A DNA stretch of 34,173 nt from a virus: IMG/VR virus record IMGVR_UViG_3300019849_000017, positions 1 through 34,173 of that record; one strand, 5' to 3'. The position numbers and the translations under genes were made by a program. Each line of letters starts with the position of its first letter. Position 1 is the stretch's first letter. Shown in pieces: positions 1-34,173 of this stretch. The notes under the pieces were generated by a model. It was not told the origin of the DNA. It saw only the letters and a program-made list of their open reading frames with translations, and ran no database searches.

Positions 1-119
1 CCAAAGAATAAAGTTTAAGAGGCTCTCTTCTTGAGCCTTAGTGTACTTCTGATAAGACCCAGCCTTGACGTTGTCTTTATCTTTAACAACTCTTCTGCCG
101 GATCCTCGCTTGTCTGATC
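1..119. repeat. Terminal direct repeat, left copy (circular overlap)
   Basis: Bases 1-119 are identical to bases 34055-34173. The repeat lies wholly inside the amidase coding region, and removing one copy restores an uninterrupted reading frame across the ends. This is what a circular or circularly permuted genome looks like when the assembler leaves one k-mer of overlap; 119 is one of the standard MEGAHIT k-mer sizes. A genuine short packaged terminal repeat is possible but would be unusual inside a gene. Confidence 0.95.
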
Positions 120-552
120 CCCAACAACAGATTTCCATACCGATACAATACTGAGACATCCCAGACTTACCTTCCCATGTCGATGGTCCAGCGTGATAAG
201 CATAGTCTCTGTTGATATCGAAGTTCTCTGGGATATAAATGATGCCTTTTTCATCCATGACTGGGCAACCTAGCCCTCGAGATTGTAAGTATCTCAAGAC
301 CCCTTTGGCATTAGATGCTTTACGCCCACTTACTGTATAGTGAACAACTAAGCCACGTGCCATTTTAGATGGCGTTCGATATTGTCCGCGAACTTTAAAT
401 CGAGTTCCTGGGACCACAACGATTTCTGGCATCGTATACGCTTCAATTTCTTCTATTTCAACTTCGTCTTTATCCGGACGTTCTGGTTCTTGAACTTCTG
501 GTTTTACAAAAAGACTTCTAAAAAGCTCTAAGATTTTATTGAAAAAACTCAC
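1..552 (-). CDS. N-acetylmuramoyl-L-alanine amidase (endolysin), N-terminal part; continues across the circle join
   Basis: This is a peptidoglycan-cutting endolysin of the Amidase_2/AmpD type, expected to cleave the bond between N-acetylmuramic acid and L-alanine at lysis. The 184 codons here join in frame to 51 more at 34054-33899, giving 235 aa. Residues 1-40 are a charged linker. The zinc amidase fold follows, with His71 (VVHYT), His120 (YHAG), then on the far side His200 (GHDEIAPSRK), Lys208 and Asp210 (MDPG). By analogy with AmpD, His71, His200 and Asp210 are the zinc ligands. The start is GTG at 552, with an AGAGGT ribosome site four bases upstream. It lies two bases after the stop of the lipoprotein gene and is the last gene of the lysis block. 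There is no signal peptide, so release probably needs a holin. Confidence 0.93.
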   Translation of the reverse strand, partial: MSFFNKILELFRSLFVKPEVQEPERPDKDEVEIEEIEAYTMPEIVVVPGTRFKVRGQYRTPSKMARGLVVHYTVSGRKASNAKGVLRYLQSRGLGCPVMDEKGIIYIPENFDINRDYAYHAGPSTWEGKSGMSQYCIGMEICCWGSDKRGSGRRVVKDKDNVKAGSYQKYTKAQEESLLNFILW

Positions 553-554
553 TG

Positions 555-833
555 TTACCTCTTGTTGTAATAATCATCGCTCAATTGAGTCATTGCTTTT
601 CTAATCCAAGTCATAAAGTCTATTACCTGATCACCTGGAGCGCAAATCTGATTGTGTAAATATTTAATGTCTTTTTCATTTGTTGTATCGAGTTTGATAG
701 TGAATTTAGTGCCACGATGATTCTTAAAATCCACCTGACGTCTTTTCATATCAACAATGCCAGTATCTAGCTTTGGTGCAGGACCTATGCTACACCCTAC
801 CAATACCATTAATAAGATCGTGAACCTTATCAA
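555..833 (-). CDS. Small lipoprotein, candidate outer-membrane spanin (Rz1-like)
   Basis: I choose the TTG start at 833 because a GGGAG ribosome site sits seven bases upstream and the product then begins with a compact lipoprotein signal peptide (MIRFTILLMVLVGC). The lipobox LVGC gives an acylated Cys14. The mature part is about 79 aa with a Pro-containing start (GPAPKLD) and no membrane segment. An upstream ATG at 866 in the same frame would place eleven polar residues before the signal, which is less likely. The gene starts inside the 3' end of its upstream neighbour in another frame and ends two bases before the amidase start. Small lipoproteins embedded in lysis blocks of Gram-negative phages are usually o-spanins that fuse inner and outer membranes. 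I see no clear i-spanin partner, so this remains inference. Confidence 0.7.
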   Translation of the reverse strand: MIRFTILLMVLVGCSIGPAPKLDTGIVDMKRRQVDFKNHRGTKFTIKLDTTNEKDIKYLHNQICAPGDQVIDFMTWIRKAMTQLSDDYYNKR

Positions 834-1011
834 GAACAGCCTCCCGCTCTGCTGCAGACTCTGCACTCGCCAACTCTTCTTTAATCTGATTGGCTTCTTT
901 ATCTAATTGAACCATTCGAGTCTGTTTTTTAACAATAAGGATGGCTTCTTCAGCCACCCTCGTAGCCACTTGCGTGACAAATTTAGCTAATAAGCCTTCT
1001 AGAAAACCCAT
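790..1011 (-). CDS. Small helical protein in the lysis block, unknown function
   Basis: This is a 73-aa protein with an amphipathic N-terminus (MGFLEGLLAKFV) and a long charged helix (about residues 30-65) with heptad-like spacing of Leu, Val and Ile, suggesting a coiled coil. There is no clear transmembrane segment. The ATG overlaps the stop of the previous gene (TAATG), so translation is probably coupled. Its last 44 bases overlap the start of the lipoprotein gene in another frame, an arrangement seen for Rz/Rz1 spanin pairs. It lacks the N-terminal membrane anchor of a classical i-spanin, though, so I cannot assign it. It could equally be a virion accessory protein. Confidence 0.75.
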   Translation of the reverse strand: MGFLEGLLAKFVTQVATRVAEEAILIVKKQTRMVQLDKEANQIKEELASAESAAEREAVLDKVHDLINGIGRV

Positions 1012-1235
1012 TAAAGAGCAGCTTCCACCATTTTAACGATAGCATCGTCAATCTTGTTGTCTGTTTTCTCTACAGCTTTCTTTAAAGCATCGATTAAACC
1101 GATCTCAACAAAAAGACCAACACCAGCTTGTGTGCCTTCATACTTAAGCTCAGCTTTGATTTTTCCGTCTACAAAATCAACGTCATAAGCAGCTTCTGGT
1201 CCGATCTGTCCTTCTACGATATCTTTTTTTTCCAT
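1011..1235 (-). CDS. Small conserved-looking protein, unknown function
   Basis: This is a 74-aa acidic protein beginning MEKKDIVEGQIGPEAAYDVD. The middle (KIKAELKYEGTQAGVGLFV) looks like two beta strands with a glycine-rich turn. The last 25 residues form a likely amphipathic helix. A very strong ribosome site (AAGGAGGAAGAAG before the ATG) suggests high expression. It lies between the putative holin and the coiled-coil protein. No signal peptide or membrane span is visible and I do not recognise the family. Confidence 0.8.
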   Translation of the reverse strand: MEKKDIVEGQIGPEAAYDVDFVDGKIKAELKYEGTQAGVGLFVEIGLIDALKKAVEKTDNKIDDAIVKMVEAAL

Positions 1236-1246
1236 CTTCTTCCTCC

Positions 1247-1453
1247 TTAAAATAGATGTTTTAAGTATTCTGCACTTAAACCAGTCGCTCCGCCAAACAT
1301 TGACGCAAACATAAATACTCGAATCTTAAATGTTGATAACTCTTTTTCAATTTGAGCTACTTTTTCATTAACCTCATCAATTCTTTGGACTAGATACTGT
1401 CTCCACTCTCTGTCATTTTCTACAATTAGGTCTAGGTGTATATTCTTGTCCAT
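1247..1453 (-). CDS. Putative holin-like membrane protein with coiled coil
   Basis: This is a 68-aa protein. Residues 1-42 are charged with heptad-spaced Leu, Val and Ile (coiled coil). Residues 44-62 (FKIRVFMFASMFGGATGLSA) form a single hydrophobic, glycine-rich membrane segment, followed by a short polar tail. This arrangement resembles XhlA-type holin-associated proteins and small single-span holins. Its place two to four genes before the amidase supports a lysis role. A holin would let the signal-less amidase reach the periplasm. The assignment rests on topology and context, not on sequence identity I can verify. Confidence 0.6.
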   Translation of the reverse strand: MDKNIHLDLIVENDREWRQYLVQRIDEVNEKVAQIEKELSTFKIRVFMFASMFGGATGLSAEYLKHLF

Positions 1454-1468
1454 TGACTATTCCTTGTT

Positions 1469-1957
1469 TTAACTAATGTTGTAACCTTTCTCTGCGAACA
1501 CACTTAATATAAGTGCTTTGCTTTCTGCTGTAATTATTGTTCCATCCTCAACCAAAGCTTTGATTCCGTCTATTGCTAGGTCAATTGATCCGCGCTCAAG
1601 GTCGCCTATAATATTATCAAGCTGTGTTGAAAGCGACGATCTATCAGTCTTGGGTAAATCTAATGACTTAACAAAACCAACCATCAAACTCTTTGCCTTT
1701 GAACCCAAGTTAATAACTTCATCTCCAGATGCTTGAAGAGCACGTTTAGCCGCCCTTTCTGCTTCTTGCTGTATCATCAATGTTTTTTTATCTTGATCAA
1801 CCGAGATGACACCAGACTCAAACTTTAAGTAGGCATAATCCTCTTCAGATATTCCTTGAGGAAGCTCACCTATAGAGAAAGAAGAAGGGCTTCCATTCTT
1901 TATCTCCTCTACCCATAAACCCATATCATTCTGATTAACGTATAACTTAGTAGACAT
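1469..1957 (-). CDS. Putative fibre-associated protein, unknown function
   Basis: This 162-aa protein has an N-terminal beta-rich part (residues 1-55, MSTKLYVNQNDMGLWVEE) and an all-helical C-terminal half (about 70-162) rich in Ala, Leu and Asp. Its ATG overlaps the stop of the fibre gene by one base (TAATG), the usual position of a tail-fibre assembly or chaperone protein. I infer such a role from position only. No enzyme motif, signal or membrane segment is seen. Confidence 0.75.
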   Translation of the reverse strand: MSTKLYVNQNDMGLWVEEIKNGSPSSFSIGELPQGISEEDYAYLKFESGVISVDQDKKTLMIQQEAERAAKRALQASGDEVINLGSKAKSLMVGFVKSLDLPKTDRSSLSTQLDNIIGDLERGSIDLAIDGIKALVEDGTIITAESKALILSVFAEKGYNIS

Positions 1958-3309
1958 TAAAATTCCCTTCTAAAGATGAGTCTGTAGTTATTAAGTCTCA
2001 TTGCAGTTGTGGTTATACTTGCTTGCTGTTTTAAGTAATAAGTTTGACCACCGGTTGGAACAAAGATCTCTGCACGAAGGATGTTTTTTACAGTGAAAAA
2101 GAGTTGAGCTTGAACAATAGAAAAATCCAATGTTCCTGTTGTAAAGGCTAGACCTGTCGAACTGTTTCCAGCTACTGTACCCAGACCATTTTGAAGGTCG
2201 AATGGTGAAGCTGGTGTGCCAATATTTGCGCTTGAATGAACAAAACCTTCCATCTGCCATGTGCCCTCTGGAAGCGTAATACTGGTAATATCCTGATACA
2301 CTCCAGCTACAAAGTTAATTCCAGAGAAAGGGGCGGCAGAGATTGAAATCAGCTCACCAACACTTAAGTTTACAATGTCCCAGCGAGCGCCATTACTAAC
2401 AACATCAATAAAAGCACCTTCTTGATTTAAATAATACGAGCCGTTCCAAAGATCAGCTGAATTGATTGCTTCAGAACCAGATGAAAACGTTTGAATTTGA
2501 ACCTGTCCCGTCCCGCCATCTGTCTTCACTATTCGGTATCGTTTTCCAGAAATACCCACTGCTGTTGGTAAGGTGATTGTTATATTTGACACACCAGTCG
2601 TAACATGAGCCGCATCGTCTGTTGCAAGAAGAGTATAGTTAGCTGCGATAAGTTGTATAGTTTCATTTGATGTTGGAACTGAACCCCATCTCAATCCTGA
2701 AGATTCTGCTGAATCAGCAAGTAACACCTGGCCATCGGTTCCCACTGGAAGCCTAACTGCCGTAGAGTTGTCTCGACTCAAAAGATCACCTTTAGTCGTT
2801 AGCACGTCAACTCCACCACCAAAATCAGATCTTTCCCAAACACCTAAATCACTATAAGTAACCCAATCACCGATATTAAAGTCTTGTGATCCTGATCCAA
2901 GATCTTGTGTCCCCGCTACACTAACCCTATAAACATCACCTGTATTTCCAACACCATCAGCTAGAGTCGGTGTATTCGTGTTAGCGTCCCAAACACCCTT
3001 AAACTCAACCACTTCAAGCGTTAATTGAGACGATGGAATGCGACCTGTGCCATCTAGTGTTGCCACCCCGTTATTAGCTCCCTTTTCTGCAACGTCAATT
3101 TTATTGGCTTGAAGATCTGCAATATCTGTGTCGTTAGATGAGATATTTGATGCATTGTCATTTATTGCCTGTTGAGCATTTGGTATTAAACCGCCACTTG
3201 AAGCGTTGTTTAGCCCTACAACACCAGTTGTATCACTATCGGTAGTCCTAGATAAAAAAGCTGCATTTGTTACTTGTGCGTTGACCCGCTGACCATCACT
3301 TACTGACAT
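1957..3309 (-). CDS. Tail fibre / receptor-binding protein
   Basis: This 450-aa structural protein is rich in Thr, Ser, Asn and Gly. The N-terminal 80 residues include a helical Asn/Asp-rich stretch. A module common in phage fibres follows (about 100-205), with YRVSVAG, DWVTYSDLGVWER and then TTKGDLLSRDNSTAVRLPVG, ending in LRWGS. A second fibre module (about 215-315) contains LLATDDAAHV and ITITLPTAVG. The last 130 residues are beta-rich (WQMEGFVHSSANIG, TYYLKQQA) and resemble a trimeric beta-sandwich tip, so they may bind the host. It overlaps the upstream tip gene by one base. The module identification is from family knowledge; receptor specificity is unknown. Confidence 0.85.
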   Translation of the reverse strand: MSVSDGQRVNAQVTNAAFLSRTTDSDTTGVVGLNNASSGGLIPNAQQAINDNASNISSNDTDIADLQANKIDVAEKGANNGVATLDGTGRIPSSQLTLEVVEFKGVWDANTNTPTLADGVGNTGDVYRVSVAGTQDLGSGSQDFNIGDWVTYSDLGVWERSDFGGGVDVLTTKGDLLSRDNSTAVRLPVGTDGQVLLADSAESSGLRWGSVPTSNETIQLIAANYTLLATDDAAHVTTGVSNITITLPTAVGISGKRYRIVKTDGGTGQVQIQTFSSGSEAINSADLWNGSYYLNQEGAFIDVVSNGARWDIVNLSVGELISISAAPFSGINFVAGVYQDITSITLPEGTWQMEGFVHSSANIGTPASPFDLQNGLGTVAGNSSTGLAFTTGTLDFSIVQAQLFFTVKNILRAEIFVPTGGQTYYLKQQASITTTAMRLNNYRLIFRREF

Positions 3310-4097
3310 TAATCAATAACCCTCATTCTAAGAATCCCAGTCTCATAAACATCCCGTAGATTCTGGTTAAACAATTCCCTAAGTCTATATCCAGTTCCGT
3401 CTGGGAAAGATGGTGTGCTTTCTAATATGCATCTAAAAAAAGTACCTGGATTATTCTCGTCTGGAATAAATTCAAACTCCGTAATTTCAGTAATATCCTG
3501 CAAGAAACGACGAGCATCTTCTAAGCCCGTTGGGTTGTGCAAAATATTGATACCATCACTAATATCCGTTCTAGATGTAATAAACTTGATATCCATTTCG
3601 ATAAACTTAGCTACTCCAAAATTCACAACCTCTACGGTCGTTCCATTAGAGGCCACATTCTTTGATGATTGCTGCTTTCCCTGGAAGTCACTTGGATCCA
3701 CGTAGCTCTGTAGAAAAAACTGTGGACAGAAGATATCACCACTGGCAAAGTCCGAAGTGTATGACATCGCTCCCGTTTTATCTGCAGACGTATCAAATCC
3801 TAATAGAGACCACGCAGACGATCCTACATTCGATCCCGTATTTGTCAGTAGATCAAAGTTACTCGTTGCAGATATGGTTATTTTCCTGGTTTCTCTATCA
3901 ACAGTTACGCTGTACTCAAGAGTCCCTTGAGTAAGGAGAGCATTCCTAAGGCTTTGAACAATAGTAGAAAGAGTGTAAGTGCCAACTGGAATCTCAATAG
4001 TGATCTCGCCACTACCTTCATTGATGTTTAAGAAACCATTCTGAGGCTGAGCATTGATTCTATATCCGTAATAAAATTGAGATCTAGTATCTATCAT
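3309..4097 (-). CDS. Tail tip / distal tail structural protein
   Basis: This 262-aa beta-rich protein lies directly after the tape measure, where distal tail or tip proteins are found. Residues 25-105 follow a pattern seen in several virion proteins: IPVGTYTLSTIVQSLRNAL, then a strand with YSVTVDRETRKITI, then WSLLGFD. The C-terminal half has a helix (GLEDARRFLQDITEI) and strands. It is coupled by one-base overlaps to its neighbours on both sides. The exact place in the tail is inferred from gene order. Confidence 0.75.
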   Translation of the reverse strand: MIDTRSQFYYGYRINAQPQNGFLNINEGSGEITIEIPVGTYTLSTIVQSLRNALLTQGTLEYSVTVDRETRKITISATSNFDLLTNTGSNVGSSAWSLLGFDTSADKTGAMSYTSDFASGDIFCPQFFLQSYVDPSDFQGKQQSSKNVASNGTTVEVVNFGVAKFIEMDIKFITSRTDISDGINILHNPTGLEDARRFLQDITEITEFEFIPDENNPGTFFRCILESTPSFPDGTGYRLRELFNQNLRDVYETGILRMRVID

Positions 4098-6028
4098 TAG
4101 CTGACCACCGCGTTGTTGAAACCTTGCTCTTTGAGGATGTCAGCGATCCTGAGACCCGTTTCATCCCCATCAAAGATGTTACCTTCAATGTTCACATTCA
4201 CTCTAGCATTATCTTCAACTGTATCGCTAATGCCGTCTGGCTCTAAGTCTGCTAAAGGTGGTGTCACTGAAGACCCTCCAGAAGGGTTAGGAGCGCCGCC
4301 CCCAGCAGCTCCTTTAATGAGTGTCCCTACCGCTACTAGTGCAATACCTGCTGCAATTGCGGCTGCTCCAGCTAATCCCTTCAGCGCATCAATTCCTATA
4401 CCGGAAAGAATTAGTGTCTGACCTAGCTGAACGGCTAGATCTCCAATAGTGGCTAACGCTGCCTTTCCAAAAGCTGAAAAAGCGTTCTCCCCAGCAGCTA
4501 AAGCTTGTGTAACTGCTGCTACACTATTGGCTATACTATTAGCTATTCCATTTTGAACAGCTGTTGTTATTTGAGCTGACGTTTGCACTGCTGTATCTCT
4601 TGTTTTTTGCAAACTCATCTGTAGCTTATTTAAAGCAGATTCACTTTTAGCTGCATTAATCTCAAAAACTGAAGGAAGAGCTACAGCTTCTGGATTAAAA
4701 AATGCTTCATTTACTGCCGTCTGTGTAGCGTCTCTTAACGAAAGGACTTTTTCTCTGAGTAACTTTATATCTTTATCTACGGCTTGAACTGTAGGAGCTA
4801 ATGGGCTCGCTGCAGGACCAGTTTCTTGAGAAGCTACACTTAGTTGCTGAAAGGTAGTCGCAAATTCATTGACTGACTGACGAGCCAAATCAAAACTTCT
4901 ATCAACTTCAACACCGCCATCCGCAATAGTCTCAAGCGTTCCCTCAAGTTCAGCTATCTTGCTTAGATTAGACTGAACGGTGTCTCCAAAACGGACCGTT
5001 GACCCAATAAGCTTTGAAATAACATTACCAATACCGTTAAACCCAGCTAAGATGAAGTTAATACCTCTTAGGATAGCTATCTGGGCCTGTGTAAATGTAA
5101 ACTCTAAAAAGCTTGGTATTTGAGCTAACGCTGCAAAAGACTCAATTAATGAGTTAGCTGCTGCAGCTCCATTTAATACAAGGTTTTTAAAGAAAACATC
5201 AAATCCCGCACCTGAACCAGCTAGATTCTTAGTTAGGTTATTGAACGTAATTGAAAGTGCATTGAGAAGCGCTATCACTTGTGGAGACTCAGTAATCGTT
5301 GATCCGATTCGCTCTAGAAAGTCACCGAACGTGTTTCTAAGCTGCGCCAAAGCACCAGCAAAGGTTCGCGTCGCACCAAGTGCAGCACCACCAAAACGTT
5401 GAGCTAAAACGTTGATAGCTTCACCAGCTTTTAATTGCTCTGCTGTTAGTCCTCGAATCTGAGGTACAGCTTCACCCAACTCACCTGTCAAACCACTTAA
5501 AGTCTTACCAAGATTTCTAACCGCACTATCTAAGCTAATCCCTGTAGCTTCAGAGAGATCAATAGCTGTCTTTATTAAGTCCTGTGCTTGTTCATTACTG
5601 TTTGTAAAGTTTCGCGCAAGGGCTGCCTGCTGCAAGATCACTTCATCACCAAAACGACTATTAGCCTGCAATTCACGAGCTAGATCTTGAAAGCCTTGTG
5701 AGGCTTCTTGAGAGAATTCTCCAGCTGTCTGAAGTGAGATATTAAGGGCGTTAACGGCTTCCTCTTGTTCTGCTGCCGCCTGAGTAATAGTACGCACAAA
5801 CGCACCACCACCAACTACAGCTACCGCTGCTCCAAGCGCATTACGAAGATTGAATATAGAGTCTTTAACCCTATCTAAAGGCTTAGAGAATCCTCTGTCT
5901 GTTGCCGCTGAAAAAGAACGTTGAAGAAAAGAAGATGTCTTCTTGCCTTCCTGCCTAATCGTGGCAAAACCTTTCTGTATGGATCCATCGTCCAGTACAA
6001 TCTCAACTTCTATGCGATCATCAGCCAT
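4097..6028 (-). CDS. Tape measure protein
   Basis: This is the long helical protein that sets tail length and is threaded through the tube. At 643 aa and about 1.5 angstrom per residue it predicts a tail near 95 nm. The N-terminus is a short beta segment (RIEVEIVLDDGSIQKGF), typical of tape measures. It is followed by a hydrophobic glycine stretch (ALGAAVAVVGGGAFV) and long Ala/Gln-rich helices. The C-terminal quarter has a second hydrophobic Ala/Gly segment (GLAGAAAIAAGIALVAVGTL). It starts 8 bases inside the chaperone extension gene, the classical position. Confidence 0.93.
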   Translation of the reverse strand: MADDRIEVEIVLDDGSIQKGFATIRQEGKKTSSFLQRSFSAATDRGFSKPLDRVKDSIFNLRNALGAAVAVVGGGAFVRTITQAAAEQEEAVNALNISLQTAGEFSQEASQGFQDLARELQANSRFGDEVILQQAALARNFTNSNEQAQDLIKTAIDLSEATGISLDSAVRNLGKTLSGLTGELGEAVPQIRGLTAEQLKAGEAINVLAQRFGGAALGATRTFAGALAQLRNTFGDFLERIGSTITESPQVIALLNALSITFNNLTKNLAGSGAGFDVFFKNLVLNGAAAANSLIESFAALAQIPSFLEFTFTQAQIAILRGINFILAGFNGIGNVISKLIGSTVRFGDTVQSNLSKIAELEGTLETIADGGVEVDRSFDLARQSVNEFATTFQQLSVASQETGPAASPLAPTVQAVDKDIKLLREKVLSLRDATQTAVNEAFFNPEAVALPSVFEINAAKSESALNKLQMSLQKTRDTAVQTSAQITTAVQNGIANSIANSVAAVTQALAAGENAFSAFGKAALATIGDLAVQLGQTLILSGIGIDALKGLAGAAAIAAGIALVAVGTLIKGAAGGGAPNPSGGSSVTPPLADLEPDGISDTVEDNARVNVNIEGNIFDGDETGLRIADILKEQGFNNAVVS

Positions 6029-6571
6029 TGCCTAACGTCCTTATTAGATGGTGATAAAGATCCTCTGTGCTCATCTTTGAGTCTTTATGGATATCGATTT
6101 TAGCAGCCTTTTTAAGCTTCTTCTCTACCCCACGAGCCTTATCTTTTCTCATGTGAGGGAATGTAGACACCGGAAGAAGAGCCAGCGCTTCCTGAGCCAT
6201 TAAAGGCTCTATACACTGCGCATACCTTGTCACTCTTGCTACACTCATTCGTCCAATTTCCCTATCAGACCATCCGTAAAAACGAGCTAGACGAGCCCTA
6301 AGGACGTCTAGCTCTGTTACTTTTTTTCGGAAAAAGAGCTAGTCAGGCCTTCGGCTAAAGTCTTAAGTTTCATCACGCCTAAGGATCTAGCAACATCCTC
6401 CGGCATACCTAAGTCGATAATAAAGTCCTGCAAAGCACGATTAGCAGATTTGTCATCCTTGCCTTTATCTGCCATCTTCTCGATATCATCTAAAGTGGGC
6501 TCTCTAAGCTCATAGCTTTTCGCACCCATCTTTACCTTAATAACGATTTCTGCACCTAAATCAATTTCCAT
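6021..6571 (-). CDS. Tail assembly chaperone fusion (G-T type) made by -1 frameshift
   Basis: The full-length product is made when ribosomes slip back one base on A AAA AAG at 6326-6320, just before the TAA of the short form. The joined frame is open from 6320 to 6021 without an internal stop and adds 99 residues to the 84 of the short form, giving 183 aa. The extension is basic (KKLKKAAKIDIHK) and ends 8 bases inside the tape-measure gene. In lambda and most long-tailed phages the G and GT chaperones bind the tape measure and bring tube subunits to it. The reading frame from 6248 (ATG) could be expressed alone, but its 24 upstream codons being open in exactly the -1 frame argue for frameshifting. 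Confidence 0.88.
6284..6326 (-). promoter_or_regulatory. Programmed -1 ribosomal frameshift signal
   Basis: On the minus strand the slippery heptamer A AAA AAG (6326-6320) is in the zero frame as GAA AAA AAG TAA. After a 5-base spacer comes a perfect 10-bp hairpin: GAGCTAGACG at 6314-6305 pairs with CGTCTAGCTC at 6293-6284 around an 11-base loop. A AAA AAG is the heptamer used by E. coli dnaX, and a stem 5-8 bases downstream is the standard stimulator. Confidence 0.92.
6317..6571 (-). CDS. Tail assembly chaperone, short form (G-like)
   Basis: This 84-aa acidic protein starts with MEIDLGAEIVIKVKMG and has a beta-strand N-terminus followed by helices (TLDDIEKMADKGK). Small acidic proteins between the tube and tape-measure genes are tail chaperones that keep the tape measure soluble during tail assembly. 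The ribosome site is GGGGG, six bases from the ATG. It ends at a TAA placed immediately after the slippery heptamer, so most ribosomes stop here and a minority make the longer fusion. Confidence 0.9.
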   Translation of the reverse strand: MEIDLGAEIVIKVKMGAKSYELREPTLDDIEKMADKGKDDKSANRALQDFIIDLGMPEDVARSLGVMKLKTLAEGLTSSFSEKK

Positions 6572-6582
6572 TTATCCCCCAA

Positions 6583-7476
6583 TTAGATTGTGATTCCAGT
6601 CTGAGAACTGTCACCAAACGCAAAACGACGAATTTCTCTCGGCTTACCAAGATCAAGGAAAGTCGTAAATGTTACGTTTAATGTATTAAAGTTCTCACCA
6701 CTGAAAACGATACTGTCTGGGTTTGGATAAGCCAACCAAAAAGTAAGGTCCTCTGAACGATCTGCAGCATCTAGAGCTACTGGGTGAAGCCTAAGACGAC
6801 GAGAGTTTACAAGAGTGTTGCTACCCTGCTTACTGTCACCCCAACCAAAAAGCTCTGTACCAGACCCTGGAGTAAATGTAGAACCACCAGCTCCAAAGAT
6901 TTCTTTGTAAAGACCAGTTGTAGACTCTTTTAATACAAGAGCTACCTCAGCGTTGTTACCCTGTCTCAACTGCGCAAGAATAGAAGTACCGAACTGATGA
7001 CCAGTTACATCGAGAAGATCCTCTGTAAAAGAAGGCTCAACATCACCATCTAAAATACCTAGATCAATGAATCCACCTTTGTTGACTATCTGTACGTCAA
7101 TCCCAGAATCTACGTCTGCTGCATCTGTAGCTACTACATCAGTTACATCTAGAGTAATGAATAGACGAGATCCATCGATACGACCTGTGTACCCAGTAGC
7201 ACCCTCAATTGCAGGTTGCATAGCTGCTAGGATCTGAGCCTCTGTCATACCAGTAGTTACGTCTACTTCGATTCCAGTACCTGACCCTGGGTTTGTTGTT
7301 CCAGCTGCATCTAAATCGAAAAATACATCGTAAGTTGTAGAAGCGTCATAAATGTTGAAATATAAACCATTTAGATCCGCTGCCACGATGCCTTTAACGT
7401 CAATGCATACTTGCTCTTCAATCTCCCATGTCGCATTTATGGGATTAATTTTAATATTAGAAGCACTTGCGCTCAT
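6583..7476 (-). CDS. Major tail tube protein with an inserted domain
   Basis: This is about 297 aa. I choose the ATG at 7476 because GGAG lies eight bases upstream; the GTG at 7485 abuts that ribosome site and is too close. Position, directly upstream of the tail chaperone, and the C-terminal half (RRLRLHPVALDAADRSEDL, FNTLNVTFTTFLD) fit a tube subunit that stacks as hexamers. Residues about 35-125 look like an inserted beta/alpha domain (YDVFFDLDAAG, GIEVDVTTGMTEAQILAAM, DGSRLFITLDVTD). I recognise this pattern from other large phage structural proteins, where it is probably displayed on the surface. High expression is expected. Confidence 0.83.
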   Translation of the reverse strand: MSASASNIKINPINATWEIEEQVCIDVKGIVAADLNGLYFNIYDASTTYDVFFDLDAAGTTNPGSGTGIEVDVTTGMTEAQILAAMQPAIEGATGYTGRIDGSRLFITLDVTDVVATDAADVDSGIDVQIVNKGGFIDLGILDGDVEPSFTEDLLDVTGHQFGTSILAQLRQGNNAEVALVLKESTTGLYKEIFGAGGSTFTPGSGTELFGWGDSKQGSNTLVNSRRLRLHPVALDAADRSEDLTFWLAYPNPDSIVFSGENFNTLNVTFTTFLDLGKPREIRRFAFGDSSQTGITI

Positions 7477-7497
7477 TGTTGTCACTCCTTTGACATT

Positions 7498-7923
7498 TTA
7501 TGTTCCGTAACAGAGCTCTAGTTTGGCTGTAAATACGAGCTCTAAAAATAATACATTATCATTAGACTCATCAATTTCGACAATGTCTATACTCTCTGGG
7601 ATAATATCCTTGATTGTACTCCCAAGTCGAACTGATGGGTCTAAGAGATCTGCGAGGACATCATCGGCTGTAGAATGAATGTCATCATAAGTCTCCAATA
7701 AATCTACGAATCCTTTTTTGTAAATTCGCACAGTTATTGGAAATTCAAAGCTATGTACTCTCTGATTAGCTGGGGCTGATACAATCGTACCGGTTGAAAT
7801 GTGAAAGCTGTCATTGACGATGGTCTCGCCAATCTGATTGGGCTGAAAGGGCTGGTCATGCTCTCTGAATCCTAGCCCCTCTAATCTATCTCTAAAAAAA
7901 GGTCTTACTGATGCTAAACTCAT
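7498..7923 (-). CDS. Putative tail terminator protein
   Basis: This 141-aa alpha/beta protein begins with an amphipathic helix (MSLASVRPFFRDRLEGLGF) followed by strands (HSFEFPITVRIYKKGF), a second helix (TADDVLADLLD) and a closing strand pair (NVLFLELVFTAKLELC). Size, helix-strand order and position just upstream of the tube gene match tail terminators of the lambda gpU / HK97 type, which cap the finished tail and join it to the head. It overlaps its upstream neighbour by four bases. The assignment is by context. Confidence 0.65.
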   Translation of the reverse strand: MSLASVRPFFRDRLEGLGFREHDQPFQPNQIGETIVNDSFHISTGTIVSAPANQRVHSFEFPITVRIYKKGFVDLLETYDDIHSTADDVLADLLDPSVRLGSTIKDIIPESIDIVEIDESNDNVLFLELVFTAKLELCYGT

Positions 7924-8636
7924 TGCCTTACTAAATCCGCCGTTCTAAAAGGTGATTCCTCTCCACTAGTGATGTTACCATCTCCATCCAGATCGAGTCT
8001 AAAAAAAGCTCTGTGCTTATGTGTTAAGCCTTCACTCATGTAGTCGTTGGCCTTCTGCTCGAAAATGTCGCCCACGACATTAGAGTTATCTCTAAAAATT
8101 AGACTTAAGACCATGCTTAGGGCCCATTGACGAACTTCTTCGATATCGACAAAAGCGTCCTTTGTGAGCTTTACGTTGTTTCTGTCTGTCACACCACGCT
8201 CATTGAAATCCTCAACAATCATGGTTTGAACCTGCCGATGCTTGTATTTAAAAGACGTTCGGCCATCTGGAAGCCATTTAATAATGTCTTCTTCTTTTAC
8301 CAGAAGATCATAATCATCTGAGAACAGCTTATCGTCAGCTTCAGTCAAGACTTGCATCTGCTTTGTAAAGGTGACTGGTGCACCGTCCGTGGTAACACGC
8401 ACAGTGACATCAACAGTGCGACTCGCCCCTGAGTATTGCCAGTCTAGAAACCAATTCCGTGATAAATTAGAGCCAGTCCCGGTAACATCTACAAACGACT
8501 CTGTAGCCTCTGGCTGGATCTCAACCAATGTAATTGCTGCCTCATCCTTACTGATAAAAGTAGATGTAGCATCAAGTCTGGTACCATCCTCAATCTGCAC
8601 TACTCGATCTAGTCGAATCTTTGGAAAAATAGCCAT
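7920..8636 (-). CDS. Neck/head-tail structural protein with a C-terminal EF-hand loop
   Basis: This is 238 aa from the ATG at 8636, which overlaps the stop of the preceding gene (TAATG). An upstream start at 8714 would overlap that gene heavily. Residues 1-110 are beta-rich. The middle is charged and helical (EEVRQWALSMVLSLIF). Near the C-terminus the stretch DLDGDGNITSGE is a complete 12-residue EF-hand or dockerin-type calcium loop, with Asp at 1, 3 and 5, Gly at 6, Ile at 8 and Glu at 12. Gene order (after fibre-like proteins, before the terminator) suggests a neck or connector component. Calcium binding is inferred from the motif alone. Confidence 0.7.
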   Translation of the reverse strand: MAIFPKIRLDRVVQIEDGTRLDATSTFISKDEAAITLVEIQPEATESFVDVTGTGSNLSRNWFLDWQYSGASRTVDVTVRVTTDGAPVTFTKQMQVLTEADDKLFSDDYDLLVKEEDIIKWLPDGRTSFKYKHRQVQTMIVEDFNERGVTDRNNVKLTKDAFVDIEEVRQWALSMVLSLIFRDNSNVVGDIFEQKANDYMSEGLTHKHRAFFRLDLDGDGNITSGEESPFRTADLVRQ

Positions 8637-8845
8637 TAGCAACCCCCATTCATTGGCCAAAACCAATGACCCATCAAAATACCAGCTATCAATGGTAACG
8701 CTGGTGAATACCAAGAAAACTGAGTCAGTATCATGCTTAAAGTAGATACTCTTGGATCTTTCTGCCTTTTAACAAATAAGTATATATCCCAAATTATCCA
8801 TAAAAGAGCTGTTCCGATCATGATATATGTACTTAAAGTCATCAT
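8636..8845 (-). CDS. Small two-span membrane protein in the structural operon
   Basis: This 69-aa protein has two hydrophobic segments, residues 5-25 (STYIMIGTALLWIIWDIYLF) and about 45-64 (SPALPLIAGILMGHWFW). A positively charged loop lies between them (VKRQKDPR). The stop is shared with the next start. A membrane protein among virion genes is odd. It could be a second holin-like protein or a superinfection-exclusion protein. No lysis gene is adjacent, so I leave the function open. Confidence 0.75.
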   Translation of the reverse strand: MMTLSTYIMIGTALLWIIWDIYLFVKRQKDPRVSTLSMILTQFSWYSPALPLIAGILMGHWFWPMNGGC

Positions 8846-8846
8846 G

Positions 8847-9461
8847 CTATAGCCACCCGTAATTGCCAGTCATTTGGTATGCTAAAAGCTGCATAATAGT
8901 AAGGCCACCAAACGCTGAAATAGGAGCATTCAAAACTGCCAACCTAGTTGGATCAGATTCATTCCTAAGAGCATCTTCAAACTCTAAGGACCCTCGATCT
9001 TCGTACCTAATTATAGCGTCGTTGTACCAACTGTAAATCATATCGATAATATCTTGGCCACTAGGAATCCCATTATCCGGGTCTGTTGGCAATGCTTCTG
9101 CGTTTTCTCTTAAGTCTGTCAAACGGCCAATTCTAACGTCTCTGTTAAGCTCACCTATTTCTTTTGGATTGTATGGTTTTGATATATCACCCATCAATAT
9201 AGGCGTTGATCCATCAACATCGTAAAAAGTAATTGTTCTTGATGGCGTGATAATCTTTCTGTTTCCAGCGTCCATAACATACTGCCATTCAATCTTAACG
9301 CGCCTCTGGTCCGCTGACTCACTACCTGCAACTGAATAATAACGGATAGTCTTGGCACCCCTAGACCAATCCCAAGAACGCGGATAGATATTCCACCATC
9401 TTAAAGATTTAACATCTGTCTTTTTTAGCTCTGTAAGATCAAACTCATCAAGTAGGTTCAT
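8847..9461 (-). CDS. Structural-region protein, unknown function
   Basis: This is 204 aa from the ATG at 9461, which overlaps the stop of the fibre-like gene as ATGA and has GAGGAG five bases upstream. The GTG at 9467 abuts the ribosome site and is less likely. The protein is Trp-, Tyr- and Asp-rich (SLRWWNIYPRSWDWSRGAK). It has strands in the first half (TIRYYSVAGSES, RTITFYDVDG) and helices in the second (DIIDMIYSWYNDAI, TIMQLLAYQM). It lies among decoration and neck genes, so a virion role is likely, but I do not recognise the family. Confidence 0.8.
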   Translation of the reverse strand: MNLLDEFDLTELKKTDVKSLRWWNIYPRSWDWSRGAKTIRYYSVAGSESADQRRVKIEWQYVMDAGNRKIITPSRTITFYDVDGSTPILMGDISKPYNPKEIGELNRDVRIGRLTDLRENAEALPTDPDNGIPSGQDIIDMIYSWYNDAIIRYEDRGSLEFEDALRNESDPTRLAVLNAPISAFGGLTIMQLLAYQMTGNYGWL

Positions 9462-10993
9462 CCCCACTCCTCTATTGTTAATGCTGCTCTATAAATAGTT
9501 GCCAAGTCACCATTAGCGGCACCTGACCAGTCTAAATCAATCGTGTGAGCACCGGCTGTAAAGTTAACAATCTCAAATCCCGAAGCTAGATGCCTTTGGT
9601 TAGTACTGGTGTTTGCTGTTCCGCCACCAACTAATCCAAGAACAATACCGGCACCACCAGTGTCCTTAGGCTCTTGTTGATGCTCCATAATCACTGTTGT
9701 GTTATCAACTTCAACCTGAGCTACAAAATCATTTCCGCCGTCGTTCAAAGACCATGTATAGGACCACCCTACTTTGTAGTTTCCAGCTGTAGGAATGTTA
9801 ACTGATATGCTTGTAAATTCAGCTAGTGTATTTGTGTTGTTAATAAGACCTGTTGTCTCACTAGAGAAGTCTTTGAAGTCTTCACCGGATTCAATAGCTG
9901 TAATTCGCCCCCTAGAATCTACTGTTACATTAGCTTCTTCATAGAACCCAGGCGTAACACCAGTCAGACTAAGACCTAAATCAATCTCATTATTAGGTCC
10001 GTCATTGGTTACAGTCACATCGCCGAACGAATCTGTATTGATGTTTTTAAACTCTAAATCTAGGCCTGTCTTTTGTATAAAAACACCAACACCACCAACA
10101 CCCTGGTTGCTAGCAGTATTCGCCTCACCTGAAGCACCAGCTCCATTAGCTGCTGCTGTAATACGACCTCTAGAGTCAACTGTAATATCTGCAGATACAT
10201 AATTGCCTGGAGTAACACCAGTAGTAGTCAAACCAAGATCAATCTCATTGTTAGCAGCATCATCTGTAACACTAATATCTGCATTTGCATCGTTATTGAT
10301 ATTTTTAAACTGAAGATCAACACCAACTTTATTATCAAATACCCCTACGCCCCCAACTCCAACATTAGAACCAGTATTGGCTTGACCCGCTGCCGGCAAC
10401 GATTGAGCGACCCAGCTAGATCCTGTAAACGTAAGCACTTGGTTCGCTGTGGCTCCACCAGTACTCACATCCAACAAGTCATCAAGAACAGCGTCAGAAC
10501 ATGATGCGTTTCTAATTCTAAACCAAGCTGCCACTCGTGCGTCTGTTACATTACCACCTGTTACAGTATTCGTTCTAAAGCCAATACAGTCACCGGCTAC
10601 ATAAGATCTTGGTGTTACTGTTTCAAAACCTTTTAGAGACGTAAAAGCATTAGTAGTGAAGTCAAGAGCATCATTTTTCATCAAGTCCATTGTTACTGAA
10701 CCAGTTCCTAGCTCAGCATCAAAAGAAACTGCAAATAGCTCACAATCTACCGGCAAAACGATATTAATGTTTCCAGTAGCTCCGTTACCAAAAGACCATT
10801 GCCTATTGTTATTAGAAAGATTTCCGTTCTCTTCTGCCCATACAGAAAATACCGTAAACCCTTCAGCTGCGTTATTGACCGTGACGTCTACCGCTAGCCT
10901 GTTGACGCCATTAACATCTATGACTTCTACTGCATCACCAGAAGGATCCTGTATCGTAATACAACTAACTCCATCTCCTGTAATACCGCTCAT
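9458..10993 (-). CDS. Fibre/decoration-like virion protein with two tandem repeats
   Basis: This is a 511-aa beta-rich protein. The N-terminus (VSCITIQDPSGDAVEVIDVN) resembles a segment of the 153-aa protein encoded just upstream. Residues about 10-165 look like a beta sandwich. Two tandem repeats of about 80 residues follow (roughly 205-285 and 293-371). Each contains VGGVGVF, a DLQFKNIN or DLEFKNIN strand, NNEIDLGL, TGVTPG and VDSRGRITA. This repeat pattern is common in phage fibre shafts. The C-terminal 130 residues form another sandwich (GNYKVGWSYTWSLNDGG). It probably projects from the capsid or neck. Its position between capsid and tail genes is unusual for a tail fibre. Confidence 0.8.
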   Translation of the reverse strand: MSGITGDGVSCITIQDPSGDAVEVIDVNGVNRLAVDVTVNNAAEGFTVFSVWAEENGNLSNNNRQWSFGNGATGNINIVLPVDCELFAVSFDAELGTGSVTMDLMKNDALDFTTNAFTSLKGFETVTPRSYVAGDCIGFRTNTVTGGNVTDARVAAWFRIRNASCSDAVLDDLLDVSTGGATANQVLTFTGSSWVAQSLPAAGQANTGSNVGVGGVGVFDNKVGVDLQFKNINNDANADISVTDDAANNEIDLGLTTTGVTPGNYVSADITVDSRGRITAAANGAGASGEANTASNQGVGGVGVFIQKTGLDLEFKNINTDSFGDVTVTNDGPNNEIDLGLSLTGVTPGFYEEANVTVDSRGRITAIESGEDFKDFSSETTGLINNTNTLAEFTSISVNIPTAGNYKVGWSYTWSLNDGGNDFVAQVEVDNTTVIMEHQQEPKDTGGAGIVLGLVGGGTANTSTNQRHLASGFEIVNFTAGAHTIDLDWSGAANGDLATIYRAALTIEEWG

Positions 10994-10996
10994 ACA

Positions 10997-11191
10997 CTAG
11001 TCCTTTTTAATGACATCTCTACGTCCCTTTGACTTAGATTCAATCATCTTTCCTACATCTTGCTTTAACCAAAGCATTATGCGGGCAAATAACTCAACTT
11101 CTCCACCTTTTATCTCAAAGGTGCCACTCTCTAAAATTCTGACAAGGCCCGCGTGAAGAGCCTTGTCATCAAAATCTACCTTATTAAGCAA
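10997..11191 (-). CDS. Small helical protein, unknown function
   Basis: This 64-aa basic protein is probably all-helical (ALHAGLVRILESG, VELFARIMLWLKQDVGKM) with a lysine/arginine-rich tail (KSKGRRDVIKKD). It starts 8 bases inside the end of the preceding gene and ends 4 bases before the next start. Its place between two virion genes suggests a structural or assembly role. There is no recognisable motif. Confidence 0.7.
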   Translation of the reverse strand: MLNKVDFDDKALHAGLVRILESGTFEIKGGEVELFARIMLWLKQDVGKMIESKSKGRRDVIKKD

Positions 11192-11645
11192 ATTCCATTA
11201 CCCTTACATCTTGTGATCCAGAAGCAGCGATCATCCAAAGATCAGCATTCTCTCCAAGGTCGTACTGCAAACTAGACTTCTTAGGAATGCAAAGACCGTT
11301 AGCTGCAGTAACTGTGTTATCTTGACCAAGATAAACAGTGTCCGTTCCATTATTCTGAATGATTAAAGAACATCTTCCAGAAAGTGGTGTAGCAACAATC
11401 TCTGCTGCTGTAGTTGTTACGGTCTCTGCAGTGTTCTGCAAAGTCTCTTGTTTTGCCATTGCACTTGTAACAACGTTAATAGATCCGTCTGCATTTACTG
11501 CAAGAACGTCACCTGCGCTATCTTGCACCTTAATACAAGCTGCACCGTTTGCATCAATCCCTAAAGTGTTAGTACCATCGCTAATAGCAATATTAGACGT
11601 GCTGGCATCTAAACATACATCGTAAATTCCTAATCCTGCTGACAT
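11184..11645 (-). CDS. Putative head decoration / virion surface protein
   Basis: This 153-aa beta-rich protein carries two repeated short strands early on (NIAISDGTNTLGIDANGAA and IKVQDSAGDVLAVNADGS). A compact beta domain follows, with PLSGRCSLIIQNNGTDTVYL and TVTAANGLCIPKKSSLQYDL, a pattern I know from small virion proteins that coat heads or tails. It lies a few genes after the capsid gene. The early segment is related to the N-terminus of the 511-aa protein downstream. The virion location is inferred. Confidence 0.75.
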   Translation of the reverse strand: MSAGLGIYDVCLDASTSNIAISDGTNTLGIDANGAACIKVQDSAGDVLAVNADGSINVVTSAMAKQETLQNTAETVTTTAAEIVATPLSGRCSLIIQNNGTDTVYLGQDNTVTAANGLCIPKKSSLQYDLGENADLWMIAASGSQDVRVMEFA

Positions 11646-11660
11646 AATTTTATCCCCCTC

Positions 11661-12092
11661 TTATTCCCAGGTCACTACTTCAACAATTTCTCCAACTGAA
11701 GGTGACTGGAAGTATAATGTTAAATTCGCAAAGTTGCGGTCGTCATTATAAGATGACTTCCCTGGTATCTCTAAAAACACAGTACCACTTTCACCACTAA
11801 CATGCGTTAGCTTGAGACTACCATTTCCTCTGGTCTTTATCATATAACCACAAATCTGCGTTGGTAAAACTAGACTCTGCTCCACATCTGCAGCTGCAAT
11901 TGTAACGTTGAATATTCGTTGAGTCTTATTGTTAGTAGGTGTTCCGCCTAAAGCAGCTAAAATTTGCTCTAGAACTTCAAGACTGCAATCGTCACTAACT
12001 CGTACAGTTACTTTTCCGTTACAATCTACAGCAAATTTTAAATTCTCTAGGTCTATGGTTGACCTACAAGGGTCGAGATCAGTCGATGCCAC
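11661..12092 (-). CDS. Virion-region beta-rich protein, unknown function
   Basis: This 143-aa protein has a short N-terminal segment (LKFAVDCNGKVTVRVSDD), a helix (LEVLEQILAALGG) and a C-terminal beta sandwich (QRIFNVTIAAADVEQ, GSLKLTHVSGESGTVFLEI, LTLYFQSPSVGEIVEVVTW). It overlaps its upstream neighbour by 14 bases. Neighbours and composition suggest a decoration or head-surface protein that may pair with the 153-aa protein encoded next. Confidence 0.75.
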   Translation of the reverse strand: MASTDLDPCRSTIDLENLKFAVDCNGKVTVRVSDDCSLEVLEQILAALGGTPTNNKTQRIFNVTIAAADVEQSLVLPTQICGYMIKTRGNGSLKLTHVSGESGTVFLEIPGKSSYNDDRNFANLTLYFQSPSVGEIVEVVTWE

Positions 12093-12294
12093 TTAACTCC
12101 CCTTCGGCTTTTACGTTAAACCAAGCGTACCAAAGTTTCTCGGAAGCAACGTATTGTATGTCTTGGTAAACAACGAAACCTCTGTGTTTTACGTTGTTAG
12201 CCAACATAAGCTGACGCAGCCTCCGAGGAGACCGCGCCCGCAAAAAGTTTGGAATAGTGTCCAGCGATACTGCCGGACGCTGTAACATTGCCAT
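12079..12294 (-). CDS. Small basic protein after the capsid gene
   Basis: This 71-aa protein has a basic N-terminal half (FLRARSPRRLRQLMLANNV) and a beta hairpin at the end (GFVVYQDIQYVASEKLWYAWF). It begins six bases after the capsid stop, with no convincing ribosome site, so translation may depend on coupling to the capsid gene. Small proteins here can be head-completion proteins. I cannot confirm this. Confidence 0.7.
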   Translation of the reverse strand: MAMLQRPAVSLDTIPNFLRARSPRRLRQLMLANNVKHRGFVVYQDIQYVASEKLWYAWFNVKAEGELSGID

Positions 12295-12300
12295 CTAGGA

Positions 12301-13173
12301 TTAGTTGTTATCCTTAACAATGTGAGCAGCTTGAGTCGTGATAGCAGTTGTACCATCAGCTAAGAAAGCTCCTGGAACACCAACTTGCATAGACTTAACA
12401 CCATACTTTTGAGTTAGAACCTGTTGCTTGGCACCCGCACCAAAAGATGGAGCGTTTACTTCGTCAAACTGTGGTTGACGTTGGAAACCAACAGCAAAAC
12501 CGTTCATTTCGTACATAAAGTACTGTTGAGCAGCTAGCTCAGTATTTACAACAACGTTAACACCATAAAGACGACCAAGAACACCTTCAGGAACTACTGC
12601 AGTACCGTACTGGTCAGCAGAAACAAAAGGATCGATCTTCAAAAGAAGCTCTTCTTGCTCTGGAGCAACTTGAAGGAACAGCATTCCAGCATCAGCTTTG
12701 TTCTTTACTAGAACACGACGCATTTCAAGAACGATGTCCTGAGTGATGTTACCAGCAGTAGTAGTAGTGATCGCATCAGCTTCCATCGCAGCAATAATAT
12801 CTGCATCTAAAGAACGTCCATGCTCCTTAGCAGCTTGCTCGATGTACTCACGCTGAACATCTAGTGTAGATTCGATCTCATCGTCAGAATCAATCAACCA
12901 CTGGATGTGTGCACGCTGATCAAGGTTCATAGTGTCCTTAGCAAACGCTGGGTTTTGGTTAGTACCTGCAGTAGCAGATGCACGCTTCTCAACTGTAAAG
13001 AGAGAAGAGTATTTAGGGAAAGAGATGCTTGCAGCACCTTTAACCGCTCTGTTTGATACATCACGAACAGTACCCATGTACTTTGATTCTTGAATCAAGG
13101 CACGCTGAGCGATTTCCGCGATGACTTCCTGTTTTGTAGCTTGTAATTCAGTATTACCTACTTCGTTAGCCAT
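12301..13173 (-). CDS. Major capsid protein (HK97-fold type)
   Basis: This 290-aa protein forms the head shell. Features typical of HK97-fold capsids are the N-terminal helix (LQATKQEVIAEIAQRALI), an E-loop-like stretch (GAASISFPKYSSLFTVEKR), the spine-helix region with ALIQESKYMG and RSLDADIIAAME, and the central substrate-like VAPEQEELLLKIDPF. The segment LGRLYGVNVVVNTEL is widespread in capsids. It follows the coiled-coil scaffold gene and has a strong ribosome site (AAAGGA). At 290 aa it lies at the small end for this fold, consistent with a separate scaffold gene rather than a fused delta domain. Confidence 0.9.
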   Translation of the reverse strand: MANEVGNTELQATKQEVIAEIAQRALIQESKYMGTVRDVSNRAVKGAASISFPKYSSLFTVEKRASATAGTNQNPAFAKDTMNLDQRAHIQWLIDSDDEIESTLDVQREYIEQAAKEHGRSLDADIIAAMEADAITTTTAGNITQDIVLEMRRVLVKNKADAGMLFLQVAPEQEELLLKIDPFVSADQYGTAVVPEGVLGRLYGVNVVVNTELAAQQYFMYEMNGFAVGFQRQPQFDEVNAPSFGAGAKQQVLTQKYGVKSMQVGVPGAFLADGTTAITTQAAHIVKDNN

Positions 13174-13190
13174 GTTTGAATCCTTTCAAA

Positions 13191-13805
13191 TTAGCGGCTT
13201 TCAGCTGACGCCCATGTCGCCATAAGCTCATCAATTGAAGCCTTTTTTAAGTTCTTTTTCGGGGCAGTGGTTTGGCCTGTGGCAATGTTATGACTAGCAA
13301 TCTTTGGAGCTTCTTTGCTGAATAGCACTGGTGCGCTTCTCTTAGCTCCTTCAACGAGGTCTCTTACCTGATCTCTATCAGGCTCAAAGTTGTCGCTAAA
13401 TTGCAACTCGCCAATCTTGTCCTCTAAGAATTTCTGCACAACATCTGGTGAATTGCATCCTGCCTTAACAGCCTCATCGACAATCGCATTCATAGCCCGA
13501 CTCCGTGCCACAGTCCCTACAGTCTCTTTAAGCTTTGCTTTAGACTCGTGGACCTCTTTTCTAAGTGACTCAATTAACTTGTCTTTATTACCCTCAGCCT
13601 CGTACTTCTCATTCTGCAGCTGCTTTAATTGCTCTTGCACTTCCGCAAACTGCGATTCCGTATTCTTCAGTTTCCCAAGAACACGTTTATAAGTATCGTA
13701 CTGCACTGTATTGTCGCTAGCATTACTAACGTTATTAGACTCCTGCTGAACAGCATCGCTTGTCTCGGCTGGCGCGACATTATCGCCTTTGATTTCTTCT
13801 GACAT
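13191..13805 (-). CDS. Capsid scaffolding protein
   Basis: This 204-aa, highly charged protein lies directly upstream of the capsid gene. The first 35 residues are disordered and Asn/Ser-rich. Residues about 40-95 form a long coiled coil (LGKLKNTESQFAEVQEQL). A helical domain follows (NAIVDEAVKAGC). The C-terminus is basic with helix-turn-helix-like pairs (KKNLKKASIDELMATWAS), as in scaffold tails that touch the capsid inner surface. Scaffolds guide prohead assembly and are then expelled or cleaved. I see no protease gene, so expulsion is more likely. Confidence 0.85.
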   Translation of the reverse strand: MSEEIKGDNVAPAETSDAVQQESNNVSNASDNTVQYDTYKRVLGKLKNTESQFAEVQEQLKQLQNEKYEAEGNKDKLIESLRKEVHESKAKLKETVGTVARSRAMNAIVDEAVKAGCNSPDVVQKFLEDKIGELQFSDNFEPDRDQVRDLVEGAKRSAPVLFSKEAPKIASHNIATGQTTAPKKNLKKASIDELMATWASAESR

Positions 13806-13827
13806 TCTACCCCCTGTAATTTATTTT

Positions 13828-14367
13828 TCAAGACCCAAAATTGATCTTGATCGCCCTGCGGACGAATTTCTTTACAATATTGTTAATCCTTTTAGTAACT
13901 CTTGACTCTGATTCAATACCTTTGGCCGTGTAAAGGAAAAAACCACGACGACGTAGATCTCTGTCAACCTCACGATTAGACTTACGGTTATCTTCATCGC
14001 GTGCACCAACTGTAGGCCGCCTGAGTGTGTTATCGACAAATATACTTATCACTGTGCGACCTAATTCAAACACAATGTTATCTATGAGTTGTCCAGAAAA
14101 CGTGAGATTCGAACGGTTTACACTGAATGTTGGATGTGTTGGGTTTTTAGAAGATAAAGATTCTCTAATTGCTTTCGTTGACTCTTTTAATGGCGGAAAA
14201 GACCTAGAATCATTAAGTGGTCTAGCTCGCCTAGCCTCACCTTGAATCCTACCGACGACAAACTCACCTATCTCGGTACGCATTTGCTTACTTTCAGTAA
14301 CTTTCTCAAAAGTATCTTTGATACGACGCTCAACTGCTGGAATACCCTTGATGTTAACCTTCGCCAT
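13828..14367 (-). CDS. gp10-like / virion morphogenesis protein, copy A
   Basis: This is a 179-aa basic protein with an N-terminal helix (PAVERRIKDTFEKV). A central LTFSGQLIDNIVFEL strand-helix element is followed by a hydrophobic strand pair (RTVISIFVDN) and then RRRGFFLY. That order of LT-SG-L, strand pair, then RR-FF is shared with the neighbouring upstream gene product. It resembles HK97 gp10 / phage virion morphogenesis (tail completion) proteins. It overlaps the upstream gene by 14 bases. Its position before the scaffold, rather than after the capsid, is unusual. Confidence 0.65.
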   Translation of the reverse strand: MAKVNIKGIPAVERRIKDTFEKVTESKQMRTEIGEFVVGRIQGEARRARPLNDSRSFPPLKESTKAIRESLSSKNPTHPTFSVNRSNLTFSGQLIDNIVFELGRTVISIFVDNTLRRPTVGARDEDNRKSNREVDRDLRRRGFFLYTAKGIESESRVTKRINNIVKKFVRRAIKINFGS

Positions 14368-14938
14368 CTTCTTCAGAATCCCCCGTGATTAAATCAAGTA
14401 ATCCTGCAACCCTTCGCTCAAACGCCTGACGCCCTTCGGTGTTACGAGTTCTAACCGCGTCTCGTATCTCCGAACCAAACTCTTTCTTGATCTCTTGAAG
14501 CTCTGTTTTGGATACACCAAAGAACGGACGACGAGGAACTGTGTCCCCAACTGAATGATTAAAAGCCTTGGCGTTTTCCTCAGCATCGTTCCAACCAATT
14601 GTGATCTTGTTCCCGTCGATTTGTATGACATCCATCAACCCCAACATGTCACCTGTTAACGTCATATTAACATTACCACGACTTTTGCCGAACGCTTTGA
14701 AATCTAGACTGTCAGAGTACTCTTTACTATATGGTGGTTTAAGCTTAACGGGCGTACCTCTGCCACTACCACCAAACGACATACCGTTACCTGCAGAAGA
14801 ACGTTCACGAATCCTTTCTATAATCGCTCCACCAATCGCTTCTTTAAGAGAGTCCATTCCTCGAAAGTCGATGCCGAACTCATCCTTCAAATTGATCGTC
14901 TGCTTCACCCTCGATTTCTTGAACGTCGGTGCTGACAT
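14354..14938 (-). CDS. Virion morphogenesis / tail completion protein, copy B
   Basis: This is 194 aa from the ATG at 14938, one base after the portal stop. A longer upstream reading would overlap the portal by over 100 bases. The core has MTLTGDMLGLMDVIQID, then ITIGWNDAEENAKA with an invariant-looking His (FNHSVGDTVPRRPFFG). This is the pattern of the phage virion morphogenesis family (P2 gpS / Mu gpG type), involved in head-tail joining. It is probably a distant paralogue of the next gene downstream, so the phage carries two related proteins in tandem. Confidence 0.75.
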   Translation of the reverse strand: MSAPTFKKSRVKQTINLKDEFGIDFRGMDSLKEAIGGAIIERIRERSSAGNGMSFGGSGRGTPVKLKPPYSKEYSDSLDFKAFGKSRGNVNMTLTGDMLGLMDVIQIDGNKITIGWNDAEENAKAFNHSVGDTVPRRPFFGVSKTELQEIKKEFGSEIRDAVRTRNTEGRQAFERRVAGLLDLITGDSEEDGEG

Positions 14939-14939
14939 C

Positions 14940-16487
14940 TTATACCTCTTGGTTAAGCTGTGGTGCAGGAGCTTGATTCGACATCTCTCCATAAAGCTGC
15001 TCATCTTCATCGATCTGTTGTGCCATCTCAATCGCTTTATCACGGTCAACATTGTTCATTTCCATCAGGACATCAATGCGTGACTTATAACCATTCTCAC
15101 GGGCCTCATTAAGACTTGTCATCTTCTCGGACTTCGTTTGAATAGCCTCAGGCTCAGCAAACTCAACGTCAACTTGCACATCTTCTGGTAACTCTGGTCC
15201 CTTGAACTGTGGCTCTAGCTCTCCCTCACCGACAACACCTTGGAACACATTAGACCAACGATACATAATTTTAAGCAACTGATTCTCGACACGTCTAAAG
15301 AGATCAAAGTCATCGCGTGTAGCTTCAAACTTAGTGATCATTGCAAGCAATCGATCCAGGCCACTGTTAAATTTCTGACTCTCTCCACTTGCTGATATCA
15401 ATGCTGGATCCTGACCATCACTTGTTAGATGAAGGTTCAAGATAGACTCTAAGAAGTTCTGAATGCCATCAAGATTTGCATTCGGAGTAATGAACTCAAA
15501 CCTTGGAGTAAGCTCTGGTCTCTTAGGATCAAGCTTAAGGTGTAGTACATGATTTGGACCAATCACCATATTCGATGGAATCTTCTCACTGGCAATAACC
15601 GCTTGACCATGGCCCTGAAGCTTAATGATGTTTGAAAAGTCACTTAGGATCATTCCAAAATCCAGATTGAAGTCGACCTCTTGAGATCCGCGCCTAACAA
15701 AGAATTGAAAGTCCTTATCAGTTGGAGCAACATCAATAAACGGCAACATTCCAATCGGATTAGGCACGACTTCACTTACAATCTTACCGTTTCCGTTCAT
15801 CGTAAAATGAACATCCTCTGTCCAAACAATGTATCGCTCAAGTAGTGCTTTGCGATCATCATCATCTGCAATTGTCTGGTTTCTTCGATCATTACCTTTG
15901 TAGCGAGATAGCTGTGTTGGCTCACCATTCCCACTTCGAACTGTCCCGTGCAAATCTTTATCCCACACGTTCAATATATAAGCGTGAGCTTTCTCGGGGT
16001 CCTTAGCACTTGGGACCACATCATAATGAATAGGGCTAATTGCTCTGATCTTATAACCACCTTGCATGTCAGGTACACACATCAGTGTACATTGGTCATG
16101 GAGGTTTAAAAGAATGTTTGATTTCTTAAGAGACTGGTTGATTGGAAGATTTTCGTATAAAGAGTCGAGCAACGCCACTTGGTCTTCAGATAACTCCTCA
16201 CCTGATCGTCTAGACCATATTCTTGTAGGCTCACGATTATAGACACTGGACTTTTCATTGATCATTCGCTTAGACAGGTTAATTGATAAGATCTTTCTCA
16301 TCTCTTGAACCGTCTTTTCTGAGAACTCTCTTCTCAACCGCTCAATAATGTATATGTCTTGCTGACCATTGTAGACATCGTGACGTTTTTGCTGGTCACG
16401 CTTTCTGTTGTGGTTGTCCTCACTTCTGATGTCGGCAAGGATAGCAATCCTGACACCTTTGTCTAATAAATCCAGTTCTTCTTCCAT
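14940..16487 (-). CDS. Portal protein
   Basis: This 515-aa protein should form the dodecameric ring at the packaging vertex. Position right after the large terminase, size, and the charged helical start fit. The body contains KILSINLSKRMINEKSSVY, a motif seen in portals, and strands around YKIRAISPIHYDVVPSAKDP. It also has GMLPFIDVAP and a long stem-like helical region (LDRLLAMITKFEATRDDFDL). The acidic C-terminal 80 residues (EDVQVDVEFAEPEAI, DRDKAIEMAQQIDEDEQ) are typical of portal tails. The stop is one base before the next start. Confidence 0.88.
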   Translation of the reverse strand: MEEELDLLDKGVRIAILADIRSEDNHNRKRDQQKRHDVYNGQQDIYIIERLRREFSEKTVQEMRKILSINLSKRMINEKSSVYNREPTRIWSRRSGEELSEDQVALLDSLYENLPINQSLKKSNILLNLHDQCTLMCVPDMQGGYKIRAISPIHYDVVPSAKDPEKAHAYILNVWDKDLHGTVRSGNGEPTQLSRYKGNDRRNQTIADDDDRKALLERYIVWTEDVHFTMNGNGKIVSEVVPNPIGMLPFIDVAPTDKDFQFFVRRGSQEVDFNLDFGMILSDFSNIIKLQGHGQAVIASEKIPSNMVIGPNHVLHLKLDPKRPELTPRFEFITPNANLDGIQNFLESILNLHLTSDGQDPALISASGESQKFNSGLDRLLAMITKFEATRDDFDLFRRVENQLLKIMYRWSNVFQGVVGEGELEPQFKGPELPEDVQVDVEFAEPEAIQTKSEKMTSLNEARENGYKSRIDVLMEMNNVDRDKAIEMAQQIDEDEQLYGEMSNQAPAPQLNQEV

Positions 16488-16490
16488 CGC

Positions 16491-17843
16491 TTACCTCGTA
16501 ATCATCTGTGGCGTGTAATCATTTGATGCGTTTACATCTTCGCAGATACTGTAGCCAATAGCTGTAGTGATATGTTGATACGGCTTTGAATCATCCTCAA
16601 TATAATTTGCCCCATCTTTAAGTGCGGTGAGTCTAAATCCCTCTTCCGCCATTGGAGCATCTTTATATATGAACATATTCCTATCACCGTTTGCATTGCA
16701 AATTCTACCGTTTACCAAGTTGTGTCGTTCTTTTACTGCTGGATTCGTGTGCCCTACATCAATGTCGTATCTATAACGACCCTCTTCCATAAACGACTCG
16801 ATGATATCATAGTCAGATTGGTTACTTCGAGTATCCCTAGACCTTCCGGTAGCATCACCGTGGATTATATACTGATATTGATGATCGATAAGACCTTTAC
16901 CCCGAGCTTCCTCTAATGCATCACGTGTTCTCAATCCTTCAACAGTGACCTCATTAAACACATGGGTCGTGCCTCGAACGTGCTGTAGTAGCGCTAATGA
17001 TAGTGGTTTGTTTTTGGCAATGTTGAAGTCAAATGCCATAACCACAGGATAGTTAGGATCAATCGTGTAGCTCTTATCGATGTAGTTCGCCTCACGGCTA
17101 TAGGTGTGGTAGATGACCTCGCTCTTGATCTCAATCCACTTACCCTCGACCATTCTTTGGGCTTCACGGTTATCGTAAATATTGTATAGATTTTCGACGT
17201 AAGATTTCGGTAAGTATGGATTATCTTTAGTAAGCGAGTAATAAACGTGCTTCGTTGGTGATGCATTTTTCGGGTCAATAAAGTGGGAATATGCGGGATG
17301 TGATGGAGAGTCTGGGTTCGTCGCTCCAATCACCCACTTCTCTGGGACATGGCTTAATCGACCGACTCTAGAAAAACCTTCCCTATAAGCTGCCCAATGA
17401 TCACCCTTACTCTCAGATAATTCCTCAAACGCTAATGCACTCAAATCGTATGACCTGAATTTCTGGTAGTTCTTGTCAGACCAACTGAATGGTATGAACC
17501 TAGATCCATTATTGAACTTAAAAGCCCCACTCGTTTCATTGTATGTGTACTCGAGGCCGCCACCCACTTCAAAGAGATGCTCGCGTATCTTTTGACAAAG
17601 AGTTTCTTTCAGACGCGGTAGTGCAAGCCGACCGAGGCCGACAACTGCACCAGGATAAAGAATGCAATGGGTAGCAACGAGATGTGCAACAACAATCGAC
17701 TTTGCTGACCCAACAGAGCCGCTAAGTAAAAGTTCGTGAGTACCAAGAGAATAATCAAAAGTACGCCTAACATCGTATATGATCTTATACTGGTTCTTTA
17801 GAGGTTTAAAGTTTATGAGGTTCGGTGTGCTTGATAACGGCAC
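16491..17843 (-). CDS. terL: Terminase large subunit
   Basis: This is a 450-aa DNA-packaging ATPase and nuclease. The ATPase part has a Walker A at residues 41-49 (SGSVGSAKS) and a Walker B with catalytic Glu at about 134-142 (LSALAFEEL). The coupling motif is GATNP (in VIGATNPDSP). The C-terminal RNase H-like nuclease starts at VVMAFDFNI with its first Asp, and IHGDATGRSRDTRS is a second acidic motif. It would cut the concatemer and drive DNA through the portal at ATP cost. It follows the small subunit gene with one small gene between, and stops four bases before the portal start. Confidence 0.93.
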   Translation of the reverse strand: MPLSSTPNLINFKPLKNQYKIIYDVRRTFDYSLGTHELLLSGSVGSAKSIVVAHLVATHCILYPGAVVGLGRLALPRLKETLCQKIREHLFEVGGGLEYTYNETSGAFKFNNGSRFIPFSWSDKNYQKFRSYDLSALAFEELSESKGDHWAAYREGFSRVGRLSHVPEKWVIGATNPDSPSHPAYSHFIDPKNASPTKHVYYSLTKDNPYLPKSYVENLYNIYDNREAQRMVEGKWIEIKSEVIYHTYSREANYIDKSYTIDPNYPVVMAFDFNIAKNKPLSLALLQHVRGTTHVFNEVTVEGLRTRDALEEARGKGLIDHQYQYIIHGDATGRSRDTRSNQSDYDIIESFMEEGRYRYDIDVGHTNPAVKERHNLVNGRICNANGDRNMFIYKDAPMAEEGFRLTALKDGANYIEDDSKPYQHITTAIGYSICEDVNASNDYTPQMITR

Positions 17844-17844
17844 T

Positions 17845-18093
17845 TTAGCCTTGTTTAAATTTAAACTTTGGAAAACTTATCGGTTTAGCTTTTTTCGCTC
17901 TTTCTTTGTCATATTCCTTCATACGCTCAATTAGGAACTCGTCTTTGCCCCATAAGCGTCTATAAAAAGGTCTCTTTTTCCACTCTAATAATGCTTTTAA
18001 AAGATCCTCTCGGAACATCTGCTCAAAAGGACCCACTGAGCAATAGTGCTCTATAGCTATCTGGTTTATTAAGTCTTGTTTTAAATCATCCAT
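17845..18093 (-). CDS. Small basic protein between the terminase subunits
   Basis: This 82-aa protein is helical and very basic (LLEWKKRPFYRRLWGKDEFL, ERAKKAKPISFPKFKFKQG). It overlaps the small-subunit gene by 8 bases and ends one base before the large-subunit start, so it is expressed with the terminase. A nucleic-acid-binding or packaging accessory role is possible. I recognise no family. Confidence 0.75.
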   Translation of the reverse strand: MDDLKQDLINQIAIEHYCSVGPFEQMFREDLLKALLEWKKRPFYRRLWGKDEFLIERMKEYDKERAKKAKPISFPKFKFKQG

Positions 18094-18481
18094 CTTCTGG
18101 CTCTTTGTCTAGATTATAGGCAAGCTCGATTTTATGTGTACCTGTTGTCTCAACCTCGACCTTGTCGCGATAACCAAAACGAGCCTTCATATTAAAGATC
18201 CATGTCGACTGGCTAAAGGTCCCGTCTTCCTTACCCATAAAGAGACCTATCTTACCTTGAGTCTCCCACCAAGCCTGACATTTATAGCGCGCCGTGTTTA
18301 TAGCGTCAGAAAACTCAGGGTAAGTACGCTCCCATTCGTAGATAGTTTCTCTTGAAACTTGGATTTCTCCAGCAAAAGCAGTGAGTGAATCGCCTCTAGA
18401 CATAAAATCTATGATTTCCTGGCAATATTTTGGATCGTACTTAGTTGGTCTTCCTGGTCCCTGCATGACATCTTGGATCAT
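18086..18481 (-). CDS. terS: Terminase small subunit
   Basis: This 131-aa DNA-binding protein carries a clear helix-turn-helix in residues about 10-60. The segment GRPTKYDPKYCQEIIDFMSR is followed by SLTAFAGEIQVSRETIYEWE, a pattern standard for small subunits that recognise the packaging start. The rest is helical (INTARYKCQAWWETQGKIGL), probably the oligomerisation part. Neither ATG at 18481 nor that at 18466 has a good ribosome site. The second would remove five residues; MQGPGRP is a common start in this family. Confidence 0.88.
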   Translation of the reverse strand: MIQDVMQGPGRPTKYDPKYCQEIIDFMSRGDSLTAFAGEIQVSRETIYEWERTYPEFSDAINTARYKCQAWWETQGKIGLFMGKEDGTFSQSTWIFNMKARFGYRDKVEVETTGTHKIELAYNLDKEPEDG

Positions 18482-18490
18482 AGCATGAGA

Positions 18491-18778
18491 TTATTCTAAA
18501 TCAAAATCAAAGTAGTCAACTAAAAAAGTAGCTATCGAATCGACTATTATCTCTTCTATTTCAGATGATAGGGCTTGAGAAGATCCTGTTCGGTATAAAA
18601 CACCATGGAAAAACTCATGCAACAACGTTTGTTCTAGCTCTTTACCTGTGAGAGTTTTGTCTACTACGATGAGACCTTTTCGATTATCGGTAATTCCAAA
18701 ACATTGCTGTTGGGAAAGATCTTTATATTCGATCTTATACGTTTTACCTAAGATGTTAATACATTTAGCCTTAGACAA
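18491..18778 (-). CDS. Small HExxH metallopeptidase-like protein
   Basis: This 95-aa protein has a zincin signature, LLHEFFHGVLYRTG (HEFFH), preceded by a beta strand region (GLIVVDKTLTGKELEQTL). A downstream helix with acidic residues (SEIEEIIVDSIATFL) may give the third zinc ligand. The layout matches small phage peptidases related to SprT or ImmA/IrrE. It overlaps the metallophosphoesterase gene by 8 bases. The substrate is unknown; ImmA-type peptidases cleave repressors, and an XRE repressor-like gene is present at 22804-23052. Confidence 0.78.
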   Translation of the reverse strand: MSKAKCINILGKTYKIEYKDLSQQQCFGITDNRKGLIVVDKTLTGKELEQTLLHEFFHGVLYRTGSSQALSSEIEEIIVDSIATFLVDYFDFDLE

Positions 18779-19466
18779 GTCTTCCTACCCATCGACCTTT
18801 CTTATCGAGAACCATTGGGACGAGCAATGGTTGATCATCAATGATCACTCCGGTTCCGATAATAGGTCTTTTTAGATTATTTTTGTTGTAAGCAAAAGCG
18901 AGTGACTTAGGATCAATAAGACAGCCACACTGCATACCCCAATAAAGCCCAAGAGAATTACCCCAATAATGTATATTAAATTTCTCATGATAATGCCCTT
19001 GTATAGCACACATGGATTGCGCCTGAGAAAGCTTAAATACATCTGCACTTTTACCATGATGGATGTATACGCTTTGTTTGTTTGATAACTTAATTGTTAA
19101 GTCGTTATGCCATTTCCAAGTATCTGGCACATCATATATTTCGTTATATGATTTTACATAGGCCCTCGGAATGCCGTGGGATAGAATTCTACGAAGAATA
19201 AGAGAACCATGATTAGAATCCACGATATCAAGAACAGGACAGATTTTTGCCAAGTCTTGAAGGAAATACGTGGCTTCAATAAGCTCATGACCGGCAGAAT
19301 ACAAATCGGGATCAGAATCGTGAAAAGAAAGAGCATGTTTATCTACCTCGTCGCCTAAGCATATCCACCTATCGATGGAGTAAACAGTTTTGATTCGCTT
19401 TAAAAAGTCTAAAGCATCTGGATGTTGATAAGGTGCGTGTAAGTCTGAGATGAATCCAATATCCAC
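18771..19466 (-). CDS. Calcineurin-like metallophosphoesterase
   Basis: This 231-aa two-metal phosphoesterase shows the full set of family motifs: Asp8 and His10 (SDLHAP), Gly38-Asp39 with Asp42 (LGDEVD), Asn85-His86 (DSNHG, usually GNHD), a His pair near 136-137 (YIHHGKS), and His158/His160 (QGHYHEKF). Phage members of this family may act on nucleic-acid ends or phosphomonoesters. The substrate cannot be read from sequence. It is followed by the HExxH gene with an 8-base overlap and lies just upstream of the terminase genes. Confidence 0.9.
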   Translation of the reverse strand: MDIGFISDLHAPYQHPDALDFLKRIKTVYSIDRWICLGDEVDKHALSFHDSDPDLYSAGHELIEATYFLQDLAKICPVLDIVDSNHGSLILRRILSHGIPRAYVKSYNEIYDVPDTWKWHNDLTIKLSNKQSVYIHHGKSADVFKLSQAQSMCAIQGHYHEKFNIHYWGNSLGLYWGMQCGCLIDPKSLAFAYNKNNLKRPIIGTGVIIDDQPLLVPMVLDKKGRWVGRLV

Positions 19467-19506
19467 GTTCCTTATTCTATGGTCGTGTCAAAATATTGGT
19501 ACTGAT

Positions 19507-19680
19507 CTATTGTCTAGTTTTTAAGCGCTTTATTTCTCGATTAAGACGCTTTATCTCATGGTGTTGCGCTGCAAGTTTGCGGGCTAAGAAAGAATTGATA
19601 TCATGCTGAGTCGGCTTATTATCTGTCCACCTCATAATAACTTCTTGCCAATCTAAGATCAAAGCTTTGACTCTATTCAA
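19507..19680 (-). CDS. Small coiled-coil protein (57 aa), TTG start
   Basis: This 57-aa protein starts at TTG 19680, seven bases after a GGAG site. The start overlaps the last stop of the broken zinc-ribbon gene as TTGA. The N-terminal half has Trp residues (ILDWQEVIMRWTDN). The C-terminal half is a basic helix (HHEIKRLNREIKRLKTRQ) with leucines at heptad spacing. The start choice rests on the ribosome site and the overlap; there is no suitable in-frame ATG. Function is unknown. Confidence 0.6.
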   Translation of the reverse strand: MNRVKALILDWQEVIMRWTDNKPTQHDINSFLARKLAAQHHEIKRLNREIKRLKTRQ

Positions 19681-19778
19681 CTCATGCTCCTAAACCCTCC
19701 ACATTTCGCACACTTAAAGTCTTTGTCTTAGTTTGGATGATCACACCACATGCATATCCAGTAAGTTAGCTTTTTCAT
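19677..19778 (-). pseudogene. Tiny zinc-ribbon gene interrupted by an in-frame TAA
   Basis: From the ATG at 19778 the frame reads 16 codons (MKKLTYWICMWCDHPN), meets TAA at 19730-19728, then continues 16 more codons (DKDFKCAKCGGFRSMS) to TGA at 19679-19677. Together they give CMWC and CAKC knuckles, the four ligands of a zinc ribbon. Both ends are joined to neighbours by 4-base overlaps (ATGA upstream, TTGA downstream), so the full frame was once, or still is, a translated gene. A single base change (for example from CAA, GAA or AAA) would explain the stop. Read-through or a sequencing error are alternatives. Confidence 0.6.
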
Positions 19779-19870
19779 CTGTAGAACTGATAGCAAACAA
19801 ATGCGTAAAAACATATAAAGGTTACTAAGCTAAACTTTTCAATTGGTGTCATATCTCTTTTTTTGCTCAT
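19775..19870 (-). CDS. Very small membrane protein (31 aa)
   Basis: This 31-aa peptide has a short basic start (MSKKRDMTPIEK) and one hydrophobic segment (FSLVTFICFYAFVCYQFY). Start and stop each overlap a neighbour by four bases (ATGA), which argues that it is translated. The role is unknown. Confidence 0.55.
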   Translation of the reverse strand: MSKKRDMTPIEKFSLVTFICFYAFVCYQFYR

Positions 19871-20040
19871 CTTGCGCCTTCTTCCATTCTTCCTAAGAAC
19901 ATCATAGAAAGGATTGGCCATAAGTGTCTATCGTATCTTAACATTGTAATAGCTGCATCCTTAGCTGCTTTCTTTCTAGCTTCACCTTTTAAGTAATCAA
20001 GGTATTGCTGCCACTCTTCAATTTGTTCTTTGTCAGTCAC
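19867..20040 (-). CDS. Small helical protein (57 aa), GTG start
   Basis: This 57-aa protein starts at GTG 20040, directly after the preceding stop, with GAGGAG three bases upstream of the start. It is highly helical (KEQIEEWQQYLDYLKGEARK) with a Leu/Met-rich end (WPILSMMFLGRMEEG). It lies in a chain of coupled small genes. I recognise no family. Confidence 0.6.
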   Translation of the reverse strand: MTDKEQIEEWQQYLDYLKGEARKKAAKDAAITMLRYDRHLWPILSMMFLGRMEEGAR

Positions 20041-20265
20041 TTACTCCTCTTTTCCTTTCAAATAATTAGCTTTAGCCGGATTAACTTTTAGAATACATTC
20101 AGATATACTTTCTTGATCTGCTTTCATTTTTCTCAATGCTTCTAAAAGTTCTATAATAAAAACCATCATCTGTTCTTCTTTTGGCGAAATAAAAATAGTG
20201 TCGTGTTCGACCCATGTCGTTACAATTACGCTAGCCTCACCTAACTTCCCTATTGTTTCTCGCAT
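20041..20265 (-). CDS. Small protein, unknown function
   Basis: This 74-aa acidic protein has an N-terminal beta part (ASVIVTTWVEHDTIFISPKE) and a long C-terminal helix (MMVFIIELLEALRKMKADQE). It starts right after the upstream stop. The GAGGAG ribosome site of the next gene lies inside its last codons. No motif is recognised. Confidence 0.7.
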   Translation of the reverse strand: MRETIGKLGEASVIVTTWVEHDTIFISPKEEQMMVFIIELLEALRKMKADQESISECILKVNPAKANYLKGKEE

Positions 20266-20550
20266 TTATCCCTCACGGTTTTGGTTGTAAACTTTATCGA
20301 CATCTCTACGAAATCGCTCAACTAATCTATCTAGCTCTTGAGGCAAGTGTGAGTATATAAATGGGGGGATTATTCTATAACGAATATCCATTTGGACATC
20401 GCCCTCTTCTCTAGGCCAGCGTCTTAATGAAATCTCATACTCGTCAACATGTCTACAGGGTGGAGTTATTGTTAATTCAAAACGTAACTCAATACATTTT
20501 GTTATCGCTTGAATTAAAAGCTCTTTTTGTTCGTTCTTCTTACCTCTCAC
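20266..20550 (-). CDS. Small basic protein, unknown function
   Basis: This 94-aa protein has a helix (KELLIQAITKCIELRFEL), a central charged strand region (EYEISLRRWPREEGDVQMD) and a C-terminal helix (LDRLVERFRRDVDKVY). The start overlaps the end of the HNH endonuclease gene by four bases. No known motif is visible. Confidence 0.7.
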   Translation of the reverse strand: MRGKKNEQKELLIQAITKCIELRFELTITPPCRHVDEYEISLRRWPREEGDVQMDIRYRIIPPFIYSHLPQELDRLVERFRRDVDKVYNQNREG

Positions 20551-21260
20551 TTCTCACCTCTCTCCCCAGGCACCAAACCCTCAAGCTGCTTCATAACAAT
20601 ATCTTTAATCTGTGGATCTAAACTATTAAGTGTCGCTTCAAGCATTTCCAGAAGCACAGGGACATCGGTGCGACCAGAAACGTGGTTCCAATTTTTCATT
20701 CTGACAACTTCACTAACTAATTTATGATCAATGTCAAACAAGGCCGCTATCTTACCCTGAGCAATGCTTTTTGATGCTAAAAACCTTATCTCTTCAACTT
20801 GCCATTCTTGTAGTTTAGCCATTGAGTTTTTAGAGCCTTCACCGTTTGTACCATGTAATTTCTTGTGAGAGTTGTTCTCTTTAGCTGTACATATTAAAAG
20901 GTTAGATGCCTTGTTGTTTGTTGGGTCTCCATCTAAATGAGCCACGTGATAACCAGGGGTTCTTTTTCCCTCACAAAAAGCGTGTGCTACTAGCCTATGA
21001 ACTTTTTGAGTTTCATACTTTTTAGTATAATCATTCTTTAAACCGACTGAGCAGTATCCGCGCCTATCAACTGCCTGCTTTAACACTCGATAGTCTTGGC
21101 CGAGTTTGTCTTTGTGATTGCCGGGCTTAAGCAATGACCTCACTCGACCCATATTAGAAACTTGATAGTGGCGAGCGTCTGTAACAACAATCCACCTCTC
21201 CTCAGTCGCACTCTCAGTGCGTTGCTTTACGCTTTGTAGGTAGGTTTCTAGGTCACCCAT
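20547..21260 (-). CDS. HNH homing-type endonuclease with NUMOD4 domain
   Basis: This 237-aa free-standing endonuclease has a NUMOD4 DNA-binding motif near residues 22-45 (RWIVVTDARHYQVSNMGRVR). The HNH core follows (VHRLVAHAFC, then YHVAHLDGDPTNNKASNL and CTAKENNSHK), supplying the catalytic His and the Asn/His metal ligands. The C-terminal part has a helix-turn-helix-like segment (SIAQGKIAALFDIDHKLVSE) that could add specificity. It lies within the early-type gene run with 4-base coupling downstream. Such genes are usually mobile elements in their own right. Confidence 0.88.
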   Translation of the reverse strand: MGDLETYLQSVKQRTESATEERWIVVTDARHYQVSNMGRVRSLLKPGNHKDKLGQDYRVLKQAVDRRGYCSVGLKNDYTKKYETQKVHRLVAHAFCEGKRTPGYHVAHLDGDPTNNKASNLLICTAKENNSHKKLHGTNGEGSKNSMAKLQEWQVEEIRFLASKSIAQGKIAALFDIDHKLVSEVVRMKNWNHVSGRTDVPVLLEMLEATLNSLDPQIKDIVMKQLEGLVPGERGEK

Positions 21261-21458
21261 CTACCCCTCACTCTTATTAATGCTTAGCCATTCTATAGGA
21301 ATATCATATTCAGGTATCGGAATCACATTACAATAAGACCAACAGTCTTTATCCTCATCGTAAATACCTACACGAACTAAGTAGTCTGTTCCAAGTTTCA
21401 TAATAGAAACATACATGTTTCCATCTTTATCAACGTCTATCCACTTTGTTTTCTCCAT
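21261..21458 (-). CDS. Small acidic protein, unknown function
   Basis: This 65-aa acidic protein is mainly beta (WIDVDKDGNMYVSIMK, YLVRVGIYDEDKDCWSY) with an AAGGA ribosome site. The early DVDKDG resembles the start of an EF-hand loop but lacks the Glu at position 12. It ends immediately before the HNH gene start. No family is recognised. Confidence 0.65.
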   Translation of the reverse strand: MEKTKWIDVDKDGNMYVSIMKLGTDYLVRVGIYDEDKDCWSYCNVIPIPEYDIPIEWLSINKSEG

Positions 21459-21863
21459 TCAATTCCTTTTGTCCCTATATTCAGCCAACGCTTTCATAGC
21501 AACCTCACTAATCGATTTCATATCCGAATCTGCAGCATCGTGCTCATCAAATATTTTATCTAAAGCCTTAGATAATTTTTCTAATTTAAGTTTTTGCTTT
21601 TTTAAGCCAACTTCCGTATCCACCAATTGAACAATAAAAGTTTTTATATAATCTAAAAATCTGTCTTCTTCGTGATTTTTTTGGCAAGCGTCCCAGCCTG
21701 CTTTGAAAGCATGACCAGGACCAATATTACCCTTTTGTGTTCCATAAAATTCTTTTTCTACGTATTCTGTGGCCAACCGATCTCTTTCATTCAAAACGGC
21801 CCCTCTTCCCCAATATGGATTGGTGGATGTATTGAATCCCATTCTTCTTGAGTCATATCTCAC
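21459..21863 (-). CDS. Hypothetical protein with C-terminal coiled coil
   Basis: This is up to 134 aa. The longest reading starts at GTG 21863, inside the end of the upstream gene; an ATG at 21842 (MGFNTS) has a weak AAGAAG site and may be the true start. Residues about 20-60 contain GPGHAFKAGWDACQKNHEED, a common pattern in small phage proteins. The second half is a charged coiled coil (GLKKQKLKLEKLSKALDKI). Function is unknown. Confidence 0.7.
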   Translation of the reverse strand: MRYDSRRMGFNTSTNPYWGRGAVLNERDRLATEYVEKEFYGTQKGNIGPGHAFKAGWDACQKNHEEDRFLDYIKTFIVQLVDTEVGLKKQKLKLEKLSKALDKIFDEHDAADSDMKSISEVAMKALAEYRDKRN

Positions 21864-22065
21864 CCAGCTGTTTTAAAGTTTCGTAAGCATAGTCAGGTGC
21901 TTCTACACAACTAGTCATTGCACTAATTTCTTTTAAAACCTCAACCGCTTTGTCGTAGGCTGATTTTTCTATGACGTGAACTAGGTCACAGTCGTCTAAT
22001 CCTGGATGTTCATCGTAATAAACATAATCAACCTCGCTAACATAAAACTCTCTCGGTTTATTCAC
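21853..22065 (-). CDS. Small acidic protein, unknown function
   Basis: This 70-aa protein begins with an acidic, Tyr-rich segment (FYVSEVDYVYYDEHPG) and ends in a helix that includes SAYDKAVEVLKEIS, a short pattern frequent in phage early proteins. It overlaps the HNH gene upstream by 8 bases and the next gene by up to 11. No function can be assigned. Confidence 0.7.
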   Translation of the reverse strand: MNKPREFYVSEVDYVYYDEHPGLDDCDLVHVIEKSAYDKAVEVLKEISAMTSCVEAPDYAYETLKQLGEI

Positions 22066-22411
22066 CTTTAAACTCCTTTGTGAACCTGCCAGACCTTCTG
22101 TTCAATAACTGAGTAGCGTGTCTATTTTTATCGATGCAATCTTTTACGTTTTGTTTTTGGGTGCCAGCAAATAAGTGAAAAGGATTCACACACTTTTTAT
22201 TATCACAGTGATGGCAGCACAATAAGTCGCCTAGAGGTTCTATAAAATATTCATAGCTCCATCGATGTACCTGATAATATTTATAATTAGCACCAAACTT
22301 ACCATAGCCATCTCGCCTTAAAGTGCCGATCCATTCCCAGCAATCATCTGAGTATTTGACTTGAGAAAAAAACCTCTCAGCTATGTTTTGATGTGTGTAT
22401 TGATTAGGCAT
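22058..22411 (-). CDS. HNH endonuclease (zinc-finger HNH_3-like)
   Basis: This 117-aa protein has an opening CWEWIGTLRRDGYGKF, then VHRWSYEYFIEPLGDL, then CCHHCDNKKCVNPFHLFAGT and NVKDCIDKNRH. This is the common small phage HNH with paired Cys zinc ligands around the His-Asn-His site. It is distinct from the NUMOD4 type at 20547-21260, so the phage has two unrelated HNH genes. It overlaps both neighbours by 8 bases. It is probably a homing or nicking enzyme. Confidence 0.87.
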   Translation of the reverse strand: MPNQYTHQNIAERFFSQVKYSDDCWEWIGTLRRDGYGKFGANYKYYQVHRWSYEYFIEPLGDLLCCHHCDNKKCVNPFHLFAGTQKQNVKDCIDKNRHATQLLNRRSGRFTKEFKGE

Positions 22412-22772
22412 CTGATAAAACCGCCTTAGCTCTTTTTATTATTTCCGGGAAAGGGCTTCGCTCTGAGTATTCACCATAATGAGCTATTGATTTTAACTCT
22501 GTTTTTAAATAGTCCCTCAACACATCCTCTGCTGTTTCTTTTTTCATTGGCCCATAATCAATTACTAAACCAGAATAACGATCTAACTCCTCAACTTGAT
22601 CCCTACAAAAGACAATGGTTGTCGGATCTGGGCCATATACTCTGATTGCTTTTTCTATTTTATCATTTAATGGCTTAACATTTTCATTGAACCACTTATC
22701 AAGTTGACCCAACCTCCAATGCTCATCAGGTGACTGGGTCATTGTTAGCCAATCAGGTCTATCAATCTTCAT
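22404..22772 (-). CDS. Hypothetical early protein
   Basis: This 122-aa protein is mixed alpha/beta, with an AAGGAG ribosome site. The N-terminus is Trp-rich (RPDWLTMTQSPDEHWRLG). The middle has a strand (DPTTIVFCRDQVEELD) and the C-terminus is helical (AEDVLRDYLKTELKSIAHY). It lies directly after the XRE regulator gene and overlaps the HNH gene by 8 bases. No family is recognised. Confidence 0.75.
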   Translation of the reverse strand: MKIDRPDWLTMTQSPDEHWRLGQLDKWFNENVKPLNDKIEKAIRVYGPDPTTIVFCRDQVEELDRYSGLVIDYGPMKKETAEDVLRDYLKTELKSIAHYGEYSERSPFPEIIKRAKAVLSDA

Positions 22773-22803
22773 TTAATTCTCCTTGCAATAATCGTGCCTA
22801 ATA

Positions 22804-23052
22804 TCAAGACACATGTAACATAAGATCGGATTTGTACTCATCCACCATCAAAGTCACTAATTTCTTAGGTTTCACCCCTACAATTTCAGCCCAATCTTTC
22901 AGCTTCTTCTTAGACGGCCTACAAACGCCTCTCTCGACATTTGAAACATATTGGGCGCAAGAGTACCCAAGCGCTCTAGCAACGTCACCTTGGCTCAAAT
23001 TTCGCGTCTCTCGAGAATTCTTCAAAAACTCTCCAACTGTTGTTTTGTTCAT
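22804..23052 (-). CDS. XRE-family transcriptional regulator
   Basis: This 82-aa protein is essentially one HTH_3/XRE DNA-binding domain. The segment TVGEFLKNSRETRNLSQGDV leads into helices 2-3 (VARALGYSCAQYVSNVERG), followed by PSKKKLKDWAEIVGVKPKKL. It resembles Cro or short CI-type regulators without a cleavable C-terminal domain. It has its own AT-rich promoter region and an AGGAG ribosome site. It is first in the run of early minus-strand genes, so it may control that run and itself. Candidate boxes are listed separately. Confidence 0.88.
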   Translation of the reverse strand: MNKTTVGEFLKNSRETRNLSQGDVARALGYSCAQYVSNVERGVCRPSKKKLKDWAEIVGVKPKKLVTLMVDEYKSDLMLHVS

Positions 23053-23070
23053 CTGATCTCCTGTGTTGAG

Positions 23071-23099
23071 TATATAGTTTAATATTGTTTATAAATCAA
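23071..23099 (-). promoter_or_regulatory. Predicted sigma70-type promoter of the XRE regulator gene
   Basis: On the minus strand, TTGATT (23099-23094) and TATATA (23076-23071) are 17 bases apart, 18 bases before the start codon. The spacer holds ATTTATAAACA (23096-23086) and AAACAATATTA (23090-23080). The first recurs exactly at 26680-26690 and the second at 23700-23690, making them candidate operator boxes. Confidence 0.5.
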
Positions 23100-23108
23100 G
23101 TTTATTTT

Positions 23109-23633
23109 TTATCCATTATACTTAATAAATCCAATACCTTGGCTTTTTAAAATTTTACGATATCTGTCATCTGACGATACAACTACCCATTTGTACGGCC
23201 TTTTTTTATAAAAAGACTGAAATTCGCTAGAGTTACCAGTGTAATAATTAATCTGTCTCACAGTATCTCCTAAGTTAACTTTAGTTTTTGCTTCAAAATA
23301 AATTGATTTTGACTCAGATACGTATGATTCAGACTCTTGGTCATATATTTTTTCGCTTTGAAAATATTGAAACATATCTGCAAACCCGATTGGTCTTCTA
23401 AATTTATCTTTTGAAAAAAGAACATGCTCAATGATTGGATCAGAATAATAATTATTTTTTACAAATTTAAATCCACTCGCCTTTTCAAGAGACTTAATGG
23501 TAGTAGAGTCAAAATCAATCAGTTGATTATAAAGCCATACTATAATCTCATCGTGCAAAGAGTCATATATTTGCCCGTCAAACTCACTTCCATAAGCAAA
23601 GTTCTTTTTTTCTACTTTATCACTTGCTTTCAT
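23109..23633 (-). CDS. Putative PD-(D/E)XK nuclease
   Basis: This 174-aa protein shows the restriction-endonuclease-like core: Asp86 in RPIGFADMFQYF, Glu114 and Lys116 in IYFEAKTKV, and a helix after GDTVRQINYY that carries a conserved Gln in many members. Residues 1-80 are helical with a DEIIVWLYNQL segment. It has a strong GGAGG ribosome site and is the first gene of the minus-strand run, just before the XRE gene. It could serve in recombination, host-DNA breakdown or exclusion of other phages. The sequence does not decide between them. Confidence 0.72.
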   Translation of the reverse strand: MKASDKVEKKNFAYGSEFDGQIYDSLHDEIIVWLYNQLIDFDSTTIKSLEKASGFKFVKNNYYSDPIIEHVLFSKDKFRRPIGFADMFQYFQSEKIYDQESESYVSESKSIYFEAKTKVNLGDTVRQINYYTGNSSEFQSFYKKRPYKWVVVSSDDRYRKILKSQGIGFIKYNG

Positions 23634-23707
23634 CTTTCCTCCAAAGTGATGTGATTGATGTTTTTTCCCTATAGAGATATTATGGTATATAATATTGTTT
23701 CTAGATA

Positions 23708-23795
23708 TCGATCACTTCGATCATTCGATCAATATATATGATATTACTGAAGAAATTGATGATCGATGTGGTGATCGATCTTTTTTTATCGATCA
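23708..23795. repeat. Cluster of six TCGATCA repeats; origin or operator candidate
   Basis: TCGATCA occurs forward at 23708, 23717, 23725 and 23789 and reversed (TGATCGA) at 23760 and 23772, all within 88 bases of a 209-base non-coding gap. Two copies extend to a perfect 9-bp inverted repeat, GTGATCGAT (23771-23779) and ATCGATCAC (23788-23796), around an 8-base T-rich spacer. The left group has 8-9-base spacing like iterons. The gap lies between the end of the primase-helicase gene and the start of the nuclease gene. It may be a replication origin, a regulator-binding site, or both. Confidence 0.6.
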
Positions 23796-23842
23796 CTTTT
23801 TGCCTAACTTTTAAACAAATCACCAGTACAATTGTTCTTTTT

Positions 23843-25858
23843 CTATAGTTTTTGCAAAATAGACGAGTCATTCTTCATTCTTTCTGTCATGTATACTGTC
23901 CCTTGATTGGTGTGTCTGCTTAATCCCTGAGCTTTCATTATGGTCTGTATCCGACGAATTGAGACCTTGTATCGCCTCGATATTTTCTCAATTTCTGGAC
24001 TAATGGCACTCCAGTTGAGTGGATCATTTTTAAGATTTTTCGTGTTGTAGATTATAGCCTCACAGTCCATACCGATTAGTTCATCGATATTGTCAGGTGT
24101 TTGATTTTTAATGTGAATTGACATGCTCTCATGAGCTAAACGAGAGGCTTTGTAGTTCTTTTTATATAAATGGTACATCTGTGCTAAAATCTGATCTTGA
24201 GGAATTTCATCGTAATCAAACTTAATGTGTTCAACATCAAAGATCATAAATCTTCTATTACCCGAACTATCCCTAAGAATATGGTCGAAATTACAACTAG
24301 AAATATAGCTGACATAAAAAGGAACAAACTCGCTTTTACGGGCATAGGCTGCCCTGAAGGTAGCCCCCGGTGAAGTAATAAGAGATTTAAGAGTACTGAT
24401 AGAAACCCTGTGAGTCTCGTCAAATTCAGGAATATTCGCAACGAGTAAATCACTAATAGTTTGGTAATTCTCGATTTTTCTATCCAGGATTTCAATCTCG
24501 GAAAAGTAGCTTCCAAAACTACCGAACATATAATTAATCCAACTGTCTTTTCCAATTCCTTGCCCTCCCTTGAGGATAATCATTCTATTTTGTTCTCGTT
24601 TTTTTACATCGTGTAAGCGCCTAAAGATGTTTGCGCACCACTCTTTAATGAGCTCAACACAGAAGGATCTCTCAATGTTTGTGATTTCGAGTCGACCAAC
24701 CATCTCGCCGATAACATCTCGGCCTTGCCATCTTGGGATATCAATACATAGACGAGGTTCAAGACCGGATAACCACCTCTGCAGATGTCGATTGACATAG
24801 GCCGGTGAGAGGCCAACATCGTGCGCTTCTGACTCAATGACCTCTCGCAGGTTATCAATTGGAAACCATTTTTCGTCCCTTTCTGAAAAAAAGTAAGATG
24901 TTCGTCGTATTTTATCGAACCGAACTCTTGGGTAGTTGAACTCAAAAAATGATTTAAAATCCTCATAGTTTGTACTCGACTTTTTTCCGTCAGAATGGAG
25001 CCTAGGATATTTTCCAATAGTCCAGTCAATGCCTGAATCCGCTCTTTTTCTACTTTTCCAATCAATGACCCGTTCACATAAATTTTTACAGGTTTCATAT
25101 CCGCTCCCATTCTTTAAGTATTTTTTGTCTGAAAAATATGGACCTTTTGCATGGTCCTTATGTAGCTCTATATCCGCTTGTATTGTTTTCTGCACGAGAT
25201 CTTCAAGGTCAGTGGCTTGATCACTGTACTTAAGAATGAAGCCAACAATAGCGTCATGCCTTTGTTTTTTTGATACCCCTATCTCATTAAAGATCGAGTT
25301 GTCGTAGTTTGAGATCTCAACTAGTTGCCTGATATGATCAGGGTATGCAAAAGGTAGATCGTCAGCGTCCAGTTCAAGAAGTTCAGTACTACCGATCCAG
25401 CGATATGAAACTCCTTCCTGTCGGTGAGATGAAGGTGGTAATACAGTAAGCCGACCGGTACTAAGTATATCGACCATGCGAGTGCCGAAGCGATCAATTC
25501 CGAGATTCTTGACCTCGCCATCGTATCGGTAAAACCTTGTCCATCCCTTAGCTCCTTTTTTGATACATGGAGTGACCGGTAGCGCACCTATAATAAGTTG
25601 TTCAATTGCACTAGAGTCCGCCATATTATCATAGTCAAAATCAATAGCTATAACACCGCTACTTTCTCCCGTTGCAAGTCCTATGTCATGATCGTCATAC
25701 TTTTCTATATATTGCTCTTGCTCTTCTTCTGTGGGAAATCGTTTAGAGAATTTATTTGTCCACTCTGAAATAAAACAAGCTTTTTTCTCTGGATGAACGG
25801 GTAATACTGAAAACCCTAAGTCGTAATAGTTTTGTGCCCAATCGCCGAATACGCCCAA
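23843..25858 (-). CDS. Prim-Pol primase fused to VapE-like SF3 helicase
   Basis: This 671-aa replication protein has an N-terminal bifunctional primase-polymerase domain: AQNYYDLGFSVLPVHPEKK, GLATG at 60-64, the catalytic acidic pair at Asp73/Asp75 (IAIDFDYDN) and the His motif PPSSHRQEGVSYRW at 141-154. The C-terminal VapE/D5-like helicase has a Walker A at 431-439 (GGQGIGKDS) and a Walker B at 471-481 (LLVANIPEFDE). It ends with ISSCNFDHILRD and then the GNRRF segment (533-537). The start is TTG at 25858, five bases after GGGGG, with no nearby in-frame ATG. It would open and prime the phage origin for host polymerase. It is divergent from the plus-strand early operon. Confidence 0.92.
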   Translation of the reverse strand: MGVFGDWAQNYYDLGFSVLPVHPEKKACFISEWTNKFSKRFPTEEEQEQYIEKYDDHDIGLATGESSGVIAIDFDYDNMADSSAIEQLIIGALPVTPCIKKGAKGWTRFYRYDGEVKNLGIDRFGTRMVDILSTGRLTVLPPSSHRQEGVSYRWIGSTELLELDADDLPFAYPDHIRQLVEISNYDNSIFNEIGVSKKQRHDAIVGFILKYSDQATDLEDLVQKTIQADIELHKDHAKGPYFSDKKYLKNGSGYETCKNLCERVIDWKSRKRADSGIDWTIGKYPRLHSDGKKSSTNYEDFKSFFEFNYPRVRFDKIRRTSYFFSERDEKWFPIDNLREVIESEAHDVGLSPAYVNRHLQRWLSGLEPRLCIDIPRWQGRDVIGEMVGRLEITNIERSFCVELIKEWCANIFRRLHDVKKREQNRMIILKGGQGIGKDSWINYMFGSFGSYFSEIEILDRKIENYQTISDLLVANIPEFDETHRVSISTLKSLITSPGATFRAAYARKSEFVPFYVSYISSCNFDHILRDSSGNRRFMIFDVEHIKFDYDEIPQDQILAQMYHLYKKNYKASRLAHESMSIHIKNQTPDNIDELIGMDCEAIIYNTKNLKNDPLNWSAISPEIEKISRRYKVSIRRIQTIMKAQGLSRHTNQGTVYMTERMKNDSSILQKL

Positions 25859-25913
25859 TGCTGCCCCCTTTCCAACGCTGCTGTCTCGATGTGAAACAAA
25901 GATGCTAAATTAA

Positions 25914-25942
25914 TTTGATTAAGTCAAACTTTGTTGTATGAT
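25914..25942 (+). promoter_or_regulatory. Divergent control region: plus-strand promoter with palindromic operator
   Basis: The plus strand has TTGATT (25915-25920), 16 bases, then TATGAT (25937-25942), 31 bases before the first plus-strand gene. An inverted repeat TTTGA-ttaag-TCAAA (25914-25928) covers the -35. A wider repeat, AACAAAG (25895-25901) against CTTTGTT (25929-25935), brackets it. The other strand reads TTGACT (25928-25923) toward the primase gene, with a weaker -10. This fits a repressor-controlled switch between the early plus operon and the primase gene. Confidence 0.5.
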
Positions 25943-25972
25943 TATAGGTGTTGGAAAAGAAAGAGGTATCAA

Positions 25973-26104
25973 ATGCAATATATAATCCGTTTACAAGCCT
26001 ATTGTCTAAGATTAGAAAATGAAGGTAGCTTTAAGATGGCTGCAGTTGTTCGTAAAGAATTAGAGATGACCTATAAAAGATATAAAGCTTTAGGTTTGGT
26101 ATAG
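25973..26104 (+). CDS. Small protein (43 aa), first gene of the plus-strand operon
   Basis: This 43-aa basic helical peptide (MQYIIRLQAYCLRLENEGSF, then KMAAVVRKELEMTYKRYKAL) has an AGAGGT ribosome site. The second half could form a helix-turn-helix-like pair, but it is too short for me to call a DNA-binding domain. As the first gene after the divergent promoter it may be regulatory. Confidence 0.6.
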   Translation: MQYIIRLQAYCLRLENEGSFKMAAVVRKELEMTYKRYKALGLV

Positions 26105-26113
26105 GGGGTCTGC

Positions 26114-26197
26114 ATGAGTGTATTCTGGTGTGGGCTTGCAATTATTCTAATACAACTGTTTTGTTATGTCGCAGAAAAAAGATCGAGAAAAAAATGA
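26114..26197 (+). CDS. Very small membrane protein (27 aa)
   Basis: This 27-aa peptide has one hydrophobic span (VFWCGLAIILIQLFCYV) and a basic tail (EKRSRKK), giving an orientation with the C-terminus inside. GGGGG lies five bases before the ATG, and its stop overlaps the next start as ATGA. The function is unknown; small early membrane proteins can act in exclusion. Confidence 0.55.
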   Translation: MSVFWCGLAIILIQLFCYVAEKRSRKK

Positions 26198-26424
26198 TAG
26201 TAGAGTTTAAAGAATCACAAGCAACGTTTGAAGTAGAGATAGATTGTGGAGATATGGGATTTCAATGGGGAGAGATGTCATGTGAGTTCTCTACAGATGG
26301 TAACGTTTATAAACTTGGTTCTTATGAAATATATTTGCTGCTAGATGGCAATAAAATCAAAGTAACAAGCCATGTTAGTGAGTTTGTTGTTGATGATTTA
26401 TTCGAACAATATATAGTCAACTAG
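26194..26424 (+). CDS. Small acidic beta-rich protein, unknown function
   Basis: This is 76 aa from the ATG at 26194, coupled by ATGA to the tiny membrane gene. It is acidic with alternating strands (SQATFEVEIDCGDMGF, YKLGSYEIYLLLDGNKIKVT). The longer frame from 26128 overlaps the membrane gene and is not needed. It is the last protein gene before the structured non-coding stretch. No family is recognised. Confidence 0.7.
   Translation: MIVEFKESQATFEVEIDCGDMGFQWGEMSCEFSTDGNVYKLGSYEIYLLLDGNKIKVTSHVSEFVVDDLFEQYIVN
26390..26417 (+). promoter_or_regulatory. Possible promoter for the non-coding RNA region
   Basis: TTGATG (26390-26395) and TATAGT (26412-26417) are 16 bases apart at the end of the preceding gene. 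They would start a transcript near 26424 that runs into the hairpin at 26451-26516 and, if that is passed, into the structured RNA at 26518. This is a match of moderate quality only. Confidence 0.35.
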
Positions 26425-26450
26425 CTGCAACCATAGTTTTGTCTATTTTT

Positions 26451-26516
26451 AGCGCCACTTGACACTAAGATACCTTCTTTCCAACAGGTCCTAAATGCGA
26501 GTGGCGCTTTTTTTTT
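26451..26516 (+). terminator. Rho-independent terminator or short hairpin RNA with long loop
   Basis: AGCGCCACT (26451-26459) pairs perfectly with AGTGGCGCT (26500-26508), and nine T follow (26508-26516). The loop is 40 bases and holds a small internal stem (ACCT with AGGT). It ends the transcript of the three small genes. The loop is longer than in a usual terminator, so it may be a separate stable RNA. Confidence 0.7.
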
Positions 26517-26517
26517 A

Positions 26518-26679
26518 GGATAGGGCGTGCGTTAGCTGTGGTGGACAATCCGTTATCAACCGGGCGAATAGTACCGGCCACTAGAATCATGCAGGTTTTA
26601 ATGGGAGTGACAGACACATAGCTTCGTTTGAGCCGATGACCAACCTTTAGGATCGCAACTAACCTATCCGCTTTTTTTT
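26518..26679 (+). ncRNA. Structured non-coding RNA element, copy 1 (unrecognised family)
   Basis: This 162-base element, about 50% G+C, is in an AT-rich gap without a gene. The ends close as GGATAGG (26518-26524) with CCTATCC (26663-26669), soon followed by eight T. Inside are P2 GCGTG/CATGC (26525-26529, 26588-26592), P3 GTGG/CCAC (26538-26541, 26578-26581), a small hairpin GGA/TCC, TATCAA (26554-26559), and P3b CCG/CGG around GGCGAA. A 3' domain closes with AGGTT/AACCT (26593-26597, 26642-26646). The same blocks in the same order occur at 28561-28754. No coding frame is shared: this copy has an early stop. The promoter is uncertain. Confidence 0.65.
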
Positions 26680-26692
26680 ATTTATAAACAGT

Positions 26693-26721
26693 TTGACATT
26701 AAAGAATGCCTTCCATAATGT
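26693..26721 (+). promoter_or_regulatory. Strong predicted promoter for the recombination/SSB operon
   Basis: TTGACA (26693-26698) is a perfect -35. After exactly 17 bases comes TAATGT (26716-26721), about 31 bases before the ATPase start codon. ATTTATAAACA (26680-26690) sits just upstream and matches a box in the XRE promoter exactly, so the regulator may act here. Confidence 0.7.
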
Positions 26722-26752
26722 TATTTCACATCAACGTTGGAAAGGAGAGTTA

Positions 26753-27568
26753 ATGTCCGTAATTCGTAAGGCTAGTCGAAGCTCAATACCTTTAAAGATA
26801 GGCATTATGGGCATATCTGGGTCGGGAAAAACATATAGCGCATTAAAGTTAGCTCAAGGCTTATGCCAAGACCCATCAAAGATTGTTGTTATTGATTCTG
26901 AAACAACAGGAACTATATCTGATTTTGAAAATCAATACGAGAATAGAAAACGTGGGTCAGATTTCTATGACAACTTATTAGGAAAACCTTTCAGTGTTCT
27001 ACCTATCGAACCTCCTTATACTCCTAAGAAGTACGAGAAAGCGATCAACTTATGTGTCGCCGAGGGTTTTGAAGTTATTATTGTCGACTCCGCTACTCAT
27101 GTTTGGGATGGACAAGGGGGAGTGCTTGATATTCATAATTCTTTAGGTGGACAACTTACGCATTGGAAAGAAACAAATACACACCACATGACATTTATAA
27201 ACGCGATGATGAATTGCTCTAAGCATGTAATTGCGACAGTTCGTATGAAGAAAAAACTTGAGGCTTCGAAAAATGACAAAGGCAAAACACAAATAACCAA
27301 ACTGGGCGAGAAAGCAATTCAGCGGGATGGTTTTGAATATGATCTCCATGTTGTATTTGAAATTAATAAGGAATCTCACAAAGCTGAAATTGATAAAGAT
27401 CGTACTGGATTATTTGAGGGGAGGGTTCCATTTGTAATAACGGAAAAGATTGGGGAAGAGTTGAAGAATTGGAACTCGAAGAAAGAAGAGAAGAAAGAAG
27501 AAGGCGTAAAGAAGAGCACGAAGCCAAGCGAAACGAAAAGTACGAAAGCTCAAGCTACGGAGCCTTGA
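26753..27568 (+). CDS. Sak4-like / AAA_24 phage ATPase (putative recombination protein)
   Basis: This is 271 aa from the ATG at 26753 with an AAAGGAG ribosome site; the longer frame from 26693 would start inside the promoter. The RecA-like core has a Walker A at residues 20-27 (GISGSGKT), ESE-like acidic residues in VVIDSETTGTISDF, and a Walker B in FEVIIVDSATHVWDG. A later MTFINAMMNCSKHVIATVR helix-strand follows. The last 40 residues are a Lys/Glu-rich tail. Sak4 proteins promote single-strand annealing together with SSB, which is encoded just downstream, so the two probably work together in replication-linked recombination. Confidence 0.85.
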   Translation: MSVIRKASRSSIPLKIGIMGISGSGKTYSALKLAQGLCQDPSKIVVIDSETTGTISDFENQYENRKRGSDFYDNLLGKPFSVLPIEPPYTPKKYEKAINLCVAEGFEVIIVDSATHVWDGQGGVLDIHNSLGGQLTHWKETNTHHMTFINAMMNCSKHVIATVRMKKKLEASKNDKGKTQITKLGEKAIQRDGFEYDLHVVFEINKESHKAEIDKDRTGLFEGRVPFVITEKIGEELKNWNSKKEEKKEEGVKKSTKPSETKSTKAQATEP

Positions 27569-27738
27569 AATTTTTAGAAATAATCCCAGGAGGAAGAAGA
27601 GTACCAATGCCTTGGGGGGTCTCATGGACTCCTTGGGCTAAGTTTAAATGTAAAGTGTGCGGCAATGTTATTGAGGGCGACCCTCTTAAATTTATGCACT
27701 CAAAACCAGACAGCTGCGGCTGTTTCGATGAATTTTAG
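27565..27738 (+). CDS. Small zinc-ribbon-like protein
   Basis: This is 57 aa if started at TTG 27565, which overlaps the ATPase stop as TTGA, or 43 aa from the ATG at 27607. The C-terminal half has CKVCGN and, 20 residues on, SCGCF, giving CxxC...CxC as a likely zinc site. The same frame is open back to 27469, within the ATPase tail, because that GA-rich stretch reads as Glu/Arg/Lys in two frames; I consider that part unlikely to be translated. The small protein lies between the ATPase and SSB and may bind nucleic acid. Confidence 0.6.
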   Translation: MKFLEIIPGGRRVPMPWGVSWTPWAKFKCKVCGNVIEGDPLKFMHSKPDSCGCFDEF

Positions 27739-27746
27739 GAGGTATT

Positions 27747-28160
27747 ATGTCATCGGTGAATATGGCAATTGTTGTGGGAAGAATCGGGAGTGACCCTGAA
27801 TCAGAGACTATCACAAGCGGTCAGACTTATTGTAATTTCAGTGTTGCCACAAGTGAGAAGTGGACGGATCGAGATGGGCAAAAACAAGAGAGAACAGAAT
27901 GGCACAGGGTTACGGCATGGGGAAAGCTTGCTGAAATATGTGCAGAGTATCTTAAAAAGGGATCAATGGTTTATGTGGAAGGTCAGATTCAAACAAGATC
28001 TTGGGAAGATGGTACTGGTACAAAGAGATATTCTACAGGTATTAACGCCAAAAGTGTTAAGTTTTTAGGATCTAAAAATTCAAAAACATCAGATGACAAC
28101 CTACCAAATTTTGCTCCTCAAACTGCAGCTGAAGCTAAAGACCAGGAGATTCCGTTTTGA
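27747..28160 (+). CDS. ssb: Single-stranded DNA-binding protein
   Basis: This 137-aa protein is an OB-fold SSB. MSSVNMAIVVGRIGSDPE is followed by NFSVATSEKW, ERTEWHRVTAWGKLAEICAE and GSMVYVEGQIQTRSWED, covering the DNA-binding domain up to about residue 105. A flexible linker then leads to the acidic tip DQEIPF, the docking peptide for replication and repair partners. It has a strong ribosome site (AGGAGG). Neighbours (Sak4-like ATPase, zinc ribbon) suggest a replication-recombination operon. Confidence 0.96.
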   Translation: MSSVNMAIVVGRIGSDPESETITSGQTYCNFSVATSEKWTDRDGQKQERTEWHRVTAWGKLAEICAEYLKKGSMVYVEGQIQTRSWEDGTGTKRYSTGINAKSVKFLGSKNSKTSDDNLPNFAPQTAAEAKDQEIPF

Positions 28161-28369
28161 TCGAAGAATTAAAAATCATTGCTGATATTATGAAAGATGT
28201 AACAGATGGTGCCATGTATATCGCCATCCTTTATATGGCTATTAGCTATTTGAAACCTATTAGTATGGCAGCCATCTTTTCTTTTACTATTATAAAAGTG
28301 TCATCTTTTTTCAGGCAACAAAAAGTAGATTCTAAATATCTAGAGGTTATTACTAAAGATGAACTTTGA
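28157..28369 (+). CDS. Small membrane protein, TTG start
   Basis: This 70-aa protein starts at TTG 28157, which overlaps the SSB stop as TTGA and has AGGAG eight bases upstream. Residues about 18-50 are hydrophobic and could form one or two spans (GAMYIAILYMAISYLKPI, SMAAIFSFTIIKVSSFF). A basic tail follows. Its function is unknown. Confidence 0.65.
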   Translation: MIEELKIIADIMKDVTDGAMYIAILYMAISYLKPISMAAIFSFTIIKVSSFFRQQKVDSKYLEVITKDEL

Positions 28370-28556
28370 AATAATAAATTTTGCTGGATTCTATTATGTT
28401 CGATATAAAGAACCAGATATATTTGGATACAAATATTTAGATAAAAAAGTCCAATTCGAATATTGGACTCGTAAAGACTATATTCAAAAGTATTGTAAGA
28501 TGACCAAATATGAATTGATTAAACTTTTAAAACTTTATGGAATTGAAGTTAAATAA
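28359..28556 (+). CDS. Small Tyr/Lys-rich protein, unknown function
   Basis: This 65-aa basic protein is rich in Tyr, Phe and Lys (GFYYVRYKEPDIFGYKYLDK), with a helical C-terminus (KMTKYELIKLLKLYGIEVK) of the kind seen in small DNA-binding tails. It overlaps the upstream gene by 11 bases and is followed at once by structured RNA copy 2. No family is recognised. Confidence 0.65.
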   Translation: MNFEIINFAGFYYVRYKEPDIFGYKYLDKKVQFEYWTRKDYIQKYCKMTKYELIKLLKLYGIEVK

Positions 28557-28560
28557 TTTT

Positions 28561-28754
28561 TGACCCATCGGCGTGGGAAGCTGTGGCGGCAAGATAGCTC
28601 GTGTTTGCCCTATCAAACCAGGCGAAATATTGGCCACTGGAGACACGCGGGAATCTGGGAGAACGACGATGCCTCTTTACTTGATTTCTGGCATCATCGG
28701 AATACTGGTGCAATCAAGATTGCCAGAGTCGCGCCTGGCATGGGTCATTTTTTT
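28561..28754 (+). ncRNA. Structured non-coding RNA element, copy 2 (unrecognised family)
   Basis: This 194-base element is about 54% G+C beside DNA of about 18%. TGACCCAT (28561-28568) pairs with ATGGGTCA (28740-28747), then seven T follow. Inside are GGCG/CGCC, P2 GCGTG/CACGC (28571-28575, 28644-28648), AGCTGTGG, P3 GTGG/CCAC (28583-28586, 28634-28637), P3a GGCAA/TTGCC (28588-28592, 28605-28609), TATCAA, and P3b CCA/TGG around GGCGAA. The 3' domain closes with TCTGG/CCAGA and has a GATGCC/GGCATC hairpin. The loop of that hairpin (CTTGATT) can pair with AATCAAG downstream as a pseudoknot. The next gene's AAGGAG follows three bases after the T run, so an attenuator role is possible. Confidence 0.65.
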
Positions 28755-28768
28755 ATAAGGAGAATAAA

Positions 28769-29101
28769 GTGTTAAGTGAAGAAACAAAAAACCAATTAAT
28801 CCTGTCTCTTTTAGGTTTAGATAAGTCTAAAGAGAGCAAACAAAGTTTTTACCAAATTGGCGAAGACTATGTATTAAGAACAGTCACTATGATTTACCTT
28901 GGAAAAATGAAGCAAGAGACTGAAGATGCTTTGATACTTGAAGACTGTGCTTGGATACCTGAAACCTCTCGTTGGTCTGATTTTTTGCAAGGAAAGAAGC
29001 CTAACGAAATGGAACCTTACAGTGAAGACGTTATTGTTTATAAAGGTGCTCTTTTAGATGCGACTGTTATGAAGAAAAAAATCAAAAGAGAGATAATATA
29101 A
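28769..29101 (+). CDS. Conserved phage protein (DUF6948-like), unknown function
   Basis: This 110-aa protein starts at GTG 28769, six bases after AAGGAG. The core QIGEDYVLRTVTMIYLGKMK, then DALILEDCAWIPETSRWSDF, then NEMEPYSEDVIVYKGALLDA matches, from memory, a family found in many phages and mobile elements, often next to a low-complexity glycine-rich protein. That pairing holds here. The function is not known to me. The start lies 14 bases after the terminator-like end of RNA copy 2. Confidence 0.75.
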   Translation: MLSEETKNQLILSLLGLDKSKESKQSFYQIGEDYVLRTVTMIYLGKMKQETEDALILEDCAWIPETSRWSDFLQGKKPNEMEPYSEDVIVYKGALLDATVMKKKIKREII

Positions 29102-29307
29102 TGAATTCAGCTATAAAGCGTGAAAGCTGGTCATGGTCAGGGTCATGGTCATGGTCACGGTCATGGTCAGGGTCAGGGTCACGGTCATGGTCAGGGTCAC
29201 GGTCAGGGTCATGGTCAGGGTCACGGTCAGGGTCATGGTCATGGTCACGGTCATGGTCATGGTCAGGGTCAGGGTCATGGTCAGGGTCACGGTCATGGTC
29301 AGGGTAA
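29101..29307 (+). CDS. Dipeptide-repeat protein (Trp/Gly/Arg-Ser) encoded by a hexanucleotide array
   Basis: The ATG overlaps the previous stop (TAATG), giving 68 aa: nine ordinary residues (MNSAIKRES) and then alternating W, G or R with Ser, ending in Gly. The coding DNA is 29 copies of NGGTCA. The array has no stop in any frame, so a second frame (GTG at 29120, His/Gln-Gly repeats ending in [11 protein letters not shown]) and a third are also open. I prefer the first frame for its coupled start. No function is known; glycine-rich low-complexity neighbours of this kind recur beside the preceding gene's family. Confidence 0.5.
29128..29304 (+). repeat. NGGTCA hexanucleotide tandem array
   Basis: There are twenty-nine complete NGGTCA units and a final GGG. 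The first base is T, G or C and never A; the other five bases do not vary. All three forward frames and two reverse frames are open. The array should be prone to slippage and length change. Confidence 0.98.
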
Positions 29308-29478
29308 TTTTGGTGAATTAGAATCAAAAAAAACCCTTTGATGATGAACAGAGCAAAGAGTCCGGCAATGTCAGAACATCCAGATTATAAAATAACATAA
29401 AAGTAGCCCAAATTGATACACCCATTAAAGTAATTGCCAGACCTTCCGATAGGTATATTGTTGGAAAGGAAAGGTGTT

Positions 29479-30201
29479 ATGAAAAATTTAATTCTTTTAT
29501 TATCTACTCTTATTTTTATTGTTAACTGTAAATCTGGTGATTCTGAGCCAACCACCCTTACGTCTATTGTCCCAGATTGTGACGTTTGTGGGGATTTTAT
29601 TGAAGACGATAAGGATAGCCTCTCGGTTAATGCCAAAGCTCTTCTCGACTCAGTAGGCACTCTCAATACATACTTTACTACAACTGAGATTAACGAACGC
29701 GGAGAAGTTGTTAAAACCTATCCAGACTCTCAAATGCTATTCGCTCTAAGAGCTTACGTACATAGCACAACCACTCAATCCACTGCCAATCAAGTCTGTG
29801 ATGAACTATCCCAAGTCTATGATGACTTTGGTATATCAAATAGCATAGTGTACTTTTCTGGGACACATAACAGTAATTTCGGCGGCTCTACTACTTGTAT
29901 GCTGGAAGTAAATCTTCCTAATGCTACTATCGCAGTGGACCCGATATTAAACAGATCTTATATTGGTAATCCAAATATTCACGGTCAAAACATTCTTAAC
30001 GCAGATCAGATAATGGAGGCTCTAGATGCCAATACAATGTCATCTGTTGCTATGAGCCCAGACGGTTTTCTTAACCCACAACCTGACTGGGTGATCCCTT
30101 CAGGTGCAACATTCATCGATATGTTTGCTGACAGTGGTTTCAATACACAAGCTACATTTTTAGAGTTTTGTGATGATGTATTTCAAAACCTAGTCAAATA
30201 A
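29479..30201 (+). CDS. Phage-encoded lipoprotein, unknown function
   Basis: This is 240 aa from the ATG at 29479 with an AAAGG ribosome site. It begins with a lipoprotein signal peptide (MKNLILLLSTLIFIVNC) whose lipobox IVNC gives Cys17. The mature protein is acidic and has further Cys residues (CDVCGDF near 37-43, QVCDEL, TTCMLEV, FCDDVF) that could form disulphides outside the cytoplasm. The charge next to Cys17 is Lys, not Asp, so outer-membrane sorting is plausible. It lies at the end of the early plus operon, away from lysis genes, so it may be a cargo gene, for example for superinfection exclusion. It converges with the nuclease gene by 12 bases. Confidence 0.8.
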   Translation: MKNLILLLSTLIFIVNCKSGDSEPTTLTSIVPDCDVCGDFIEDDKDSLSVNAKALLDSVGTLNTYFTTTEINERGEVVKTYPDSQMLFALRAYVHSTTTQSTANQVCDELSQVYDDFGISNSIVYFSGTHNSNFGGSTTCMLEVNLPNATIAVDPILNRSYIGNPNIHGQNILNADQIMEALDANTMSSVAMSPDGFLNPQPDWVIPSGATFIDMFADSGFNTQATFLEFCDDVFQNLVK

Positions 30202-30696
30202 TCGGTCTTCATTGCGAGACTTACGTTTCTTAGGTAAGGTCTCCAGCAAGTAACTTTGACGTTCTTCTGGAGACTTCAATGACCAAAAACCCTTCCAATA
30301 CTGTTCTAGCCGAGTTCGAGAATCAACTACGACTGCAAAACATGATTGAGCTATTTTCGCTTCTAAAAAAACACGTTGCTTATCGCTCAAATTACTACGA
30401 CGACCCTTTGCCTTTAGCTCGATATAACAGACAAGGCCTTGCTCGGTGTTCCCTACAAGGTCAGGGAATCCGGCCGAAGCCTTGGAATCTCCAAATGTCC
30501 GAGTACGACCATTCCACGTTGATGCTTCTATAACATGCAGATGAACCTTATTTTCTCTAGCCCAATCTAGGACAGATTTTTGGACATCTTTTTCAGGTGT
30601 TTTTTGCTTCTTCTTTGGCTCTCGACTAACACCTTGATCTAGCTGTTTTCGATGATAATTCAAGATTGCATTATTCGTTGATTTGCGATGATCCAT
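30190..30696 (-). CDS. VRR-NUC domain nuclease
   Basis: This 168-aa protein starts with a basic N-terminus (residues 1-35). The VRR-NUC core of the PD-(D/E)XK superfamily follows: KDVQKSVLDWARENKVHLHV, catalytic Asp in ASAGFPDLVG, Glu and Lys in CYIELKAKGRRS, and the helix LSDKQRVFLEAKIAQSCFAV, ending in VVVDSRTRLEQYW. Phage members act on branched or flapped DNA, for example in resolving replication intermediates. It is transcribed opposite to the lipoprotein gene and divergent from the small gene at 30716. Confidence 0.9.
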   Translation of the reverse strand: MDHRKSTNNAILNYHRKQLDQGVSREPKKKQKTPEKDVQKSVLDWARENKVHLHVIEASTWNGRTRTFGDSKASAGFPDLVGNTEQGLVCYIELKAKGRRSNLSDKQRVFLEAKIAQSCFAVVVDSRTRLEQYWKGFWSLKSPEERQSYLLETLPKKRKSRNEDRLFD

Positions 30697-30715
30697 AATG
30701 AAATAATTGCATACT

Positions 30716-30910
30716 ATGAGAGTTATACAAGCGTTAAAACTAATTGAAGCTGGTAGAGAGCAAACTTATTTAATACGTGTTTATAAAAGCGAAGACGGTA
30801 AAGTTCTCTCTTATCAAGTTTTGGACGATCTACCAATCGGAAGAACGTCCAAGTATTATAATGAGTACCTTATTGCCAGATCCAATATGGCTTTAAACCA
30901 TTTAATTTAG
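30716..30910 (+). CDS. Small basic protein, unknown function
   Basis: This is 64 aa from the ATG at 30716, with no clear ribosome site; a TTG at 30707 is possible. A helix (RVIQALKLIEAGREQTYLI) leads to a beta pair (VYKSEDGKVLSYQVLDDL) and a polar helix (SKYYNEYLIARSNMALNHL). It diverges from the nuclease gene and its stop overlaps that of the fibre-like gene. The coding-like composition supports it, but weakly. Confidence 0.5.
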   Translation: MRVIQALKLIEAGREQTYLIRVYKSEDGKVLSYQVLDDLPIGRTSKYYNEYLIARSNMALNHLI

Positions 30911-31647
30911 AATTTTGCAGAATGTATATCGAGTCTAAATTCTCTGTATATTCTGAAGTCTACATATCTAGTACTGGCTGGTGTTAAATCAGTGTTTTGA
31001 ATATCTAGCTGAAAACTTGACCCATCTCTCCAGTCTAAGTAACAAAGTGGTTTAATAAACTGTCTAGTCGGTGTGCCACCTGTTCCGGCAAAGTCAAAAG
31101 AAAACTCGCCTACATCGAGGTGTTTTGAGAATATACGATTACTAACAGTACTAGCTGGGCCACTTGGAAACTCTAAAATATCTGTCTGTAAATACTCAGA
31201 CTCATCCTTAGCTGATGGATCAACCATTGGTGCAGATCCCGCGGAATCAATATTTAAAAGCATTTTATTACCATTAGGAGCTCCAATACCAAGAGATCCC
31301 CAGTCCTCTGTTAAACCAAATTGCAAAGGGCTTACCGATGTCCAAACACCGTAAAATATTTGATTAACAAACTTTTCTAAGACAAAAGTTCCTACAGATA
31401 CAGTACCTGAGCTACCAGGAAGGATAGTGGTTTGAAGATCGATGGTGTGGTTATCAATAGTATCTACGGCTTGCGCTAATTCGTTAAGAGATCCGGAAGG
31501 CGCTGTAGCACCGTCACTTACACCTAAAAAGTCTAAGAGAAAGTTTATATTTGACCCAATCCTACGCATAAGCGTTTCCGTTAAAGGTGCGTTTGCTGTA
31601 ATCTCAGTGTCGTTTAATCGGTCCGCCACCGTAGGTAAATCGGCCAT
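30907..31647 (-). CDS. Putative tail fibre / tip-associated protein
   Basis: This is a 246-aa protein. The N-terminus is helical (VADRLNDTEITANAPLTETL, MRRIGSNINFLLDFLG), suggesting an attachment or trimer stalk. The rest is beta-rich (GTVSVGTFVLEKFVNQIFYG, GEFSFDFAGTGGTPTRQF). It follows the tail hub gene and is the last gene of the late run, so it is probably a fibre or tip decoration. I recognise no family beyond this. Confidence 0.7.
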   Translation of the reverse strand: MADLPTVADRLNDTEITANAPLTETLMRRIGSNINFLLDFLGVSDGATAPSGSLNELAQAVDTIDNHTIDLQTTILPGSSGTVSVGTFVLEKFVNQIFYGVWTSVSPLQFGLTEDWGSLGIGAPNGNKMLLNIDSAGSAPMVDPSAKDESEYLQTDILEFPSGPASTVSNRIFSKHLDVGEFSFDFAGTGGTPTRQFIKPLCYLDWRDGSSFQLDIQNTDLTPASTRYVDFRIYREFRLDIHSAKF

Positions 31648-31658
31648 CTATCCCCCTG

Positions 31659-33908
31659 TTAAATCATTGAATATGGCAGTCCAGTATCTGGGAAAGCTGG
31701 ATCATCTGTCATATACGCATAGATTAATTTTTGCTTGTCTGAAGTGTCAGTGTCAACATAGTCGGTAAACTCAACAATAAGACCGGGAGCTAGCGTTATA
31801 CTGGCTGGATCCTGTAGTGTAAATGTGTTTTCGTTGATGTCTGTTACTACTAAGTCTTCATCGATTGAATAGTCTTCGTTATGCACTCTAATGGAAATAA
31901 ACTCATTTATAGATACAATGTTCTGCCACTTCCTAAACTCATCTGCTCCGAATCGAGATGGATATACCGGGTCAGGACCGATCACAAACTGACTTGATGA
32001 AATAACTCCTGCAATAGGGGAGCACGGTGACATAAGGCCAAAACGTGTATCTACTCCCAATCCTGTATCAAGAAGAGTTAGCTCTACTTCACCAGTTTTT
32101 AGATTGATTGATCTGTTTTGTATCTCAAATAACCTAGGATCAAACTGACGATTACCTTTTGTAATATCTGTTATTTTTAAACCTAGGAATTCAGCGACTA
32201 CTATATCACCAATTTCTAAATCAACAGATTCTCGGAGCAAAGCTTTTAAGGTAACTATTTCTGCCCCAAACTTATATCGATCTAGTATCCTAGTGGCATT
32301 ACTTGCTACAATATTCTGAGCGTTTAGATCTGTTCTAAGACCCAAAGAAGAGACAACGTAGGTCTTGGTTCTGCCAGGTATTCTATTCTTGGACGTCTGA
32401 GAAATGTTAATGTCACCAGTCAGAAAGCTTTCATCTGAAGCTAACGGATCATCGTCATACCTGAAAACGACCTCGTTAAAAAAAGATCTGTTTGTTGTAC
32501 GAGTGATAGTCACATCTTTAGGATTTGTGACATTAGTTTCATCGAGAGTCTTTATGTTCTCTCCTGGAATTGGACCTACAGTGTAACCTACAGAAGCCTG
32601 AGCCTTACGAGGAAGAGAATAGCATGCAATAGGTCTATAGATTTGCTGATCTAAGAACTCTTTGCCATCGACATCATCTTCTTTAATAAAAATGCGATAC
32701 TGAGCTGAGCTAAAGAAGAAGTCCCTGATGCGCTCATGCTCATCAATATCCACCTCTTCTGGTTTCATACGCATACCAATTGGCAAAGTGTTGAATTGAG
32801 AGAAGCTATCAATTAACGCTGACGTTGTCGTCTCAAGAACAAGTGCCGCTCCATCGACGACAATATAGTAACCAGATTCAAATTGCGTGACTTCTGTAAC
32901 TGTTCTGCCAGTAAAGTTATTTGCACCATTGGTGGCCCCAGAGCAATCTATTGTGTCTCCAGCCCTGATTCCGAAGTCCTGTGGGATATTAATGCCTTCA
33001 AAATAAATAGCATTAGCGATCTCTGTATTACCGGCTCCTACTTTTACAAATGAAAAAGCTGGTATATCCTCATGCGCCGGATCTGTTCCAAATCCACTCA
33101 TCATGATCTTGAGAGCTAGATTAAATGGATTGTCTTCTAGAGCGTATAATGCTCGAACCTGAGAGTTGTCACTATGTGGAGCTGCAGATGACCCCAGCGC
33201 ACCACGAGTCACTCCTGTAAACGTAGTAGCCGTCAGGCCTGTGTATTGTATAAGCTCATCTTCTATTCGAATATATGTGGAAAGTACGTCCTGAGGAGCT
33301 ATAAAGTTTTCTGTTGAATCAACTGTAATTGTAGTATCACTTGCATTGATTGCTCCATTAAGCTGTGTCTCAACTGACTGAAACAGCTTGATATCTTTTT
33401 TTGTATCTGGATGGTTGAGCTTTAATTTAATTAGGCCTGAAGTTGAGTCAATCTTTGTTACAAATCCTTTAAAAATCAATACAGCATCTTCAAAGAAATC
33501 TGTGTCTCCAAATGATATAAACACTTCAACCTTACGGCCAAGCATATCCTCAACATCAAAACTTGGACTGATAAGCCTAGAAACTTCTTCATTCTTATCG
33601 ACCAACCCAATAGTCATTGTACTAATGGATGAACCACCAGCTTCATCATCATAACTAATCTGCTGTCTAATAGTGTAGGTAGTGCTTCGCGAATCGATGT
33701 AGTTCTTTTGATCCTCTACATCAACGAGACCACCGTAGAATATATCAGGATCTCCAAAGAACGTGTCTGGATACCCATAAGTCAAAAACTCTCTAACTGG
33801 AATGGCACTAAACAGAGTCTCAAATCCATCGATTCTAACGATGAGATTTGGCTCGATTGATATTTCGTCTAGTGCTCGCTGTGTCCGAGGAGTTAGTTCT
33901 ATTGCCAT
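31659..33908 (-). CDS. Tail hub / baseplate-like protein
   Basis: This 749-aa protein starts at ATG 33908, overlapping the amidase stop by 10 bases. The first 150 residues (PNLIVRIDGFETLFSAIPV, then SISTMTIGLVDKNEEVSRLI and LGRKVEVFISFGD) look like the beta-barrel domains of gp27/gpD-type hubs. A module with STYIRIEDELIQYTGL and TTFTGVTRGALGS is common in tail proteins. The middle contains EVDIDEHERIRDFFF. The part after VDLEIGDIVVAEFLGLKI (about 560-630) resembles the end of hub domains. It probably closes the tail tube and carries the fibre. The assignment rests on layout and motifs from memory. Confidence 0.75.
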   Translation of the reverse strand: MAIELTPRTQRALDEISIEPNLIVRIDGFETLFSAIPVREFLTYGYPDTFFGDPDIFYGGLVDVEDQKNYIDSRSTTYTIRQQISYDDEAGGSSISTMTIGLVDKNEEVSRLISPSFDVEDMLGRKVEVFISFGDTDFFEDAVLIFKGFVTKIDSTSGLIKLKLNHPDTKKDIKLFQSVETQLNGAINASDTTITVDSTENFIAPQDVLSTYIRIEDELIQYTGLTATTFTGVTRGALGSSAAPHSDNSQVRALYALEDNPFNLALKIMMSGFGTDPAHEDIPAFSFVKVGAGNTEIANAIYFEGINIPQDFGIRAGDTIDCSGATNGANNFTGRTVTEVTQFESGYYIVVDGAALVLETTTSALIDSFSQFNTLPIGMRMKPEEVDIDEHERIRDFFFSSAQYRIFIKEDDVDGKEFLDQQIYRPIACYSLPRKAQASVGYTVGPIPGENIKTLDETNVTNPKDVTITRTTNRSFFNEVVFRYDDDPLASDESFLTGDINISQTSKNRIPGRTKTYVVSSLGLRTDLNAQNIVASNATRILDRYKFGAEIVTLKALLRESVDLEIGDIVVAEFLGLKITDITKGNRQFDPRLFEIQNRSINLKTGEVELTLLDTGLGVDTRFGLMSPCSPIAGVISSSQFVIGPDPVYPSRFGADEFRKWQNIVSINEFISIRVHNEDYSIDEDLVVTDINENTFTLQDPASITLAPGLIVEFTDYVDTDTSDKQKLIYAYMTDDPAFPDTGLPYSMI

Positions 33909-34173
33909 TTATAGATTATTTTTTCCCTGATCATTTCTCTAAATTCTGGCATAGTCATACTTAAAGATCCACCTGGGTCCATCTTTCTGGACGGCGCAAT
34001 CTCATCATGCCCTACGATCCAATCAACGTCGAATTCAGGGTTCGTATCAACCTGCCAAAGAATAAAGTTTAAGAGGCTCTCTTCTTGAGCCTTAGTGTAC
34101 TTCTGATAAGACCCAGCCTTGACGTTGTCTTTATCTTTAACAACTCTTCTGCCGGATCCTCGCTTGTCTGATC
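33899..34173 (-). CDS. N-acetylmuramoyl-L-alanine amidase, C-terminal part (same gene as 1-552)
   Basis: This is the end of the endolysin gene. Bases 34173-34055 repeat codons already counted at 119-1; new sequence runs from 34054 (residue 185) to TAG at 33901-33899. It holds His200 of WIVGHDEIAPSRK, Lys208 and Asp210 of MDPGG, the last two zinc-site motifs, and ends EKIIYKWQ. The stop lies inside the hub gene start (ATGGCAATAG). Confidence 0.92.
   Translation of the reverse strand, partial: SDKRGSGRRVVKDKDNVKAGSYQKYTKAQEESLLNFILWQVDTNPEFDVDWIVGHDEIAPSRKMDPGGSLSMTMPEFREMIREKIIYKWQ
34055..34173. repeat. Terminal direct repeat, right copy (circular overlap)
   Basis: These 119 bases are identical to 1-119. 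They are the second copy of the circular overlap; counting only one gives a 34,054-bp genome. Confidence 0.95.

Follow-up and report, generated by a model that had tools for sequence, protein, structure and literature searches.

Two diverged copies of a very probable structured RNA, new to Rfam, among the early genes of a bacterial virus

The early operons of phage HK022 contain two related structured RNA copies, putL and putR; a put RNA is about 70 nt long, forms two stem-loops, lies downstream of an early promoter and suppresses termination by binding RNA polymerase (PMC9378689). The two elements that we describe here are likewise a pair of structured RNAs, related to each other and located in early transcription units of a phage. 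They differ from the put RNAs, however, in being 160-195 nt long (162 and 194 nt) and multibranched and in ending on a U-tract, a distinction drawn from their described size and shape. Leaders of the riboswitch or attenuator type that contain a terminator offer a second comparison. As in such leaders, both copies are intergenic and structured and have a U-tract as their 3' end, and the second copy stops just before a Shine-Dalgarno sequence; here, however, no Rfam class is matched, no ligand gene theme is apparent, and it is the closing helix itself that stands before the U-tract. GOLLD, ROOL and other ornate RNAs linked to phages are also phage-borne structured noncoding RNAs, and are several times larger than these copies, for which there was no Rfam match. 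Finally, the RNA antitoxins of type III toxin-antitoxin systems (ToxI-like) resemble the copies in combining a structured RNA, a terminator-like U-tract and a small gene. The copies differ from these in that no tandem repeats were found inside either of them and in that homologues of the downstream gene occur without the RNA; where tandem repeats would precede a ToxN-like gene, copy 2 precedes a 110-aa gene whose product matched no Pfam or PHROG family.

The source of the sequence is an IMG/VR virus record of 34,173 bases, analysed over its whole length (the window), in which the minus strand carries most of the late genes and the plus strand, at about 25,970-30,200, an early cluster. This cluster encodes a RecA-like/Sak4-like ATPase downstream of copy 1 (26753-27568; phrog_1366, E 8e-66; phrog_124, E 2e-11), a single-stranded DNA-binding protein (SSB) between the copies (27747-28160; phrog_44, E 2.5e-51) and several small genes with no assigned role; the 110-aa gene (28769-29101, plus strand), which has homologues in other phages, lies directly downstream of copy 2. 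The virus is a bacterial virus that had not been described before. Its terminase shows about 24% identity to known terminases, its Sak4-like protein reaches about 40% identity at most with phage records, and tblastn found no match for its capsid protein. A helix-turn-helix protein of this virus shares 44% identity with a protein of that type on a Bdellovibrio plasmid, which may serve as a lead to the host but no more. Elsewhere in the window we noted two HNH endonuclease-like genes (20547-21260 and 22058-22411), one with NUMOD4 and HNH_3 above the cut-off and the other with a weak HNH_3 below it. A tandem array of about 30 TGGTCA-like units of 6 (29128-29305) follows just past the 110-aa gene, and similar GGTCAN and GGAGCN arrays were seen on a viral contig (L212) beside its two copies of a homologue of this gene. 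By eye, a GTTGGAAA(A/G)G-like sequence recurs before several early genes, at 25950, 26745 and 29458, and is perhaps a common Shine-Dalgarno or regulatory motif.

Copy 1 (26518-26679) and copy 2 (28561-28754), each taken from the closing helix P1 to the U-tract, are both intergenic and on the plus strand. The original prediction had claimed a set of ordered blocks and a contrast in base composition, and both were borne out: GCGTG, AGCTGTGG, TATCAA, GGCGAA and GGCCACT can be read directly in the two copies in the same order, and G+C content is 50.6% in copy 1 and 54.0% in copy 2, against 23-38% in the AT-rich flanks and 40% overall. The pattern AGCTGTGGYGG-N5..35-TATCAA-N1..8-GGCGA has exactly two matches in the 34,173-nt window and none in 100 shuffles. 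Local alignment of copy 1 with copy 2 gave scores of 21 and 213 with two scoring schemes, for which 1000 dinucleotide-shuffled pairs peaked at 17 and 177; with a third and strictest scheme, 7 of 1000 such pairs attained the observed score. By these comparisons, the paralogy of the copies is beyond chance.

Such a pair could also be what remains of a small protein gene. Within copy 2 there are a 61-codon frame and an inner 29-codon ORF (28669-28758), which stands behind a Shine-Dalgarno-like GGGAG and would encode a hydrophobic peptide. This inner ORF is absent from copy 1, however, and no reading frame of copy 2 matched a PHROG family. The copies have no common frame, as had been claimed, because the frame that copy 2 keeps open is interrupted by stops in copy 1 and because the spacings between the blocks differ by 12, 1 and 2 nt, which shifts the frame. 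We therefore consider a protein origin extremely improbable.

RNAalifold, run without guidance on a MAFFT alignment of the cores (A3; 26525-26592 in copy 1 and 28571-28648 in copy 2), returned P2, P3a, P3b and P3, the last with a bulged U and two extra pairs. P2 pairs 26525-26529 with 26588-26592 in copy 1 and 28571-28575 with 28644-28648 in copy 2, and P3 pairs 26538-26541 with 26578-26581 and 28583-28586 with 28634-28637, respectively. P3a (26543-26545/26549-26551 and 28588-28592/28605-28609) is followed by TATCAA (26554-26559 and 28611-28616) and by P3b (26560-26563/26574-26577 and 28618-28621/28630-28633), whose loop holds GCGA at 26564-26567 and 28622-28625. These are the helices P2, P3 and P3b and the hairpin after P3 that had been put forward from the sequence, and they pair as stated in both copies. 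The A3 core fold had a z of -4.75, and none of 1000 column shuffles reached an equal or better energy. Between the copies, pairs are kept through a change from A-U to C-G in P3a and from G-C to A-U in P3b, and there are compatible G-U changes in P2 (G-U/G-C) and P3b. Four structure-blind global alignments all yielded P2, P3 and a further hairpin, P5, and one of them P3b too. The core, as the two sequences show it, joins P2 and P3 to a three-way junction that contains P3a, a UAUCAA strip and P3b with its GCGAA loop.

The compatible G-U changes also bear on whether the element is RNA or DNA. A DNA site for recombination, replication or packaging that has fold-back symmetry would be in keeping with copies that flank recombination and SSB genes and that differ sharply from their flanks in G+C content. 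Changes to and from G-U suit RNA pairing, however, the loops are conserved as well as the helices, and the U-tract is found only on the 3' side, on one strand. A DNA element is very unlikely on these grounds.

The 3' parts of the copies end in the same way. In copy 1, P1 pairs GGATAGG (26518-26524) with CCTATCC (26663-26669) at a mean pair probability of 0.99 and is followed by GC (2 nt) and 8 T (26672-26679); in copy 2, it pairs TGACCCA (28561-28567) with TGGGTCA (28741-28747) at 0.96 and is followed, with 0 nt between, by 7 T (28748-28754). A long-range end helix before 7-8 T, another element of the original prediction, is thus present in both. P5, located 5' of the closing strand, is a helix additional to those predicted earlier. 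It has the form TTAG-GATCGCAA-CTAA in copy 1 (26647-26662, abutting P1) and GCCAG-AGTCGCGC-CTGGC in copy 2 (28722-28739, beside P1), shows two pair-preserving changes between the copies and was returned by unguided RNAalifold, which independently yielded P3b and P5 from a full-length MAFFT alignment. The 8-nt loop of P5 has UCGC at the identical place in both copies (26653-26656 and 28729-28732). This sequence complements the GCGA of the P3b loop, and the two could form a kissing contact, both sides of which are invariant, so that there is no covariation to assess. Another helix, P4, was drawn by hand; it would pair AGGTT (26593-26597) with AACCT (26642-26646) in copy 1 and AATCT (28652-28656) with AGATT (28717-28721) in copy 2, abutting P5 in each case. 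Shuffling either copy produced a P5-type hairpin with an abutting P4 in 0.13-0.14% of cases, and in at most 0.001% when UCGC was included in the loop, in tests framed after the sequences had been seen.

Single-sequence folding did not back the consensus. P1 was strong in both copies; the pair probabilities of P2, P3, P4 and P5 were near 0, and that of P3b was 0.97 in copy 1 and 0.02 in copy 2. The consensus fold has an energy of -30.8 kcal/mol in copy 1 and -50.5 kcal/mol in copy 2 against minima of -45.0 and -62.2, that is, 12-14 kcal/mol above the minimum, which tertiary contacts or a ligand could account for. The copies were not more stable than their shuffles (z -0.92 and -0.76), the full-length alignments, with z of -1.1 to -1.7, fell short of the core, and 117 of 500 letter shuffles were as good in pair counts, a comparison of only two sequences. 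The structural case as a whole rests on these two sequences, and P1 and P4 are outside the reach of unguided alignment. A chance similarity with no conserved structure would fit both the small sample and the single-sequence folds. It is hard to reconcile, however, with the alignment scores against shuffled pairs, with a pattern found twice in the window and never in its shuffled counterparts, and with the column shuffles of the core, which leave it little probability. Mechanism aside, we hold it highly probable that a real RNA structure is common to both copies, and very likely this is a genuine case of a duplicated structured RNA that Rfam does not contain.

The RNA had been said to belong to no known family. 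In agreement with this, cmscan with Rfam 15 gave no match at the gathering cut-off in the window, and none that overlapped either copy at E up to 10 in 26400-28850. ARAGORN found no tRNA or tmRNA gene in the window; the 7-bp closing helix with its adjacent P5 is tRNA-like in outline only. We then built a covariance model of the core, R1, given that automatic alignments misplace P1 and P4. By construction, R1 recovers copy 1 (26524-26593, 86.8 bits) and copy 2 (28570-28649, 97.2 bits). R1 gave no credible match around homologues of either the helix-turn-helix protein or the 110-aa gene, nor in 28 whole records or about 500 genomes (about 300 of one phylum and 198 of another). Among 160 loci obtained with a Sak4 alignment, the RNA was absent by descriptor and covariance search, and it was not found upstream of the homologues of the 110-aa gene at 10 viral loci. 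Searches for related loci with the Sak4-like protein alone or the terminase alone gave no relative, and nothing relevant came from blastn, run with both copies against phages and with copy 2 against plasmids. Pattern scans of IMG/VR returned 19 matches for AGCTGTGG..TATCAA..GGCGAA, 18 for TATCAA..GGCGAA..GGCCACT and 10 for GGCGTG..AGCTGTGG..TATCAA, in none of which the helices could be seen by eye; we rejected these matches, which look coding or unrelated by eye and several of which are repeats of one gene.

We regarded a match in one of the Sak4-related loci (L094; E 0.83, 16.3 bits) as noise, and weak R1 matches in three genomes (G019, G163 and G171; 18.6, 27.1 and 25.0 bits) were rejected as coding: L230 and L231 lie inside long open frames, and L219 looks coding by eye. 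When about 2.9 Mb were scanned with the descriptor, both copies scored 31 and everything else at most 26. The original prediction is thus upheld as to a structured RNA that occurs twice and belongs to no known family, with the unguided covariation-aware folding of the core, the pair-preserving changes, the lack of a common frame and the Rfam result in its favour. A family that extends beyond this genome found no such support: no third member came out of the IMG/VR patterns, blastn or the covariance scans. This absence is weak evidence of rarity, because records near this genome may be missing from the sets searched.

The most likely reading, to which we assign a probability of roughly 0.4, is that a single structured RNA, representing a new phage RNA family, is present here in two diverged copies and would act in cis as a leader between early genes, coupled to a terminator. 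The compact fold, including P4 and the loop-loop contact, would keep P1 together; once the RNA folds, P1 would form and the U-tract behind it would release RNA polymerase, and if folding were blocked or altered by some factor, the gene behind the element would be transcribed. Copy 2 would gate the 110-aa gene, and copy 1 possibly the Sak4-like and SSB genes. Copy 2 begins 4 nt past a stop codon, and its U-tract, directly preceded by P1, ends about 4 nt before the Shine-Dalgarno AAGGAG of the 110-aa gene. Being wedged in this way fits a leader, and the position of the U-tract leans towards a leader over a small RNA. Several observations speak against it: P1 encloses about 140-180 nt, not a standard terminator; the terminator scan did not list P1; and the 110-aa gene has homologues that lack the RNA.

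Copy 1 suits a leader less well, with a terminator-like element before it and a promoter-like TTGACA after it. The former (26450-26516, plus strand) consists of a 9-bp helix, AGCGCCACT/AGTGGCGCT, with a loop of about 49 nt and a T-run, and gave a weak RF02871 match below threshold (E 0.068). The TTGACA, at 26693 between copy 1 and the Sak4-like gene, was seen by eye and was not listed by the promoter scan; it would uncouple copy 1 from that gene. We also observed that the upstream element has the same layout of a closing helix plus U as both copies and, by eye, that a similar TTGACAyTAA...CCTTC..CCA occurs on either side of copy 1 (26459-26484 and 26693-26715), possibly as promoter or operator repeats.

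Alternatively, the copies could be two paralogues of a trans-acting phage small RNA, with the U-tract as its 3' end, which would bind a host or phage protein or pair with targets. This is the main rival to a leader in cis, although we think it somewhat unlikely. The compact fold with a closing helix and U-tract end is consistent with it, and copy 1, which has a terminator-like element on one side and a promoter-like sequence on the other, looks like a separate unit. The RNA does not appear to be tied to one gene, because no relative of the neighbouring genes carries it among the loci searched. At the 5' ends of the copies, however, the promoter scan picked up nothing promoter-like, and copy 2 is close to genes on both sides, where ending the RNA would cut off the next gene. 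An RNA that acts on RNA polymerase to prevent termination, by analogy with putL and putR, might also be expected to occur as a pair of similar structured copies among phage early genes, with terminator-like sequences nearby. The size and multibranched shape of the copies, their own U-tract ends and their position in one gene cluster set them apart from the put RNAs, and we regard antitermination as quite improbable. Returning to the cis-acting leader, we are doubtful of its most specific form, in which a new phage RNA class, with a core three-way junction, a GCGA-UCGC loop-loop contact and the closing helix as terminator stem, would be used twice to gate separate early genes on some signal.

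Our claim is modest while a homologue is lacking. Phage structured RNAs have been little explored beyond well-studied hosts, and a duplicated, diverged pair in one small genome carries its own evidence for a common fold and can be tested directly. Should termination prove to be gated by the closing helix, the element would represent a design of phage regulatory RNA that is absent from Rfam.
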